Origin: Prevotella lacticifex
Lineage (GTDB): Bacteria; Bacteroidota; Bacteroidia; Bacteroidales; Bacteroidaceae
Reading direction: 5' to 3'
Assembly (NCBI RefSeq): GCF_019973375.1
Contig: NZ_BPTV01000001.1
Coordinates: forward strand, 2,373,104 to 2,437,103
Length of the DNA stretch: 64,000 nucleotides
Shown: piece by piece, positions 1 through 64,000 of the stretch
Layout: the number at the start of each line of letters is the position of its first letter
How positions within the stretch are numbered: the stretch's first letter is position 1
Notes under the pieces: model-generated
The model's database searches: none
What the model was told of the DNA's origin: nothing
Seen by the model: only the letters and a program-made list of their open reading frames with translations
Program-made: the position numbers and the translations under genes

Positions 1-221
1 TGCTGTCGGTATCGTTGGAGGGAACCGTCGGATAAGCGTTCCGCACGAAAGGGCTTTCTCTAAAAGAGGAACCGAGACAGGGTTTCGGCCCGGACAAATC
101 GTCTGAGGCTTACACTGCAAGGTGCCGTTTGACGACGGAAGGACAATCCGGAAGGACACTGTTTGAACGCCGTTTCACGGATATATTCTTAAAGTCGGAA
201 TCAAATCACAAGACAAAAGAT
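1..221. other. left edge, no supported gene
   Basis: No reading frame here looks like a known protein. An open frame entering from the left edge on the plus strand (to about position 104) codes for an Arg/Gly-rich stretch I do not recognise. sufB, often the neighbour of sufC, is not visible and may lie to the left. Confidence 0.4.
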
Positions 222-575
222 ATGGAATACCGGACGAAAATTATCAAATTATGTTTTGTAATCGCAGGATTGACAGCATCGAGCGTCAACGCCTGCGGTT
301 GGGAGCCACAGCCTTGGAGGAAATATCTCATTAAGACGGAAGTCGAAAAGGACACCATCCCGCATCATTCCATCATGAGAATATTCCCCGACAGAGAACC
401 CAAAATCGACAAACGGCATTTCCAGTGCGGTCCGTACTACGTCTACCAGCCGGGTATCTTCGATGCTGAGGACGAGCAACGCGAACGCATGAAGGTCATG
501 AGAGGAGAGTACTCAACCGCGGATTTCATCTCCGACTTGATTACCGATGTTATAGATATTTTTACAACTAAATAA
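222..575 (+). CDS. small secreted protein, function unknown
   Basis: A 117-residue protein I do not recognise. The frame is open upstream to 129, but the ATG at 222 is preferred because it begins a good signal peptide: charged MEYRTK, then a hydrophobic run IIKLCFVIAGLTASSVNA with an A-C junction. The purine-rich leader AGACAAAAGAT before it resembles the leader before sufC. The mature part is charged and carries a CGPYYVYQPG segment and two Cys. It ends 16 bases before sufC, so it may be co-transcribed with the suf genes, but nothing in it suggests an iron-sulfur role. Export to the periplasm or outer membrane is inferred from the signal alone. Confidence 0.6.
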   Translation: MEYRTKIIKLCFVIAGLTASSVNACGWEPQPWRKYLIKTEVEKDTIPHHSIMRIFPDREPKIDKRHFQCGPYYVYQPGIFDAEDEQRERMKVMRGEYSTADFISDLITDVIDIFTTK

Positions 576-591
576 CTTCAAAAGAAAAGAT

Positions 592-1356
<765 letters not shown>

Positions 1357-1587
1357 TCGACAACTGACAAGTCATTGATTACGAGCCACAGCGTCATTGG
1401 TTACAAGCCGTAAAACTATTATCCAAGGGCCGCAAAGCTATCGTTTACGATCACCAAAGATATTGTTTACAGGCCACAGAATCAATGACAAAGCTTTCCA
1501 CAATTCACGGCGGGTAACATGTCGGTCACGACAAACTTCCCGTTATATCTAAACTTGTTATGCCCAAGAGGCGTAGAAGAAAAGAAT
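1357..1587. repeat. spacer with imperfect short repeats
   Basis: The 231-bp gap between sufC and sufD holds degenerate copies of a unit like CATTGATTACGAGCCACAG (near 1375, 1395, 1450 and 1470). No terminator hairpin is clear, so sufC and sufD may still be co-transcribed. A similar low-complexity spacer with repeated TGACAGTCA and CATTACAA words lies before glf (11386-11567). Confidence 0.45.
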
Positions 1588-2934
1588 ATGATGAACAGTG
1601 AACAACAATATATAACCCTATACAACGACAACGCGGAGCTCATCAAGAGCCACTCGGCTGACGTGCTGAACGCCGTTCGCGACGAGGCCTTTGAGAATTT
1701 CCGGCGGATGGGATTCCCAAGTAAGAAAGTCGAGCGCTATAAGTACACCGATATGGCCGCTCTCTTTGCCCCCGACTATGGTCTCAACCTCAACCGGTTG
1801 GACATTCCTGTCGACCCCTACGAGGCTTTCCGCTGCGATGTTCCCAATCTCAGCACATCGCTCTACTTCGTTGTCAACGACCAGTTCTACACTAAGGCTC
1901 TGCCGAAGGTCACTCCCGGCGACGGAATCATCGTCGACTCGTTAGCCCATGCGGCTGTCGAACATCACGACATCGTAGCGAAATACTATGCCAAAGCCGC
2001 AAAGATGAAGGACGATGCCATCACGGCCCTTAACACAATGCTGGCTCAGGACGGTCTCTTCGTCTACGTTCCCAAGAACACCCGCTGCGACCGTACCATT
2101 CAGGTGATAAACATTCTCCGCTCTGATGTCGACATGATGGTCAACCGCCGCGTGCTGATAGTCCTTGAGGAGGGTGCCGAGGCAAAATTCCTCTTCTGCG
2201 ACCACAGTGCCGACGACCGCAACTTCCTCGCTACTCAGGTCATCGAGGCCTTCGTTGGCGACAACGCTAACCTCGAGCTCAACTGCCTTGAGGAGACCCA
2301 TTACAAGAATGTGAGGGTATCGAACGTATATATCGACCAGCAGCGCGACAGCCGTGTCAACCACAATGTCATCACCCTGCACAACGGAACAACGCGCAAT
2401 CAGCTCGACCTCGTGTTCAAAGGCGAGGGTGCCGAGTGCTCATGCAACGGCTGTGTTATCGCCGACAAGCAGCAGCACGTCGACAACAACACCCTCATCG
2501 ACCATCAGGTGGGCCACTGCACGAGCAATGAGCTCTACAAGTATGTCCTTAACGATGCTTCTGTCGGTGCCTTCGCCGGAAAGATTCTCGTCCGCCACGG
2601 TGCCGAGAAGACGCTGTCGCAAGAGACCAATCAGAATCTCTGCGCCACCAAGCAAGCCAGGATGTTCACTCAGCCGATGTTGGAGATTTACGCCGACGAT
2701 GTACAGTGCAACCACGGCTCCACCGTCGGACAGCTCAACGATGCTGCCCTCTTCTACATGCAGCAGCGCGGCGTAAGTGCCGAGGAAGCAAAACTGCTCC
2801 TTGAGTTTGCCTTTGTCAATGAGGTTATCGACAAGATGGAACTCGAGCCTCTCAGGGACCGGTTGCACCATCTTGTAGAGATGCGTTTCCGCGGAAAGCT
2901 GAACAAATGCGAGGGATGCAAGCTCTGCAAGTAG
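1588..2934 (+). CDS. sufD: SufD, Fe-S cluster assembly scaffold subunit
   Basis: A 448-residue SufB/SufD-family protein, partner of SufC in the SufBC2D scaffold. The C-terminal half has the beta-helix core with family-typical stretches such as ETHYKNVRVSNVYIDQQ and DDVQCNHGSTVGQLNDAALFYM. The ATG at 1588 is chosen over the upstream ATG at 1519: it has a purine-rich leader (GAAGAAAAGAAT), and the extra 23 residues (SVTTNFPLYL...) look non-native. The tail NKCEGCKLCK has three Cys close together, which I do not expect in SufD and which could bind metal; that is inference. sufS begins 30 bases downstream. Confidence 0.93.
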   Translation: MMNSEQQYITLYNDNAELIKSHSADVLNAVRDEAFENFRRMGFPSKKVERYKYTDMAALFAPDYGLNLNRLDIPVDPYEAFRCDVPNLSTSLYFVVNDQFYTKALPKVTPGDGIIVDSLAHAAVEHHDIVAKYYAKAAKMKDDAITALNTMLAQDGLFVYVPKNTRCDRTIQVINILRSDVDMMVNRRVLIVLEEGAEAKFLFCDHSADDRNFLATQVIEAFVGDNANLELNCLEETHYKNVRVSNVYIDQQRDSRVNHNVITLHNGTTRNQLDLVFKGEGAECSCNGCVIADKQQHVDNNTLIDHQVGHCTSNELYKYVLNDASVGAFAGKILVRHGAEKTLSQETNQNLCATKQARMFTQPMLEIYADDVQCNHGSTVGQLNDAALFYMQQRGVSAEEAKLLLEFAFVNEVIDKMELEPLRDRLHHLVEMRFRGKLNKCEGCKLCK

Positions 2935-2963
2935 CAAGACCACATTAAGGACAGCCCATAATA

Positions 2964-4349
2964 ATGAAAGGAGGACCATCAGTCCACATAACTGACAATA
3001 AACAATATCAGGAAATGAAGGAGAACAACAACATAAATGATAACGGCATGGGGGGTGCGGCATCGTCGGGAGCCCTCAATAACGGTCAGGAGGCCTACGA
3101 TGTAGCGAGCATCCGCGCCGACTTCCCCATCCTCACCCACACCGTCTACGACAAGCCGTTAGTCTATCTCGACAATGCCGCCACAACGCAGAAGCCTCTG
3201 TGCGTGCTCGACGCCATGCGCAACGAATATCTCAACGCCAACGCCAATGTCCATCGCGGTGTCCACTGGCTCAGTCAGCAGGCCACCGACCTCCATGAGG
3301 CTGCCCGCGAGACGGTGCGCAAGTTCATCAATGCCAAGAGCACCAGCGAGATAGTCTTCACCCGCGGCACTACTGAAGGCCTCAATCTTGTGGCCTCAAC
3401 TTTCAGCGACGAGTTCATGAAGACCGGCGACGAAGTGATTGTATCGACGATGGAGCACCACTCCAATATTGTTCCATGGCAGTTGCAGGCACGGAAGAAA
3501 GGCATCGTACTGAAAGTCATACCTATGACCGACGACGGAAAGCTCTGTCTCGACGAATACGAGAAGCTCTTCACCGACAAGACGAAAATTGTCAGCTGCA
3601 CCCATGTGAGCAATGTTCTCGGAACCATCAATCCCGTTAAGGACATCATCCGCATCGCCCATGAGCATGGGGTTCCGGTGATGATCGACGGTGCCCAGAG
3701 CGTTCCCCACTTCCCCGTCGATGTCCAGGACCTCGATTGCGACTTCCTCGCTTTCTCCGGTCATAAGATGTACGGCCCCACAGGAGTCGGCATCCTCTAT
3801 GGCAAGGAGGAATGGCTCGACCGTCTCCCGCCCTATCAAGGTGGTGGCGAGATGATTGAGCATGTAAGCTTCGACAAGACAACTTTCGAGAAACCGCCTT
3901 TGAAGTTTGAGGCCGGCACACCCGATTATATTGCCACCCACGGTCTGGCTACAGCCATCGACTACGTCAGCAGCATTGGCATGGCGAAGATTTTTGCCCA
4001 CGAGCAGAATCTAACCCGCTACGCCTTGCAGCAGTTGCGTACCATCGACGGCATAAAAATCTATGGTCACGGCCCCGTTGCCGATGCCACGTCAGCCATC
4101 GACGCCGCCACGGCAGGATGCGGTGAGGCTGTCATCTCGTTCAATGTCGGCAATATCCATCATGCCGACCTCGGCACACTCCTCGACCGTCTCGGCATTG
4201 CCGTCCGCACGGGTCACCACTGTGCGCAGCCGCTCATGGACCGCCTCGGCGTGCTCGGCACCGTGCGTGCTTCCTTTGCCATGTATAATACAAAGGAAGA
4301 AATCGATGCCCTCGTCGAAGGCATCCGCCGGGTAGCCAAGATGTTTTAG
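2964..4349 (+). CDS. sufS: SufS, cysteine desulfurase
   Basis: A 461-residue PLP-dependent class V aminotransferase-fold enzyme that takes sulfur from L-cysteine and supplies it to the Suf scaffold. Visible motifs are NAATTQKP (about 71-78), the PLP lysine in SGHKMYGP (Lys268), and the catalytic cysteine in RTGHHCAQPL (Cys420). The RTGHHCAQP loop marks the SufS type rather than IscS. About 45 residues of low-complexity Asn/Gly-rich sequence precede the conserved YDVASIRADFPIL. The true start could be the ATG at 3015, which has AGGA directly before it. It is last in sufCDS and is followed by a terminator. Confidence 0.94.
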   Translation: MKGGPSVHITDNKQYQEMKENNNINDNGMGGAASSGALNNGQEAYDVASIRADFPILTHTVYDKPLVYLDNAATTQKPLCVLDAMRNEYLNANANVHRGVHWLSQQATDLHEAARETVRKFINAKSTSEIVFTRGTTEGLNLVASTFSDEFMKTGDEVIVSTMEHHSNIVPWQLQARKKGIVLKVIPMTDDGKLCLDEYEKLFTDKTKIVSCTHVSNVLGTINPVKDIIRIAHEHGVPVMIDGAQSVPHFPVDVQDLDCDFLAFSGHKMYGPTGVGILYGKEEWLDRLPPYQGGGEMIEHVSFDKTTFEKPPLKFEAGTPDYIATHGLATAIDYVSSIGMAKIFAHEQNLTRYALQQLRTIDGIKIYGHGPVADATSAIDAATAGCGEAVISFNVGNIHHADLGTLLDRLGIAVRTGHHCAQPLMDRLGVLGTVRASFAMYNTKEEIDALVEGIRRVAKMF

Positions 4350-4427
4350 TCGTCGCCGGTGCCTCATCGCAGCCATCGCCGATGACTACGATGCACTGGT
4401 GCAATCGATAATCAACTCCAAGCGAGA

Positions 4428-4460
4428 GGGCATGTTCCAATATCCGGGACATGCCTTTTT
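4428..4460 (+). terminator. rho-independent terminator after sufS
   Basis: A hairpin formed by GGGCATGTTCC and GGGACATGCC around a short AT loop, followed by TTTTT, 79 bases after the sufS stop. This is a classic intrinsic terminator shape. Confidence 0.75.
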
Positions 4461-4538
4461 GCGTTTACGCGGCCTTTATGGTCGTTCGTCCGGTCACAAG
4501 ACCGAATCTATTCATTAAAGAAACCTCCATTTGAGACA

Positions 4539-5957
4539 CTATACACCAAGCATAGCAACTAGCTCTTCTATATATTTAAGCATGGTTGCCGTACCCCATT
4601 TACCACCATCTTTGGTTCTCACCTTCTTGTATTTTGAAAGGTATCTGAATATAGCCTTGTAAGAATATTTCTTGCTTAGCCCCAGCTTGACAAACTCATT
4701 TTTAACCCTTGTCGTTATGACGACGGAGAGAAAATTAATCAGTTCGGTGGCATATACGCTGTAGTCGGAATGCACGTTTACCGTGTCACGGTCAACGATA
4801 TTCTTGTATAGCCAGAACAGAGTCTCCACAGACCATCGCTGGGAATAGGCTAAATAGACGGTTAATGGGTCAAGGTCAGCTTTTGACTTGAAGACAATCA
4901 GACCGAATAAACCTTTCCTCTCGACATAGCTTTCTGCCTTGAAGTTATCTTTCTTGTTGGCATTCTGCACATATCCAATCTCCTGTTCGGAGGCTGCCTT
5001 CGGGTCGCGGAAAGAGTAGAGGAACTTGCCGTTTGACATTTTTTGCTTTTTGTATAGAATCGTTCCGTCCTTATAGTCTTTCAATGGCATTGTCGGCTCA
5101 TCCATCTTGTAATTCTTTATGAACGCCGAATTCTGCTTCAACGGTATCAGGTATGCCAGTCCTTCCATCTTGTCGACTTTCTCAAAAAGCTTGTCGTTGT
5201 AGAAACCCTTGTCGAATACCATCAGACCATTCTTAATCTCATACTCCGCTACAAAGTCGTCTATCGCCGTCTGATCCAGCATGTTGCCTGCGTAAGGCTT
5301 TGCCGCTATGGGCTCACGCGTCAATGGGTTGAAAGCATACAGCAAGCTGATATCTTTGGAGCCTTTCTTCGCTCCCTTGCGCGAGAACTCCGACAGACTC
5401 CCCGTCTTGGCATTGTAGTCCTTGAGCATGCCATCGATAACCATGTCACCGCCGGTAAAGGTGTTCACCCTATTGCGCATGAACTCACAGATAAGGGAGT
5501 ACGCCTTGCCTATCTTCACAAGAAACCCGGACACTGCCGTCTCAGACAAATGCACTCCCGGATACATCTCTGATGCAAATGAGCAGAGGTACTGTATCTG
5601 CAAGTCACGGTTCATGATGCCTCCATATGAAGCACGGAGCAAGGCAATGACATAGAGGCGCTTTGCATCGTCGAGATTCCAAACCTTGGCGAGTTCTTGA
5701 AGAAGTCCACTGCCGTACTTGTCACAGAGAGCCACCTCTCCATAATCTTTAATATCCACTTGATTTTTCTTGCGCATATATGAGCCCTCGACAAACTTGC
5801 CGTTTACAATTTCTCCTACCGTTCCTTGGTCTACGGGGATAGGCTTCCCGTTAATTCTTTTGCTCGTCCTTTTTATGACGACAAAACGACTGCCTCTCTG
5901 TCGGACTATCGTACTTTTGGGGCGGGCGACTGACTTTATCTCTTCTGGAATAGCCAT
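4539..5957 (-). CDS. IS4-type DDE transposase
   Basis: A 472-residue transposase. The catalytic carboxylates are recognisable: Asp in MVIDGMLKD, Asp in LMVFDKGFYND, and Glu in a YREK box, YSQRWSVETLFWLYK (Y-x2-R-x3-E-x6-K), the hallmark of the IS4 superfamily. The frame is complete with no disruption. The stop lies inside the left inverted repeat, and the ATG sits about 40 bases downstream (on the minus strand) of a promoter-like sequence. Together with perfect ends and a target duplication, this suggests a recently active copy. The exact IS family (IS4 or IS1634) is not certain. Confidence 0.92.
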   Translation of the reverse strand: MAIPEEIKSVARPKSTIVRQRGSRFVVIKRTSKRINGKPIPVDQGTVGEIVNGKFVEGSYMRKKNQVDIKDYGEVALCDKYGSGLLQELAKVWNLDDAKRLYVIALLRASYGGIMNRDLQIQYLCSFASEMYPGVHLSETAVSGFLVKIGKAYSLICEFMRNRVNTFTGGDMVIDGMLKDYNAKTGSLSEFSRKGAKKGSKDISLLYAFNPLTREPIAAKPYAGNMLDQTAIDDFVAEYEIKNGLMVFDKGFYNDKLFEKVDKMEGLAYLIPLKQNSAFIKNYKMDEPTMPLKDYKDGTILYKKQKMSNGKFLYSFRDPKAASEQEIGYVQNANKKDNFKAESYVERKGLFGLIVFKSKADLDPLTVYLAYSQRWSVETLFWLYKNIVDRDTVNVHSDYSVYATELINFLSVVITTRVKNEFVKLGLSKKYSYKAIFRYLSKYKKVRTKDGGKWGTATMLKYIEELVAMLGV

Positions 5958-5994
5958 AAATATGTATAGTATCTATATAATTAAAAGAACTATA

Positions 5995-6026
5995 CAAAGG
6001 TACAAATAAATGGCCATATCTGCAAG
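5995..6026 (-). promoter_or_regulatory. promoter of the IS4-type transposase
   Basis: On the minus strand CTTG (6023-6026), 20 bases, then TACCTTTG (5995-6002), close to the Bacteroidetes consensus TTTG-N19-TAnnTTTG. It lies just upstream of the transposase start. Confidence 0.6.
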
Positions 6027-6176
6027 AAATTACCAATAATATTGGCAAAAATAATTATGCAGAGACTAAAACAAGGGGAAGTTTAAACGGGCTTTCTACG
6101 AAAGAAAGCCCTTGCTAAGCCAGAAACGGCAAAGCAAGGGCCAAATTGTATAGTGTCTCAAATGGAGGTTTCTTTA

Positions 6177-6720
6177 ATTCATTTTGGAGACAGCCTCTAA
6201 CCCAGGTTATCCGCACCACCGCGAATATATAATAATGTGGCCATTCGCTTGCCAAAAGGCAGATAAAGATATTCGGTCTGGCGACCGACCGGACGGCCAC
6301 AAAGACCGCCCCGCAAAGGGATCATTAACGCACGTCCGTTGCCCAATAAATCTGCGCAACCTGCGGGACAAAAGGCCTCTCTCGCTGATATTCTAATGAA
6401 TCTGCGTGAGATTATCCCACCTTTGTTCAATGACTCGCCATTTAGGTTGAATGTTATTTCGGGTGCAAAGGTACAACATATTTTTCCCGATTCCAAATTT
6501 TCATAGGGTAGAAAGGGGTATAGTTCGAGGGGTAGAAAGGGGTATAGGACAGAGAAAATAGTTTTTTTTGCGTATTAAATGAGACTCTCGCGAGCGATGG
6601 ACGGAATTGAATCAGTGTTACGACAAGATTAACCTCCGGCTACGACAGCCAAGGCAAGCGCAAGGCCATATTTTACATTAGTTTTAAAGCAACATTGAAC
6701 ACGGAGTAAAATAATTTTTT
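6177..6720. repeat. dispersed repeat blocks A and B
   Basis: No gene is supported. Block A (about 6270-6350: ATTCGGTCTGGCGACCGACC, then a GGATCATTAACGCAC segment) recurs inverted at about 57675-57750. Block B (about 6464-6545: GCAAAGGTACAACATAT, CCCGATTCCAAATTTTCA, then GGGTAGAAAGG units) recurs in direct orientation at about 58120-58205. Between them are words such as AATCTGCGTGAG, also echoed near 58060. Block B contains a promoter-like sequence. The short reading frames here are not conserved in a protein-like way. Confidence 0.75.
6466..6497 (-). promoter_or_regulatory. promoter-like site inside repeat block B
   Basis: On the minus strand TTTG (6494-6497), 20 bases, TACCTTTG (6466-6473). 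This matches the Bacteroidetes promoter consensus. It points left, toward block A and the IS4-type element, with no obvious gene to serve. Confidence 0.5.
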
Positions 6721-6721
6721 G

Positions 6722-6729
6722 TACCTTTG
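6722..6729 (+). promoter_or_regulatory. -7 element upstream of the GH3 gene
   Basis: TACCTTTG followed by C, the Bacteroidetes -7 box, 63 bases before the chosen ATG of the beta-glucosidase. No good TTTG is seen at the ideal upstream distance, so only the -7 box is called. It argues against translation starting at the TTG inside it (6727). Confidence 0.55.
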
Positions 6730-6792
6730 CAAAATAAAGTGAGACGCGAAGTCCACAGCAACCCAACTTATTATCAACATTACTTTACCAGA

Positions 6793-9063
6793 ATGATTAA
6801 AAAACTATTTTTTACCCTTGCCCTATTGACGATGACGGTATCATTGTCGGCCCAGAAGACCGATATGAACCAGTTCATCGACAACCTTATGTCACGAATG
6901 ACCCTCGACGAAAAAATAGGACAGCTCACCCTCCTTCCCGGTGGCGACGTCACCACCGGACAGCTCATGAACTCCCCTCTCGCAGAACGGGCCCAGCAGG
7001 GTCGTCTCGGAGCCGTCCTCAACTTCAAGGGAGCCGACAAGATCAAGGCCTTACAGCAGATTGCCGTCAAGAAGAGCCGTCTTGGCATTCCTCTCCTCAT
7101 CGGCCTTGATGTCATCCACGGCTACGAGACCGTCCTCCCCATACCCCTTGCTCAGGCTTGCTCGTGGGACACCGCCGCCGTGGAGGCCGGTGCCGCCTTA
7201 GCTGCCCGTGAGGCCTCTGCCGACGGTATCAACTGGGTTTATAGTCCAATGGTCGATGTTGCCCACGAGCCCCGCTGGGGACGTATCGCCGAAGGCTACG
7301 GCGAGGACCCTTTCCTCTCCGGGCTGATGGGTGCTGCCGCCGTCCGCGGCTATCAGGGTCGCCACAACGAATATGGCAAGGACCACGTCATGGCCTGTCT
7401 GAAGCACTATGCCCTGTACAGTGCCACCGAGGCCGGCAAGGACTACAGCTGTGTTGACATGAGCCGACTGCGCATGTACAACCAGTATTTTCCCTCATAT
7501 AAAACCGTGGTCGAAGCCGGCGTGGGCAGTGTGATGTCGTCGTTCAACATCGTCGACGGCATTCCCGCCACAGCCAATAAATGGCTTATGACCGACGTTC
7601 TGCGCAACCAGTGGCATTTCGATGGATTCACCGTCACCGATTATGCATCTATCAACGAGATGACCCCGTTGGGCTACAGCAAGGGTGCCACCTCCGCCGT
7701 CCGTGCCCTGAAGGCCGGTACCGATATGGATATGTGCGCCCTGGCCTTCGACCGCTACATCAAGAGTGCCCTCGACGATGGGTCCCTGACGATGGCCGAT
7801 GTCGACAAGGCCGTTCGACGCGTCCTCGAGGCCAAATATAAACTTGGGCTCTTCGACGACCCCTATCACTATTGCAACCCCAAGCAGACAGAAAAGAGCA
7901 TCTACACCCCGACAAACAGAAAGCTCGCACGCGACATTGCCGCTGAGACCTTTGTCCTCCTGAAGAACGACAACAACGTCCTGCCGCTGAAAAAACAAGG
8001 CACCATCGCCCTCATCGGCCCTCTCGCCGACGACCGCAGCAACCTCGTAGGCTGCTGGTCGACAGGCGATAAGCCCGCTAAATACACTACCATCAAGGAG
8101 GCCATGCAGAAATACCTCGGCAGCAGTGCCAAGGTCGTCTACGCCCAGGGCTGCAATATCTATTCCGACTCCCTCCGCCAGCGTGCCGTCGAGTTCGGCC
8201 GTCCACTCCCATGGGGCGACACCGCGAAGATGCTCCGTGAGGCCGTCGACGCCGCCAAGGGTGCCGATGTCGTCGTGGCCTGTCTCGGTGAGATGGCCGA
8301 GATGTCGGGCGAGAGTTCCACCCGCACTGACCTCACCCTCCCCGACGTGCAGAAGAACCTCCTCAAAGCCCTCCTCAATACCGGCAAACCCGTGGTACTG
8401 CTCAACTTCGCCGGTCGTCCGACAGTGCTCACATGGGAGAGCAGCCACGTTCCTGCCATCATGAACGTATGGTTTGCGGGCAGCGAGACCGGCGATGCAC
8501 TCTGCGACGTGCTCTTCGGCGATAAGGTCCCGACGGGAAAACTCGTCAATACCATGCCGCGATCCATGGGCCAGCTACCGATATTCTACAATCATATCAG
8601 TTCCAGTCGGCCCGTCGCCGACGGCAACAAGGTATTCCGGAAATACCAGAGCAACTACATTGACGAGACCACCGGTCCTCTTTACCCCTTCGGCTACGGA
8701 CTGAGCTACACTACCTATAAATACGGCGATGTGGTCCTGTCGGCACCGTCGATGACCAAGGACGGCAAGATAACGGCCTCCGTTACCGTCACGAACACCG
8801 GCGACCGCGACGGCGACGAGATTGTGGAGATGTACATCCACGACCGCTTCTCGTCTATCGTCCGCCCTGTCAAGGAGTTAAAAGGCTTCCGCCGCATCCA
8901 TCTCGCCAAGGGTGCTACCGCCACGGTGACCTTCGACATCGACGCCACGACACTGAGCTATCTCGACGCCGAGGGCCGTCCGTTCCTCGAGCCCGGCGAC
9001 TTCGAGATAATGATCGGTCCCAACAGCCGCGACGTGAAGAAAGCCGTACTGAACGTAAAATAA
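6793..9063 (+). CDS. bglX: periplasmic beta-glucosidase, GH3 (BglX-like)
   Basis: A 756-residue glycoside hydrolase family 3 enzyme that removes terminal beta-linked glucose from oligosaccharides. The order is signal peptide (MIKKLFFTLALLTMTVSLSA), GH3 N-terminal barrel, GH3 C-terminal domain, then a fibronectin III-like end (EIVEMYIHDRFSSIVRPVKE). The nucleophile is Asp283 in GFTVTDYAS. Length fits BglX (about 760). The start at 6793 is preferred over an upstream TTG at 6727 because it begins the signal peptide, and the TTG lies in a promoter box. rnhB follows after 9 bases. Substrate preference (beta-1,4 or beta-1,3 glucose, or xylose) cannot be read from sequence alone. Confidence 0.93.
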   Translation: MIKKLFFTLALLTMTVSLSAQKTDMNQFIDNLMSRMTLDEKIGQLTLLPGGDVTTGQLMNSPLAERAQQGRLGAVLNFKGADKIKALQQIAVKKSRLGIPLLIGLDVIHGYETVLPIPLAQACSWDTAAVEAGAALAAREASADGINWVYSPMVDVAHEPRWGRIAEGYGEDPFLSGLMGAAAVRGYQGRHNEYGKDHVMACLKHYALYSATEAGKDYSCVDMSRLRMYNQYFPSYKTVVEAGVGSVMSSFNIVDGIPATANKWLMTDVLRNQWHFDGFTVTDYASINEMTPLGYSKGATSAVRALKAGTDMDMCALAFDRYIKSALDDGSLTMADVDKAVRRVLEAKYKLGLFDDPYHYCNPKQTEKSIYTPTNRKLARDIAAETFVLLKNDNNVLPLKKQGTIALIGPLADDRSNLVGCWSTGDKPAKYTTIKEAMQKYLGSSAKVVYAQGCNIYSDSLRQRAVEFGRPLPWGDTAKMLREAVDAAKGADVVVACLGEMAEMSGESSTRTDLTLPDVQKNLLKALLNTGKPVVLLNFAGRPTVLTWESSHVPAIMNVWFAGSETGDALCDVLFGDKVPTGKLVNTMPRSMGQLPIFYNHISSSRPVADGNKVFRKYQSNYIDETTGPLYPFGYGLSYTTYKYGDVVLSAPSMTKDGKITASVTVTNTGDRDGDEIVEMYIHDRFSSIVRPVKELKGFRRIHLAKGATATVTFDIDATTLSYLDAEGRPFLEPGDFEIMIGPNSRDVKKAVLNVK

Positions 9064-9072
9064 GCAAAAAGA

Positions 9073-9687
9073 ATGCTCTCAAGCCACTATTATAACGACT
9101 ACGCCATCGAGGCCGGCTGCGACGAGGCCGGCCGGGGCTGCCTTGCCGGCAGCGTCTTTGCCGCCGCCGTCATCTTCCCCGCCGACTACCACAACGCCGA
9201 TCTCAACGACTCCAAGCAGCTGTCGGCAAGGCGGCGCTACGCCCTCCGCGAGGTCATCGAGCGCGATGCCACCGCATGGGCCGTGGGCATCGTCACCCCC
9301 GAGGAGATAGACCACATAAACATCCTCAACGCCTCCATCCTCGCCATGCACAGGGCCCTCGACAAGCTCGCCGTGCGACCGCAGGCCGTCATCGTCGACG
9401 GAAACAGGTTCAAACCCTACGGCACCCTGCCCTACACCACCATCGTCAAAGGCGACGGCAAATATCTGTCCATCGCCGCCGCGTCGATACTCGCCAAGAC
9501 TTTCCGCGACGACTATATGGACGAACTCGACCAGAAGTATCCGCAGTACGACTGGAAGTCGAACAAGGGCTACCCCACACGCAAGCACCGCGAGGCCATA
9601 AGCCGCTACGGCACAACGCCTTACCACCGTATGAGCTTCAACCTCCTCGGGGGCACCGGCGAGCTCAATCTCGACTTCAAGGAATAG
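9073..9687 (+). CDS. rnhB: ribonuclease HII
   Basis: A 204-residue RNase HII that nicks RNA-DNA hybrids and removes single ribonucleotides from DNA. The active-site motif GCDEAGRG (Asp17, Glu18) is present. Further on are VDGNRFKPYG and AAASILAKTFRDDYM, both typical of type II enzymes. Length is normal (about 200). It starts 9 bases after the GH3 gene and probably shares its transcript. Base composition is higher in GC than the window average. Identification is firm. Confidence 0.96.
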   Translation: MLSSHYYNDYAIEAGCDEAGRGCLAGSVFAAAVIFPADYHNADLNDSKQLSARRRYALREVIERDATAWAVGIVTPEEIDHINILNASILAMHRALDKLAVRPQAVIVDGNRFKPYGTLPYTTIVKGDGKYLSIAAASILAKTFRDDYMDELDQKYPQYDWKSNKGYPTRKHREAISRYGTTPYHRMSFNLLGGTGELNLDFKE

Positions 9688-9757
9688 TGGCCGAGAGCCT
9701 GGCGCAACGACATCGGCGGGGAGGCAGGACTGCTGAAAATACTTAACAATAACGACT

Positions 9758-10429
9758 ATGATTCGAAATATAATATTCGACTATGGCAGCGTACTCATCA
9801 GGACCGACTGCCGCCGCGTCTACGCACCGCTCTTCGGTTCCTGGGAGAAAGCCGACTGGTTCCGCACGAACATCGTTGAGCCGGAATGGATAGAGCGTCT
9901 CGACCGCGGCGACGACTACGGCGAGTGCATAGCGGCGCAGCAGGCCAAATATCCCGACTATGCCGGGGCTATCGCCCTCTACGACAGCCGCTTCACCGAT
10001 TTCCTCGTCGGTGAGATGCCGGGCATGTACCGGTTGCTGTCGCAGTTGCGTGCCGAGGGCTACCACCTCTACGGTCTCTCCAACTACAGCCATAAGATTT
10101 ACGACATCCAGGCCACAGCGTCCATCTTCAGGTTAATCGAGGGTCAGGTAATATCGTCCGACGTTCATATCACAAAGCCCAGCAGCCTCATCTACAAGCA
10201 CTTGCTGGACCGTTACGATTTGAAGGCCGACGAATGTCTGTTCATCGACGACCGTAAGGTAAACACCGATGCCGCCGAGGCCGTGGGCATCCGTGCGATG
10301 GTCTTCCCCGATATCCCCTTCACCCGCCGCCAGATTCTCGACGGTGTTAGCAAGGAGTATAGCGATGCTACAGCCCCCACCCCCCTCGCCGAGTTCGAAA
10401 AGAGGCTGTGGGAGGTACTGAGGGAATAA
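9758..10429 (+). CDS. HAD-superfamily hydrolase
   Basis: A 223-residue HAD subfamily IA protein, probably a small-molecule phosphatase. Motif I is IIFDYGSVLI; as in the FDLGGVL-type subgroup the second Asp of DxD is replaced by Gly. Motif II is YGLSNYS. The lysine motif is HITKPSSLIYKHLL. Motif III is CLFIDDRKVN. An all-alpha cap domain lies between motifs I and II. Missing the second Asp suggests dehalogenase- or epoxide-hydrolase-like relatives rather than a standard phosphatase, so the reaction is uncertain. It lies 70 bases after rnhB, same strand. Confidence 0.85.
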   Translation: MIRNIIFDYGSVLIRTDCRRVYAPLFGSWEKADWFRTNIVEPEWIERLDRGDDYGECIAAQQAKYPDYAGAIALYDSRFTDFLVGEMPGMYRLLSQLRAEGYHLYGLSNYSHKIYDIQATASIFRLIEGQVISSDVHITKPSSLIYKHLLDRYDLKADECLFIDDRKVNTDAAEAVGIRAMVFPDIPFTRRQILDGVSKEYSDATAPTPLAEFEKRLWEVLRE

Positions 10430-10549
10430 GCCCATCGCCAATTGCAAAGGCAGCAAGGGAATGATACAGAGACCGTTGCGGCACGCTTCCGACGGCACAA
10501 AAAACTGATGCGGCATATATCCGCGGGCACAAAAAAATGGTGCTGCACA

Positions 10550-11057
10550 CATCCGCCGTAGGGGCGGGGTTTATCCCCGTCCTACTGCCAAGGTGTCGAT
10601 TTCAATCTGCATACAGGTGGGACACATGGGCGCTAACCACTGATACAGAGACCTTTACGGCACACATCCGTCGGCACAAGCAACTAATGCGGCACACAAC
10701 CGACGGGCGGGGTTTATCCCCGTCCTTCAGCCAAGGTGGTGATTTCCCGCTGCCGCAGAAAAGCCCCGACGGGGCTTAATTCTTAAAAACCCCAGACTAA
10801 GGGAGCGCAGCGACCGCAGTCTGGGGTAGAAGAAAAGCGCAAGATATACACTACCAGCCTCGAAGAGGTTGAATAGCGGTACGCGCATAAAATCTGCACT
10901 TCCGCGCACGTCGTGCTCTTCGTGCAGAAACAATGCCATTGGCGGAATCTTTGCGTTCTCTGCGGCTTGGCGAGATATTTCCATCGTGATCGTAGGATGG
11001 GGATAAACCCCACCTCTACATGGTATTGAACGTGGCACGATGCCACGATTATGCCAC
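10550..11057. repeat. modular dispersed repeats (copy C)
   Basis: The 660-bp gap between the HAD gene and the zinc-ribbon gene holds no gene. It contains GGGGCGGGGTTTATCCCC-type words (10563, 10707, 10992) and a run from about 10757 with GCCCCGACGGGGCTTAATTC, then a palindrome CCCCAGACT...AGTCTGGGG (10791-10827), then AGCCTCGAAGAGGTTGAATA. The same modules occur at 13484-13950 and 18048-18521. The order differs: the GTGCAGAAACAATGCC segment lies after the palindrome here but before it in the other copies. Confidence 0.8.
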
Positions 11058-11091
11058 CCCACTAACGTAAAACTCACAAAACCAGATAATT

Positions 11092-11385
11092 ATGGCCCAA
11101 AGAAAGAAATACCGCTGCGCACAATGCGGATACGAGGCCTACGACTATGAGGGCCGCGGGTTCATGGGACAGCGCATCGAAAGCGTGAGCTGTCCCGACT
11201 GCAAGACCATCCAACCACTCGTCGTGGGAGGAATCATCGGCGACTCGGCACCATCGTTCAGCTCACTCGCCGGGCGACTCTGCCTCAACTGCGGTAGCGA
11301 CCGCATACGGCCATGGGACCACCACACATGCCCTAAATGCGGGGGACAGATGGAGTTCACCGGCGACAGCGACTTCTGGACATAA
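11092..11385 (+). CDS. small double zinc-ribbon protein
   Basis: A 97-residue cytoplasmic protein with four CxxC pairs: CAQC (9-12), CPDC, CLNC and CPKC. They form two zinc ribbons that probably bind two zinc ions or pair as knuckles. Basic residues at the start (MAQRKKYR) would suit nucleic-acid contact. Small proteins like this are usually of unknown function; a role in nucleic-acid binding is only inference. The gene stands alone between repeat-rich spacers, with glf 182 bases downstream. Confidence 0.75.
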   Translation: MAQRKKYRCAQCGYEAYDYEGRGFMGQRIESVSCPDCKTIQPLVVGGIIGDSAPSFSSLAGRLCLNCGSDRIRPWDHHTCPKCGGQMEFTGDSDFWT

Positions 11386-11567
11386 CATCCCTGTCAATCA
11401 AAGCACTATGACAATCAGAAGCTATGAGTAAGCAAACGCCCCTGACAGTCACAGCATTACAATGAGCAAGGACAAAGTAGCCATATAACAGCGGACAGAA
11501 ACAAACAAAGCTTGACATCACTGACAGTCAAGACATTACAACGAATAACCATCAAACAGAATACACA

Positions 11568-12704
11568 ATGAAAGAATACGACTATCTCATCGTCGGATCG
11601 GGACTCTTCGGAGCGACCTTCGCCTACATGGCACGGAGAGCCGGAAAGAAATGCCTTGTCATCGACAAGCGCGAACATCTCGGCGGCAATGTCTACTGCG
11701 AGAATATCGACGGCATAAACGTCCATAAATATGGTGCCCACATCTTCCACACCTCAAACAAGGCTACATGGGACTTCGTCAACTCGCTCGTCGAGTTCAA
11801 CCGCTACACCAATTCACCGGTAGCCAACTACCGCGGACAGCTCTACAACCTCCCGTTCAATATGAACACCTTCTATCAGATGTGGGGCGTGAAGACTCCC
11901 GCCGAGGCCCGCGCCACCATCGACGAGCAGCGCCGTGAGGCAGTGGCGAAGATGAAGGCCGAAGGCATCAGCGAGCCCCGCAACCTCGAGGAACAGGCCC
12001 TGACACTCATCGGCCGCGACATCTACGAGCGGCTCATCAAGGGCTACACCGAGAAACAGTGGGGACGCAGCTGCACCGACCTCCCGCCGTTCATCATCAA
12101 ACGGCTGCCAGTGCGCCTCGTCTTCGACAACAACTACTTCAACGACAAGTACCAAGGAATACCCATCGGAGGATATAACGTCCTCATCAGCAAACTGTTG
12201 GAGGGTATACCCACACGTACCGGCATCGACTTCTTCAGCGACCGCGAACAGTTGGAGGCCATCGCCGGAAAGGTCGTCTACTGCGGACAGATTGACGAAT
12301 ACTTCGATTACCGTCTCGGACATCTGAACTTCAGGACGGTACGCTTCGAGACCGAAGCCCTCGACACGCCGAACTACCAGGGCAACGCCGTCGTCAACTA
12401 CACCGAGCGCGAGGTGCCCTACACGCGTATCATCGAGCATAAGCACTTCGAGATGTTCGGGCAGGCCGTCTACGACAATCCCAAGACGGTCATCAGCCGC
12501 GAGTACAGCACCGAATGGAAGGAGGGTATGGAGCCCTACTACCCTGTCAACGACGACCGCAACAACCGCCTCGCCGACGAATACCGCGCCCTCGCGGCCG
12601 TCGAGCGTAACGTCATCTTCGGCGGACGCCTCGCCGAATACAAGTATTACGATATGGCACCGACGATAGAGAGTGCCATACGGGCCTTCAACGCTGAGAA
12701 ATAA
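11568..12704 (+). CDS. glf: UDP-galactopyranose mutase
   Basis: A 378-residue flavoenzyme converting UDP-galactopyranose to UDP-galactofuranose, the donor for galactofuranose in surface polysaccharides. The FAD-binding fold is at the N-terminus (YDYLIVGSGLFGATFAYMAR, with GSGLFG at 10-15). It is followed by EHLGGNVY and HKYGAHIFHTSN, the GLF signature, and RYTNSPVANYRGQLYNLPFN. Length fits the family (about 370-390). No glycosyltransferases surround it, so it stands apart from a polysaccharide cluster. Identification is firm. Confidence 0.96.
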   Translation: MKEYDYLIVGSGLFGATFAYMARRAGKKCLVIDKREHLGGNVYCENIDGINVHKYGAHIFHTSNKATWDFVNSLVEFNRYTNSPVANYRGQLYNLPFNMNTFYQMWGVKTPAEARATIDEQRREAVAKMKAEGISEPRNLEEQALTLIGRDIYERLIKGYTEKQWGRSCTDLPPFIIKRLPVRLVFDNNYFNDKYQGIPIGGYNVLISKLLEGIPTRTGIDFFSDREQLEAIAGKVVYCGQIDEYFDYRLGHLNFRTVRFETEALDTPNYQGNAVVNYTEREVPYTRIIEHKHFEMFGQAVYDNPKTVISREYSTEWKEGMEPYYPVNDDRNNRLADEYRALAAVERNVIFGGRLAEYKYYDMAPTIESAIRAFNAEK

Positions 12705-12719
12705 AAAAAATCCCAAAGA

Positions 12720-12750
12720 TTTGCAATATAAATAATTATTACTATCTTTG
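12720..12750 (+). promoter_or_regulatory. promoter of the MerR-type gene
   Basis: TTTG (12720-12723), exactly 19 bases, TATCTTTG (12743-12750), a textbook Bacteroidetes promoter, 86 bases before the regulator ATG. Confidence 0.85.
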
Positions 12751-12836
12751 CAGAAACTTACGACACCTCTGCCGGAAAACCAAATAAGGCAGAGGTCGCC
12801 TCTTGCGGCAAAAGTCAACAAAAAGAAGCAACAGTT

Positions 12837-13184
12837 ATGGCATTGAACTCAAATAAACCCACGAAACTGTACTACACCATCAAGGAGGTAGCACAGATGA
12901 TGAATGTCTCGGAGAGTCTCCTGCGCTACTGGGAGTCGGAGTTTCCGCACCTGCGCCCGAAGACCACCGGCAACCGCGTACGTCAGTACACCCAGAAGGA
13001 CATCGACCAGATAAAGGTCATCTACAACCTCGTAAAGGTTCGCGGTTTCAAGATTGCCGCTGCCCGCAAGATGCTCCAGGTCAACCGTGCCGGTGCCGAC
13101 AAGAGCCAGCAGGTCATCGACAGCCTCACCGAAGTGCGCGACGAGCTCAAGGAACTCAAGAAGCACCTCGACGGACTGGTGTAG
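12837..13184 (+). CDS. MerR-family transcriptional regulator
   Basis: A 115-residue DNA-binding protein. The winged-helix MerR domain spans about 10-80: YYTIKEVAQMMNVSESLLRYWE, then an RQYTQKDIDQIKVIYNLVK helix. The C-terminal tail forms a short coiled coil (IDSLTEVRDELKELKKHLDGL) for dimerisation. There is no Cys-rich or large effector-binding domain, so it belongs to the short MerR group seen in Bacteroidetes, whose target is generally unknown. It has its own promoter and no operon partner. Confidence 0.88.
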   Translation: MALNSNKPTKLYYTIKEVAQMMNVSESLLRYWESEFPHLRPKTTGNRVRQYTQKDIDQIKVIYNLVKVRGFKIAAARKMLQVNRAGADKSQQVIDSLTEVRDELKELKKHLDGLV

Positions 13185-13311
13185 TCGGATGTACGGAAAC
13201 GTAAAATAATTTCAAATCGCAACAAAACGAAAATCATCTTCGTAACGCATTGACATTCAGGCAGTTTACAATTCGGTCTGTTTGGCGTTGCAAAACGGTC
13301 CATTTCACAAC

Positions 13312-13352
13312 GCAAAAGGGTAGGTTTCAGCGCGCGAAACCTACCCTTTTGC
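13312..13352. terminator. 16-bp perfect hairpin, possible bidirectional terminator
   Basis: GCAAAAGGGTAGGTTT (13312-13327) and its exact complement (13337-13352) around a 9-base CAGCGCGCG loop. It lies 128 bases after the MerR gene. The A-rich and T-rich stem edges could terminate in both directions. Nearby CAAAACGG and CGCAAAAGGG words suggest it belongs to a repeat family. Confidence 0.5.
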
Positions 13353-13483
13353 ATTGCCATTTGGCCCATATAGGAATAGTGTAAAGATAATTCAAAAGAT
13401 TCCGTACCACCATTATGCTGCACAGTTTCATCATTGTGCAGCACCGTGCGGTTGCACATTATACTGCGACTACGACCGCAAAC

Positions 13484-13950
13484 AAATCGTGAAATTCGTA
13501 CTATTCGTGCAGAAACAATGCCTTGGCGGAATCTTCGCGGTCTTTGCGGCTTGGCGAGGACATACCTTTGGTTATTCTCTGCCACTGAAAGCCCCGAGGG
13601 GGCTTAATTCTCAATAACCCCAGACTAAGGGAGCGCAGCGACCACAGTCTGGGGTAGGACACAGGCGCAAGATATCCACGACCAGCCTCGGAGAGGTTGA
13701 ATAGCGGAACGCGCAGGAACACATGCGCTTTTGCGCACTCCGTGCTATTGTGCGTCTTCGAGGCACTGAATGTATGGCTATCGGCATGTTCCCCAGACTG
13801 CGCTCGTTATCACTCGCTTAGTCTGGGATTATTGATGATTCAGCCCCGTTGGGGCTGGTAGTGGCAAAGGGCAAATCTTTCGTGGCCGTAGGATGGCTCC
13901 CCCTACATTGGATTGGCGTGGCACCATGCCGCAATTGTGTAGCTCCGTGC
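13484..13950. repeat. long dispersed repeat, copy A
   Basis: About 467 bp, nearly identical to 18048-18521 in the same orientation. It begins AAATCGTGAAATTCGT. It contains two CCCCAGACT-type palindromes (13618-13656 and about 13791-13829) and a GCCCCGTTGGGGC hairpin, and ends near GGATTGGCGTGGCACCATG. Where copy B has a GGGGATAAAACCC word, this copy has a short replacement (CTCCCCCTACATTGG). Short reading frames in it are products of the repeat and not credible genes. Confidence 0.9.
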
Positions 13951-14039
13951 CTTAATTATGCTGCATAGTGCGGTTGCAGGGGCGGATAGGCAGGGTTAGT
14001 GGCCGTCCGCTTGCCTCGAAGAGGCAAATAAATACAAAA

Positions 14040-14060
14040 ATTCGGTCTTTCAGACCGAAT
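14040..14060. repeat. GACCGAAT hairpin next to an insertion element
   Basis: ATTCGGTCT-TTC-AGACCGAAT, a perfect 9-bp stem with a 3-base loop, followed by a T-rich stretch (TCTCTTTATTTT) that forms the ISL3 target. Related hairpins lie at about 4490-4508, 6271-6295 and 57722-57752. Confidence 0.7.
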
Positions 14061-14071
14061 CTCTTTATTTT

Positions 14072-15385
14072 GGTTCATCCGACAAATCGTGTGATAAAGT
14101 GTGGATGATGTAAAGAAAATAGCTGGAAATCCATTACCTTTGTAAGTGATTAAAAAAAACAAGACAAATGGACACCAGCTATATCTATTATGCATACGGA
14201 ATCAGGGACTTCGAATGCACTAAGACTGAGTACAAAGGTAATACTATTATTCATCATATCCAAAAAAGAGATGTAAAAACTCGATGTGAATGTTGCCATA
14301 GTCACGTTGTCGTACGCAACGGGTTCAAGATTCGTAAAATCCGCAGTGTCAACATTGGTACCAAGCAATCAATCTTACATGTAAAGGTGCGTCGTCTAAA
14401 GTGTAAGACATGTGGTGCTGATGTCTATGAGGATCTTCATTTCGTTACCGGCAAGCAGCGCTATACACATCGTTTGGCAAGGCTCGTGATAGAACTGCTT
14501 CATAGAATGACGATAAAAGATGTAGCCCACTATCTCGGTCTGAGTTGGGATACGGTGAAGGATATCCACAAGAACTATCTCAATCATAAGTTTTCTCATA
14601 TAGATATCAAGGATGTCAAGCACATTGGTATTGATGAGTTCGCTTTGAGGAAGGGACACGTCTATCTGACTATTGTGGTCGACATGTTGAGTGGTGCCAT
14701 TATACATGTCGGAGATGGCAAAGGAATCGATTCTTTGAAGAAGTTCTGGCCCAAATTGAAGAGAAGCGGCGCGAAGATAGAGTCCGTGTCTTCAGACATG
14801 TCCGCTGCGTTCATCTCTGCGATTAAGAAAAACCTACCTGATGCCATTCACGTTTTCGATCACTTCCATGTGCAGAAACTGGCAGGCGAAGCCTTGGACA
14901 AAGTCAGAAGAGAGGTCTATAATCAAGAGAAGGACTTAGAAAAAAGAAAAGTCATAAAGGGAACGCGCTGGCTGTTGTTGCGCCATGATAAGGATATTTT
15001 TACAGAGGATGAAAAGAAGAGATTGGATAACGTAATCAAGATGAACGAACCTCTGAGCAAAGCCTACATTCTCAATGAATACTTGCAAGAAGTATGGAAG
15101 CAGGACTCATATAAAGAAGGAGAAGCTGTGCTGGATGACTGGATAAAACAGGCTCGGGAATCAAAAGTTCCCACCCTTGAAAAGCTGGGTAATTCCATCG
15201 CCGCTTACAGAACTGGAATCCTGGCTTATTACAAATGTAGGACAAGCAATGCAAAAGTAGAAGGGATCAACAATAAAATAAAAGTCTTGAAGAGAAACGC
15301 CTATGGCTACCGGGACATTGACTATTTTAAGTTAAGACTTTTCAATTTGCATAATGACAAAATCACACGATTTGTCGGATGAACC
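14072..15385 (+). mobile_element. ISL3-family insertion sequence, intact
   Basis: A 1314-bp element. It has 24-bp perfect inverted repeats, starting GGTTCATCCGACAAATCGTG at 14072-14095 and complementary at 15362-15385. An 8-bp direct repeat TTTATTTT flanks it (14064-14071 and 15386-15393), the duplication size expected for ISL3. One intact transposase gene; its TGA stop lies inside the right inverted repeat. All signs point to a recent, possibly active insertion. Confidence 0.95.
14168..15382 (+). CDS. ISL3-family transposase
   Basis: A 404-residue DDE transposase. The N-terminal zinc-binding part has two pairs, CECCHSH and CKTCGA. A helix-turn-helix follows (MTIKDVAHYLGLSWDTVKDIHK). The catalytic domain begins at HIGIDEFALRKGHVYLTIVVD, the ISL3 hallmark, with a second Asp in VSSDMSAAF and a final Glu probably in SNAKVEGINNKIKVLKRNA. 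Complete frame, normal length. A -7 box (TACCTTTG, 14135-14142) lies 25 bases before the ATG. Confidence 0.95.
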   Translation: MDTSYIYYAYGIRDFECTKTEYKGNTIIHHIQKRDVKTRCECCHSHVVVRNGFKIRKIRSVNIGTKQSILHVKVRRLKCKTCGADVYEDLHFVTGKQRYTHRLARLVIELLHRMTIKDVAHYLGLSWDTVKDIHKNYLNHKFSHIDIKDVKHIGIDEFALRKGHVYLTIVVDMLSGAIIHVGDGKGIDSLKKFWPKLKRSGAKIESVSSDMSAAFISAIKKNLPDAIHVFDHFHVQKLAGEALDKVRREVYNQEKDLEKRKVIKGTRWLLLRHDKDIFTEDEKKRLDNVIKMNEPLSKAYILNEYLQEVWKQDSYKEGEAVLDDWIKQARESKVPTLEKLGNSIAAYRTGILAYYKCRTSNAKVEGINNKIKVLKRNAYGYRDIDYFKLRLFNLHNDKITRFVG

Positions 15386-15471
15386 TTTATTTTCAGACAG
15401 ACCCCAACCTACCCTCACAACGTAAACGAACGCATACAACACCTTGATGTTCAACATGTTGCTGCATTCAG

Positions 15472-15609
15472 CCACAGTAGGGGTGGGGTTTATCCCCACC
15501 CTAACAGCTGCGGGGTATTTACCTTAATTCTCGGCCGTCGCTACGGGGAAATCACCTTAATTCTCGTCCGTCGCTGGGAGGATGGGGATAAACCCCACCC
15601 CTACTGTGG
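15472..15609. repeat. 27-bp perfect inverted repeat element
   Basis: Arms 15472-15498 (CCACAGTAGGGGTGGGGTTT...) and 15583-15609 are exact reverse complements, 84 bases apart. The inside carries a tandem pair of ACCTTAATTCTCG and CCGTCGCT words. The GGGGTGGGGTTTATCCCC core recurs in the other repeat zones. This looks like a small non-coding structured element; no transposase or gene. Confidence 0.85.
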
Positions 15610-15670
15610 ATGCGTGCAACTCGTTAGCTATCAGCGGATTGCCAACGTGATTCCTTTGCTCGGGCGGGTC

Positions 15671-16717
15671 TCACCTCTCTTCCAGCCACGGTATCTTGCC
15701 ATAATCCTGCTGTGGCTCAGCGGCGAAGAGGTCATCGGGGGGAAGGATACTGCCACTCTTCGCCAGCCGACGGAGGTAATCGGTGCGGACATCAGCGTTC
15801 TCTATCTCCTCACGTCTCGCCCTACTCATAGCTAAATACTCCTCCTCGATCTCGAGGCCGAGGAACTTCCGTCCCAACAGGTTCGCAGCTATCCCTGTGG
15901 TACTGCTGCCGCTGAAGGGGTCGAGGACCCATGCACCGGGCTTCGTGCTCGCCTCAATGATGCGCGCCAACAGCCCTAACGGTTTCTGTGTTGGGTGCTT
16001 ACCGCACGATTTCTCCCATCGCGCGATGGCTGGCAGATGCCACACATCCGTCATCTGCTTGTCGCCGTTGAGCCGCTTCATCAGATCATAGTTGAAGTAG
16101 TGCGGCACCTTTGCCGACTTCCGAGCCCAGATAATAAACTCCGTACTGTAGGTGAAATAACGGCACGAGATATTTGGCGGCGGATTCGTCTTCGCCCACG
16201 TCACCACATTCAGAATCTTAAACCCGAGACGGACAAGCTGCTGCTGGACACTGAAGATATTATGATACGTACCCGAAATCCATATCGTCGCATTGTCCTT
16301 CATGTGACTCCGCACCGATGTCAGCCACCGCAGGTTGAAAGCGTCCATCTCCTGCGGTGTCTTAGGCTTGTCCCACTCACCCTTGTTGACGCACACCACC
16401 CTACCGCTCTGACAGCTGATGCCACCGGAGGACAGAAAATACGGTGGGTCGGCAAACACCATGTCGAACCCAAAAGAGAACTTCGACAACGTGGCATTGC
16501 AGTCGCCCTGAATGAGGGTGAAGTCGTTGGAGGGGGATTTATAGTAAGGCTGACTCCTGTCAACAGCTATCTCCGTCGAAACATAATCGTCAGCCGAGAG
16601 AATTATACCGCTGTTAAGATACAACCGATTGACGGCCGATTCAGCATCCTTCGGTGAATCGGCCTCTACCTGCAAGGTCCTTGCAAGCGTTTCGTTGATC
16701 GTAACATTGTACTTCAT
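15671..16717 (-). CDS. GATC-type adenine DNA methylase (DpnA-like) with fused DpnD-like domain
   Basis: A 348-residue N6-adenine methylase. Residues 1-53 (YNVTINETLARTLQVEADSP...) resemble the DpnD/PcfM small-protein family. The catalytic part follows in beta-class order: motif IV VFADPPYFLSSGG (DPPY 90-93), a target-recognition region, then HPTQKPLGLLARII and motif I LDPFSGSSTTG. Stretches such as PPYFLSSGGI, TNPPPNISCRYFTYSTE and HPTQKP match what I recall of DpnA (M2.DpnII), so the target is probably GATC. The fusion of DpnD-like and DpnA-like parts in one chain is the unusual point. The neighbour upstream is a nuclease candidate. Specificity is inferred from similarity only. Confidence 0.88.
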   Translation of the reverse strand: MKYNVTINETLARTLQVEADSPKDAESAVNRLYLNSGIILSADDYVSTEIAVDRSQPYYKSPSNDFTLIQGDCNATLSKFSFGFDMVFADPPYFLSSGGISCQSGRVVCVNKGEWDKPKTPQEMDAFNLRWLTSVRSHMKDNATIWISGTYHNIFSVQQQLVRLGFKILNVVTWAKTNPPPNISCRYFTYSTEFIIWARKSAKVPHYFNYDLMKRLNGDKQMTDVWHLPAIARWEKSCGKHPTQKPLGLLARIIEASTKPGAWVLDPFSGSSTTGIAANLLGRKFLGLEIEEEYLAMSRARREEIENADVRTDYLRRLAKSGSILPPDDLFAAEPQQDYGKIPWLEER

Positions 16718-16875
16718 TCGGCTTGTACAAAGTTACGATCAATTTATTTGCTACGGTCAATAAGATCATTAGTTAACTTTATTGATCAAAAATGATCAAT
16801 CACAAAGACGCATAACTATCTCTATATTAGACTCTGACCTAATTTAGCTCACTACGAATAAGTTAAAAAATGATC
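16697..16875. promoter_or_regulatory. GATC cluster over methylase promoter
   Basis: Six GATC sites (16697, 16737, 16764, 16784, 16794, 16872) in 179 bp, where chance gives under one. A minus-strand -7 box TAACTTTG (16728-16735) lies 10 bases before the methylase ATG; the 16737 site is two bases upstream of it and the 16764 site lies near the -33 region. Two sites form an inverted pair around AAAAAT. Methylation of these sites could tune methylase expression (inference). Confidence 0.6.
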
Positions 16876-16881
16876 TTTATT

Positions 16882-17610
16882 TTAAATCATATCCGTCTTA
16901 GTCTGTAAGCGACACATCATCTCATATTCCTCACAAATAGTCTCGTAGCTACTGAATTTTATTCTGTCTTTCATATCCTTGAAGGCCGACCGATTCATCA
17001 CTTTGAGGAATTGCTCCTTACGGTTCTGAGGCGCGACGATATAGAATCGGCTGTAGAAATCGCTCAGGTCACAGAATTTGGCCACCGAATTTTGTATGTC
17101 TGTAGTATGCTCAACCTCGAAGAAGCTGTTTGGCATCTTACGTTCATTAAACCATATCACATCAACCGTTCGTGCGCGATTGGTGAGCTCATCGTATGAA
17201 AAGTTCGGTAGAATGACAGAAGAACAGATATCTGCCAATGGTTTGTCAAGAAACTTTCGATGCTGGTCCTGCGCTGGCACATAGGTGGAGTAATGCTTCA
17301 TATTGCCAATCTGGATGATAAGCCCCTGGTAGTAACCATGGGTGAAAATCGAGTCATCGGTATTATCCTTTGATACGATATCGAACTTATCCAATACTTC
17401 GTTACGGCATTCCTCCAAAGCCCACAGACCCGGTTGGATTCTGAAGATGTCAGCAGAATTCTGAACTATACGTCTTATTGACTCGTTCGGAGTCTTCGTT
17501 TTCCACGATGAAGTATCAACAAGATGATAAAGTTCACCAAGTGTAGCGTACCCTCCGTGTTTTCGAAGGGTATCAATGACTTGCATCGTCTGTGTATATT
17601 TCTGAGTCAT
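16882..17610 (-). CDS. restriction endonuclease candidate with winged-helix N-terminus
   Basis: A 242-residue protein beside the methylase. Residues 1-70 resemble a HARE-HTH or restriction-type winged helix (TLRKHGGYATLGELYHLV ... SADIFRIQPGLWALEE). The rest carries a PD-(D/E)xK-like pattern: Asp in TVDVIWFN, then SFFEVEHTTDIQ with Glu-Val-Glu in place of the usual E/D-x-K, then a helix. Gene order (nuclease upstream, methylase downstream, same strand) supports a type II restriction pair. I do not recognise a named enzyme; it is not the standard DpnII nuclease by eye. The missing Lys is notable, though some families use other residues there. Confidence 0.65.
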   Translation of the reverse strand: MTQKYTQTMQVIDTLRKHGGYATLGELYHLVDTSSWKTKTPNESIRRIVQNSADIFRIQPGLWALEECRNEVLDKFDIVSKDNTDDSIFTHGYYQGLIIQIGNMKHYSTYVPAQDQHRKFLDKPLADICSSVILPNFSYDELTNRARTVDVIWFNERKMPNSFFEVEHTTDIQNSVAKFCDLSDFYSRFYIVAPQNRKEQFLKVMNRSAFKDMKDRIKFSSYETICEEYEMMCRLQTKTDMI

Positions 17611-18047
17611 AATGATTTACGAATCCTTTAAGTTAATAATCCGTTTCCCCGGTTATCGGAGCAGGATAATCTTTTGAGCATCACACCTTTCGATGACCGC
17701 AGTCCCGGCAGCTCACTCCATGCGATAACAAGTTCTCGTTTCCGGTACTGCAAAAATACATATTTTTTACGTTACAAGCACTACCAATCTTAGAAAAATA
17801 TCCATTAGTTCAATCTGATGAGTCCTCAGCACCCATAAATCAAACGTCATCACAAGGTATTTTGACCTGATACACAGACACTTGTGGTACGCATCCGCCG
17901 GCAGGGTTTACCCCCCCCTGCATTTGCCATGGGTTTCGTCCGTGGCAATAGGATGGGGATAAACCCCACCCCTACATTGGATTGGCGTGGCACCATGCCG
18001 CCCCTGCAACAGCACTGTGCCGCACATAATCTGAACACAACGTAAAT
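17611..18047. other. spacer upstream of the nuclease gene
   Basis: No gene is supported. A minus-strand TATTTTTG word (17751-17758) could be a -7 box for the nuclease gene. From about 17890 the sequence turns into repeat modules: GGATGGGGATAAACCCC at 17950 and CATTGGATTGGCGTGGCACC at 17975. Confidence 0.5.
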
Positions 18048-18521
18048 AAATCGTGAAATTCGTGCTATTCGTGCAGAAACAATGCCTTGGCGGAATCTTC
18101 GCGGTCTTTGCGGCTTAGCGAGGTCATATCTTTGGTTATTCTCTGCCACTGAAAGCCCCGACGGGGCTTAATTCTCAATAACCCCAGACTAAGGGAGCGC
18201 AGCGACCGCAGTCTGGGGTAGGACACAGGCGCAAGATATCCACGACCAGCCTCGGAGAGGTTGAATAGCGGAACGCGCAGGAACATATGCGCTTTTGCGC
18301 ACTCCATGCTATTGTGCGTATTCGAGGCACTGAATGTATGGCTATCGGCATGTTCCCCAGACTGCGCTCGTTATCACTCGCTTAGTCTGGGGTTATTGAT
18401 GATTCAGCCCCGTTGGGGCTGGTAGTGGCAAAGGGCAAATCTTTCGTGGCCGTAAGATGGGGATAAAACCCACCCTCATTGGATTGGCGTGACACCATGC
18501 CGCAATTGTGCAGCACCATGC
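18048..18521. repeat. long dispersed repeat, copy B
   Basis: About 474 bp, nearly identical to copy A at 13484-13950, same orientation, 4.5 kb apart. It has the same two CCCCAGACT palindromes (18181-18219 and about 18355-18393) and the GCCCCGTTGGGGC hairpin. The two copies bracket the ISL3 element and the restriction-modification genes, so recombination between them could delete or move that segment. Confidence 0.9.
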
Positions 18522-18540
18522 ACATCGTGGCCAAAGACAA

Positions 18541-18577
18541 AGAAAGTGCGACCCTACGATGAGGACCGCACTTTCCG
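18541..18577 (-). terminator. terminator after the CE8-like gene
   Basis: Stem GAAAGTGCG (18542-18550) with CGCACTTTC (18567-18575), extended by an imperfect inner stem. On the minus strand it is followed by TCTTTGTCTTTG. It lies 48 bases past the end of the 18623 gene. Confidence 0.65.
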
Positions 18578-18622
18578 GTTGATATGAACGCACACTGAGG
18601 TGCATTCGCTACTGATAGTTTT

Positions 18623-21600
18623 TTACTTCACGATGATCTTCTCGGTGACTGTTGAGCCGTTGGCGAGATGGCTGACACGGATGTTCAGACCACGCTGAGC
18701 CTTGGCCAGGCGCATGCCGTCGACGGTGTAGTAGTCGTAGGCAACGACATTGTTGTTGGTCACGCTGTCGATGGCGTCAGCTGTAGCCACTACTGCTGCC
18801 GGACCGAAACCGCCCATAGCATTTGCTGCACGCACCTCGTAGCGCTTGCCGGTAGTGGTGGGAGCGTATGAAGTCTGAGCAGTGATGCCATCGAACTTGC
18901 CGTCGACGAAGACAGCATAGGCCTCGGCACCCTCGGTGGCATCCCACGAGAGGCTACCGTCAGAGCTCTTGGCGTTCTTCACCGCCAGCTGCGACGACAG
19001 AGCACGCGGATCCCAATTGGTGAACATACTGTCGTAAGCATAGACGGCAGCCTGCTCAGCGTTGAGGATGGTCTCGAACTGGCCGCCGTAGGAGGTGATG
19101 ATATTGCTCTCCGGGGTGATATTCTTACCCGTCTCGTCCATGGTGTTATACTCACCGAAGACCTTCGGGTCGCGGTTGTTCATACCTTTCTGTGTCCAGC
19201 GCGACGACACAATGGTCTTTGCGGCCACATCGTCGAGGGTGGTATTCAGCCACACGCAGATAGGACTGTTCTGCCATGTACGGCCGTAGTTCCAGTCGCC
19301 GGCACCGTTCGTGGCGAGGTCGACGACCTTACATCCGTCGAAGACATAGCCGAAGCGTGTCGTCGTGGTAGGAGCAGTGATGGTACGGCCACCGGCACCG
19401 GTAGCCTTGTTACGCGGTTCGAGCGAGATGGTTGTGCTGTCGAAGCGCACATCACCGCCACCGCAGAGGAAGTCGACTGTTCCGTGGAGGTCACAGCCGC
19501 TGAAGTAGCTCTGCATGGCACTGTTCTGACTGTAGTAGGTGTCCTGATAAGAGAGCATACGCACATTCTTATATATAGTGCGGTTACCACGGTCCTGGAT
19601 GACAGCTGCACGGCCTGCTGAGCCAGCATCGTAGTAGGCAAGGGCATTCTGCAGGGTGAGGTCCTGGAAGTAGATGCCCGTCTTGGTGTTGAAGAACATA
19701 TCGGCGGAGCCCAGGCCTTCAACCGACTTATCGGGTGCAGTGACGAGGATGGTGCTGTCCATGCTCTGACCGATGATAGAGATATTGTTCACGGGGAACT
19801 CCTTCTCGGTCATGCGGCCAAAATGATATGTGCCGTTCGGCAGGAACACCTTCACACGGCTGTTGCCGTCCTCATTGGCCTGGATGATGTCGAGGATGCT
19901 CAGCACGCTGTTGGCATCGCCGGCAGTAGCGACATAGTAGCCCTCGGCATTCTTGGCGATATCGCCGGTACCGGTGTTGATGACGGTGAGCGAGTGGACG
20001 TAGATGGTGTTGCCGAAAGTGAATGTGAGTGTGGTGGCATCGCCGACATACTTGAATGTGGTCTTTGTGCCATCGACAGAGTTCTTCTTGATATTCGCAA
20101 CAACACGGCCCTTGCTGTCGCTGACAACGATGCTGTCGGCGTTATCGTAGGCACAGCCCTCATAGATGACGGTGGCATTGCCGTTGACATCGACGCTGAA
20201 CGATCCTGCGCCGTTCATGCCGTAGCCGTGGCGGTTGCCGTTGTAGTAGTAGTTGGCACCGCTGAGGTTGAGGGCCTCGTGGTCCTCGGGATAGAAGTAG
20301 CGGTTCTTGAAGTTGTACTCGTGGCGCTCGTTGGCCTCATCGCCCTCGATGTCGGTGACAAGAGCGTAGAGTGATGTAGGATTGGCCGTTACGACATAGT
20401 CAGCACCGGCCTTCTCGTCCTTGAACGGGTCGAGGAGCCAGCCGCGGAACTTGCTGCCCTTGGCGACGGTGACATTGCTGCCGTCGTTGAGGTCGGCGAT
20501 GACGGCATCCTTCTCGACAGTCTGGGTGGCTACGACGGTGGCATTGTCGACATCGTAGTAGTTGACGGTATAGTCGGGTTTCCACACAGCGTTGATGACG
20601 TACAGGGCGGTGTCGGCAGCATCGCCGGCAGGGATGATGACAGGGATGATGACCTTCGACTCGGGCTTGTCGCCGTTGAGGGTGCTGGCAACGCTCTCAT
20701 AGGTTATCGTACCGAGCTCGCCGTTGTCGGCGGTGGCGGTGACAGGGTTAGAAGCGTCGATCATCTTGTCCTTCTTCGAAATCTCGATGGTCGTGACATT
20801 ATTGCCGTCGGCATCTTCGTCGAAGACGTCGGCAGCCTGATAGGTGACACCGTTGGCGGTGAAGGTAGCTAACGACGGAGTCTTGCTCATATCAACCTTG
20901 CCGTAGATATGAAGCTCGCTCATATAAGCGTTCTGCGAGATGTTGAAGTTGAAGAATTTCAGCTCTACATTCTCGCGGTTGACATCGATGGTGATATCCT
21001 CGCCATTGGCCTTGCCGATACCCTTATAGTAGAGGGTATCCCACTTCTCAGTACCGGCAGTGCGGGCAGCGACGGCCCATCCGCGGTTGCCGCCGGTGGC
21101 TGTCTGATGGAAGACAACTTTCGTCACATTGGCCAGAGCACTCGTAACGGCGTAAGGCTCAGTGGTTTTCACCTCGTTGGTGTACTTGGCGCTGATCATG
21201 GCACGGGTGACATCGGGGAACTTAGAGTTGTTGACATCCTCGACACCGACGCCACAGAGGGTGAAGGTTATCTTCTCGTGGCTGTATTTGGTGCTGAAGG
21301 TCTTCACCGTAGGATTGTCGTTATTCTCCTTACGGCTGAAGGTGCCCCACTCGGCATCGGGGAAAGAGGTGTCGTAGAGGTTCTTCTCCTGGATGGCCGA
21401 CACCTGGTTGACACGTACCCGGTAGAGGTAGCTCGAACCGGTGCCCACAACCTCGACATAGCCCTGACGGACATCGGCGGTCTTGGCCTTCACGGTGACG
21501 GAATCGTCGGCAGCGGCGGTACCGCTGATGGTGTAGTTGTGGTAGCCGGGGTAGGAAACGACGGTGACAAGGTCGCGCGAGCTCTTCACCGGGACCTTGA

Positions 21601-21844
21601 GGATGGTGTTGGCGTTGAACTGGGCATCGCCGCCACGCGATTTCAACTTGCCATTGGTGGCATCGACTTCCATGACGACGCCCTCGACATCGGAATTCAC
21701 AGTACCGGAGCCGTGCTCAATGCTGACAGCGCCGGCAGCCATGTGCTGGAAGTCCCACGTCGCAATGACATCTTGTCCCTTGGCGACAACAGCCGCAAGG
21801 AGCATGAGACACAATGTGCCTAAACGGGATAAAGTTTTTCTCAT
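18623..21844 (-). CDS. large secreted pectin methylesterase-like protein (CE8-type)
   Basis: A 1073-residue secreted protein. Signal peptide MRKTLSRLGTLCLMLLAAVVAKG; the first 500 residues look like beta-sandwich and carbohydrate-binding modules. A right-handed beta-helix of CE8 type lies at about 640-920: VKVFLPNGTYHFGRM, YQDTYYSQ, GTVDFLCGGGDVRFD, YGRTWQNSP. Compared with the canonical CE8 at 31875, the DFIFG motif is DFLCG and LGRPW is YGRTW; both central Asp and the Arg remain, so activity is plausible but altered. After a fibronectin-like module (SWDATEGAEAYAVFVDG) the tail YTVDGMRLAKAQRGLNI...EKIIVK resembles a secretion-sorting end. Probably part of the pectin locus. Confidence 0.82.
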   Translation of the reverse strand: MRKTLSRLGTLCLMLLAAVVAKGQDVIATWDFQHMAAGAVSIEHGSGTVNSDVEGVVMEVDATNGKLKSRGGDAQFNANTILKVPVKSSRDLVTVVSYPGYHNYTISGTAAADDSVTVKAKTADVRQGYVEVVGTGSSYLYRVRVNQVSAIQEKNLYDTSFPDAEWGTFSRKENNDNPTVKTFSTKYSHEKITFTLCGVGVEDVNNSKFPDVTRAMISAKYTNEVKTTEPYAVTSALANVTKVVFHQTATGGNRGWAVAARTAGTEKWDTLYYKGIGKANGEDITIDVNRENVELKFFNFNISQNAYMSELHIYGKVDMSKTPSLATFTANGVTYQAADVFDEDADGNNVTTIEISKKDKMIDASNPVTATADNGELGTITYESVASTLNGDKPESKVIIPVIIPAGDAADTALYVINAVWKPDYTVNYYDVDNATVVATQTVEKDAVIADLNDGSNVTVAKGSKFRGWLLDPFKDEKAGADYVVTANPTSLYALVTDIEGDEANERHEYNFKNRYFYPEDHEALNLSGANYYYNGNRHGYGMNGAGSFSVDVNGNATVIYEGCAYDNADSIVVSDSKGRVVANIKKNSVDGTKTTFKYVGDATTLTFTFGNTIYVHSLTVINTGTGDIAKNAEGYYVATAGDANSVLSILDIIQANEDGNSRVKVFLPNGTYHFGRMTEKEFPVNNISIIGQSMDSTILVTAPDKSVEGLGSADMFFNTKTGIYFQDLTLQNALAYYDAGSAGRAAVIQDRGNRTIYKNVRMLSYQDTYYSQNSAMQSYFSGCDLHGTVDFLCGGGDVRFDSTTISLEPRNKATGAGGRTITAPTTTTRFGYVFDGCKVVDLATNGAGDWNYGRTWQNSPICVWLNTTLDDVAAKTIVSSRWTQKGMNNRDPKVFGEYNTMDETGKNITPESNIITSYGGQFETILNAEQAAVYAYDSMFTNWDPRALSSQLAVKNAKSSDGSLSWDATEGAEAYAVFVDGKFDGITAQTSYAPTTTGKRYEVRAANAMGGFGPAAVVATADAIDSVTNNNVVAYDYYTVDGMRLAKAQRGLNIRVSHLANGSTVTEKIIVK

Positions 21845-21932
21845 CGCTGAAAAATTAGAGTTTACTGTATTAATAATAGATTAGTGTTGATAACGAAAGA
21901 ATTGAATATAGATGTCAGATATATACAAAGGT

Positions 21933-21970
21933 GATGCGCTGCGCCCCCATCGCCGGGGGCTCAACGCATC
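21933..21970 (-). terminator. hairpin after the pectate lyase gene
   Basis: Outer stem GATGCG (21933-21938) with CGCATC (21965-21970) and inner stem GCCCCC with GGGGGC. It begins 8 bases after the PL1 stop. There is no clear T run, so termination is likely but not certain. Confidence 0.5.
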
Positions 21971-21977
21971 TTCAGGG

Positions 21978-23831
21978 TTATCGCATGACCTTGCGGGCCA
22001 CGTGTTTTCCGTTTTTAAGGGTTTCTACGCGTAGGAGGACACCGTGGACGGCATCGATATTGCGAACCTCGGTACCGTCGAGGAGGTAGTAGCGCACCGA
22101 AACGGGGGCATCGTCGGTGAACGACTGCTGAATGCCGTTGGTGACGTTGACCTTAGGATAGTACTCGTCGACAGCACTGACGGCATCGGCGTTGCCGGCC
22201 TTCATGATACTCTCGACAAGGCTGTTGCAGTAGACCTCGATATTGGTGTACCAGCCCTTGCCGCCCTTCGCGGGATCGTCGATAGTGTAAGCGGTGGCAT
22301 CGGAAGGGTCGTTAGGGTCGAGGCCGTTGGCAGTCTCGAAGTCGTCGGGCATGCCGTCGCCGTCGGTATCGACGAGGGTCGACTTGGTGAGTCCCCATCC
22401 GGGAGTGTTCTCGGTGTAGCTGTCGGCATCGTCGGCAACGAAATCGATGATTCCGGCTGTCTTTGTGCCGTTGCTGCCTGTGTATGAGGTGGTTCCAGCC
22501 TCGGTATTGCTGACGAAACGGGCATCGACGGCATCGCGGTAGAGGCTGGCTCCCGAATAGGCGAGCACCTTACTGTAGGCGGTCTCAGCACTCTGGGTGG
22601 TCACCTCGCCCTGAGGAGCAAGCTCGGTATCCGATTTCACAGGAAGGACATCGAACGACACATAGGTGGTATCGTAGATTGGGGTGCGGCCATTCTGACC
22701 AACCTTCGTGAGGACCATCTTAGTATATGTCTTATATGGTGCATTGGGACCGTAGTAGTGGTCGGAATCCTGGAAGCAGACTTCACCGTCGACGGTGTAC
22801 TTGTCGCCATTGACATAGACACCTTTCCAGTCGAAATTCGCGCGTTTGCCCTCTTCGGCTGCTGTGACGTAGTTGCCGTTGATGTAGTAACGGCTGGCAA
22901 GGCCGAAGCACCAGCTATTGCCGCTGGAGTTGCTGCTGTTGGCGACTGTAACCTCGGTGACGCGGGTCTTGTTGGTTGTGCCGGGGCCTGCCTTATAGTA
23001 GTTGTTGACGATGTTGATGAAACCACCGCCAGGACCACCGTAGCAGCCGTTGCCGTTGCCCCAGTTGTACATCACGCAGTTGCGGAAGTCGACATTCTCG
23101 GCCTGAACGGCATTCTGCCAATTGTACTTGCTGAAATCGTCATTCTGCTTATAACCGGTCCAGTTGTAGCGGGCACCACAGAAACGGGGAACGCGGTTCT
23201 GCATGAAACCGAGGTAGTTATGATGGAAGGAAGCGAGCTTGCCGCCCCAGATGCCGCCATAGGAGTGGGCACCCTTGCCGTGACCGGCATTGGCGAGAGC
23301 CTCGCCGAGCATGCACCACTGCATTGTGAAGTTGTTATTATCGTAGAAAGAGGCCAGCTCGTCGATACTCCAGCTGATGGAGCAGTGGTCGAGAATCATG
23401 CCTTTCTGATGGCGGGTCCAGATGGCATCGGCACCGTCGTTGACATCCTTCTCCTGACCACGACGGAAACGGATGAAACGGATGATGACATTATTAGCGT
23501 CGGGACGGACGGTATAATAACGGACGGTGATGCCCGGACTCGGAGCTGTCTGACCCTCGATAGTAGTGTTGGCACCAATCTTCAGGTCGGACTTGAGAGG
23601 AATGACACCGGCTACATCGAAGACGACAATCTTCTTCTCACTGCCACTGACGGCAGCACGCAGAGAGCCGTCGCCGGAATCGTTGAGATTAGTGACATGG
23701 ACAACCTTACCGCCACGACCACCGGTAACGTAACGGCCGTGACCCTCGGCACCGGGGAAGGCAGGAGCCTGAGCCATTGCTACACAACTGACAGCTGCGG
23801 CAACAGCGGTTATAATGTACTTTACTTTCAT
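21978..23831 (-). CDS. secreted pectate lyase, PL1 family
   Basis: A 617-residue lyase cleaving polygalacturonate by beta-elimination. Signal peptide MKVKYIITAVAAAVSCVAMAQ. The PL1 beta-helix spans about 25-400: FPGAEGHGRYVTGGRGG, VIIRFIRFRRGQ, the metal-site region NDGADAIW and ILDHCSISWSIDE, and the catalytic-arginine region QNRVPRFCGARYNWTG. A calcium-loop-like segment DTDGDGMPDDFETANGLDP (about 490-510) precedes the tail, which ends GVLLRVETLKNGKHVARKVMR, a sorting-like end. It has its own promoter. Works with the two CE8-type enzymes, since lyases act better on demethylated pectin. Confidence 0.92.
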   Translation of the reverse strand: MKVKYIITAVAAAVSCVAMAQAPAFPGAEGHGRYVTGGRGGKVVHVTNLNDSGDGSLRAAVSGSEKKIVVFDVAGVIPLKSDLKIGANTTIEGQTAPSPGITVRYYTVRPDANNVIIRFIRFRRGQEKDVNDGADAIWTRHQKGMILDHCSISWSIDELASFYDNNNFTMQWCMLGEALANAGHGKGAHSYGGIWGGKLASFHHNYLGFMQNRVPRFCGARYNWTGYKQNDDFSKYNWQNAVQAENVDFRNCVMYNWGNGNGCYGGPGGGFINIVNNYYKAGPGTTNKTRVTEVTVANSSNSSGNSWCFGLASRYYINGNYVTAAEEGKRANFDWKGVYVNGDKYTVDGEVCFQDSDHYYGPNAPYKTYTKMVLTKVGQNGRTPIYDTTYVSFDVLPVKSDTELAPQGEVTTQSAETAYSKVLAYSGASLYRDAVDARFVSNTEAGTTSYTGSNGTKTAGIIDFVADDADSYTENTPGWGLTKSTLVDTDGDGMPDDFETANGLDPNDPSDATAYTIDDPAKGGKGWYTNIEVYCNSLVESIMKAGNADAVSAVDEYYPKVNVTNGIQQSFTDDAPVSVRYYLLDGTEVRNIDAVHGVLLRVETLKNGKHVARKVMR

Positions 23832-23910
23832 GAATGTATTTAGTTTGTTTTGTTTTCAGTAGATTGGTTGGTGACAACAGTGCTCTTAGCACTATACACA
23901 CTCTATCGTG

Positions 23911-23942
23911 CAAAGTTACGCTAATATCGAAAAACTAACAAG
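23911..23942 (-). promoter_or_regulatory. promoter of the pectate lyase gene
   Basis: On the minus strand CTTG (23939-23942), 20 bases, TAACTTTG (23911-23918), 80 bases before the ATG. Close match to the Bacteroidetes consensus. Confidence 0.7.
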
Positions 23943-24091
23943 AAAAAAGTATTAAAAAGAACGAAAAGGTTTACGGACAGACACAAAAAACGATTAGCCC
24001 GTAGGAATCAACACCGAGGACAGGTGTAGAAAGCGCATTAAAATGGGTAGGTCAGAACGGAGTAGGCATGAAAAGCGAGAGTACTTACTTC

Positions 24092-24524
24092 GTCAATGCG
24101 TCACCCCAAAATTATAAATGTAATGCTATATGAGCAATGGACGAAGAAGTTAACCTTCTGTCGGGATGTTAAGGATGGATATAGAAGAGATGAAGTCAGA
24201 AGGCAATCAAACCAACATTTATGCTACGTCAGTCAAAATTTAAATGAAAGATCCGTACACTGCCGAAGAGCGATATCTCTGTTGCGTTGGTCTGTTTTGA
24301 AGGTTTTCCTTTGTGTCAGCGCCAAGATCCGACGGAGGAGAATCTGTCATTTGGGGTTGAGGGCGGTGAGAGGCCCTGCCTCTCACAAGCCATCAAACCA
24401 CAAATGGCAAAGGGCGAAAGCCCTTGGCGCTGACAACAGGGTTTTATCGGTTTTGGTTCTAATTTATGATTGTCTATTTAACCGTTCTTCGTTCAAGGGG
24501 CTACTGTCAATGCGTCACCCCAAA
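24092..24524. repeat. remnant flanked by 19-bp direct repeats
   Basis: GTCAATGCGTCACCCCAAA occurs at 24092-24110 and 24506-24524. Between them, about 24215-24258, lies a stretch (ACGTCAGTC, AATTTAAATGAAAGATCCGTA) matching the right end of the ISAs1-family element at about 54500-54538. A long hairpin has arms TGTCAGCGCCAAG (24316) and CTTGGCGCTGACA (24432). No transposase remains. The reading frame of 208 codons across it is not protein-like. Confidence 0.6.
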
Positions 24525-24639
24525 CCATCATTGATAAACCATAATGAGCTGATAATCAGAATAGAGATTTATGCTTTTTGGGGGAAAGTGATGAAGTTAG
24601 ACGCAGACTGCGACCGCACTATGCAGTATTATGTTGGCA

Positions 24640-24830
24640 TGATGCAACATGGTGATGGCATGGTGCCACGCCAATCCAATGTAGGGGTGGGGTTTATCCA
24701 CATCCTATTGCCATTGGGGTAATTTTATCTCGCCAAGCCGCGAAGACCGCAAAGATTCAGCCAAGGGAGATTTTGCACGAATAACACGAACTCCACGATT
24801 CAGTTATTGTCGCAGGATAATGAGCAGCAC
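24640..24830. repeat. inverted partial copy of the dispersed repeats
   Basis: GGTGCCACGCCAATCCAATG with AGGGGTGGGGTTTATCC, then CCAAGCCGCGAAGACCGCAA and TGCACGAATAACACGAA. These are the modules of copies A and B read on the other strand and shortened. Confidence 0.7.
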
Positions 24831-24880
24831 TGGACGCAGTGGTAGCCGCTCATGCTGGGATATACATGCCAACCAAACCT

Positions 24881-24910
24881 AAAAAAGCCGCACCTAAGAT
24901 AGGTACGGCT
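24881..24910 (-). terminator. terminator of the SusCD operon
   Basis: On the minus strand AGCCGTACCT-ATCTT-AGGTGCGGCT followed by TTTTT (24881-24885), 25 bases after the stop of the last gene of the operon. Strong intrinsic terminator. Confidence 0.9.
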
Positions 24911-24935
24911 CTATATGCATAAAGAACAGATAAGA

Positions 24936-25973
24936 TTACTTGTTGATGAACTTATGACCGTTCTGCAGAACTACGCCCTTGTAAGCGTTAGAGACACGCT
25001 GGCCAGCGAGGTTGTAAACAGGTGCTTTAGTGTCAAGCTCAACACTACCGTCAGCAGAGACAACAGCCTTGATGCCAGATGTGCCAGCCTCAGGCCATAC
25101 GCTTGGCTTACCATCGGTACGGTCCTTATCGGTGAGGTTTGTAACAACACCATCGCCGTCCTTCTCAGCAACAGCCAAGTCATTGGTAGCGTTGAAGCAA
25201 ACAGCAGAAGCGGTGATCTTTGAACCCTGAGCGGTGATCTTGTAAGTGAGACCTGTAGCTACTGGGAAAGAGATGACACCAGAACCACCGGCACCAATCT
25301 TATTCCATGTACCGTCAGCATTCTGAGCATCAGAACGGAATGATGTGCAGATATTCTCAGGCCAGTCGATACCCTTAGCATAAGTAGCGTTGTCGCGGTC
25401 AACAACATAGTATGTATCGCCGTCAGCAGTAACCTGCTTAGCAGCTACCTCAAAGTAGTACGGGCTCTTGAGGGTTTCCTTGTTACTCAGAGCGATGAAG
25501 TTATAAGGAATAGCTACGCCCTCTTCGAAGACACCATAGTTCTTGTTAGAAGATGCCTTATGGAATACATATACATAACCATCCTTCTTAGCCTTGACAA
25601 TGAGGTAAGAACCCGTTGTCGGCTCTACGAATTCCTGGCCTTCACCCGGTGTCATTGAAACATTAGGGTTGGTGTCGCCCTGAATACCGCCCTTGGCGAC
25701 ATCCATAGAGCCGTTGATAACGAAAGCGTTATTGCTCTTAAGCGACCAAGCCGATGGAGAAGCATAAACAGTGAAAGCATCACAATCACCGATAACTGTC
25801 TCCTCAGCGAAATCAGCGGCATTGTAAGCCTTACCCTTACTGTCGGTATGTTCTGTGTACTTACTCTCAATATCAGAGAGAGATGAGTTATCGGTGTTGA
25901 ATACCACCAGGTCCTGTGCATAAGCACCCAGACTTGCTGCCAGAGCGGCAGCGAAAAGTAAAGTTTTCTTCAT
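24936..25973 (-). CDS. secreted protein of the SusCD operon, probable glycan-binding
   Basis: A 345-residue secreted protein I do not recognise by family. Signal peptide MKKTLLFAAALAASLGAYAQ; a mature region rich in Thr, Asn, Asp and Gly with predicted beta structure (GSYLIVKAKKDGYVYVFHKASS); then a tail APVYNLAGQRVSNAYKGVVLQNGHKFINK that resembles the C-terminal sorting or anchoring ends of other proteins here. It is last in the operon after the lipoprotein, followed by a strong terminator. Position suggests a surface pectin-binding protein, which is inference. Confidence 0.72.
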   Translation of the reverse strand: MKKTLLFAAALAASLGAYAQDLVVFNTDNSSLSDIESKYTEHTDSKGKAYNAADFAEETVIGDCDAFTVYASPSAWSLKSNNAFVINGSMDVAKGGIQGDTNPNVSMTPGEGQEFVEPTTGSYLIVKAKKDGYVYVFHKASSNKNYGVFEEGVAIPYNFIALSNKETLKSPYYFEVAAKQVTADGDTYYVVDRDNATYAKGIDWPENICTSFRSDAQNADGTWNKIGAGGSGVISFPVATGLTYKITAQGSKITASAVCFNATNDLAVAEKDGDGVVTNLTDKDRTDGKPSVWPEAGTSGIKAVVSADGSVELDTKAPVYNLAGQRVSNAYKGVVLQNGHKFINK

Positions 25974-26045
25974 GATGAAAATGTTTTAGTTAATTGTTTT
26001 TATAAGGAGCCCGGACGGTGAAGTCCGAGCTCCCGTTAGGTTTAA

Positions 26046-26498
26046 TTACTTAGTTCCTTCGAACGAGAAGTTGTAAATGTTTCTCTTACGTCCTACACGG
26101 ACTTCCTTTGAGAACTTAACAGTTGCAACCCCGTTTGTTATCTGACCGTAGAAATCGCCAAGACCATCAGCACCGAGCGTGTTGTTGAAACTGAACGACT
26201 TGCCATCAGCACCAGCAAAAGCGATGTTGGCCACGGACGAAGCCTTCAAGTCCAGTGTGGGTGCTTCGAACGTGAAGTCAGCGCAGTACATTGAGTCGGT
26301 CGGGGCAATGGTGAGGGTTCCCTCGCCTCTTACGGTATCGTTGTTGAGAACACGACACCACGTACCTGTATACGTTCCTGCAGCAGCCTCAGCAGGATTG
26401 CCTGCTGGAGCAGGTGCATCGCCATCATCATCGCTGCATGATACAAAGATACAACTTAATGCCAGAATGACAAAAAGTGAATATATGATTTTCTTCAT
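26046..26498 (-). CDS. small surface lipoprotein of the SusCD operon
   Basis: A 150-residue lipoprotein. Signal and lipobox MKKIIYSLFVILALSCIFVSC with Cys21, followed by SDDDGD; acidic residues directly after the Cys are typical of surface export of Bacteroidetes lipoproteins. The rest is likely a beta-barrel or sandwich (AAGTYTGTWCRVLNND ... RNIYNFSFEG). It begins 25 bases after susD and sits where SusE-like glycan-binding lipoproteins usually lie, though it is much shorter than SusE. Role in pectin binding is inferred from position. Confidence 0.75.
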   Translation of the reverse strand: MKKIIYSLFVILALSCIFVSCSDDDGDAPAPAGNPAEAAAGTYTGTWCRVLNNDTVRGEGTLTIAPTDSMYCADFTFEAPTLDLKASSVANIAFAGADGKSFSFNNTLGADGLGDFYGQITNGVATVKFSKEVRVGRKRNIYNFSFEGTK

Positions 26499-26522
26499 TT
26501 TTATTAATTTTTAAATTATGGT

Positions 26523-28352
26523 TTAGTATCCAGGATTCTGATCCTCAAGAGTAAGACCATAGTTACCGTTGATAGCGTCGGCAGGTATTGGACGGAGCCA
26601 CTTAATCTCGCCCTTGTTGTTGCTCATGTCAGCAGCACTGCTGATATAGTCGTTGAAAGCGATGTTGTAGCGGACAAGCTGCTTTGTACGACGGAGTTCC
26701 TCCCAACGATAGAACTGACCGTAAAGTTCACGGGCACGCTCATCAAGGATAACGTCAAGCGGAGTAACCTCACCAAATGATGCAGGCACTGTGTAGCTTG
26801 GCTCATACTCGGCGAACGAGTTCAGAGCTTTGGCGTTGGCACGAGTACGGACAGCGTTGAGATAACGGAGCGACTCTGCTGTGTTGCCGGCCATCAGATA
26901 AGCCTCTGAAGCCATCAGATAAACATCGCTGAGGTCGAAGACAACGATATCGCGATAGTCGTTCTTTGAGATATCCTCAAGAAGGTCGGTGTTAGGATCA
27001 TCCCACTTCTTGACAGTTGTGCCACCATTGACGGCATTGCAAAGCTCAGTGAACGATACTTTCTCGCGCTTATAGTTACCATTAGCATCGAAAGTATAGC
27101 GATAAGCCGGAACAGAGAGAATGTAAGCAATAATCTGATTGGCGTAATCACCCTTCTTGTACTTATCCTTGTTAGCCTTGAACTCAGCCTCAGCCTCACT
27201 TGTGGTAGTGTAAGCCGGGAAGTAACGGAGACCATAAGGCAGACTTGCGAGCTCAGCACTTGTACAGTTGTAATAAGCATAATAGCCAGTCTTAGGCCAA
27301 ACGAACGAAGAGCCGTCCTCTGTCTTCTTGGCGTTGTAGAACTTGGTCATGAAAGTGCCCTCATAACGGTCGTCACCGCGATCCCAGAGATAAAGAGCCT
27401 TCTCGCTCTGTGCACCGTTAGAACCAACACGCTTATAGCCTGACTGTGTACTTGGGCCATAGTAGTCACCGAACATCGACTGGAGGCCGTGACCGCCCTT
27501 AGAGGCATCGCCAGGATAACCAGTCTTCTCGTACTGAACTGACCAAATTTGTTCAAAGTTGCCCTCGTTTGAAGGAGCCCACTTCTGCTCGAAAGTCTCG
27601 CTAAGAGCCTGACCATTGATAGCCTTGACAGCCCACTGAGCAGCATTCTGGAAATTCTCGGTAGAGGTGACGGTATAAGTTCCCTTACTTGCGTCGTTAA
27701 GACGGGTATCAACATCCCAAGCCTTTGCAAGATAATACTTTGCAATAAGCGTGGCAACAGCCTGCTTGCTAACGCTACCATCATGGGCAGTCTCAGGAAG
27801 GACATTAGCGTTGTAGATATCCTGCAGGTCCTTAATCGACACATCGTAGATTGAATCGACGGAAGCACGAGGATAGTTACGGCTGGCATCCTGCACATAA
27901 TGGTCAATGTAAGGAACACCGCCGAACTGCTGTGTCATTCCATAGTAGATATAGTCGACAAGGAAACGCGACTCTGCATTGTCCTGAGAGCCATCGGCAG
28001 CTATCGACTTATAGAACTGGGCAGCCTGCACAGCAGCCATAGAGTTCTTGTAGAAACTCGTAACACTTGAATTCTCGGCATTGAGAGCGTAACGATGGCA
28101 ATCGCCAGGGTCACCGCCACGAACCTTTATGTAAAGGTCGGTACCTGCGCAATTGAGTTCGTAGTTAGCCGTTATGCTCTTCAAAGCATTGAAGGCATAA
28201 GCGCGGGCCTCCTTAACGCCCTGAGCATTGGAGAAGTGCTCGTTGACACTCTCACCAGCCGATTTATTTTGCGCATCCAGGAAGTCATTACAACTGACAA
28301 GCGAAGCGGCACTCATCATAATGGCTACGGAATATATAATTGACTTTTTCAT
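26523..28352 (-). CDS. susD: SusD-family outer-membrane glycan-binding lipoprotein
   Basis: A 609-residue SusD/RagB-family lipoprotein, the lid that passes glycans to its SusC partner. Lipobox AASLVSCND gives Cys21. The alpha-helical TPR-like scaffold is visible, with the usual endings VFDLSDVYLMASEAYLMAG, YLNAVRTRANA, DVILDERARELYGQFYRWEELRRTKQLV and WLRPIPADAINGNYGLTLEDQNPGY. It follows susC by 18 bases. Given the pectinases on both sides, the ligand is probably pectin oligosaccharide. Confidence 0.95.
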   Translation of the reverse strand: MKKSIIYSVAIMMSAASLVSCNDFLDAQNKSAGESVNEHFSNAQGVKEARAYAFNALKSITANYELNCAGTDLYIKVRGGDPGDCHRYALNAENSSVTSFYKNSMAAVQAAQFYKSIAADGSQDNAESRFLVDYIYYGMTQQFGGVPYIDHYVQDASRNYPRASVDSIYDVSIKDLQDIYNANVLPETAHDGSVSKQAVATLIAKYYLAKAWDVDTRLNDASKGTYTVTSTENFQNAAQWAVKAINGQALSETFEQKWAPSNEGNFEQIWSVQYEKTGYPGDASKGGHGLQSMFGDYYGPSTQSGYKRVGSNGAQSEKALYLWDRGDDRYEGTFMTKFYNAKKTEDGSSFVWPKTGYYAYYNCTSAELASLPYGLRYFPAYTTTSEAEAEFKANKDKYKKGDYANQIIAYILSVPAYRYTFDANGNYKREKVSFTELCNAVNGGTTVKKWDDPNTDLLEDISKNDYRDIVVFDLSDVYLMASEAYLMAGNTAESLRYLNAVRTRANAKALNSFAEYEPSYTVPASFGEVTPLDVILDERARELYGQFYRWEELRRTKQLVRYNIAFNDYISSAADMSNNKGEIKWLRPIPADAINGNYGLTLEDQNPGY

Positions 28353-28370
28353 TTTGTTTGCTGTTTGTGA

Positions 28371-31300
28371 TTAGAACTTAATGTTAGCACCAAACTGCCA
28401 TGTTGTTGTGCTTGGACCATCGTTCTTCAGAGAAGCGTCAGCCCACTCTGGGTCAAAGCCCTTGAAACCAGTGATGACGAATGGGTTGGTGACCGTCATG
28501 TAAAGACGAAGGGTAGAACATCCGAACTTAGAGGTCCAGTTCTTCGGGAAGGTGTAGCCAAGAGTGATATTCTTGATCTTCGTGAAGGAGATGTTCTGAT
28601 AACGAATGGCATCGGTATAGTAAGAGTTGTTCGTACCACCATTAGATCCACCATTATTCGGGAAAGGATAGTTGCCGTAGTGGGTGGTCTGCTGATACTT
28701 AGGATTAATGTATGTACCGTCAGCGTTTACACCATCGCAGTCGATAAGTGTTCCAGCCGGGATGTAGTAGTCCATGTTAAGACGGCCACGACCACGGTCA
28801 CCCATATCACAGTATCTGTTGAGGAAGGCTGAAGAAATCCAGTAGTGCTGCTTTGTATAAAGAGTAGCACTGAAATCCCATCCCTTGTACGACAGTGTTG
28901 TCGAAAGGTTGCCAATCCATGCAGGGTCGCCACGCATGACGCGCTTATCATTTTCGTTGATAGAACCATCACCGTTGATATCCTTTACGATAGGATTACC
29001 CTCGGTCCAGCCATATACATTATAATAATAGTCGCGCTCGAGAACCTTAGAACCTGGTGTGAAACCATGGCTGACAGCAGCCTGGTTGTCAGGAACAGTC
29101 ATCTCGCGGTCAGAAACTACACCACCATACTGATAGCCGTACTGAACATTGAATCCACGGCCAAGGAAGAGCTTACTCGATACGAAGTCGTTGCCGGTTC
29201 CGTCGATTTCCTTGATGTGGTTAGAGTTGTGAGAGTAGTTAGCTGTAACGGTCCAGTTCCAATCCTTATTCTGGATAATGACACCAGTAACACTTGCCTC
29301 AACACCGGTATTGCGTACAGAACCTATATTTGTAGTCATCTGGATGCCACCAACCTCGAGAGGCAGGGTTACACCGAAGAGAAGGTCCTTAGATGTCTTG
29401 CGGTATACATCAACAGAACCAAAGATACGGTTGCGGAGGAAACCGAAGTCGAGACCGAGGTTCCACTCATTAGACTTCTCCCATGTGATATCGGCATCCT
29501 TGATTCCGTCAGGATAGCTTCCGTTTACATAACTTGCACCGAATGGATAGTAGTAACCCGATACGATGCCCTGATACCATTCGTAGTTAGAGATACCCGT
29601 GTTGTTACCAGTAACACCATAAGAGAGACGGAGCTTCAAGTTGCTGACCCACTTGAGGTTATCCTTGATGAACTTTTCCTCTGACATACGCCAAGCGAGA
29701 GCCAATGATGGGAAAGAACCCCAACGATGACCACGACGGAACTTAGAAGAACCATCCCAACGGACAGTACCTGTGAACATATAACGATCCAGCAGTGTGT
29801 AGTTAAGACGGAAAGCATAAGAAACCATCTCACTCTCCGAATAGCTGTTATCAGCCTTGATGACGTTCAGAGAACCATCTTCCTTTGTCAGACCGACCTT
29901 ACCAAGATTGTACCAGTAGGTTCCTGCCCAAGGATTATTGAAGGTGTTTGTACCCGACTCCGAGTTACCACCTTCCATAGAGTACAGACCCATCACGTTC
30001 AAACGATGAATCTTGTTGAATATCTTATTATAAGTCAGCACATTATCCCATGTCCAACCGAAACTACGATATGTAGTGCGGGTAGCCTGAGGAGTATCAC
30101 CGGTAGCATCACCGGTCCACTGACCATCAATATAGTTAGAATAGTTAGGCGAGAATGTTGTCTTGAAAGTCAGTCCATCGAAAGGCTTGAAGTTCAAGTA
30201 AACATTACCAAGAACACGGTATGTAGTGCGGTTGCGCTTACCGTTCTGCATGATAACCAATGGGCTGTAAGAGTCGGTGAACTGGTTTCCATTGGTTCCG
30301 AGGGCAGTCTTATTACCAGGATTGGTAATGATATTGCCATCCTCATCGAAAGGACGCATGAAAGGATTCATACGGAAAGCCTCCTGCACACCCTCGTCGT
30401 TGGCGTAGTCGTGCTTGATACGAGCCATATTGAAGTCGAAACCGGCATTGAGCCACTTGTTGATGTTGGCATCAAGTCCGCCCTTGAAGGTTATCTTGCT
30501 CTGCTCATCACCTTTATATACACCTTCTACATCATTGTAACCGAGGCCCATATTATAGCTGATGTCCTGAGAAGAACCATTGACAGAAATGTAGTGGTTC
30601 TGCTGACGGCCATTCTGAGTTACCTGTGAAGGCCAGTCGTAGTCCTCACCTGCTGCCAGCATCTGCTTGAGCACAGAAGGAGAAGAATAATCACCCTGAA
30701 CAGCCTGAAGCATGCCCTGGTTATAGTAAGCCTGAGTCATCTCGTAAAGAGGATGACTGTTCATAGGAGATGGTGTAGCACCAGCGTAGCCCTGGAACTT
30801 CAGGAAACGATATTTGTAGAACTCATCTGCGTTCTGGAAGTCCGGCATACGGCTGACAACAGCCACACCGTAATAACCATCATAAGAAATGCTTGGCTTA
30901 GAACCTTTCTTAATGCCAAGACCACCCTTAGTGGTAATCATCACGACACCGGCTGTGGCACGTGAACCATAGATAGCTGTTGAAGATGCATCCTTGAGAA
31001 TATCGATTTTCTCGATATCCTGCTCGTTAAGGAAGTCGATATCCGAAGTCATCACACCATCAACGATATACAGAGGCTTTGTAGAAGACTGGATAGACGA
31101 TTTACCACGAATCTCAATGTTCATGCCACCGTCAGCACGACCTGTTGTCTGGGTGATGTTCACACCTGGAACAGAACCCTGCATAGCACTAAGCACATTG
31201 CTTGCACCTTTGGCAACGATATCCTCACTGTTAACAGAAGAAATAGAACCTGTAAGGTCAGACTTCTTCATAGTACCATAACCGACGACGACAACCTCAT

Positions 31301-31607
31301 CGAGAGCTTTGTTGTCCTCCTGCATGGTAAAATTAAGAGTGCTCTTGTTGCCCACGGTGACTTGCTGGTCCTTATAACCGACATACGAGAGTTTGACTAC
31401 CGTAGAAGGCTTGCAGTCGGGAATAGAGAAATTACCGTCAAGGTCGGTGACAGCCACCGGCTTACCATCAGCCAGGACTGTTACGCCGATCATCGGCTCT
31501 CCCGTTGCATCCTTTACAGTACCCGTTACTGTCTGCTGCGCGTAAGCAACAAAACAGAACAGACTCAAAAATAGAGCCATTGCGGCCTTTTTGATTTGAA
31601 GATACAT
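28371..31607 (-). CDS. susC: SusC-family TonB-dependent outer-membrane transporter
   Basis: A 1078-residue SusC/RagA transporter importing oligosaccharides with energy from TonB. The order is signal peptide (ALFLSLFCFVAYAQ), carboxypeptidase-like domain (VTGTVKDATGEPMIGVTVL), TonB-box region with DEVVVVGYGTMKKSDLTGS, plug (IEIRGKSSIQSSTKPLYIVDG), then a 22-strand barrel ending in an aromatic WQFGANIKF. Length is normal for SusC. First gene of the operon susC-susD-lipoprotein-secreted protein, which ends at the terminator near 24881. A 267-bp gap with a palindromic operator candidate precedes it. Confidence 0.97.
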   Translation of the reverse strand: MYLQIKKAAMALFLSLFCFVAYAQQTVTGTVKDATGEPMIGVTVLADGKPVAVTDLDGNFSIPDCKPSTVVKLSYVGYKDQQVTVGNKSTLNFTMQEDNKALDEVVVVGYGTMKKSDLTGSISSVNSEDIVAKGASNVLSAMQGSVPGVNITQTTGRADGGMNIEIRGKSSIQSSTKPLYIVDGVMTSDIDFLNEQDIEKIDILKDASSTAIYGSRATAGVVMITTKGGLGIKKGSKPSISYDGYYGVAVVSRMPDFQNADEFYKYRFLKFQGYAGATPSPMNSHPLYEMTQAYYNQGMLQAVQGDYSSPSVLKQMLAAGEDYDWPSQVTQNGRQQNHYISVNGSSQDISYNMGLGYNDVEGVYKGDEQSKITFKGGLDANINKWLNAGFDFNMARIKHDYANDEGVQEAFRMNPFMRPFDEDGNIITNPGNKTALGTNGNQFTDSYSPLVIMQNGKRNRTTYRVLGNVYLNFKPFDGLTFKTTFSPNYSNYIDGQWTGDATGDTPQATRTTYRSFGWTWDNVLTYNKIFNKIHRLNVMGLYSMEGGNSESGTNTFNNPWAGTYWYNLGKVGLTKEDGSLNVIKADNSYSESEMVSYAFRLNYTLLDRYMFTGTVRWDGSSKFRRGHRWGSFPSLALAWRMSEEKFIKDNLKWVSNLKLRLSYGVTGNNTGISNYEWYQGIVSGYYYPFGASYVNGSYPDGIKDADITWEKSNEWNLGLDFGFLRNRIFGSVDVYRKTSKDLLFGVTLPLEVGGIQMTTNIGSVRNTGVEASVTGVIIQNKDWNWTVTANYSHNSNHIKEIDGTGNDFVSSKLFLGRGFNVQYGYQYGGVVSDREMTVPDNQAAVSHGFTPGSKVLERDYYYNVYGWTEGNPIVKDINGDGSINENDKRVMRGDPAWIGNLSTTLSYKGWDFSATLYTKQHYWISSAFLNRYCDMGDRGRGRLNMDYYIPAGTLIDCDGVNADGTYINPKYQQTTHYGNYPFPNNGGSNGGTNNSYYTDAIRYQNISFTKIKNITLGYTFPKNWTSKFGCSTLRLYMTVTNPFVITGFKGFDPEWADASLKNDGPSTTTWQFGANIKF

Positions 31608-31858
31608 AAACGTTTGTTTTAGTTATACATTATTAGATAGATATTATCTTCTCAGTTGGTGCGCTCTGACGCGCTGTTAACGCGCTCCAAGCCGTTGTTT
31701 TAGTAGACACTTCTGCATCCGTTCGCTTCAGGGCGTACTACTCCCTTTTTCATGATTAAATTTCATTGCGAAATTACAAAATATATTTATACTACAATCG
31801 TATTGGCATAATATTTTCGTAATATTAACACTACATCATTTACGTTCACATTTGTTAA

Positions 31859-31870
31859 GTAAACGTTTAC
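31859..31870. promoter_or_regulatory. LacI-type operator candidate upstream of susC
   Basis: GTAAACGTTTAC is a perfect 12-bp palindrome with a central CG, as in LacI/GalR operators. It lies directly after the CE8 stop and 252 bases before the susC ATG, in an AT-rich gap (31608-31874) that otherwise shows no gene. No LacI-type regulator is in the window. Confidence 0.45.
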
Positions 31871-31874
31871 GTTC

Positions 31875-32855
31875 CTATTTCGCTGGAATCCAGTCAGTTT
31901 CAGAAAAAACATTGGCCGTCGTTATCGCAGCAGCCTCTTTCTTTGTCAGCTGATGCATCCAAGAAACTCTTCCGGCAACATCAGCTCCCGGTCCGCTGTT
32001 GCCATATTCGGCATAGCGAACGATACCCTCGCCCGCCGGGTCGTGATAGTCTTTCCAGTTGTGCCATCCAGCAGCTACGATATGGCTGCCGAGTTCGCTA
32101 TATATAAATAATGTATAGGCATAAGGTCGCCATGGCCGTCCGAGATAGACCTTTGTTACTCCAGGCTCAGCGGTGAGACGGCAATGCGAGAATATGTAAC
32201 CGTACTTCTGGTTCTTTGGTGTCGACGCCGCAGTGACATACGAGTCGGCACGGCTTCTGAGTTCACATTTCTCAAACCAAGCCACCGACGGTCCGAAGAT
32301 GAAATCGGTCGTTCCGCTGATAAAGCAGTTAAGGAAATAAAGTCTGGTACCAGGCGTACCGGTGTAGATAGTGTCCTGATTACCAAGAATCCGACAGTTG
32401 ACGAACGCCAGCCTGTCACCCTCGGTATGCAGAGCCACAGCCTGTCCGAGTTTCGGGGCGTTGTTCTCTATCGTAATATTTCGGAATGTGATGTCCGTTC
32501 CCTCCACTTTTACAGTGTATGTGCGGAAGGTGCCCATAGGCAGACCCGTCACCGGCGAGGTGATATTGGCATAATCGTCGAAGGTGATGACCGTCTTATC
32601 GCGGTCCTCACCGACAATTTCGATATTCGTAAGCCACGACGGCACAACGACTTTCTCTTTATAGATGCCGTTCTTTACGAATATCACTTTCTTGTATTCC
32701 ATGAAAGCCCTGCACACCTCAATGGCATCATTGATGCGCGTAAACTGTCCGCTGCCATCCTTTGCCACTGTGATAGTATCGGTGTTGTCAAATTTTCCAC
32801 GTGCCTGAACGCTCAACGAGCATACAAGCAACAGCAGAAGAATAATTTTTTTCAT
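31875..32855 (-). CDS. secreted pectin methylesterase, CE8
   Basis: A 326-residue enzyme removing methyl groups from homogalacturonan. Signal peptide MKKIILLLLLVCSLSVQA. All CE8 motifs are present: NGIYKEKVVVP, QAVALHTEGDR, NQDTIYT with the acid Asp, TDFIFGPSVAWFEKC with the nucleophile Asp, and YLGRPWRPYA with the Arg. Length is normal (about 320). It lies upstream of susC on the same strand and provides demethylated substrate to the PL1 lyase. Contrast with the divergent CE8-type domain at 18623. Confidence 0.95.
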   Translation of the reverse strand: MKKIILLLLLVCSLSVQARGKFDNTDTITVAKDGSGQFTRINDAIEVCRAFMEYKKVIFVKNGIYKEKVVVPSWLTNIEIVGEDRDKTVITFDDYANITSPVTGLPMGTFRTYTVKVEGTDITFRNITIENNAPKLGQAVALHTEGDRLAFVNCRILGNQDTIYTGTPGTRLYFLNCFISGTTDFIFGPSVAWFEKCELRSRADSYVTAASTPKNQKYGYIFSHCRLTAEPGVTKVYLGRPWRPYAYTLFIYSELGSHIVAAGWHNWKDYHDPAGEGIVRYAEYGNSGPGADVAGRVSWMHQLTKKEAAAITTANVFSETDWIPAK

Positions 32856-33095
32856 GATCGTTTTAATATTTAGTGTAGTTTGAATGTTTGTTCATCATAG
32901 TCTTTCGACGGTCTCAAGGCGCAGCCATTTTCTCAATGCCGTTCCAACCGGGTGCTTACCGCTTAGTCCTACCACGCAAATAGCACACGCTAACGGTAGA
33001 ATTAAATCTGCCGAAAGTTGAAAGCTATCATTTGTACCCTGCCAACGGTAATACGCCGACAGGATGACGGCTGAAAGCTAAGGAAATGGAGAGAG

Positions 33096-35375
33096 CTATA
33101 GTATCTGCTGTACCTCCTGCAGATCCTTAACCTTTTTCAGGTTCTCCATAATCACCCGCACCTCATCACGGTCGTGGACACGCAGTTCGACGCTTCCGTC
33201 GAAAATTCCGTTGTCGCTGCCGATGGTCAGTTTGTGGATATTCACCCCGAGCTGATCCGACACCACATTGGCCACATCTCTCAGCAGTCCCTTGCGGTCG
33301 ATGCCTCTAATCTCGATTACCGCGTCGAAGAAGAGCTGCTTGTGCATACTCCATTTAGCGTCAACAAGGCGGTTTCCGAAACTTGCTTTCAACTTTGAGG
33401 CCACAGGACACGTGCGCTTGTGCACCTCTATATGACCCTTATTGTCGATATAACCGAGGATATCATCACCGGGAATAGGATGGCAGCAGTGTGGGAAATA
33501 GAACTTACCTATTGTATCCTCACTGATTATCAAGGCTTTCTTCTTGTCGAACTTCTCACCGACAACGAATTTCTCAGTCTCCTTTTTCTCCTCTTCCTTT
33601 GTTTCCTTTGTCTTGTCCTTACCAATGAAAGGCACTATCCGCCGCCATCCCGACGTTTGTTTCTTGTTCTTTGCCTTCTTCTTTAGCTCCTCCAGCTCCA
33701 TCGAGCCGAGGATGATGCTCTTGTCGCCGAGAGCGAACAACAGGCTCTCATGCTTCTGCAAGTCATGAAGTTCACAAATCTTGTCGAGTACGGAGTGATT
33801 GTATTCCAGTCCGTTCTTCTCCAGCCACAGTCTCAGAGTCTCGTCGCCCTGACGCTGAATCTCACGGTGTTCCTTATTCAGTATAGCCTGAATCTTGCTC
33901 TTGGCTTTAGCCGTGGTGACGAAATTTATCCATGACGGTTGCACATGTTGAGCCTGCGACGTAAGGATTTCCACCTGGTCGCCACTTTTCAGCTTGTGGC
34001 TCAACGGCACCAGCTTATGGTTGACTTTTGCTCCTATGCAGTGGCTTCCAAGGAATGTATGTATCTGGAATGCGAAGTCGAGGGCCGTACACCCTGCCGG
34101 CATCGTCTTTATCTCACCTTTCGGCGTAAATACGAATATCTCAGATGCGAAGAGATTCAGCTTTATGGCATCGAGGAAGTCCATGGCATCGGGCTGCGGA
34201 TCGTCGAGTATTTCCTTTATCGTCCTCAGCCAGTCGTTGAGTTCACCCTCATCCTCGGTGTACTCACCGCCCTCCTTGTATTTCCAGTGAGCGGCAAAGC
34301 CCTGCTCAGCCACCTCGTCCATGCGGTCGGAACGTATCTGCACCTCTATCCACTGTCCCTGCTTCGACATCAGCGTAACATGCAGAGCCTGATAGCCGTT
34401 GGCCTTCGGGTGGTTGAGCCAGTCGCGCAGACGGTCGGGATGACTCTTGTATATCTTACTTATGGCAACATAAATCTGGAAACACTCGTTAATCTCGTCC
34501 TCCCTGTTCTTTGGCTCAAAGACAATTCTCACGGCGAGGATATCATATATCTCCTCAAACGTGACATGCTTTTTCTGCATCTTACTCCAAATGGAGTACG
34601 GACTCTTCACCCGCGCCTTGATGTGATATTTGAATCCCATCTTATCGAGCGACTCACGGATAGGGTCGGTAAACTTCTTGAACAGATCATCACGCTGAGC
34701 CTGCGTCATCGACAATTTCTTCTCTATGGCCGCATAGGTATCGGGATGTTCAAACTTAAAGCTGAGATTCTCAAGTTCAGTCTTTATCTTGTTCAATCCC
34801 AGGCGGTTGGCAAGCGGGGCGTAGATATACAGCGTTTCGCCGGCAATCTTATATTGTTTATTGGCAGGCTGCGATGCCAGTGTGCGCATATTGTGAAGAC
34901 GGTCACAAATCTTTATCAGTATGACACGAATGTCATCACTCATCGTAAGCAGTAGCTTTTTGAAGTTCTCAGCCTGTGCCGAGGCCTGCTCACCGAAGAT
35001 TCCACCGCTTATCTTCGTCAGTCCATCAACGATCTGAGCTATCTTATGACCGAAGATATTGTCGATATCCTCAACCGTGTAGTCGGTATCCTCAACAACA
35101 TCGTGGAGCAGTGCCGAACAGATGCTTGTCGAGCCCAGTCCCATCTCCTCGCACGCTATCTGCGCCACGGCTATAGGATGCATGATATATGGTTCGCCCG
35201 ACAGTCTGCGCACACCTTTATGGGCCTGCCTTGCGAAATTGAACGCCTTCGTAATAATGTCCACTTTCTTCCTGTGCCTTGAAGCGAGGTAAGTGTCAAG
35301 CAGATGCTGAAACGCGTCGTCGACCATCTTCTTATCGGCGAGAGTTCTTTCGGTTGGAGTAATGTTGTCGTTCAT
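33096..35375 (-). CDS. rel: bifunctional (p)ppGpp synthetase/hydrolase (RelA/SpoT)
   Basis: A 759-residue RSH enzyme that makes and degrades the alarmone (p)ppGpp. The HD hydrolase domain (about 40-200) has HDVVEDTDYT (His91, Asp92) and ICDRLHNMRTL, so hydrolysis should be intact. The synthetase domain (about 250-370) has KSPYSIWSKMQKK and GYQALHVTL with QIRSDRMDEVAEQGFAAHWKYK. TGS domain near 410-470 (VFTPKGEIKTMPAGCTALDFAF), and a C-terminal ACT domain (IEIRGIDRKGLLRDVANVV). Lys-rich linker KDKTKETKEEEKKETEKF near 590. The 15-base gap to the next gene upstream suggests an operon with DUF5683 and parBA. Confidence 0.96.
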   Translation of the reverse strand: MNDNITPTERTLADKKMVDDAFQHLLDTYLASRHRKKVDIITKAFNFARQAHKGVRRLSGEPYIMHPIAVAQIACEEMGLGSTSICSALLHDVVEDTDYTVEDIDNIFGHKIAQIVDGLTKISGGIFGEQASAQAENFKKLLLTMSDDIRVILIKICDRLHNMRTLASQPANKQYKIAGETLYIYAPLANRLGLNKIKTELENLSFKFEHPDTYAAIEKKLSMTQAQRDDLFKKFTDPIRESLDKMGFKYHIKARVKSPYSIWSKMQKKHVTFEEIYDILAVRIVFEPKNREDEINECFQIYVAISKIYKSHPDRLRDWLNHPKANGYQALHVTLMSKQGQWIEVQIRSDRMDEVAEQGFAAHWKYKEGGEYTEDEGELNDWLRTIKEILDDPQPDAMDFLDAIKLNLFASEIFVFTPKGEIKTMPAGCTALDFAFQIHTFLGSHCIGAKVNHKLVPLSHKLKSGDQVEILTSQAQHVQPSWINFVTTAKAKSKIQAILNKEHREIQRQGDETLRLWLEKNGLEYNHSVLDKICELHDLQKHESLLFALGDKSIILGSMELEELKKKAKNKKQTSGWRRIVPFIGKDKTKETKEEEKKETEKFVVGEKFDKKKALIISEDTIGKFYFPHCCHPIPGDDILGYIDNKGHIEVHKRTCPVASKLKASFGNRLVDAKWSMHKQLFFDAVIEIRGIDRKGLLRDVANVVSDQLGVNIHKLTIGSDNGIFDGSVELRVHDRDEVRVIMENLKKVKDLQEVQQIL

Positions 35376-35389
35376 AAGCTAAAAAGTTA

Positions 35390-36208
35390 TCAAAACCTCA
35401 GTCCCACACCAAGACCGATGGCTGAAGATTGCAATGGATTAGCCGACATCCCGTCGTTCATCACTCGCGGCGCAATGTGAAGCGACAGGTCGGGAGAGAT
35501 ATCAAAATCGGACAACGACGCGTCGACATACGCATCGATGACCGACACCGCATAAACGGCTATAGTGACAAACGATGCCAAGTCGCGCCAGCGCCGGAAT
35601 CTGTTCTTCCGTTTTCTGAAGAGTTCCTGATAGCGCGATTTGTTTTCGTCGGTGACCTGATTGCCGAAGTGCAGGAACTGCTCGTAGCTCTTTGTCTCCG
35701 GGTTGTTGTCCATAATGTCCATATAGGCCTGCGCATAATCGTGGTACATCTGATTGTTCCACGTTATGGCATATATACATCCTACGAAGCCGCCATAGAA
35801 TATCGGCAGCTTCCAGTATTTCCTATTATATATCTGTCCACCGCCCGGGATGACGAGCGCGAGCCATAACGCCCTTTTAGCGTTTGGCCGCCATGTTGTC
35901 CAGTCGCGCTTATTGTCCTTGCGCTTCATCGTCAGGGGTGTTGACGTATCGAGCAGCTGAGCGGCGTTGTCGAGGGAGTCGTCGTTCCAGTACTTCTCCC
36001 GAGCCACCGCCGCACTGTCCATTCTGCTGTCCGCGGGTGCCGGACGGTTGTGCCTTGCGCTCGGGGTGAGTGTGACAGTGCCTCCTTCGGGATACATCAC
36101 CTTCATAGAGTCGCTGCTGTTCACCTGTGCGGCTACAGTCAGAGAGAAGAATACTGCTACGACGAGCAGCACCATCCTTGTCAGATATGCGTTCATTGCC
36201 TGAAGCAT
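35390..36208 (-). CDS. DUF5683-family membrane protein
   Basis: A 272-residue protein. Signal-like N-terminus (LVVAVFFSLTVAAQ), a disordered region, then the DUF5683 core at about 105-230: RALWLALVIPGGGQIYNRKYWKLPIFYGGFVGCIYAI, with two membrane or re-entrant helices, and FVTIAVYAVSVIDAYVDASL. The end IGLGVGLRF could be outer-membrane-like. Function is unknown; it commonly sits by parAB in Bacteroidetes (from memory), as it does here, 7 bases after parB. Confidence 0.82.
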   Translation of the reverse strand: MLQAMNAYLTRMVLLVVAVFFSLTVAAQVNSSDSMKVMYPEGGTVTLTPSARHNRPAPADSRMDSAAVAREKYWNDDSLDNAAQLLDTSTPLTMKRKDNKRDWTTWRPNAKRALWLALVIPGGGQIYNRKYWKLPIFYGGFVGCIYAITWNNQMYHDYAQAYMDIMDNNPETKSYEQFLHFGNQVTDENKSRYQELFRKRKNRFRRWRDLASFVTIAVYAVSVIDAYVDASLSDFDISPDLSLHIAPRVMNDGMSANPLQSSAIGLGVGLRF

Positions 36209-36215
36209 AGAAGTA

Positions 36216-37121
36216 TTACTTTATCTTGTCCAGAACATTCATTATATGCTCAAGGTCCTCCTCGTTGGCGAAAGGAATGCTGATTTTTCCTTTTCCCGCC
36301 GGCGAGCATGTCATCTGCACCTTCGTATCGAAGAATGTCGACAACCGTTTCTTCAGGTCCTCGAATTCCTGTGGCAGTTGTGCCCGTGCCTTAACCTTCT
36401 TCTTGGCTGTCTGAATGTCATCGCCATTCTTCAGCTGCTGGCACAGTTCCTCCACCTTTCTCACCGAGTAGCCGTTTTTCTGTATTTCCTTGAACAGCTT
36501 GAGTTGCAGCGAAGGCGAGTCGAGCGACAGCAGGGCACGAGCGTGTCCCATGTCGATTTCCTTTTTCTGCAGAGCCATCTGCACCTGTGCCGGCAGTTTG
36601 AGCAGTCGCAGGTAGTTGGCCACGGCAGCACGACTCTTGCCCACCTCTACGGCAACGCGTTCCTGCGTCATTCCGCTTTTCTCCAACAGATGCTCATAGG
36701 CAAGGGCAATCTCTATGGCGTTGAGGTCCTCGCGCTGGATATTCTCCACGAGGGCCATCTCCATAACGTTCTCGTCCTTTATCGTACGGATATAAGCCGG
36801 TATGGCCTTCAGCCCCGCCAACTGTGATGCCCGCCAGCGGCGCTCACCGGCGATAATCTGGAACTTATTCTCCGATATCTGCCTCAGCGTTATTGGCTGC
36901 ACAAGACCGAGCTGCTTTATCGAGTTGGCAAGTTCCTGAAGCGACTCCGGGTCAAACTCCCGGCGCGGTTGGTTAGGGTTAGCCTCTATCTGGTCGATGG
37001 CTATCTCGTTGATGGTGCTGCTGCCCTCGGTGTTCACATCACCGGTGGAGATGAGGGCGTCGAGACCGCGGCCTAAGGCGTTGGTCTTGGCGTTTCGGTT
37101 ATATTTCTTGTGTACTGCCAT
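36216..37121 (-). CDS. parB: chromosome-partitioning protein ParB
   Basis: A 301-residue ParB that binds parS sites, spreads as a CTP-dependent clamp and works with ParA. N-terminal basic region, then the ParB/Srx domain with IEANPNQPRREFD and the CTP-binding box GERRWRAS. Next is the HTH (KSGMTQERVAVEVGKSRAAVANYLRLLKLP), then a C-terminal dimerisation region. parA is 2 bases upstream. I found no parS-like GTTCCACGTGGAAC in the window. Confidence 0.96.
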   Translation of the reverse strand: MAVHKKYNRNAKTNALGRGLDALISTGDVNTEGSSTINEIAIDQIEANPNQPRREFDPESLQELANSIKQLGLVQPITLRQISENKFQIIAGERRWRASQLAGLKAIPAYIRTIKDENVMEMALVENIQREDLNAIEIALAYEHLLEKSGMTQERVAVEVGKSRAAVANYLRLLKLPAQVQMALQKKEIDMGHARALLSLDSPSLQLKLFKEIQKNGYSVRKVEELCQQLKNGDDIQTAKKKVKARAQLPQEFEDLKKRLSTFFDTKVQMTCSPAGKGKISIPFANEEDLEHIMNVLDKIK

Positions 37122-37123
37122 TG

Positions 37124-37888
37124 TTACTTATTCTTCTCTATTATTTCCTTGGCCAGAGCCAGGTGGTTCTTTGCGCCCGTCGAGTCGGCATCATATAAGA
37201 TTACCGGCAGACCATGGCTGGGGCTCTCCGAGAGCTTGACATTGCGCTGGATGACCGTCTTGAAGACGAGCTCCTGGAAGTGGCGCTTCACCTCGTCGTA
37301 TATCTGTCGGGCAAGGCGCAGACGCTGGTCGTACATCGTCAGCAGGAAGCCCTCAATCTCCAGTTTCGGATTCAGCTTGCTCTTGATAATCTTTATCGTG
37401 TTGAGAAGCTTGCTGATACCCTCGAGTGCGAAATACTCACACTGCACAGGGATAATCACCGAGTCGGCTGCCGTCAGAGCATTGACAGTGATAAGTCCGA
37501 GCGACGGACTACAGTCGATGAGTATGAAATCGTAGTCGTCGCGTATAGGCTCGAGGATTCTGCTGAGCACTTTCTCGCGGTTGTCGAGGTTAAGCATTTC
37601 TATCTCAGCACCGACGAGGTCGATATGGCTCGGGACGATGTCCAGTCCTTCGATGTCGGTCTCATAGATGGCGTCGTGAATGTCGGCATGGTCGATGATG
37701 CACTCGTAGATGGAGCAGTCCACCTCCTTGATGTCCACACCGAGACCACTGCTGGCGTTCGCCTGTGGGTCAGCGTCAACGACAAGTACCGATTTCTCCA
37801 GCGTTGCCAGCGACGCTGCGAGGTTGATGGTTGTGGTTGTCTTGCCGACTCCACCCTTCTGATTAGCTAATGCAATGATTTTTCCCAT
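37124..37888 (-). CDS. parA: chromosome-partitioning ATPase ParA
   Basis: A 254-residue ParA/Soj ATPase. Deviant Walker A KGGVGKTTT at 10-18, Walker A' DADPQANASSGLG, Walker B FILIDCSPSLGLIT. Starts directly MGKIIALANQKGG with no N-terminal HTH, as in chromosomal ParA proteins. First gene of parA-parB-DUF5683-rel, with spacings of 2, 7 and 14 bases, so a single transcript is likely. Confidence 0.97.
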   Translation of the reverse strand: MGKIIALANQKGGVGKTTTTINLAASLATLEKSVLVVDADPQANASSGLGVDIKEVDCSIYECIIDHADIHDAIYETDIEGLDIVPSHIDLVGAEIEMLNLDNREKVLSRILEPIRDDYDFILIDCSPSLGLITVNALTAADSVIIPVQCEYFALEGISKLLNTIKIIKSKLNPKLEIEGFLLTMYDQRLRLARQIYDEVKRHFQELVFKTVIQRNVKLSESPSHGLPVILYDADSTGAKNHLALAKEIIEKNK

Positions 37889-37965
37889 ATTTTATTTTCT
37901 CTAATCTTCTGCCTTATCCTGATGAACTCAGTTTTTACGTCTGTAACATATAAGGGTTCAATGCG

Positions 37966-38023
37966 CAAAGGTACATATTTTATTCGAGATTGCGTTATTT
38001 ATGAACCTTTTTTCGTACTTTTG
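37966..38023. promoter_or_regulatory. divergent -7 boxes for parA and surE
   Basis: In the 160-bp gap, minus-strand TACCTTTG (37966-37973) faces parA and plus-strand TACTTTTG (38016-38023) faces surE. The upstream TTTG partners are weak in both. The surE box ends 25 bases before its ATG. Confidence 0.6.
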
Positions 38024-38048
38024 CATCGAAAAAAAACAGGCTTTTAAT

Positions 38049-38822
38049 ATGAGACCATTTATCCTTATATCCAACGACGACGGCTATCATTCCAATGGTA
38101 TCCGCACTCTTGTGTCGTTTCTATCCGATTTTGCCGACATCCTTGTCTGCGCTCCCGAGTCAGCACGCTCAGGATTTTCATGTGCCTTCTCGGCTGTCGA
38201 CTATCTCCGTCTGAAACAGCGGCATAACATCCCCGGTGCCGATGTATGGTCGTGCAACGGCACACCTGTCGACTGTGTGAAGATAGCCCTCGACCGGCTT
38301 TGCGGCGGTCGTCGCCCCGACCTCATTCTTGGCGGCATCAACCACGGCGACAATTCCTCGGTCAACAATCACTATAGCGGCACTATGGGCGTGGCCCTCG
38401 AGGGCTGTATGAAGTATATACCCTCAATAGCCTTCTCGAGTTGCGACTACAACGAGAATGCCGACCTGAGCTATCTCCGCGACCACGTCCGCGATATGGT
38501 CCGCCGCGTTCTCACCGACGGTCTGCCCAAGGGTGTGTGCCTCAATGTCAACTTTCCAAAGATAGACCCCTCGACAGAGCAATTTGCCGGTGTCCGCGTA
38601 TGCCGCATGGGCTTCGGCAGTTGGATTAACGAGGTGGTGAAATGCCATCATCCACGGGGCTACGACTACTATTGGATGGTGGGCGAGTACCGCGACGATG
38701 AACCCGGAGCCACTGACAACGACCGCTGGGCCTTAGCCCACAAATATATTGCCGTCACGCCCACACGTGTTGACGTCACCGATTACGACCAGATAAGCGC
38801 TATGAGCGACTGGAACGAATAG
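38049..38822 (+). CDS. surE: 5'-nucleotidase SurE
   Basis: A 257-residue metal-dependent nucleoside monophosphate phosphatase. N-terminal ILISNDDGYHSNGIRTL holds the metal-binding NDDG. VCAPESARSG and GTPVDCVKIAL follow, then GGINHGDNSSVNNHYSGTMGVALEG, all family signatures. The ATG at 38049 is preferred to one at 38001, which lies 5' of the -7 promoter box. lpxB follows after 44 bases on the same strand; the pair recurs in Bacteroidetes as I recall. Confidence 0.95.
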   Translation: MRPFILISNDDGYHSNGIRTLVSFLSDFADILVCAPESARSGFSCAFSAVDYLRLKQRHNIPGADVWSCNGTPVDCVKIALDRLCGGRRPDLILGGINHGDNSSVNNHYSGTMGVALEGCMKYIPSIAFSSCDYNENADLSYLRDHVRDMVRRVLTDGLPKGVCLNVNFPKIDPSTEQFAGVRVCRMGFGSWINEVVKCHHPRGYDYYWMVGEYRDDEPGATDNDRWALAHKYIAVTPTRVDVTDYDQISAMSDWNE

Positions 38823-38866
38823 CGCCCCACACGGGTTCCGTACCTATTTTAAAGTTTGAAACGTCT

Positions 38867-40003
38867 ATGAGATATTATCTGATAGCTGGCGAGGCCAGCG
38901 GCGACCTCCACGCCTCCCGCCTCATGGAGTCGCTGAAGAAAGTGGACCCCATAGCCGAGTTCCGCTTCTTCGGCGGCGACAGAATGAAGGCTGTCGGCGG
39001 TGTATGCGTGCGCCACATCCGCGATCTGGCCTATATGGGCTTCGTGCCCGTTCTCCTCCACCTGCGCAAGATTATGGGGAACATGAAATTCTGCAAGCAG
39101 GACATCGTCGAGTGGAAGCCCGATGTCGTTATCCTTGTCGACTATGCCGGTTTCAACCTGAGCATAGCCAAGTTCCTCCATGCCAAGACGAATATCCGTG
39201 TCTATTATTACATATCGCCGAAGATATGGGCATGGAAGGAATGGCGCATCAAGGCCATCAAGCGCGATGTCGACGAGATGTTCTCCATCCTGCCTTTCGA
39301 GGTCGACTTCTACGAGAAACGCCACCACTACCCCATCCACTATGTCGGCAACCCGACAGCTGAGGAGGTGCGCAATTTCCGTACGTCGTACAACGAGACC
39401 AAAGAGGCCTTCTGCGCCCGTCATGGTCTCGACGGCCGGCCTATAATAGCACTGTTGGCCGGAAGTCGCAAACAGGAGATTAAGGACAATCTGCCGGCGA
39501 TGATTGCGGCAGCGGACCGTTTTGCCGACTATGAGCTCGTCCTGGCCTGCGCCCCGTCGGTGGAAAGTGCCTACTACACTAATTTCATCGAGGGCACACG
39601 GGTGAAAACCGTCGACGACGAGACCTACCAGCTCCTATCCCACTCCACTGCCGCCCTCGTGACGAGTGGTACGGCAACCTTAGAGACAGCCCTCCTCGGC
39701 GTACCGCAGGTGGTATGCTACGAGACGCCCGTCCCGCGACTCATCCGCTTCGGATTCAATCATATAATAAAGGTCGATTATATCTCGCTTGTAAACCTTA
39801 TCGGAGGCCGCGAGATTGTGCCGGAGCTCTTTGCCGACCGCTTCAGCGTTTACAACATCGCAAACGCACTGTACAATATTCTTCCCGGCCACACCAACCG
39901 CGATGCCCAGCTCGATGGCTACAAGACCGTAAGCGACCGCCTCGGCGATGCCGTAGCACCCGACAACGCCGCCCAGACCATCTACGGACTTCTTTGGAAA
40001 TAG
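38867..40003 (+). CDS. lpxB: lipid-A-disaccharide synthase
   Basis: A 378-residue GT19 glycosyltransferase joining lipid X and UDP-2,3-diacylglucosamine in lipid A synthesis at the inner membrane. The N-terminal YYLIAGEASGDLHASRLM carries the GEASGD motif. Further family stretches are YYISPKIWAWKEWRIK, HYVGNPTAEE, ALLAGSRKQEI and TSGTATLETALLGVPQVVCYE. Length is normal (about 380). It shows the organism makes lipid A. Confidence 0.96.
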   Translation: MRYYLIAGEASGDLHASRLMESLKKVDPIAEFRFFGGDRMKAVGGVCVRHIRDLAYMGFVPVLLHLRKIMGNMKFCKQDIVEWKPDVVILVDYAGFNLSIAKFLHAKTNIRVYYYISPKIWAWKEWRIKAIKRDVDEMFSILPFEVDFYEKRHHYPIHYVGNPTAEEVRNFRTSYNETKEAFCARHGLDGRPIIALLAGSRKQEIKDNLPAMIAAADRFADYELVLACAPSVESAYYTNFIEGTRVKTVDDETYQLLSHSTAALVTSGTATLETALLGVPQVVCYETPVPRLIRFGFNHIIKVDYISLVNLIGGREIVPELFADRFSVYNIANALYNILPGHTNRDAQLDGYKTVSDRLGDAVAPDNAAQTIYGLLWK

Positions 40004-40024
40004 GCTTTCGTCCGTCACATATCC

Positions 40025-40876
40025 CTACACCATCGTCAGCGTGTAGAGGTATATGACGGCGGCGGGGATAGCCATCAGCGACGAGTCAAAGCGGTCGAGC
40101 ATACCACCGTGGCCGGGCAGCAGATTGCCACTGTCCTTGATGCCGAGCGTACGCTTGAAAAGACTCTCCACAAGGTCGCCGAGGGTACCGAAGATCACAA
40201 CGACGAGTCCGAAACCTATCCACTGCCCTATACTCAGCAGATGCGGACTCGACGGATTTCTGTTGGCCAGCCAGCCGATGATACCGGCCACGATGAGCAC
40301 GAGGATGCCACCGCCGATACTGCCTTCCCACGACTTTCCGGGGCTGATACGCGGGAAGAGCTTATGCTTTCCCAACAGCGACCCCACACAGTAGGCACCG
40401 CTGTCGTTGACCCACAGGAATACGAACAGACACAGCGGGATAAGCATCTCGAACGACGGCTGACTCATAGCATCGACCTGAAAAGCCAGGAAGAACACAA
40501 GCGCCATGGGCAACGCCACATACATCTGCCCGAGCATCGTGTAAGCCCAGTCGTTGACAGGATTCTGCTGTTTCAGATACAGTTCCTCCACAAACAGATA
40601 GACTATCGTGAGAATATACGGGATAAACACCCTGAAGTCGATCATCCCCACACGCCACAAGGCCACCGCTGCCACGAAGTAGGTTGCGGCGATGGTGGAG
40701 ATAAGCTGGTTCACACGCACACCCTCGATATTATTTACGAGTCCACAATATTCCCACATCGTCAAGGCCGTTATCAGGGCAAACAGCAGGATGATGGTGT
40801 CAGGGCGCATCATGCCGGCGACCATTATAGCCACATACAGCACGCCCGTTATAGTGCGTGTAATAAGATTCTTCAT
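40025..40876 (-). CDS. cdsA: phosphatidate cytidylyltransferase
   Basis: A 283-residue inner-membrane enzyme making CDP-diacylglycerol from phosphatidate and CTP. Multiple membrane helices; the CdsA signature is at the C-terminus: SLFKRTLGIKDSGNLLPGHG followed by GMLDRFDS. Its ATG overlaps the ftsH stop by 4 bases (ATGA), implying coupled translation. It converges with lpxB across a 21-bp gap. Confidence 0.95.
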   Translation of the reverse strand: MKNLITRTITGVLYVAIMVAGMMRPDTIILLFALITALTMWEYCGLVNNIEGVRVNQLISTIAATYFVAAVALWRVGMIDFRVFIPYILTIVYLFVEELYLKQQNPVNDWAYTMLGQMYVALPMALVFFLAFQVDAMSQPSFEMLIPLCLFVFLWVNDSGAYCVGSLLGKHKLFPRISPGKSWEGSIGGGILVLIVAGIIGWLANRNPSSPHLLSIGQWIGFGLVVVIFGTLGDLVESLFKRTLGIKDSGNLLPGHGGMLDRFDSSLMAIPAAVIYLYTLTMV

Positions 40877-42891
40877 TTCTCCTCTTGTTCTTGTTGTTTC
40901 TTGTCAAACTCAGCCTGGGCCTTCTTCACCTCGTCACTCTGGTCCTCGAGTTTCGGAGCCTCACTGGCTTTCTCGTTTTCTTCCAATATCTCCTCCGAGC
41001 GGCTCTTGTAAGGACGCTTGCCGAGAATGTCCTCAACGTCCTTAGTGTATATCACCTCCTTCTCGAAGAGCAGTTTCGCCAGGGCATTATGACCTTCCTT
41101 GTGCTCTGAGAGAATCTCCTTCGCACGGTCATACTCTTCGTTTATCATCTTCAGCACCTCGCTGTCCATGACCTTTGCCGTCGACTCCGAATAGGGTTTC
41201 TGGAACGAGTAGTCCTGGTTGTTATAGTAGCATATATTCGGCAGCTTGTCGCTCATACCGGCGTATGCAATCATACCGTAAGCACTCTTCGTGGCACGCT
41301 CGAGGTCGTTCATCGCTCCCGTCGATATCTGTCCCACGAACAGATCCTCCGCTGCGCGTCCTCCGAGCAGTGAGCACATCTCGTCGAGCATCTCCTCCTT
41401 TGTCGTGATGACTCGTTCCTCCGGCAGGTACCAGGCAGCACCGAGGGCTTGACCACGCGGCACTATCGTCACCTTCACTAACGGGTTGGCATGTTTGCAG
41501 AACCAGCTCACCGTGGCATGACCGGCCTCGTGGATGGCTATGGCGCGCTTCTCTGCCTCCGTCATCACCTTAGTCTTCTTCTCCAGACCACCGATGATAC
41601 GGTCGACGGCATCGAGGAAGTCCTGCGACGACACCTCTTTCTTATTATGACGGGCCGCAATGAGGGCAGCCTCGTTACACATATTAGCTATATCGGCACC
41701 CGAGAATCCCGGTGTCTGCCGTGCCAGGAAGTCCACGTCGAGGTTCTTGTCGTACTTCAGCGGACGCAGGTGCACCTGCAGGATAGCCTTGCGCTCGGCG
41801 AGGTCGGGCAGGTCGACATGTATCTGGCGGTCGAAACGTCCTGCGCGCAGCAGGGCCTTGTCGAGCATGTCGGCACGGTTGGTGGCTGCTAAAACGATGA
41901 CTCCGGAGTTTGTACCGAAGCCGTCCATCTCGGTGAGCAGGGCGTTGAGGGTGTTCTCACGCTCGTCATTGCCGCCCATGGCGGGATTCTTTGAGCGGGC
42001 ACGTCCCACGGCGTCAATCTCGTCGATGAAGATTATGCACGGAGCCTTTTCCTTAGCCTGACGGAACACGTCACGCACCCGGCTGGCTCCCACGCCAACG
42101 AACATCTCTACGAAGTCGGAACCGCTCATCGAGAAGAACGGCACACCGGCCTCACCGGCCACAGCCTTGGCCAACAGGGTCTTACCCGTTCCAGGAGGAC
42201 CAATGAGGAGTGCTCCCTTTGGAATCTTTCCTCCAAGTGCGGTATATTTCTTAGGATTCTTCAGGAAGTCGACAATCTCCTGCACCTCCTGCTTAGCCCC
42301 TTCCTGACCGGCCACATCCTTGAATGTCACGCCGACGGCCTGCGACTTCTCGTAGAGCTTGGCCTTCGACTTGCCGACACTGAAGATGCCGCCGCTGCCA
42401 CTGCCACCGCCACTGAAACGGCGCATAATCCATATCCACACAAAGATGATAATCACCCAGGGCAACACGTTGACGAGGATCTGCGTGAGCAGACTCGAGT
42501 CGTTGTTGTCGTAGCTGAAACCGGCAATCTTCTTCTGCTGCACAGCCTGGTTGAGGAAGTTCTCAAGGTTGTCGATAGATCCGATGTCCACCTTCACGTA
42601 AGGATTCTGACCGAGGTTGCCGCCACCGAAGACCTCACGCTGGTGCTCCGGACGCACATACATCTTCAGGGTACTCTCATCCTTGTTTATCTCTACGTTG
42701 GAGGCATACCCCTTGTTCACATAATTAATAAAGGTGGTATAATCTCTCTCCACATTCACCGACGAACTCATAATCCCGTTCTTACCGCCGGCGAAGAAAA
42801 TCAATCCCAAGCCGATGATGACGAAGAGATAAATCCAGTTCATATTGAACTTTGGCATCTTCGGCTGGTTCTCGTTGTTTGTATTTGGCAT
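40873..42891 (-). CDS. ftsH: ATP-dependent membrane protease FtsH
   Basis: A 672-residue AAA+ zinc protease that removes misfolded or regulatory membrane proteins. N-terminal helix ([18 protein letters not shown]), periplasmic domain, second helix ([17 protein letters not shown]), then AAA domain with Walker A GPPGTGKT (231-238), Walker [12 protein letters not shown], and pore loop [12 protein letters not shown]. The zinc site HEAGH is at 454-458. The Glu/Lys-rich tail is disordered. It stands between rsfS and cdsA, an arrangement usual for Bacteroidetes as I recall. Confidence 0.98.
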
Positions 42892-42902
42892 AAATATATT
42901 GT

Positions 42903-43262
42903 CTAATTAATGTCAGGAATCTGTTTCAGTTTCGCGTCCTCCCAGAGATGCTCCAGGTCGTAGTATGCCCGCGTCTCTGGCACGAAGACATGCACGAGCA
43001 CGTCGACATAATCCATTGCCACCCATACGGCATTGTCGAGACCGACGCAGTTCACGGGCTTCTCACCCATCGTCTCCCTGACGTAGTCGCTCACCGAACC
43101 GGCTATGGCCTCTACCTGCTGCGGCGAGTTGCCCTGGCAGATGATAAAGTCCTTACATATCGTACCGTCAATGCCCGAAACATCGGCGACGACTATTCCA
43201 CTACCTTTCTTGTCCTGTATTCCTTTAATTATACTATCTACTAATCTTTCTGTTGTGTTCAT
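42903..43262 (-). CDS. rsfS: ribosomal silencing factor RsfS
   Basis: A 119-residue RsfS/DUF143 protein that binds ribosomal protein uL14 and blocks subunit joining in starvation. Motifs: GSGIVVADVSGIDGTICKDF, ICQGNSPQQVEAIAGSV, NAVWVAMDYVDVLVHVF and YYDLEHLWEDAK. The ATG at 43262 is preferred to 43301: the extra 13 residues are not family-like. First gene of rsfS-ftsH-cdsA (gaps 11 and -4). Confidence 0.94.
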   Translation of the reverse strand: MNTTERLVDSIIKGIQDKKGSGIVVADVSGIDGTICKDFIICQGNSPQQVEAIAGSVSDYVRETMGEKPVNCVGLDNAVWVAMDYVDVLVHVFVPETRAYYDLEHLWEDAKLKQIPDIN

Positions 43263-43330
43263 AAAAACATTTTGATAACCGCCAATCCAACGGAATGGCA
43301 ATCACGGAGTTTACACTGTTATTTACATTG

Positions 43331-43362
43331 CAAAGGTAGTGTAAAAAGCGAGAAAAAAGCAA
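43331..43362 (-). promoter_or_regulatory. promoter of rsfS-ftsH-cdsA
   Basis: Minus-strand TACCTTTG (43331-43338) with TTG about 21 bases upstream (43360-43362). It lies 68 bases before the rsfS ATG. Confidence 0.6.
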
Positions 43363-43409
43363 TCCACAATGAATAATTTGCTTTTTTTATAAAAAAACTT
43401 GGATTTTTC

Positions 43410-43440
43410 TTTGGTAGTTCAGGAAAAAGCAGTACCTTTG
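43410..43440 (+). promoter_or_regulatory. tRNA-Gln promoter
   Basis: TTTG (43410-43413), exactly 19 bases, TACCTTTG (43433-43440). Perfect match to the Bacteroidetes consensus, 42 bases before the tRNA. Confidence 0.85.
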
Positions 43441-43482
43441 CACTCGCAAACAAGGAAATACAAATTCCGATTGCAAAAACAT

Positions 43483-43553
43483 TGGGATATGGTGTAATGG
43501 TAACACTACAGATTCTGGTCCTGTCATTCCTGGTTCGAATCCGGGTATCCCAA
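43483..43553 (+). tRNA. tRNA-Gln (anticodon CTG)
   Basis: A 71-nt cloverleaf. Acceptor TGGGATA pairs with TATCCCA, D arm GTGT...ACAC, anticodon arm ACAGA-TTCTGGT-CCTGT with anticodon CTG. T arm is CCTGG-TTCGAAT-CCGGG, discriminator A. CCA is not encoded. Pair 31-39 is A-C, a mismatch at the anticodon stem edge, and one T-stem pair is G-C/T-G wobble-like; otherwise normal. Confidence 0.95.
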
Positions 43554-43560
43554 CTGATTT

Positions 43561-43598
43561 AAAAGCCAAACATCTGATTATCAGATGCTTGGCTTTTT
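43561..43598 (+). terminator. terminator after tRNA-Gln
   Basis: AAAAGCCAA with TTGGCTTTT and inner CATCTGA with TCAGATG, ending in a T run. Directly after the tRNA. Confidence 0.88.
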
Positions 43599-43634
43599 AC
43601 TTTATACATTTTTGGCGTATTTTTGGCGTGATAA

Positions 43635-44342
43635 TCATTCTATAATCAGAATTTTCCTATATTTCAACGACCATGAAAAAATAAATTTTTGAAATGGAGA
43701 ATTACGCCCTAATCGGCTATTTGAAAAGTTCTCATAGCATAGGCCCTTCTTTTGCGTGCCATTGACGGACAGAGATGTTGACTCCAACTGGTCGTTATGC
43801 TTGTTGTAGCTATTGACCGTTTCTGTAGTATAGCCCCGTCCATTCTTGAACAGAAGCTGCGACACATTCTCCTGTTTGCCGGTAAATGTGTATCTGGTGT
43901 TCTGCTTTAGAAAGGAGTTCTCTGACAAGACACGATAGCTTTGAATGACTTGTCCCTTTGCATTATAGAAGAAGACATCAAGGAGTGGAGAGTCATCGCT
44001 TGCAACAGAGTATGTACCGGTAACAAGTCCCGTCGTATTCGTACCACTGGCTATCTGCTGTTGCCAATCAAGCCCATGGTTTGTTTTTGCCAAGAGGAGA
44101 CTAAGGTAATCGTAATTGTCATAGTAGTTGACAACTTCGAGCTTCGGATTCTCCAATCGGAGGTCATGCCCGATGATGTATCCCGTTCCGAAGAATCCGC
44201 TCTGTCTTGTGTCAAGAGTCGTGCGTGTCACATTCCTTCCGCGGTTGCATGACGTGCATGTGCCCTCGACGGCAACCCGTGACAGCTTGTCGTAAAGGTA
44301 GAAGCGGTATAGACCTTTTTCTCTCATGCGTCCGTCCTTCAT
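43635..44342 (-). pseudogene. displaced RHS core fragment
   Basis: A 235-codon fragment homologous to the middle of the RHS protein encoded at 44913. MKDGRMREKGLYRFYLYDKL matches MQDGRMRMKGLYRFYLYDNL, and ENPKLEVVNYYDNY matches ENPKLEIVNYYDNY. The match starts just upstream of the ATG: the bases covering the last codons of the immunity gene read NDNRLIY in this frame, against TADRLIF in the RHS core. After about 190 residues similarity fades, and the end is AT-rich with a Lys/Ile-rich tail. It has no signal peptide and no tip of RHS core WDRVDP type. It is probably a leftover of an older RHS gene after cassette replacement; whether it is ever translated is unknown. Confidence 0.8.
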
Positions 44343-44347
44343 ATAAA

Positions 44348-44926
44348 TCAGTCTGTTGTCATTGAATCAAGGAAATCGTTATTTCCTTTTATAATAAGGG
44401 ATTTTAAATAAAGAAACTTCTCATTTAAAGATCTTGAATCTCCTTTGTAATCACGTAATAATAATGAAGGAAAATAAACAATTATGTTTATATATTTATT
44501 TCGTTTAAATTTATTATTCAAATCTTCTAAAGATAAAATGTTTTCTTTGTCATATGGATCATATATATAGCATACTTTAAAACACGTTTTTTTTTGATTC
44601 AAATATTTTTTTAGTTTTAATAATTCTTTTTGTGATATGACCTTATTAGCAATTTTTCCTCGATTAATTAGTGATATGGAATGAATTCTTCCCCTTGAAT
44701 TTATTTCGCAGGTAAAAGGTATATTAAAATAATATGGGCTATCATGATATTGATAAATATCTAATAACTTAAAGACCACAGAATCCCCTAAACTCTCAAA
44801 GAGACCTTTGGTTAATTTTTTACTATTATAAATATTACAGGTGTCTCCTATACCTAAGACAGAATTCTGAGCAGAGGCAAACAATGCCATAAAAAGCACA
44901 AGAAGGAATATGTTAATTCTTTTCAT
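44348..44926 (-). CDS. candidate immunity protein for the RHS toxin
   Basis: A 192-residue exported protein (194 if started at 44932). It starts MKRINIFLLVLFMALFASAQ, a signal peptide, so it acts outside the cytoplasm. The body is Lys/Asn/Ile-rich and low in GC, matching the RHS tip and unlike the RHS core. Its start overlaps the RHS stop by 14 bases, the tight coupling expected of a toxin-immunity pair. I do not recognise a family. The signal peptide suggests protection in the periplasm or at the surface, consistent with a protease-like toxin. Role inferred from position, composition and the general plan of polymorphic toxin loci. Confidence 0.6.
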   Translation of the reverse strand: MKRINIFLLVLFMALFASAQNSVLGIGDTCNIYNSKKLTKGLFESLGDSVVFKLLDIYQYHDSPYYFNIPFTCEINSRGRIHSISLINRGKIANKVISQKELLKLKKYLNQKKTCFKVCYIYDPYDKENILSLEDLNNKFKRNKYINIIVYFPSLLLRDYKGDSRSLNEKFLYLKSLIIKGNNDFLDSMTTD

Positions 44927-47900
44927 AAGCATATTTTAATATGGTCTGTAATGAATATGGAATAGAAGTTATCAGGCTTCTGTAATACTCGTTACCATAG
45001 CTATTTCTAATATTGTAATTTGCCCATTTTATACATGAACTATTATAATCTTTAATAAAAGCCGGTGATTGCGAGTTTTCGGGGGTAATAGGAATATCCC
45101 CATTACCATAGGTAAACTTTTCTAATCTGGTTTTAAATTCATCCATGCCGTTGATATTGCCGAATCCCACTCCTTCCAATCCAACACAAATATCAAAGAC
45201 TTTGGCCTCAAATTCTCTGTTAAAATCTTTGTTTTGGTAATAATTAATGTTAATTTGTTGAAATGCGTGGAAAAATTCTTCAGTAGGTACAGATGAAGGC
45301 ATATCAGAACTATTACGATTAAAATTAATAGTCCAAGAATCTGGATAGAAGCAGCCATCAATATCATTTCCTTCATTGGATAGATTATCAACGTATTCTA
45401 CTTTTATTACTTTTTCACTGCTTTGAAGGGTTTGATATAATTTATCGAATAACTTACTACTATTTCTTAATCCTTCTATCATGGTATTATACGATAATAA
45501 ATCATTGCCAAACAAACCAGTAGTGTCTATTACTTCGCCATTTAAATCATAAAAACATGTAGGATTATTTGCACATACTGCATAAGTACTGATGTTATAA
45601 TATTTCTCAGCCAACGGGTCGACTCTATCCCACACGCCGAGGAAGGAGTAGTTCTGACGGGCGCCATGGTCGTAGGTGTTGAGGCCGTGGGTAAGGTCGA
45701 GCTCTTTACCTGTGTACTTGTACTTCTGGAAGTCGGGGTTCTTGCCAGCATCGGCATAAACGGCACCGAATGGATAATAGTGGACAGACTGAACAATGGA
45801 GTCGTTCGAGTCTACAACTACACGGTTGTTGCCAAGGTGGTCGGTAAGATAGAAGTAAAGACCTTCACCAGTTCCTCCTAAGAATGAATGTCCGTTGCCA
45901 GCGTAGACAGGATAGGAATAGAAGCCGCCTGCGAAAAGATATTTCGACGGCTTGCCGTTCTCGAAAACGAAATTCTCAATATAGTCGGTGGAATCCTTGG
46001 ACAGCACGTCCTTCGGTATGATTGTCGGATTGGAGAATCCTGTACCGGAGTTTACAGCTACCGATTGCACTTTCGGCATTGGCTTCAATGGCGAAACAGT
46101 TGTATTGTAAAGTGATTTTATGTGGATTGTGCGCAACTTCTCGCCAGTGGCTGTATAGACGTATTCTGTCTTACTGTTGTCAGAGAAAGTTATGCACACA
46201 GGATTGTTGCGAAGGTCGTATTCAATGTTGGTTATTCCACGGTTACTGTCCTTTATGAGCGCGCCGTTCTGGTCATAAAGATACTCGACCTCCCCCTGCC
46301 CCTCCGAAGGAGGGGTGACCTTGCGGAAGTCAAAGCTGCCTGCACGGAGGACCGGAGCGGCTTTCTCTTCGATTGATGCCAGTTGGTTGCCATTTAAAGT
46401 AATGTTAAGGCTGTCAATAGCTCCGTAATGTCCATCCTGCTTTAATCCATTTCGGATAATTCCCGTTATCGCTCCGTTCGCTGTATAGCCGGTGATGCGC
46501 TCGTTATAGCGGTTCGCATTAGTGCTGAATGCAGAACCTTCACCGTAAAGTGCATTCGTAATGCGGTTCAGCTTGTCGTATGTAAACTTGTAGCCACGGA
46601 GTTTCGTCTCGTCACCATTCTTCCATTGCTGCGTGCTGATGTTGCCATTATAATATGGTGTTCCCTGATTGCCGGCATTATATGTCAGGTGTTCCTCGAA
46701 GTTCTTGCCAATGATGTCGGTTATCCAGCCGTGGAGGTTGTAAGTGTAAACCTCTCCCTGGTTTTCTCCGAAGGGGAGGGAGTTTGAATTGCCATGACTA
46801 CTATGATTGACGGAATTGATTCTGCCGAGATCGTCGTAGATTATCGACCTGATGTTCTGGGAAGGACTGCCATCTAGAGACAATGCGACTGCCGACAGCT
46901 TGTTGTTGTGTGGATTGTAAGAGTTGTGCGTGAGTGACTTGTAACTCCTGTCCCCCTTGTAAAGCACTTGCGTAGTGCTGTCGGTGTTGCCAGTAAATGT
47001 ATATGAGTTCTTCGTTACGAGCAAGGCATCGCCGGGCAAAGTGCGGTGAGATTCCGTCACATGCCCCTTTATATCGTAATATAAGGCACTTAGGAGTAAG
47101 TCATCCCTGTTTGTCGATGTGATACTTCCCGTAGAAAGACCGGATGCATTAGTGGCACTTGTCGGGCAAGAGGATCTCTTCAATGCCACATTGTCCTTGA
47201 AAACCGACAGGTTAAGGAATTCGTAATTGTCATAGTAATTGACAATCTCCAACTTAGGATTCTCCAAGTTAAGGTTATGGTCAAACGTATAACCCGTTCC
47301 AAGGAATCCCTCATTCGAGGCGTTGAAGGTGGTATGTGCTACAGCACCGCCACGATTGCATGACGAGCATGTTCCCTCCACGACAACCCTTGAGAGGTTG
47401 TCGTAAAGGTAGAATCGGTATAGGCCTTTCATTCTCATTCGTCCGTCCTGCATAAAGATGAGCCTGTCGGCAGTGTCGTACCAGTACTGGATGTACTCGC
47501 ACTGGGGCAGAATCTTCTTCGCTACATTGCCCCTGTTATCATAACGATATTCATAGCCATATATTGCCTTATGCTGGTCATTTTGATATTCGGGCGAGAG
47601 GACGAAGCGCAATTGCCCGAGGTCATTGTAGACAAAGTATGTATCGTTGTTGCCATCATCACTGCCTCTGCGTTCGAGGACTTTCCTGCCAAGTTTGTCA
47701 GTATATACAGTAAGCGAATGCCCGTCCTCGTCGGTGGTCGTTTCTCCGAGCAGCTGGCATGGCTCATAATAACCGGACTTGACAAGATGGTTCTGACCGT
47801 CCATCGGTGCGGTATAGAGCCGGACATCATTCATGCCGTTGGTGACATATTCCTTCGTTACGGCCTTGCCTGCGGCATGCCAAGCCTCGCCCGGAGTTGT

Positions 47901-50900
47901 GGTATTTGTTACCCTGTCGAGTGCGTCGTAAGAGTTGTCGGAATAGGTGTAGCTCTCTTCTTTGTAGGTGTTTTCGGAAAGGCTCGCCAAATCATTATCG
48001 CTGTTCCACACTTGATGTGGCGTCGCCTTATCAACGACCGGCAGCCATTGCCTTCCTGTCCGCTCAAATCCTTGATAGCCTTGTACAGTTGAGACATACA
48101 GTCCATTGCCGCCAATGCCGTTGGAAGACGTTTGTATGGGTCTGCCCAGTCCGTCGAAATATTGCAACGAGTTGATTCTCAAACTGGCGTCAGCATCCAG
48201 GATGTTACCGGTCTGTATGTGATTGTCGCCGTTGCCGTATTTGTACTTATAGTCCGCCGTCAGTTTGCCATCGTTATCGTAAGCTGCTGACAGGCGGTTC
48301 TGCCCGTCATACTGAAACGTGGCCTTGCAGCCGTTTGGGGCCATTGTCCAGCTGATTCCTACGCCAGGCTGATAGAGGTAGCATGTCATTACCACCTGCC
48401 TGCCAGACGATTGCAGTTTGTCACTCACTGACAGGAGGTCTGAGGCATTCGGGGTCTTCTGCGACAGGACTTCCAGCACGCTACTGCCGACGACACCTGC
48501 AACCTCAGCATAGGTCATGCCATGTATCTCCGCTACAGGGTAGCTGTGATCGTATGACCATAACCATGCCGCCTTTTCCGTTCCGTCCTTGACGAAGCTG
48601 CGCGGATTGAGCCTGCTGTCGTAATCACTGTATACGAGCCTTTTCGAAAGTGTTCCTCCATTCAATGCCGTATATACTTCTGACGGAAAGTAGAGTCTTC
48701 CGTCATTCCTAACATTGGTGAATCCATAGGTTGTCCTTATCCGCCTGAGCTCGCTTCCGTTGCAGCTAAGTGCCTGTTCCACAACGGGAGATACGACATT
48801 GTCGGCGGTCATATTCTTGAAGACATCGTCGTCATCAAAGTCGCACGGATATTTGTATGTCGTCGCAAAGGACTTTCCATTCTCGCTTGAGTCGTATTTG
48901 TCAGTGCAGACCTTGTAGTTCCTTTCGTTATAGGCATACTCGTGCGTTACTGATACCTTGCCGTTATTCTCGTAGCTTGTCGTTACACTCTTCGCCAGGC
49001 GGTTCCATATGCGATAGTAGGAATAAACAACCGAGTAATATCTGGCGAATCCGTCACTTGTCCGATGCTGCATGAGACAGTGGTCGTTTATGGAGCGGTC
49101 CACAAGGTGTATGTTGCATGTAAACGGCTTCTTCTCATGCATATACGTATTCACCGTCGCCTGCAGGGTGTCGTTGCCGTTAATGACAGTCTGCGTAAGC
49201 AACTCGCCGTTGCCGTAGTCTTTAAATTGATATAGTCCTACCAATACCCTTTCCGCCGGTTTGTTGCCGAACGTGCTGACGGTCGTCTTCAGTAATCTGC
49301 CATTACCGTCATATTCTTTCCTTGCTACACGGTCATAACCTACCAGTCCCGGTGTAATGCCGCTTGAAAAGCCTCCTACGAAGGCAAGGGACGAATTGGA
49401 AAGCGTATACCCTCCGTACAGGTCGTCCCTGTCCTCACGTGTAAAACCGCCATGCAAGAATGTAGCCTTCTGCCAGAACTCCCCAAAACATTCTGGGATG
49501 AGAAGCCGCCCGCCTTTGTAATCAAATGTAGTTTTCGATGCCGGGACACTGTCATTTGCTGACGCATAGCTCGATATGGATGCAATCCTCAGTCCGCCGC
49601 CTGTAGAACAGTCCCAGGTTAATCCCTGATTGTCCTTGTCGACTATGTCATCACGTGAAAATGCAGCTGTCAGACTTGCAGATGCGGAACACGAGCTGTT
49701 TTCCCCGCATGAGTCGGGAAGGGCGGCGGTCATAGTGTACCATCCCTTCCTCAGGAACAGAATTATATCCTTACTAACAGACGATGCCTTGTCCAGGCTT
49801 TCGTTCATACCAACAGCATTGTCCGGGGTGTAGGTGTACGATGTACCGTCCACATGCGAGTGAATGCTAACCGAGGCGCCGTTATCCTGTAGCGACCACA
49901 GGTCGTGCTTTGTGTCGCCGCTGAATGATATGTTGAACCTGTAATGTCCCGTGTAGTCCAGCCGCACCAGAATTACACACGGAGGAAAATGCGGTTCCGT
50001 CGAATTACGGTCTATGACAAATGCTCCGCCCGGGTTGTCCGCCGAGTCGGTTACCGTATATGCGTAGATGGAACCGGAAAGTCCGGTCTTTTCTATCTCA
50101 TGAGATTCGGGGAATATCTGTCCCGATACCAGGCCGAAGGTGTTCGGCTCGTAATTGAATGTCGTCCTGCCGCCTGTGGGGTAATTGATGGATGAAAGGG
50201 TTGCGGCCTGCATGAGCCGCCCGTCGGCAAAGCGGTTGGCACCTTTGAAACCGCTGACATTGTCGTTGCGCTGTGTTATGTTGCCGCACATGTACATCAT
50301 AGGGCCGTCTGGAATGGAAGTGCGGTATCCGGTGATGTGCTCGTTCTTGTTCCTGTTCTCACTGCCGTTGTAGTATCCCCAGAAATCCGTGGCGAAGGAT
50401 GTCTTCAACGGAAGGTATGTGCCGTTGTAAGCAAACGACGTGGTTTGTACGTTATCCGGGGCGAGCGTGTTCCTTATCTCGTCAAGGCGCAGGCGCAGCC
50501 TCTTGCTGTCGCTGACAGAATAAAGGTTCTCGCTCTGCGCCATGCCTATTGTACCTGTCTGGGTATAGTCGCCGCCGATGTTGCTGCCGATGAAATAGGA
50601 ATAGGCGAAATCCCACGATGCCAGCTGTCGTCCAGTGATGTTGTCCTTTGCGGTGAACGAGTCCAGCCTTGCCGCGCCGGGCATGTCCTGCCTTTTGTCC
50701 CGGCTGCATTTGAAGTCTACAGTTATGTTGTTGGTAGATATACGCTTGAGGTATGACTTGTCTATGGAGAAGGCGCCTGCAATATAATCACGCAAATAAC
50801 CCGTTTGTAGTGAGGAAGTGCCATATTCAAGACCTTCTTCCGAGGCGTTATTTGGATGTGTAATGAACATATACTGCTCGCTGAGGTGTCCGATAAGTGG

Positions 50901-51839
50901 GATACGCAGAAAGTCTGTGTATTCAAAATACGCCTTGTTGCCCTTGGGGGATGTAAGCTCTGTAAGGTTCCACGCAGAAGGATAATCCTTTCCAGGCTCA
51001 TGGGTGATTTCTTTATTGGAGAAATAATATGTAAAGCCTTCCAAATCCTTGATGGTGAATGCAGTCAGCTCGTTGATGTTGATGTCGTGGCTCCTGCCGT
51101 GGACGGTACCGTTCTTGATATTCTCTGCCCTTATGGTGAATCTCTCAGGAACTTTTCCGATAGGCTCGAAACTTGACGTAAACGGGTTGTAGAAGAACAT
51201 GAAATGCTTGCCCATCACGCTGGCGGAAAAGATGTCGCGCTCGCCAAGACCACCCTTCAAGTCTTCCAACACCTCCGTATAATAATTAGTATAGCTGTAG
51301 GTGTAGCCGTCAGGTATATAGCCATTTGTGAAGTCAAAGCAGGTGGAATCGCCGTGAATGTTGATTTTTGAATTGAACAACTTTGAATAGTCTTCCCAGC
51401 TTCCATTACCATTGTTGTAATCGACCTGCCCCGAAGGGATGAGCGTTATGCAGCCACCGGCATTGAGATTCCAACCCAGTCCGACCCATGTCGCCTCCTG
51501 GGCGACCTTTATGCCGGACGCATCATATGTAACGGCAATCGGAATGTCTATGTCTCCGTCCTTAAGCTCGTAAAGCGGGATGCTGATGTCGGGTACGCCC
51601 GTGTATTCGTCCGTCTGGTATTGCCCGTATCTGAGGAATGCAGCCGCTTCAGGCGAACGGTACGGGAACTTCGGCATCTGTACGCCGTACGGGTCATCGG
51701 CACTTGCGGCACGCCTTGCCGCCACAGGCAGAGAATCCTGTGAGAGGCTGTCAGTATTTATGACGGCTCCCGCATTATCAGCAAGGCTGACATTGCAGAA
51801 TGAGGTTAGCAATATGATCAGGAGTAATATGTTCTTCAT
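44913..51839 (-). CDS. RHS-repeat polymorphic toxin candidate
   Basis: A 2308-residue secreted RHS/YD-repeat protein. Signal peptide MKNILLLIILLTSFCNVSLA. N-terminal region typical of Bacteroidetes RHS proteins (DISIPLYELKDGDIDIPIAV, GLGWNLNAGG). Many YD-type repeats follow (YDGQNRLSAAYDNDG, YTYSDNSYDALDRVTNT). The core end is DHLGNNRVVVDSNDSIVQS, YTGKELDLTHGLNTYDHGAR and LGVWDRVDPLAEKYYNISTY. After NGEVIDT comes a variable tip of about 206 residues (2103-2308), AT-rich, with VPTEEFFHAFQQ (Glu2187-Gln2194) and EFEAK 20 residues on: a HExxH-like layout where the first His is Glu. The start overlaps the preceding gene by ATGA. No PAAR or T6SS part is visible. Confidence 0.88.
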   Translation of the reverse strand: MKNILLLIILLTSFCNVSLADNAGAVINTDSLSQDSLPVAARRAASADDPYGVQMPKFPYRSPEAAAFLRYGQYQTDEYTGVPDISIPLYELKDGDIDIPIAVTYDASGIKVAQEATWVGLGWNLNAGGCITLIPSGQVDYNNGNGSWEDYSKLFNSKINIHGDSTCFDFTNGYIPDGYTYSYTNYYTEVLEDLKGGLGERDIFSASVMGKHFMFFYNPFTSSFEPIGKVPERFTIRAENIKNGTVHGRSHDININELTAFTIKDLEGFTYYFSNKEITHEPGKDYPSAWNLTELTSPKGNKAYFEYTDFLRIPLIGHLSEQYMFITHPNNASEEGLEYGTSSLQTGYLRDYIAGAFSIDKSYLKRISTNNITVDFKCSRDKRQDMPGAARLDSFTAKDNITGRQLASWDFAYSYFIGSNIGGDYTQTGTIGMAQSENLYSVSDSKRLRLRLDEIRNTLAPDNVQTTSFAYNGTYLPLKTSFATDFWGYYNGSENRNKNEHITGYRTSIPDGPMMYMCGNITQRNDNVSGFKGANRFADGRLMQAATLSSINYPTGGRTTFNYEPNTFGLVSGQIFPESHEIEKTGLSGSIYAYTVTDSADNPGGAFVIDRNSTEPHFPPCVILVRLDYTGHYRFNISFSGDTKHDLWSLQDNGASVSIHSHVDGTSYTYTPDNAVGMNESLDKASSVSKDIILFLRKGWYTMTAALPDSCGENSSCSASASLTAAFSRDDIVDKDNQGLTWDCSTGGGLRIASISSYASANDSVPASKTTFDYKGGRLLIPECFGEFWQKATFLHGGFTREDRDDLYGGYTLSNSSLAFVGGFSSGITPGLVGYDRVARKEYDGNGRLLKTTVSTFGNKPAERVLVGLYQFKDYGNGELLTQTVINGNDTLQATVNTYMHEKKPFTCNIHLVDRSINDHCLMQHRTSDGFARYYSVVYSYYRIWNRLAKSVTTSYENNGKVSVTHEYAYNERNYKVCTDKYDSSENGKSFATTYKYPCDFDDDDVFKNMTADNVVSPVVEQALSCNGSELRRIRTTYGFTNVRNDGRLYFPSEVYTALNGGTLSKRLVYSDYDSRLNPRSFVKDGTEKAAWLWSYDHSYPVAEIHGMTYAEVAGVVGSSVLEVLSQKTPNASDLLSVSDKLQSSGRQVVMTCYLYQPGVGISWTMAPNGCKATFQYDGQNRLSAAYDNDGKLTADYKYKYGNGDNHIQTGNILDADASLRINSLQYFDGLGRPIQTSSNGIGGNGLYVSTVQGYQGFERTGRQWLPVVDKATPHQVWNSDNDLASLSENTYKEESYTYSDNSYDALDRVTNTTTPGEAWHAAGKAVTKEYVTNGMNDVRLYTAPMDGQNHLVKSGYYEPCQLLGETTTDEDGHSLTVYTDKLGRKVLERRGSDDGNNDTYFVYNDLGQLRFVLSPEYQNDQHKAIYGYEYRYDNRGNVAKKILPQCEYIQYWYDTADRLIFMQDGRMRMKGLYRFYLYDNLSRVVVEGTCSSCNRGGAVAHTTFNASNEGFLGTGYTFDHNLNLENPKLEIVNYYDNYEFLNLSVFKDNVALKRSSCPTSATNASGLSTGSITSTNRDDLLLSALYYDIKGHVTESHRTLPGDALLVTKNSYTFTGNTDSTTQVLYKGDRSYKSLTHNSYNPHNNKLSAVALSLDGSPSQNIRSIIYDDLGRINSVNHSSHGNSNSLPFGENQGEVYTYNLHGWITDIIGKNFEEHLTYNAGNQGTPYYNGNISTQQWKNGDETKLRGYKFTYDKLNRITNALYGEGSAFSTNANRYNERITGYTANGAITGIIRNGLKQDGHYGAIDSLNITLNGNQLASIEEKAAPVLRAGSFDFRKVTPPSEGQGEVEYLYDQNGALIKDSNRGITNIEYDLRNNPVCITFSDNSKTEYVYTATGEKLRTIHIKSLYNTTVSPLKPMPKVQSVAVNSGTGFSNPTIIPKDVLSKDSTDYIENFVFENGKPSKYLFAGGFYSYPVYAGNGHSFLGGTGEGLYFYLTDHLGNNRVVVDSNDSIVQSVHYYPFGAVYADAGKNPDFQKYKYTGKELDLTHGLNTYDHGARQNYSFLGVWDRVDPLAEKYYNISTYAVCANNPTCFYDLNGEVIDTTGLFGNDLLSYNTMIEGLRNSSKLFDKLYQTLQSSEKVIKVEYVDNLSNEGNDIDGCFYPDSWTINFNRNSSDMPSSVPTEEFFHAFQQININYYQNKDFNREFEAKVFDICVGLEGVGFGNINGMDEFKTRLEKFTYGNGDIPITPENSQSPAFIKDYNSSCIKWANYNIRNSYGNEYYRSLITSIPYSLQTILKYAYEKN

Positions 51840-52882
51840 AGTACCGTTATTTTCTCGTTATAAACTTTGCCGTTGACATTAACATATAGGATGTACTTGC
51901 CACGGCGAAGGCCGTTGCAGTCTATGCAGAGCGAATAACCGTCGCCTTTATCGTTGTTCTGCCGACATTGCCTGTAGACCACGCCCATAACGTCTGAGAC
52001 AAGTGCCGAAACATCGGCGCTCCCGTCGAGGGAGTAATTAACCGTTATCTGATTGCCGTTCTGCGACACGGTGTAATGGATTATGTCATCATTTGCCTTG
52101 GCCTTCTCTGCAATGGCTATGGAATCTTTTCGGCGGATGTCCTCATTGCAGGAGTCCGCCTGAAACCTCTGGCTGTCCGGCGGCATGCCCCATGCCGACC
52201 GTGTCGTGCCGATGGGAGCCGCATCGTCATAGCTCGTGCTTGTAACGGTGGTGAAAAGGGGATAGCGGTAGCCGCGTGCATACCAGTCGTAACGTTCCTC
52301 GATGATTTGCTTGAGCCGTGCCGAGTCTAGTGCGGCACTGTCTATGTCCATACAAACCGAATAAGACATCCGGGTGTAAACGCGGAGGACGTTCTGAATC
52401 GTGTCCTCGCCAAGGACAATGCTTCCTGCGGCATCCGCCATGACCATCGACATACCCTGCTCGCGGAATGGATGGTCGCCGCAATAGACACCATATCCAC
52501 TAAAAGGAACAGATATAGAATCGCCGTAGGCGAATGGATACTTTATGGACAATATCGGATGGTCATAAGTTATCTTGCTAAGTGGATTTTCTACGTGTAC
52601 GATGAATAACGTATCACCGCTTAAATCATAGTATGTTATATCGTTACTGGTAAGTACCAAATGTCTGTCCAAAGAATCCTTTTGCAACCAGATATTAAGG
52701 TTTTGCCCTGTTGTCATCAAATCGGAAAAATCCCAAGTCGAATTACTGCTACTTTTCTCGGTATAGAAATATGGCATTGGCATAACGGACAATACATCTG
52801 AATCACACAAGAGATTCTCCGCCTTACTTAGAAAGCATCCCTGTGCATTTGATGACAGCGTTATAGCGAATAAAGCGATTAA
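51836..52882 (-). pseudogene. secreted protein with sorting-like tail, cut by an ISAs1 element
   Basis: The main part of a gene split by the insertion at 52883. The frame reads LLIALFAITLSSNAQGC from the insertion point, which is a signal peptide without a start codon. Joined to the seven codons MNRIKSL on the far side (54548-54568) it makes a protein of 355 residues in frame. A TTG at 52810 gives 324 residues with no signal, probably not a real start. Beta-rich, with a DUF3244-like or T9SS-like end (GLRRGKYILYVNVNGKVYNEKITVL). The stop overlaps the RHS start, so the loss may also lower RHS translation. Role unknown; the operon suggests a helper for RHS display. Confidence 0.85.
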
Positions 52883-53028
52883 AAGGGCTCTTTCATTTAA
52901 CTCGGCATAGAAGACAATATGTCACAATGTAATCCATTTAAATGAATGTGGCGGCAGGCATAAACGCCCGAAGGCGGTTTTTCAACCGCCAAGCTCTTAA
53001 TACCTTCTGTCATAATTTTTATACTTTT

Positions 53029-53086
53029 GAAGAGGGGGTTTGGTGTATTTGTGAGATTAATGCACTATATGCCCCCTCTTCTTTTT
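53029..53086 (+). terminator. hairpin plus T run in the IS leader
   Basis: GAAGAGGGGG (53029-53038) pairs with CCCCCTCTTC (53072-53081), followed by TTTTT. It could stop transcription entering the element from the left; such protective terminators are common in insertion sequences. Confidence 0.5.
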
Positions 53087-53092
53087 GCGCTA

Positions 53093-53124
53093 CAAAGGTA
53101 CAAAATAATTCACTAATAACCAAA
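53093..53124 (-). promoter_or_regulatory. outward-facing promoter in the ISAs1 element
   Basis: Minus-strand TTTG (53121-53124), 20 bases, TACCTTTG (53093-53100), a consensus Bacteroidetes promoter. It reads out of the left end of the element toward the split gene, the RHS gene and the immunity gene. Confidence 0.6.
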
Positions 53125-53205
53125 TAATTACGCACTTTTATCATCTCGTATGGAACTTTTTCTTCCATAGAAGGGATTAAGAGTCTGGCGGTTGAAAAAC
53201 CGCAT

Positions 53206-54366
53206 TTGCTGATCCGAGATTTGTTAAATTTTATCAACTCAGTACCAGATTATCGGAGGATGAACAAAGGCAACTGTAAGCACAAGTTGTCCGACATGCT
53301 TCTACTGGTTATTTTGGCCAGGGTATGCGGCTGCGAGACCCGCAAAGACATTGTGACCTTTGGAACGGTCCATTTGAGCTACTTGCAAGACCGCCTTGGC
53401 ATTCTTGCTAAGGGATGTCCGTCAGAACCCACACTTTGCAGGATGGAAGATGGGATTGACGACGTTACTTTGGCTTCTTTGGTTTCGGCATTGTCACGAA
53501 AATACATGTCGGAGCATGATGGAACAAACAGACGGCATATCGCAATTGACGGCAAGTTCATGCGGGGTACGGAAATTGGCGACGGACGCTCTCCTGATGT
53601 TGTGACTGCTTTCAGCGTGACCGACCGGTTGCCGCTTGACACTGAAATGTGTGAGGTGAAAAGCAATGAGATAAAGGCTGTGCCCAAAATCATAGAGCGG
53701 GCTGACTACATGAATGGATGCGTTATAACTGCGGATGCCATGTCGTGCCAAAGTTCTATCATCAAAGGCATCGTCGGGAAGGGAGCTGACTATCTTATTG
53801 CGCTGAAAGCCAACCAGAAAGCAGCAAGATGGTCGGTAGAGGACGCTGTGCCTACGCTGCATCCTAACGACGAATGGAAGACGGAGTGGGAACTTGCCCA
53901 CGGGAGGCTGTACCAACGCCGATGCCGTGTATATTCAGACATATCCGGTATCAAGGCGCTTGAAAAATTCCTCAATGTCAAGGCTGTGATTGCCATAGAC
54001 ACGCATACGATTGAAAAGAAAAGCGGAACGGAACAAAAACAGACGAGGTACTATATAACCAGTTTGGAAGAAAGGGCACAGACTTTGGATCGAATCAGCC
54101 GCATGCACTGGGGAATCGAGAACAATCTCCATTGGACGCTGGATGCAAGAATGCGCCAGGACCGCACAAAGAGAAAAGAAACAAAGTCGGCCAGAAACTT
54201 GGACTCGATCCAGAAGCTTGTTTATATCATCTACACCATAGCCTCCAAAAAGCACCTGCCAGAGACCATCAGAAAGAGGAAAGAACTCTTTAAAGTCAAG
54301 TTCTCAGCCATTGCATCTTACGCCAAGAACAGCTTGGCCTATGCTATTTCTCTTCTCAGTCTGTAG
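53206..54366 (+). CDS. ISAs1-family (H-repeat type) transposase
   Basis: A 386-residue DDE transposase of the ISAs1 family, which includes the H-repeat proteins of E. coli rhs elements. N-terminal FINSVPDYRRMNKGNCKHKL and ILARVCGCETRKDI are typical. Catalytic Asp in HIAIDGKFMRG, a second Asp in VITADAMSCQ, the ALKANQK box, and Glu in RMHWGIENNLHWTLD. Complete frame. The start is TTG at 53206; no in-frame ATG lies near, and the start follows a 35-bp hairpin arm by two bases. Confidence 0.93.
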   Translation: MLIRDLLNFINSVPDYRRMNKGNCKHKLSDMLLLVILARVCGCETRKDIVTFGTVHLSYLQDRLGILAKGCPSEPTLCRMEDGIDDVTLASLVSALSRKYMSEHDGTNRRHIAIDGKFMRGTEIGDGRSPDVVTAFSVTDRLPLDTEMCEVKSNEIKAVPKIIERADYMNGCVITADAMSCQSSIIKGIVGKGADYLIALKANQKAARWSVEDAVPTLHPNDEWKTEWELAHGRLYQRRCRVYSDISGIKALEKFLNVKAVIAIDTHTIEKKSGTEQKQTRYYITSLEERAQTLDRISRMHWGIENNLHWTLDARMRQDRTKRKETKSARNLDSIQKLVYIIYTIASKKHLPETIRKRKELFKVKFSAIASYAKNSLAYAISLLSL

Positions 54367-54538
54367 AGGTCGTTAATTTTGAGGGATATATAATAAGCCC
54401 TAAGCTACATCCAGCTTGGGTAGGGGATACTTTATCCATTGGTCATCAGACCTTTACTACAAATAGCATTTCTGCGGTAAAGCGGAGACTGAGCAACAAT
54501 CATGCCATGTCAGTCTAAATTTAAATGAAAGAACCGTA

Positions 54539-54568
54539 AGCGATTAAGAGACTTTTAATCCGATTCAT
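54539..54568 (-). pseudogene. severed 5' end of the split secreted-protein gene
   Basis: ATG at 54568 begins MNRIKSL and runs into the target-site copy LIA, then into the element. An AAAGGAAG ribosome site touches the ATG. It starts 15 bases after the DUF3244 gene, so the old gene was the second of the operon. Confidence 0.85.
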
Positions 54569-54583
54569 CTTCCTTTATAAGAA

Positions 54584-55000
54584 TTACATATCAATATTCC
54601 CCTCATAAATCAACGATCCGACTTCAATCCTTATGGTCAGGCTTCCCTCTGCTATGGTCGGAACGGATACTGTAAAGTTTTCCTGTCCAAAAGACTGTCC
54701 GCTTGAAATAACTTCGTCATCATTTAACAGAGTATACGTAAACGCAACCCCTTCACTTGAAAAGACAAGAGTGTTCCCCGACAGATTACAGTATAGATTG
54801 ACAGGACAACTGTTTAGTGAGGGCATCCTTGACGGTTTATTGGTGATGCTGATGGGAAGACTTGGACCTGGGGAAGAAATACAAGTCAATTGAATCTTGA
54901 CTAAATTATCAAAAGAAGGTTTCTCTGATATACCGGCATGTAAGGATAACGGCAATAACATCAGCATTAAAAGTGCGATAAGTTTTAAGTTCTTTGTCAT
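54584..55000 (-). CDS. DUF3244-like small secreted protein
   Basis: A 138-residue exported protein. Signal peptide MTKNLKLIALLMLMLLPLSLHA. The C-terminal half is DUF3244-like: PVNLYCNLSGNTLVFSSEG, an NDDEVISSGQSF turn, and GSLTIRIEVGSLIYEGNID. This pattern resembles the tails of secreted Bacteroidetes proteins. Function unknown. It is the first gene of the minus-strand RHS operon and has its own promoter; the severed gene starts right after it. Confidence 0.75.
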   Translation of the reverse strand: MTKNLKLIALLMLMLLPLSLHAGISEKPSFDNLVKIQLTCISSPGPSLPISITNKPSRMPSLNSCPVNLYCNLSGNTLVFSSEGVAFTYTLLNDDEVISSGQSFGQENFTVSVPTIAEGSLTIRIEVGSLIYEGNIDM

Positions 55001-55035
55001 TGGAGAAAATCAATTAAAGTTAGTATTGACTGCCG

Positions 55036-55091
55036 CAAAGTTAAATCTTTCAATATGAAAATCCAAGTAAAAGTCGTTCCAAGTCGTTCCA
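55036..55091 (-). promoter_or_regulatory. RHS operon promoter with tandem 10-bp operator candidate
   Basis: Minus-strand CTTG (55064-55067), 20 bases, TAACTTTG (55036-55043), 36 bases before the first ATG. Directly upstream lies AAGTCGTTCC repeated twice without a gap (55071-55090). The spacing of 10 bp puts two copies on one face of the helix, as activator sites often are. Confidence 0.7.
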
Positions 55092-55213
55092 CTTATGCGT
55101 TTTATTCAATTTATGTTTTGTAAATAGTATATTAACAATTGATAATCAGAGTGATAGAGAAATCGTAAAAGATTATAGTCTATTTTGTGATTTTTTTTGT
55201 GAGTGAAACGAGT

Positions 55214-55259
55214 TGGAACGATTAACTATGAAATAATAGAATAAAATATTGTATCTTTG
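55214..55259 (+). promoter_or_regulatory. regulator-gene promoter with inverted operator copy
   Basis: TATCTTTG (55252-55259) is the -7 box, 22 bases before the ATG. TGGAACGA (55214-55221) is the reverse complement of the TCGTTCCA core in the tandem repeat at 55071-55091, placed just upstream of where -33 would be. No TTTG is at the usual place, which suits an activator-dependent promoter. Confidence 0.6.
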
Positions 55260-55281
55260 CCACGAATATTAATCTATAAAT

Positions 55282-57027
55282 ATGAAGAAAATCCTAGCCA
55301 TAATTATTATAGCACTTGTCATGCAAGCCTTCTTCTCCTGTAATATGGATAATCACCTCACCTATAAGATGGAACAGATAAAGAAAGTCGGCGATACAAA
55401 CCAAACGCTGGCATTTGCCATGATGGATTCAATAAGGGTAGAAGTAGAAAAAGCAGATGAACACACAAGGATGAAATATGACCTCCTACTACTACGGATA
55501 AATGACAAGGCATACGTTGTCCCGACTTCAGATATAATGTCAAGACAGGTAACTGCATACTTCGCAAAACATGGGTCAGAAGCAGAGAAGCAGGAGGCGT
55601 ACTACTACAATGGCAGCGTGTATAGAGACCTTCGGGATGCCCCGCGCGCAATAGAGAACTTCCTTAAGTCGGTAGAAATTGCGACATTCTCTGACAAATG
55701 CGACTCGCTTATGTTGAGGAATGCATACTCTAACCTTCATTCTCTGTTCTTCTCCGTTCAAGATTACACAAACGGACTGGCATATGCAAAAAAGGAATAC
55801 GAGTTGTCCCATAAGATAAATAATATGAGCCTTGATGCGATTATGCACCTGGGACTGTCGTATTCATACATGGACAGTACTAGTCAGGCCATATATGAAT
55901 TTGTAGAAGCAGAAAAATTCATACGTCTTCATAATGATTATGACAAGGACTGGATGCCTTCCCTTTTGTTATGTCTCTCACATCTTGGAGAGAAGGCGGG
56001 TGCTACATCTTGTTATAATCTCATGAAAGAACATGTAAAACCATCCGAATTGAATGCATCAGACTATCTTTCCCTTGGTGAATATTTTCAAATGAAGGGA
56101 GAAGAGGATTCTGCTATCTCCTGCTATAGGCATGTCATATCAATGCCGATGAAGGAAGATAATATTTACGATGCTTCAAAGTTTCTTTTCGAAATTTATG
56201 ACAGCCTGAAAAACACACAAGAGGCTATTAAATACGCGAGGGTGTATGTAAACGCAAGCGATTCCCTAGATTTGGGCAAGCGCCAGGAAATGGCGGCAAC
56301 TGTCAACAACCAGTTCATGTACCACTATGATAAGCACAAGGAAGAACTTGCCAGGGAAAAGGTGACAAAGTATCATTACCTGCTTGTAATCTTGCTTATT
56401 GCAATCTTACTAATAGTCGTAACTGCAATAGCTATACATATCTTCTTGAGAAACAAGAATCTCAAAAAGACGATGGCACTAACTAGGGAACTGGATTCTT
56501 TAAAAAATGACAGGAACTCATTGCAAAGCGAGATTGACATAAAGGTTCGTGAATTGGAACATTCACGGCTGTCTCTTCATGATGCAAGCTCGGAGCTAGA
56601 CAGCGTAAAAGAAAAGCTTGCAGAAGTAAATGAAGAGTTGGCAGAATCCAAAGTCAGATTAAAGGAAAGCGAGGTAGCACTTTCAGAAAAGCTCGACCAG
56701 CATGAGGCTATTATCAGACTGCTTCATAAGACGGAGTTCGAGGTAAATGCCGATGATGTAATCTATGCCGTACGCCAATCTGCCGACGGCTCAAAGAAAC
56801 TGTCCGCATCGGAATGGCGGCAACTTTACCATGCTGTAGACGAACTGTATCCGGACTTCAAGAAATTAATAGTGCAGAAACTTGGTAATTTTACCGAGCA
56901 GCAAATACAATTGTGCTATCTCATGCGCATAGGACTCACCAAACCGCAGATTCAGAACATAACCAATATCCCTCACGTTACGGTTTGGCGATGGAGCAAG
57001 AAGTTCAGCTGGGCGAGTGAACAATAA
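55282..57027 (+). CDS. membrane-spanning TPR regulator with C-terminal HTH
   Basis: A 581-residue protein. Signal with lipobox-like MQAFFSC (Cys20). A TPR-rich domain of about 30-355 (EAYYYNGSVYRDLRDAPRAIENF, SDYLSLGEYFQMKGEEDSAI) should lie in the periplasm. One helix, YHYLLVILLIAILLIVVTAI, near 365-390; then a coiled coil (about 395-480), then a LuxR-like helix-turn-helix end (FTEQQIQLCYLMRIGLTKPQ, then IQNITNIPHVTVWRWSKKF). This is the Bacteroidetes plan of a one-component sensor running from periplasm to DNA. Divergent from the RHS operon, so it probably regulates it. Having both a lipobox and a membrane helix is worth noting. Confidence 0.85.
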   Translation: MKKILAIIIIALVMQAFFSCNMDNHLTYKMEQIKKVGDTNQTLAFAMMDSIRVEVEKADEHTRMKYDLLLLRINDKAYVVPTSDIMSRQVTAYFAKHGSEAEKQEAYYYNGSVYRDLRDAPRAIENFLKSVEIATFSDKCDSLMLRNAYSNLHSLFFSVQDYTNGLAYAKKEYELSHKINNMSLDAIMHLGLSYSYMDSTSQAIYEFVEAEKFIRLHNDYDKDWMPSLLLCLSHLGEKAGATSCYNLMKEHVKPSELNASDYLSLGEYFQMKGEEDSAISCYRHVISMPMKEDNIYDASKFLFEIYDSLKNTQEAIKYARVYVNASDSLDLGKRQEMAATVNNQFMYHYDKHKEELAREKVTKYHYLLVILLIAILLIVVTAIAIHIFLRNKNLKKTMALTRELDSLKNDRNSLQSEIDIKVRELEHSRLSLHDASSELDSVKEKLAEVNEELAESKVRLKESEVALSEKLDQHEAIIRLLHKTEFEVNADDVIYAVRQSADGSKKLSASEWRQLYHAVDELYPDFKKLIVQKLGNFTEQQIQLCYLMRIGLTKPQIQNITNIPHVTVWRWSKKFSWASEQ

Positions 57028-57160
57028 TGGACAGCCGTCATATCCCTTGAACTTTCCCCAAAAAAGAAGAGTTAATTTGTTTTTAAGGCGCATGGAAAGA
57101 CCAGTCGCATAATTGGGACTGGTCTTTCAATTAGATTTACGCCGTAAGCACTGATTTAGT

Positions 57161-57582
57161 CTATACCTTATTGCTTTCAATGAATAATTTCAAGATTGCA
57201 TTGATAACGTGCTTGTCGGCACTGGCTTGCCATGCTTGATGTTGAGCATCTCTATCTTACGGTAGAGGTCGTTATCAAGCCAGACCTGAGTCTCCTTTGG
57301 CTTCTTTGCCTTGGAAGCAGCGGCAGTCCGCCATAAAATGTCTGCAGCAGTCATGAATGCATCGTTAGGCAAGACTGTCTTTACCGTATTCTGCTTTAGT
57401 GCTCTATTTCCGTCATAAGATTTGACTGCCTTGTTTCTGCCATCAGATGATACTTTGGGAACAGAATTGACAGGCTGGGGCTTTACTTTTGTGCACATAT
57501 TCGTTGTGCCATATTCTTTAGCACCCCACCCCACCAATCCGCATCCACGCAGGCGTCCATTTGCCTCTATCCATTGAACCAA
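57161..57582 (-). pseudogene. frameshifted small gene, function unknown
   Basis: The frame encodes 130 residues ending early (…HGKPVPTSTLSMQS), with a probable ATG at 57498. A basic middle precedes KETQVWLDNDLYRKIEMLNI, which looks like a small DNA-binding (ribbon-helix-helix) fold. In the next frame the sequence continues ASADKHVINAILKLFIESNK to a stop at 57161. Adding one G near 57227 would join HGK to ASADKH smoothly. So a one-base deletion probably broke it, unless it is a sequencing error. I do not recognise a family. Confidence 0.6.
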
Positions 57583-58210
57583 TTTATCGGCGGAGTCTGC
57601 ACTATCTGCGAGAGATTACCCTCCCGCTGATTTATTCGTGCATTACATCGCTTACAGATCACACAGATTCGTTGGGCCGTGGATGTGCGTTAATGATCCC
57701 TTTGCAGGGGCGGCTTTATGACCGTCCGGTCGGTCGCCAGACCGAATTCCTTATTTCTTGGACGGCAATTTACCCTGCTATCCGCCACGACCGACTATCG
57801 TTTATTCGTAGGTTCGGACGGCCACAAACTTAACCTAATCTCATGGTTATATTTTGCGGCATCAGCGGTTTTGCAGGTTTTTCTTGCGGTTGCAAGCCTG
57901 AGGCACGAAGGCTGTTTCTTCTCCGTTGCCGGCTTGCCGAAGCTTGCTTCGGAACAAGCCGGCAACGGAGAAGAAACAATGGGCACAGCCCTTGCAAGCG
58001 CAAGTGGTTTTATTTAGTTTTTGTCAGAAGAGAGTTCGCATCCCAGCCCTCTAAAATCTACAATTTCTGCGTGGATTATCCTTCCTCTGGTTAGTATGAT
58101 GATTTACTGAATCGCTGTCTGCAAAGGTACAACATATTCCACCCGATTCCAAATTTTCACAGGGTAGAAAGGAGGGTAGAAAGAGGGATAGAAAGGGGTG
58201 TAGAACCGCA
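57583..58210. repeat. dispersed repeat blocks A (inverted) and B, second copy
   Basis: 57675-57750 is the reverse complement of block A at 6270-6350 (GGTCGGTCGCCAGACCGAAT, GTGCGTTAATGATCC). 58120-58205 repeats block B (GCAAAGGTACAACATAT, CCCGATTCCAAATTTTCA, GGGTAGAAAGG units). Between them is a long palindrome around 57895-57985 (TTGCAAGCCTG..., CTTCTCCGTTGCCGGCTTG with CAAGCCGGCAACGGAGAAG). No gene supported from 57583 to 58376. Confidence 0.75.
58122..58153 (-). promoter_or_regulatory. promoter-like site in the second block B
   Basis: Minus-strand TTTG (58150-58153), 20 bases, TACCTTTG (58122-58129), identical in layout to the site at 6466-6497. No gene lies close downstream on the minus strand. 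Confidence 0.45.
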
Positions 58211-58279
58211 GTTTAACCTTATCGGGCATAAACTTAGGTGCTCGTGAGCACCGGGTGATGGTACAGCCATTCAATAACA

Positions 58280-58316
58280 CCGTCCCTGTCTTGGATTTTC
58301 GCCAAGGCAGGGACGG
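58280..58316 (-). terminator. 15-bp hairpin after the small gene
   Basis: CCGTCCCTGTCTTGG (58280-58294) pairs with CCAAGGCAGGGACGG (58302-58316), one G-T pair. On the minus strand it lies 60 bases after the 58377 gene. No strong T run. Confidence 0.5.
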
Positions 58317-58376
58317 AAAGGTTTATTTGGTCGTTCTTCGGACTAAGCTAAAACAAGAACGATTCTCAACGAACGG

Positions 58377-58622
58377 TCATTCATCCCATGAAGCCCAAGG
58401 ATTAACCTTTGAGCCGATATCGATATCATCCCCAGGCTTAACAAAGATTTCACCTTTTGTGGCCGGAGCACCATAATTCCAGTCACTACTGGGCCTTTGT
58501 GTCTTCATATCCTCGTTTTTCAGCCAGTTGTTCGCTTTCCCTTGGAGTGTAAAATTGAGAAGGTTACCCTCATGGTGTACCTGAATCAACTCTGAGGTCG
58601 GTTTTACATATTTCTTTTTCAT
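58377..58622 (-). CDS. small protein of the KxYxxPxxE type
   Basis: An 81-residue protein without a signal peptide. It starts MKKKYVKPTSELIQVHHEG, a pattern I have seen at the start of many small Bacteroidales proteins whose function is unknown. The middle is polar, and the end is acidic with three Trp (DWNYG, NPWASWDE). It begins 13 bases after the giant surface gene, with an AGGAGGAAA ribosome site, so it is probably co-expressed. It could be a secreted peptide precursor or a small helper; neither is shown. Confidence 0.65.
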   Translation of the reverse strand: MKKKYVKPTSELIQVHHEGNLLNFTLQGKANNWLKNEDMKTQRPSSDWNYGAPATKGEIFVKPGDDIDIGSKVNPWASWDE

Positions 58623-58635
58623 ATCACTTTCCTCC

Positions 58636-61600
58636 TTATTTTATCAGATACTTTTCACCATTCATAATATACGTTCCGGCAGGCAGACCGCTAAGGTCAT
58701 TACTGCTTCTGACCATCTGCCCCTGAAGGTTGTAAACGCCCTTATGTCCAGCAGTCATCATGGTGTTCACAGCCTCCACAAGCTGTTCTATGCCGGTCGT
58801 ACCGCCGCCATAGGAGTCGCCGCACACCTCTGCTCCTGTCAGCCAATAGGACGAGAGGTCCTCCTTTGCCGATGTGGTTTGCAGCAGCGTACCGTTGTAG
58901 TCGGAATAGGGATAGAGATAAGCGCGGAAGCCTTTGAGATAAGGCTTTTCCGTCTTACTGATGTCACCACCGGTAAGCGATTCCGGCACCACTCTCCATA
59001 GGCCATTGCCATTATCCTCCGGCGTATTCGCATCTTTCTTCGTTCCCATCACATAGCTGAACCATGGAATCTGTGTACGGTCATAGATACCCTTGAACGC
59101 AAAGGTGAAGATAGCCTTCTCCTTCTTCAGATTCTCATAGTATGCCTTATCCGACTCCGTCAGAGTACTGCTATTGAGCTTGGCTGCTGCGGCAAGCGAG
59201 TCCTTGACGGCCTGCTCGTTTGTACAGACGATATCCATAGGTTGCACAGCCTCAAACGATACATTATTAAATGTGACAGATTCATGCTCATTGTTGTCAC
59301 TGAACTCCGGTCTGATAAAATATGGTCGACCGGCCTCAATGAGTTGATTGACATGACGGGTGAAATGGGCCGTGCGTGCCTCAACCTCAGCCGTTTCAGT
59401 GCCATCGAAGTTGGTGACTTCCGTATGTTTCGTCATCACCGAGTCGAATGTTATCACTTGCGCATTTTCACCAAAGACTTTCTTCACCTGTGTCTGGCTC
59501 ACCGAGAACGGCAGACAGATACTTGTCCACTCATCATTCTTGAAAGAACGGTTGAGGGTGACATCGACGAAGTTAACCTCGGCATCAGCTACTGCTTTTT
59601 TATAATTATCAGCATTACTGTCCGAAATCATATTCGTGTTCTCTGTATCCTTGCCTTTTCCACCCTCATAGATGGTTTGGTCGGCAAAACCGGCACCATT
59701 GCCGCTGCCGCCATGGTTATAGATATCATCATTAGGCTTTGGCAACTCGGCTCGAGCCGCCTCAAGCGACTTACTATTAGCCGTTTGATTCTCCTGATCG
59801 ATGGCAGGCCAGTGGTTGTCGGCCGTCCTCTTCATGAATCCTACCGGCTCAAAGGCATAACCGCAGAAATTCAGCTTCGAGCCCGATGCCCACACGTAAT
59901 AGGTCTTTCCGGCTTTAACCTTGAAGGTGTATCTGACAAATGCCTTTGTCGGAACAACGAACGAACCGTCTTTCAGGCGAATGACAGGCTCTACATCACC
60001 AACCTTTATCTTTTTCCATGCATCTTCCACAGTTTTCTTATCGGCTATGAAATCTGGGTCATCAACGCCCTTGGCATAACTGCCCTTCCAACGCTTATCG
60101 AAGTTGAAGTCCTTGCCTGACGGATTATTTTCGTAATTGCAGCGTAGGAGTCCTTCAGTCATATAGTCCCAGTCCGGCGAACTGGCGTTTTCATTATCCG
60201 AGAATGCATCCGACATATCCTTGCCGGCGCTGCTACCCCAGATAGTGTTCTCACCCTTTCCAGAAACGAAGTCTACAGGTTTACCGGTCTCATCAACGAT
60301 ATACATTGCGCGTCGACGCAACTCGTTAGGCTGGTTTTCCATTTTTCTTCCCGAGTTCTGCACGATATCGGTCAGTCCGTTCTGCAGGACATACACCATC
60401 AGCGTTCCGCTCTCCTCAGGCTCAAACTTCACATATCCACCGCGGACAGGCAGGTTGAAAGTGTTTGGAGTATTGCCACTTGCAAGGTTATACTTCCATG
60501 CATATCCGTTTTCATCAACAGGGTTGTTGGTGGCGTTGGTGTTATATTTGAATCCGTCGATAGTGGCGTTGTTCATACCCACCGAGTCGATTTCGCCAAC
60601 GGCTCGCCAAGCGTCACTAAGCTTTTCTTTGGTCGGGTCCATCTTGTTATAGTATGGATACGTAGTCTGGTCGGTGGGTTCCCATCCGCCGAACGTCATC
60701 CACATCCGGGTAACGAAGTTCGTCGTCGAGACCCTTGTACCAGGATCCTCACCGGTAAAGTCGGCACCAACCTTGAACACTGGTATTCCGACGATAGCCA
60801 CATCAATATATGGAGCGCGCTCCACCTGACCGAGTTGCTTCGGCGTACCGTCTGTTTCAGTCTCATTTGTGCGGTTGATACCCTTCACTGAAGCACGCAC
60901 ACGTACACGTTTCGACGTTGTATATGTCTTACCGATAAACTGATAACCGTTCTTGACTATCAGCGCATTATTGGCCTTAGCAGCCGAACCGCCTTCAGGT
61001 GTATAAGAATTCTTCCATTCATCGTCATCCCACGTGCGAGAGAAGGTTACCTTATCCTCTTTTTTCTTGGTCACCATCGGCAGGTCGCCAGAGAACCCGT
61101 TATCGGCAAAAAGTGATGCCTTGTGCGCGGAGTTATTATCCTCACGCATAACGACATAAGCCGGTTGGAATGTCAGTCCGTGGAGAATAAACGTGTTTGC
61201 ACTGGAGAAAAGATAGTAGGTATGTCCCTGCATAAGGGCATAACGGAACCTCAGATCGCCGTACATGATACCGTCCGACTCCATGAGCTTCGGTTTGTCT
61301 ATCGCCGCATCTGTCGAGGAATACGTTCCATCAGCCACGGGGTCTGTGCCGACGTCGCTCGGGCGCGTAACCTGGTCGATAAGAAGGCCTCCATCTTCCG
61401 ATGTCACACCGTCGGTAACATCAGCAAGATAGTAGGTTACAGGGTCTTCCTTGGTTCCATAATTACCGTCAATCTGCAGGAATCCGTTGGTGGTAGGATT
61501 GAGTTGCAGGCATCCGCCGCTGACGAGCACTCTATGGTCTACATCCGGCATCTCAACGAGATTTTCGGTTTTGGTTTCGGTTTCCGATTTGCCGAACATT

Positions 61601-64000
61601 GCCGCATTGGCTTTCACCACAATACCACCGTGAGGGTCGAAAATGCCGTCATAGGCGGCTGCCTGATCCTTCGCATACGGTGAAAGCATTATCTTCCAAG
61701 GGGTATCTGCGCCATTACCAAAGGTGATATTAAGACCAGGGGTCTGCTCATCCTCAAACTGTCCAGTAGCGAACTCGACCTCCTTCGTAGCATAGTCATC
61801 ACCATCGTTGATAAAGTGCAACTTACCCATCTTACTTGTCCAAGCATGTTTACGGTACGGGATAGGATGCTTGTCGTCGCTGCCGTCATCGTTAACAGCA
61901 TTATCGTAGACGATATTGCCATCCTTCTTCAGATAGTAGCTGTCGTCGTAGATAACTTCATAGAGCTTTCTGCCGTCGGTGACAACAACCTGATGCGTAA
62001 CCGATTCAGAAGGATCCTCGAACACGCCATAGGAGATAGTATCATTCTTCCACACATCATCGTCCTCTGCCTTTCTCTTTGCAGATATCGAGATTGTTGC
62101 CGTTCCGAGATTTTCTCCTAAGCTGGTGTGAGTATCTTCATTAAACTTGATAATAGGATTGCCGCTGTCACCATTTTTTGTGACGTCCCACTTAAAATCA
62201 TAGAACCGGCTGATGTCCTTACCGAACTGATCCTCAACCCACACATGCGGTTTTGGCGAGGTATCGCCTTTGCGGATGGTATACGATGCAGGGTCGACCT
62301 TCAGCGTTACAGGCTCACTTTCTACTAAATTGAACATGCTGACGCTGTACGAGCTGCGGTCCCACTTCACATGATTCCATGGGAAAACATAGTAGAACAC
62401 AGGAATGTGACCAGTACCCCGGAAAACGACTTTCCAATAATCGTTACCATAGCCTTTTGTACTAATATACATAGTTCCATTAGCAAGCTCATACTCCGGA
62501 CGGCCATCGGTTACCTTCTGTTTGCCATTTTCATCATAGACAGGAATCTGAATCTTAAGGTTTGACAATATTTTATCCTTCATCGAACCGACTTCCTGTA
62601 CATCAATCTTTACCTGTTTATCTTTAAGGGTCTCGCCTTTAGTATATTTATATTTATCCGGTACGAAGAACCCATACCAGTATGTATCAGCGCCATTACC
62701 CTCATAACTGAGGGAGTCCTCCTCACCTGCAATGCCGTCTTGTGGAACGAAAGGTGCTTTAACTTCAAAGCGATTCAGGTTCGTCATGACATAATTCTGA
62801 GCGACCTTCACCGTAGACGGGTCTGGTATAATCTTTATCTGCGGAGCACGCTTATGAACCCTGACAACATACTCGCCGGGCTGAACAGTATAACAGTCTT
62901 TAGGGTTAACATCATAGAACACTCCATGCACGTCCTCAGCTTCCATGCCACCAGGGCGAGCGGTTATCTCCGGTTTATCTTCATAGATATTGGCAATATT
63001 ATAGTCGTCATAAGACCGCTTCTTCGCTGCTGTAACCGTAACAACATAATCATCAGGCCAGGATGCCTCATTTGCCTTATTCGTAGGATTTCCATCATAC
63101 AAATTCATACCATACTTGACATCGCCGATATAATCTTTCGTATAATCAGGGAAGCCATCACCTGGAAGTGTATAACCGTCAGCATTTTTGAGGTTATTAC
63201 CCTTATCCAAAGGATTATTACTGTATCTATAAGACTTCTTGGCCTCGAAAGTCTGCCAAGCGGAGAATGTATAGTATTTCGTCACATCATTGCCATCAGC
63301 ATCATAGACTTTAGGCTGTTGTGGCAGAGGATCGGTATGATACGGGAATTTATATTTTTCAATCATCCTCGTAGGGAACACGAGATATGTCTTAATCTTC
63401 TCTTTGTTATTGGTCGTATCATAGTATTTCACCATGACCTTAAACGACAAGGTTACACTCTTCTCTCCGCCAAAGACCGTGTTTCCGGCATTGTTCGTCT
63501 TTACCGTCATGGTGACGGGTATTTCGTCGATGTTATCCGTACTTTCCGAGGATATAGAAAATCTGGCGACCTTGACCTTATTTTCGTCTTTATCCGTCGT
63601 CTCTTTACCATCCTTGTCAACCCACACCGGTGTTATTTTTATCTTACCGGCATTGTCGCCAGTAATGGAGAAAGTCGGATTATTGATGTCGAAGTATGAT
63701 GTTGCATCAATAGTCTTATCGCCAATGGCATAGGTGACCGTCAGAGGGTCAATGTCGATAGGATCGCAGACAACTTTAGTATTCTGTGGAGCCCATTGAT
63801 TTTGTATTACTTTGGCAACGATGACCTTCAGCAGCCCTCCATCCGTCAGTGCATCGCCCTCAGCCGAAGCATGGACGACGAAGTTGGTAGGAGCATTAAC
63901 AGTAAGGGTATAAAAGCCCGTACCGATGTTATACTTATCTTTATAAAGGTCAGAAGGTGTTGCAGTGGCAGTAACTTTCACGTTACCGGTTCCCTTACTG
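58636..64000 (-). CDS. giant surface protein, 5' end outside window
   Basis: At least 1788 residues; the frame is open to the window edge, so the N-terminus is missing. The 63981 GTG is not a true start. Ig-like and beta-sandwich stretches (EPVTLKVDPASYTIRKGDTS) are followed by two copies of a motif GHTYYLFSSANTFILHGLTF / GKTYYVWASGSKLNFCGYAF. Next is DEWTSICLPFSVSQTQVKKV, a domain typical of Bacteroidales surface proteins, and the tail GVYNLQGQMVRSSNDLSGLP...YIMNGEKYLIK, which is a sorting-like end. Likely exported and attached to the surface, perhaps by a T9SS-like route; ligand unknown. Confidence 0.82.
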   Translation of the reverse strand, partial: SKGTGNVKVTATATPSDLYKDKYNIGTGFYTLTVNAPTNFVVHASAEGDALTDGGLLKVIVAKVIQNQWAPQNTKVVCDPIDIDPLTVTYAIGDKTIDATSYFDINNPTFSITGDNAGKIKITPVWVDKDGKETTDKDENKVKVARFSISSESTDNIDEIPVTMTVKTNNAGNTVFGGEKSVTLSFKVMVKYYDTTNNKEKIKTYLVFPTRMIEKYKFPYHTDPLPQQPKVYDADGNDVTKYYTFSAWQTFEAKKSYRYSNNPLDKGNNLKNADGYTLPGDGFPDYTKDYIGDVKYGMNLYDGNPTNKANEASWPDDYVVTVTAAKKRSYDDYNIANIYEDKPEITARPGGMEAEDVHGVFYDVNPKDCYTVQPGEYVVRVHKRAPQIKIIPDPSTVKVAQNYVMTNLNRFEVKAPFVPQDGIAGEEDSLSYEGNGADTYWYGFFVPDKYKYTKGETLKDKQVKIDVQEVGSMKDKILSNLKIQIPVYDENGKQKVTDGRPEYELANGTMYISTKGYGNDYWKVVFRGTGHIPVFYYVFPWNHVKWDRSSYSVSMFNLVESEPVTLKVDPASYTIRKGDTSPKPHVWVEDQFGKDISRFYDFKWDVTKNGDSGNPIIKFNEDTHTSLGENLGTATISISAKRKAEDDDVWKNDTISYGVFEDPSESVTHQVVVTDGRKLYEVIYDDSYYLKKDGNIVYDNAVNDDGSDDKHPIPYRKHAWTSKMGKLHFINDGDDYATKEVEFATGQFEDEQTPGLNITFGNGADTPWKIMLSPYAKDQAAAYDGIFDPHGGIVVKANAAMFGKSETETKTENLVEMPDVDHRVLVSGGCLQLNPTTNGFLQIDGNYGTKEDPVTYYLADVTDGVTSEDGGLLIDQVTRPSDVGTDPVADGTYSSTDAAIDKPKLMESDGIMYGDLRFRYALMQGHTYYLFSSANTFILHGLTFQPAYVVMREDNNSAHKASLFADNGFSGDLPMVTKKKEDKVTFSRTWDDDEWKNSYTPEGGSAAKANNALIVKNGYQFIGKTYTTSKRVRVRASVKGINRTNETETDGTPKQLGQVERAPYIDVAIVGIPVFKVGADFTGEDPGTRVSTTNFVTRMWMTFGGWEPTDQTTYPYYNKMDPTKEKLSDAWRAVGEIDSVGMNNATIDGFKYNTNATNNPVDENGYAWKYNLASGNTPNTFNLPVRGGYVKFEPEESGTLMVYVLQNGLTDIVQNSGRKMENQPNELRRRAMYIVDETGKPVDFVSGKGENTIWGSSAGKDMSDAFSDNENASSPDWDYMTEGLLRCNYENNPSGKDFNFDKRWKGSYAKGVDDPDFIADKKTVEDAWKKIKVGDVEPVIRLKDGSFVVPTKAFVRYTFKVKAGKTYYVWASGSKLNFCGYAFEPVGFMKRTADNHWPAIDQENQTANSKSLEAARAELPKPNDDIYNHGGSGNGAGFADQTIYEGGKGKDTENTNMISDSNADNYKKAVADAEVNFVDVTLNRSFKNDEWTSICLPFSVSQTQVKKVFGENAQVITFDSVMTKHTEVTNFDGTETAEVEARTAHFTRHVNQLIEAGRPYFIRPEFSDNNEHESVTFNNVSFEAVQPMDIVCTNEQAVKDSLAAAAKLNSSTLTESDKAYYENLKKEKAIFTFAFKGIYDRTQIPWFSYVMGTKKDANTPEDNGNGLWRVVPESLTGGDISKTEKPYLKGFRAYLYPYSDYNGTLLQTTSAKEDLSSYWLTGAEVCGDSYGGGTTGIEQLVEAVNTMMTAGHKGVYNLQGQMVRSSNDLSGLPAGTYIMNGEKYLIK

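What the first reader, a model, noticed from the sequence alone, without database searches (positions are those of the whole stretch)
44348..51839. RHS toxin candidate with a zincin-like tip lacking the first His, plus exported immunity candidate
The RHS core is GC-balanced and ends at a clear WDRVDP..NNP border. The last 206 residues and the overlapping next gene are AT-rich. The tip has TEEFFHAFQQ and, 20 residues on, EFEAK, which fits the HExxH...E layout of metallopeptidases but with Glu in place of the first His. The partner protein has a signal peptide, so immunity would act in the periplasm. This may be a new tip/immunity pair.
Basis: partly seen in the sequence, partly recalled or inferred. 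Interest (0 to 1): 0.85.

Follow-up and report, generated by a model that had tools for sequence, protein, structure and literature searches.

The report
Toxin tip with Glu-for-His metal site
A large secreted bacterial protein ends in a protease-like, probably toxic domain whose usual metal-gripping histidine is a glutamate, and in the relatives read here this position is one of those two letters, so it looks like a rebuilt metal site rather than a dead one, next to a gene that probably protects the maker.

Summary
In detail: a 2308-aa RHS protein (44913-51839, -) ends in an AT-rich 206-aa tip with EEFFHAFQ and REFEAK, overlapped by an AT-rich, signal-peptide gene. The missing His is not a local defect. 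The tip belongs to a Bacteroidota family without a database name, carried by RHS proteins and by lipoproteins. In 50 profile-found frames the first motif position was readable in 48: His 31, Glu 17, nothing else. In 84 aligned tips the base Glu, second His, Gln and ExE are unchanged, and Glu at position 1 goes with Lys/Arg two residues past ExE (51 of 54, against 2 of 30 His tips). Glu/His probably switched more than once (AU p=0.019). AlphaFold (pLDDT 94) gives a zincin-like fold; PDB matches are mostly zincins but weak (Z 7.5). Most tips are followed by an exported gene (31 of 35 and 35 of 38 tips), often DUF5043 away from this window. Best reading: an envelope-acting metallopeptidase-like toxin with exported immunity, in which Glu replaces His as metal ligand, perhaps shifting metal preference as EEXXH does in ZIP8/ZIP14. 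Toxicity, metal binding, catalysis and immunity are inferred, not shown.

The parts
44913..51839 (-). RHS carrier protein P0001, 2308 aa, with its own signal-peptide-like N-terminus
   Evidence: DUF6443 E 2.2e-18; Rhs_assc_core 35.0 bits against cut-off 32.5
47844..48203 (-). DUF6443 domain, residues 1213-1332
45537..45779 (-). RHS repeat-associated core domain, residues 2021-2101, end of the constant part
44916..45533 (-). tip domain, residues 2103-2308, zincin-like fold, GC 31%
   Evidence: AlphaFold m0ba806194eac, pLDDT 94.4, pTM 0.92; VIA top Z 7.5; GC
45258..45281 (-). EEFFHAFQ motif, residues 2187-2194 (E2187 in the place of the first His, E2188 base, H2191, Q2194)
45201..45215 (-). EFEAK, residues 2209-2213: conserved E2209 and E2211 (third-ligand helix) and K2213, which goes with Glu at 2187
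   Evidence: one fragment with Asp at the E2209 place
44348..44932 (-). exported partner, candidate immunity protein P0002, 194 aa, GC 26%
   Evidence: model
44913..44932 (-). 20-nt overlap of tip gene and partner gene
43635..44342 (-). relic RHS core fragment P0003 directly after the partner, about 50% identical to residues 1458-1663 of P0001
51836..52810 (-). gene upstream on the same strand and overlapping the RHS start, weak T9SS C-terminal sorting tail (below cut-off)

Best explanation
An RHS-carried polymorphic toxin and its immunity gene. The carrier enters the Sec pathway. Its C-terminal tip is a gluzincin-like domain that acts outside the cytoplasm, in the periplasm or at the surface of a competing bacterium. 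In this subtype Glu2187 replaces the first metal-binding His and, with H2191 and a Glu of the E2209/E2211 pair, still holds a divalent metal; K2213 offsets the added negative charge. E2188 remains the base. The exported partner binds and blocks the tip in the producer's own periplasm. Shown: the sequence pattern, its conservation and the gene pairing. Strongly suggested: the fold. Inferred: export route, metal, catalysis, toxicity, immunity, site of action.
For: Fold: pLDDT 94.4; 45 of 50 listed PDB rows are zincin peptidases, though 35 of them come from two toxin types. Constraint: in 84 tips E86, H89, Q92, E107 and E109 (tip numbering) are 84 of 84, in Glu and His types alike. In 37 profile-found tips E, H, Q and E.E are invariant. 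Position 1 is H or E in the 48 readable of 50 profile-found frames. A dead site would drift to other letters. Coupling: Lys/Arg at 111 in 16 of 17 Glu and 2 of 29 His tips among those not chosen by the EE pattern. Pairing: exported next gene; 19 of 39 partners match DUF5043. Cassette history: GC drop and RHS relic; tandem tips or partners in some loci. Precedents: VgrG2b, a periplasmic zincin toxin with exported immunity (PMC6899460, passages); ZIP8/ZIP14 EEXXH tied to Mn transport (PMC10457451, PMC5661630, passages).
Against: No experiment. No convincing sequence match and no Foldseek match at E<=0.001 to a known peptidase; Z 7.5 is below the tool's own caution line of 8. Lenart 2013 treats substituted zincins, H1-to-E among them, as inactive (PMC3650047, passages). 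A Lys beside the site could also stand in for the metal. The coupling rests on few independent events: 2 on supported branches, 5 on the best tree, so the tree-corrected test cannot reach significance. Weaker relatives depart: Gln is Glu in L165, and no E.E was read in L112, L165 and L196; the Glu-type fragment L149 has Asp for the first Glu of E.E. The window's partner has no family match and 11-26% identity to the partners aligned with it. DUF5043 genes also occur without a tip: 14 of 38.
Confidence: 0.5

Rival explanations
1. Toxin with a metal-free site: in the Glu subtype the Lys side chain takes the place of the metal ion between Glu2187 and the third-ligand Glu. The tip harms by binding, or by a non-peptidase reaction, and the partner is still its immunity protein.
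For: Lys/Arg at 111 is by far the strongest column associated with Glu at position 1 (51 of 54 against 2 of 30; 16 of 17 against 2 of 29). First-ligand substitutions are regarded as inactive in Lenart 2013.
Against: H89, E86, Q92, E107 and E109 are as fixed in Glu tips as in His tips, which a lost metal site would not require. Three of 54 Glu tips have Trp or Ala at 111.
Confidence: 0.22
2. Not an antibacterial toxin but an exported or surface protease (nutrient or host-glycoprotein degrading), the small exported partner being its chaperone, propeptide-like inhibitor or anchor.
For: Carrier and partner both look exported; some carriers have lipoprotein-type starts (12 of 38 by a crude lipobox test). 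No killing data.
Against: Variable carriers, tandem arrays, duplicated partners and a relic RHS tail are typical of polymorphic toxin loci. DUF5043 genes also occur away from tips, as orphan immunity genes would (14 of 38). Low GC of the cassette alone.
Confidence: 0.18
3. Decayed pseudoenzyme: the window tip is a degenerate zincin without function.
For: The first His is lost; relic RHS sequence lies next door.
Against: The same Glu is kept across tips of many Bacteroidota families, including 17 rows not chosen by the EE pattern; the other motif residues are intact; the reading frame is open.
Confidence: 0.05

Closest known systems
VgrG2b C-terminal domain / Tpe1-Tpi1 (T6SS metallopeptidase effector and periplasmic immunity; PMC6899460, passages read)
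   Same: gluzincin toxin tip, acts in the periplasm, immunity gene downstream and placed in the envelope; here fold, gene order and exported partner are alike, action untested
   Different: HExxH, DUF4157-type, T6SS carriers in proteobacteria; here EExxH, RHS or lipoprotein carriers in Bacteroidota, no DUF4157 among the Pfam matches shown
Tox-MPTase1-5 and PVC-metallopeptidase of polymorphic toxins (PMC3482391, passages read)
   Same: zincin-like tips, often on RHS proteins; HExxHxxQ-E of the PVC type resembles [HE]ExxHxxQ...E here
   Different: given there as HExxH (HEELH for MPTase5) in the passages read; Tox-MPTase4 matches only 2 of 38 tips, best E 0.17; no immunity family is listed for Tox-MPTase1-5 in the table passage read
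Fab1/Rfab1 of Bacteroides fragilis (PMC8406203, passages read)
   Same: about 50-kDa Bacteroides protein whose C-terminal 28-kDa part is the secreted antibacterial toxin; immunity gene directly downstream; no recognised domains
Pfam DUF5043 (PF16446)
   Same: 19 of 39 partners of related tips match it at E<=0.01, best 6.3e-29; a solved chain, 4qe0_A, matches the partner profile at E 6.4e-35
   Different: the window's partner does not match DUF5043
ZIP8/ZIP14 EEXXH metal transporters (PMC10457451, PMC5661630, passages read)
   Same: natural Glu for His at the first place of HEXXH, linked to manganese and broader metal use
   Different: membrane transporter, unrelated fold; analogy only

Membership tests
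RHS polymorphic toxin system | long RHS/YD core ending in a conserved core domain, then a variable C-terminal tip | tested here: met
   DUF6443, Rhs_assc_core 35.0 bits over cut-off 32.5, tip of different GC; related tips sit on different carriers. PF05593 RHS_repeat found nothing in the genome
RHS polymorphic toxin system | immunity gene directly downstream of the tip | tested here: inconclusive
   overlapping gene present; a close next gene follows 33 of 35 and 36 of 38 related tips and looks exported in 31 and 35; protection itself not testable here
Zincin metallopeptidase (clan MA) | HExxH motif | tested here: not met
   window tip has EEFFH; 17 of 48 readable profile-found relatives also have Glu, 31 have His
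Zincin metallopeptidase (clan MA) | zincin fold with motif helix and glutamate helix | tested here: inconclusive
   pLDDT 94.4 with helices 81-94 and 106-122; VIA best Z 7.5 over 143 residues, rmsd 4.4; Foldseek no E<=0.001
Zincin metallopeptidase (clan MA) | bound metal and peptidase activity | not testable with these tools
   needs protein
Tox-MPTase4 (PF15640) | Pfam match over cut-off | tested here: not met
   window tip no match; 2 of 38 tips at best E 0.17
DUF5043 (PF16446), as immunity family | Pfam match of the window partner | tested here: not met
   only a short profile-profile link, Prob 70, E 4e-5 over 43 columns
TonB/TolA C-terminal domain | fold and Pfam TonB_C match of the window partner | tested here: inconclusive
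   12 of 14 VIA rows with Z>=2 are TolA/TonB/HasB domains but best Z is 4.6; no Pfam TonB_C match for the window partner; TonB_C does match the next genes of L063 (1.9e-11) and L086 (7e-6)
Fab1/Rfab1 | sequence similarity to Fab1 | not tested
   sequence not held; paper passages only

The most novel reading that the evidence does not exclude
A toxin family has repeatedly swapped the first metal ligand of HExxH between His and Glu, together with a Lys two residues past the third-ligand motif. This would give a second, natural active-site type (EExxH...ExEAK) that works with another metal (Mn or Fe) or with Lys in the metal's place. The exported DUF5043/TonB-CTD-like proteins would be its dedicated immunity family, possibly mimicking an envelope target of TolA/TonB shape.
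Probability: 0.3. Interest if true: 0.85.

Novelty: new variant of a known kind. Interest (0 to 1): 0.62.

Why it matters
Substituted zincins have been treated as inactive (Lenart 2013, passages). This family gives natural His and Glu versions of one active site with the other motif residues kept, so the question whether EExxH is a working metal site can be tested with unchanged natural proteins. It would also give a function, immunity, to DUF5043, which no paper in the library searched names, and a candidate frame for antibacterial toxins of gut and environmental Bacteroidota, perhaps Fab1.

Tried and rejected
Single-sequence searches with the tip found little: only the window's own genome among 299 of the genus; no relative in viral contigs or phages; one plasmid hit at E 7, noise. 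PDB phmmer hits to designed PPR repeats (E down to 3.5e-16) are sums of many weak helix matches, hardly any passing on its own, and were rejected, as were weak Pfam and NCBIfam hits (RNA_binding 0.087; PRK14555 0.014).

Selection effects. The motif scan fixed EE, F, H, A, [FY] and Q, so invariance of those letters in A1 is by construction, and my layout filter asked for an E.E pattern. The claims therefore rest on profile-found tips. That profile (A3, 12 Glu and 4 His rows) is not neutral. Rows left out: L020, L075 and one truncated L032 tip (A1); 10 of 38 partner references (A2); L159, truncated (A8); partners of L184, L190 and L191 (A7); one near-identical tip (84-row tree). Hits under 28 bits are not in A8 or the tree. 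In one search, 4 of 50 frames showed no motif by regex; L167 and L168 read His in the alignment, L172 holds only the C-terminal part, the second L185 frame only the N-terminal part. Of the extra hits fetched, L148 holds only the C-terminal part, L151 (22 bits) has His, and L149 (33 bits, a 126-aa frame) has Glu but Asp at the 107 place; my regex had missed L149, so it is not in the 84 rows. Hits listed without a locus were not all read.

TonB_C as homologue of the partners: profile comparison not significant. Tree-corrected test of the Glu-Lys coupling: too few independent events. DUF5043 in 34 genomes of one genus: none, uninformative. The first signal-peptide count used a lenient predictor (52 of 124 controls positive) and tried more start codons for partners than for controls; replaced.
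Full report
What is there. The minus-strand ORF 44913-51839 encodes 2308 aa. It begins MKNILLLIILLTSFCNVSLA, a signal-peptide-like segment. It carries DUF6443 (E 2.2e-18) and an RHS core domain at 2021-2101 (35.0 bits, cut-off 32.5), and ends after WDRVDP (2070) and NNP (2091) in a 206-aa tip. GC falls from 49.6% in the core to 31.1% in the tip and 25.8% in the next gene. The next gene, 44348-44932, overlaps by 20 nt and encodes 194 aa with a signal-peptide-like start. Directly after its stop lies a relic RHS piece, about 50% identical to residues 1458-1663 of the carrier. This is the usual layout of an exchanged tip cassette (recalled knowledge of RHS loci).

A family, not an oddity. The tip itself is rare: a single-sequence search found it only in its own genome among 299 of the same genus. 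An exact DNA scan for EE.FHA[FY]Q in one genome per species gave 92 stretches. 40 of these 92 loci hold 41 tips of the same layout; with the window and one overlapping locus the script counted 43 tips in 42 loci. The rest are short frames or unrelated proteins. The named records with such tips that I could see are Bacteroidota; L023 is unplaced. Carriers are RHS proteins, or proteins of about 400-640 aa, several with lipoprotein-type starts and Gly-rich linkers (12 of 38 in the later set by a crude lipobox test). Pfam, NCBIfam, PADLOC and the PDB gave no convincing match for the tips.

Glu and His alternate. Because that scan fixed the Glu, I searched with a profile holding 12 Glu and 4 His tips (A3): 150 own-genus genomes, the 35 genomes of known loci, and 150, 201, 48 and 120 genomes of four other groups. 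In the 50 frames read (new loci), position 1 is readable in 48: His in 31 and Glu in 17, no other residue (recounted). Three of the 17 Glu frames were tips already known. Four further tips (L143, L145, L146, L147, one of them the same as L198) and the fragment L149 have Glu, and L151 has His. The search of 394 phylum genomes with the all-Glu profile A1 likewise found His relatives. In 37 profile-found tips the invariant columns are E, H, Q and E.E (A8). In 84 tips (54 Glu, 30 His) E86, H89, Q92, E107 and E109 are 84 of 84. Exceptions lie outside that set: L165 (26 bits) has Glu for the Gln, no E.E was read in L112, L165 and L196, and L149 has Asp at 107, which hints that E109 is the metal ligand. 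On a tree built with position 1 masked, the state changes 5 times, and the tree that keeps the His tips together is rejected (AU p 0.0186). Support is modest: 17 of 81 inner branches are starred, and starred branches alone force only one change.

A coupled residue. Of the alignment columns tested, position 111 (K2213 here) is most strongly tied to the Glu/His state: Lys/Arg in 51 of 54 Glu tips and 2 of 30 His tips. Among tips not chosen by the pattern it is 16 of 17 and 2 of 29 (Fisher 2.5e-9). The tree offers only 2 independent contrasts on supported branches, or 5 on the best tree; in the pairings drawn none went the other way, but the sign test cannot reach significance. Position 111 is four residues after E107 and two after E109. 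In thermolysin the residue four after the Glu ligand contacts the first His (recalled), so contact of K2213 with E2187 is plausible but was not measured; no coordinates were available.

Fold. AlphaFold with 38 tips gives pLDDT 94.4 and pTM 0.92, with motif helix 81-94 and glutamate helix 106-122 after three strands. Foldseek has no hit at E<=0.001; its best rows (E 0.39) are mycobacterial regulators, with ArdC, selecase and lethal factor among the next. The second look lists 50 rows: 25 of the lethal-factor catalytic region (best Z 7.5, 143 aligned, rmsd 4.4), 10 of neurotoxin light chains, 10 other zincin peptidases (Spartan, Wss1, IRAP, deuterolysin, selecase and a putative Zn peptidase; some recognised from memory), 2 of Certhrax and 3 HECT domains. 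So 45 of 50 are zincin peptidases, but the rows are redundant, and by the tool's note a Z under 8 may be a common arrangement. The fold is likely, not proven.

The partner. Of 35 distinct tips with 300 nt or more downstream, 33 have a next same-strand ORF starting between -44 and +93 nt, and 31 of the 33 look exported, against 41 of 100 size-matched control ORFs from the same loci (crude predictor; Fisher 3.6e-8). In the profile-found set it is 36 of 38 and 35 of 36. Most partners share a G-x-I type hairpin followed by a helix. 19 of 39 aligned partners match DUF5043 at E<=0.01, 3 of 28 in the first set, and a solved chain, 4qe0_A, matches their profile at 6.4e-35. The reverse test: of 38 DUF5043 hits in 20 of 150 genomes, 24 lie within about 1.1 kb downstream of a tip (12 read by script, 12 by comparing coordinates) and 14 do not, 3 of those with under 1 kb of upstream sequence. 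In another genus no DUF5043 was found in 34 genomes. The window's own partner is not DUF5043; it links to the others only through the hairpin region (Prob 76 and 70, E 2.4e-5 and 4e-5 for one comparison). Its model (pLDDT 71.7, tail below 50) has no Foldseek match at E<=0.001; in the second look 12 of 14 rows with Z>=2 are TolA/TonB/HasB-type domains, best Z 4.6. TonB_C is matched outright by the next genes of L063 and L086, but profile comparison of the partner sets with these two is not significant.

How it most likely works. Carrier and partner both look exported, so the tip probably acts in the envelope or outside. VgrG2b is the tested precedent: a gluzincin toxin harmful in the periplasm and not in the cytoplasm, inactivated by alanine at H, E or H of the motif, and relieved by a periplasmic immunity protein (PMC6899460, passages). 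The Glu state has a precedent in another fold: ZIP8 and ZIP14 have EEXXH, tied to manganese and broader metal use, and putting HEXXH in ZIP8 abolishes Mn transport according to the passage read (PMC10457451; PMC5661630). Lenart 2013 reports that first-His-to-Glu occurs about twice as often as expected in substituted zincins, often in M2, and regards substituted zincins as inactive with unknown role (PMC3650047, passages). Against a dead site here stands the kept rest of the motif in the Glu tips. Whether Glu plus Lys still holds a metal, or Lys replaces it, is the open point.

Known or new. Peptidase tips on RHS proteins are known (Tox-MPTase1-5, PMC3482391, passages). The EExxH...ExEAK subtype, its alternation with HExxH, the coupled Lys and the DUF5043-type exported partner were not found in print: 'EExxH' with 'metallopeptidase' gave 0 papers; 'EEXXH' gave 3, two read in passages and one by title, all on ZIP transporters; 'DUF5043' 0; 'DUF6443' 0; further searches, of which I saw listings beyond the passages named. 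The library holds only open-licence papers. Fab1/Rfab1 of B. fragilis (PMC8406203, passages) has a similar outward layout, and its possible membership is an untested lead.

Noticed in passing
window 51836-52950: The gene upstream of the RHS gene seems to have a frame break near its start: the signal-peptide-like stretch and the nearest ATG seen are in different frames. It may be a broken gene or an assembly error.
   Followed up: partly
window 43483-43635: A tRNA-Gln gene lies just beyond the relic RHS fragment, between it and the RsfS and FtsH-like genes; a possible integration site.
   Followed up: no
window 53206-54366: DDE transposase with DDE_Tnp_1_assoc domain near the start of the RHS operon.
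   Followed up: no
L143 (G1081:C11:9000-11500): An ORF in which a partner-like stretch is fused to the front of a second tip (EELYHAYQ), close to a complete tip-partner pair: looks like recombination within a tandem array.
   Followed up: partly
L239, L252, L236, L251: Two or more DUF5043 genes in a row near a tip, as in extra or orphan immunity genes.
   Followed up: partly
L233, L237, L238, L240, L242-L250: DUF5043 genes without a tip in the upstream sequence held, several beside unrelated genes.
   Followed up: no
L003, L004, L007, L008, L009: Different families of exported or membrane-anchored proteins with HE[ML]FHA[YF]Q and a later E[GS].A.Y-like motif, not RHS tips.
   Followed up: no
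L149 (G1103:C19:1-1800): A 126-aa tip fragment in the Prevotella conceptionensis genome with EELFHVFQ but Asp at the first Glu of E.E; it may be decaying, or tell which Glu is the ligand.
   Followed up: partly
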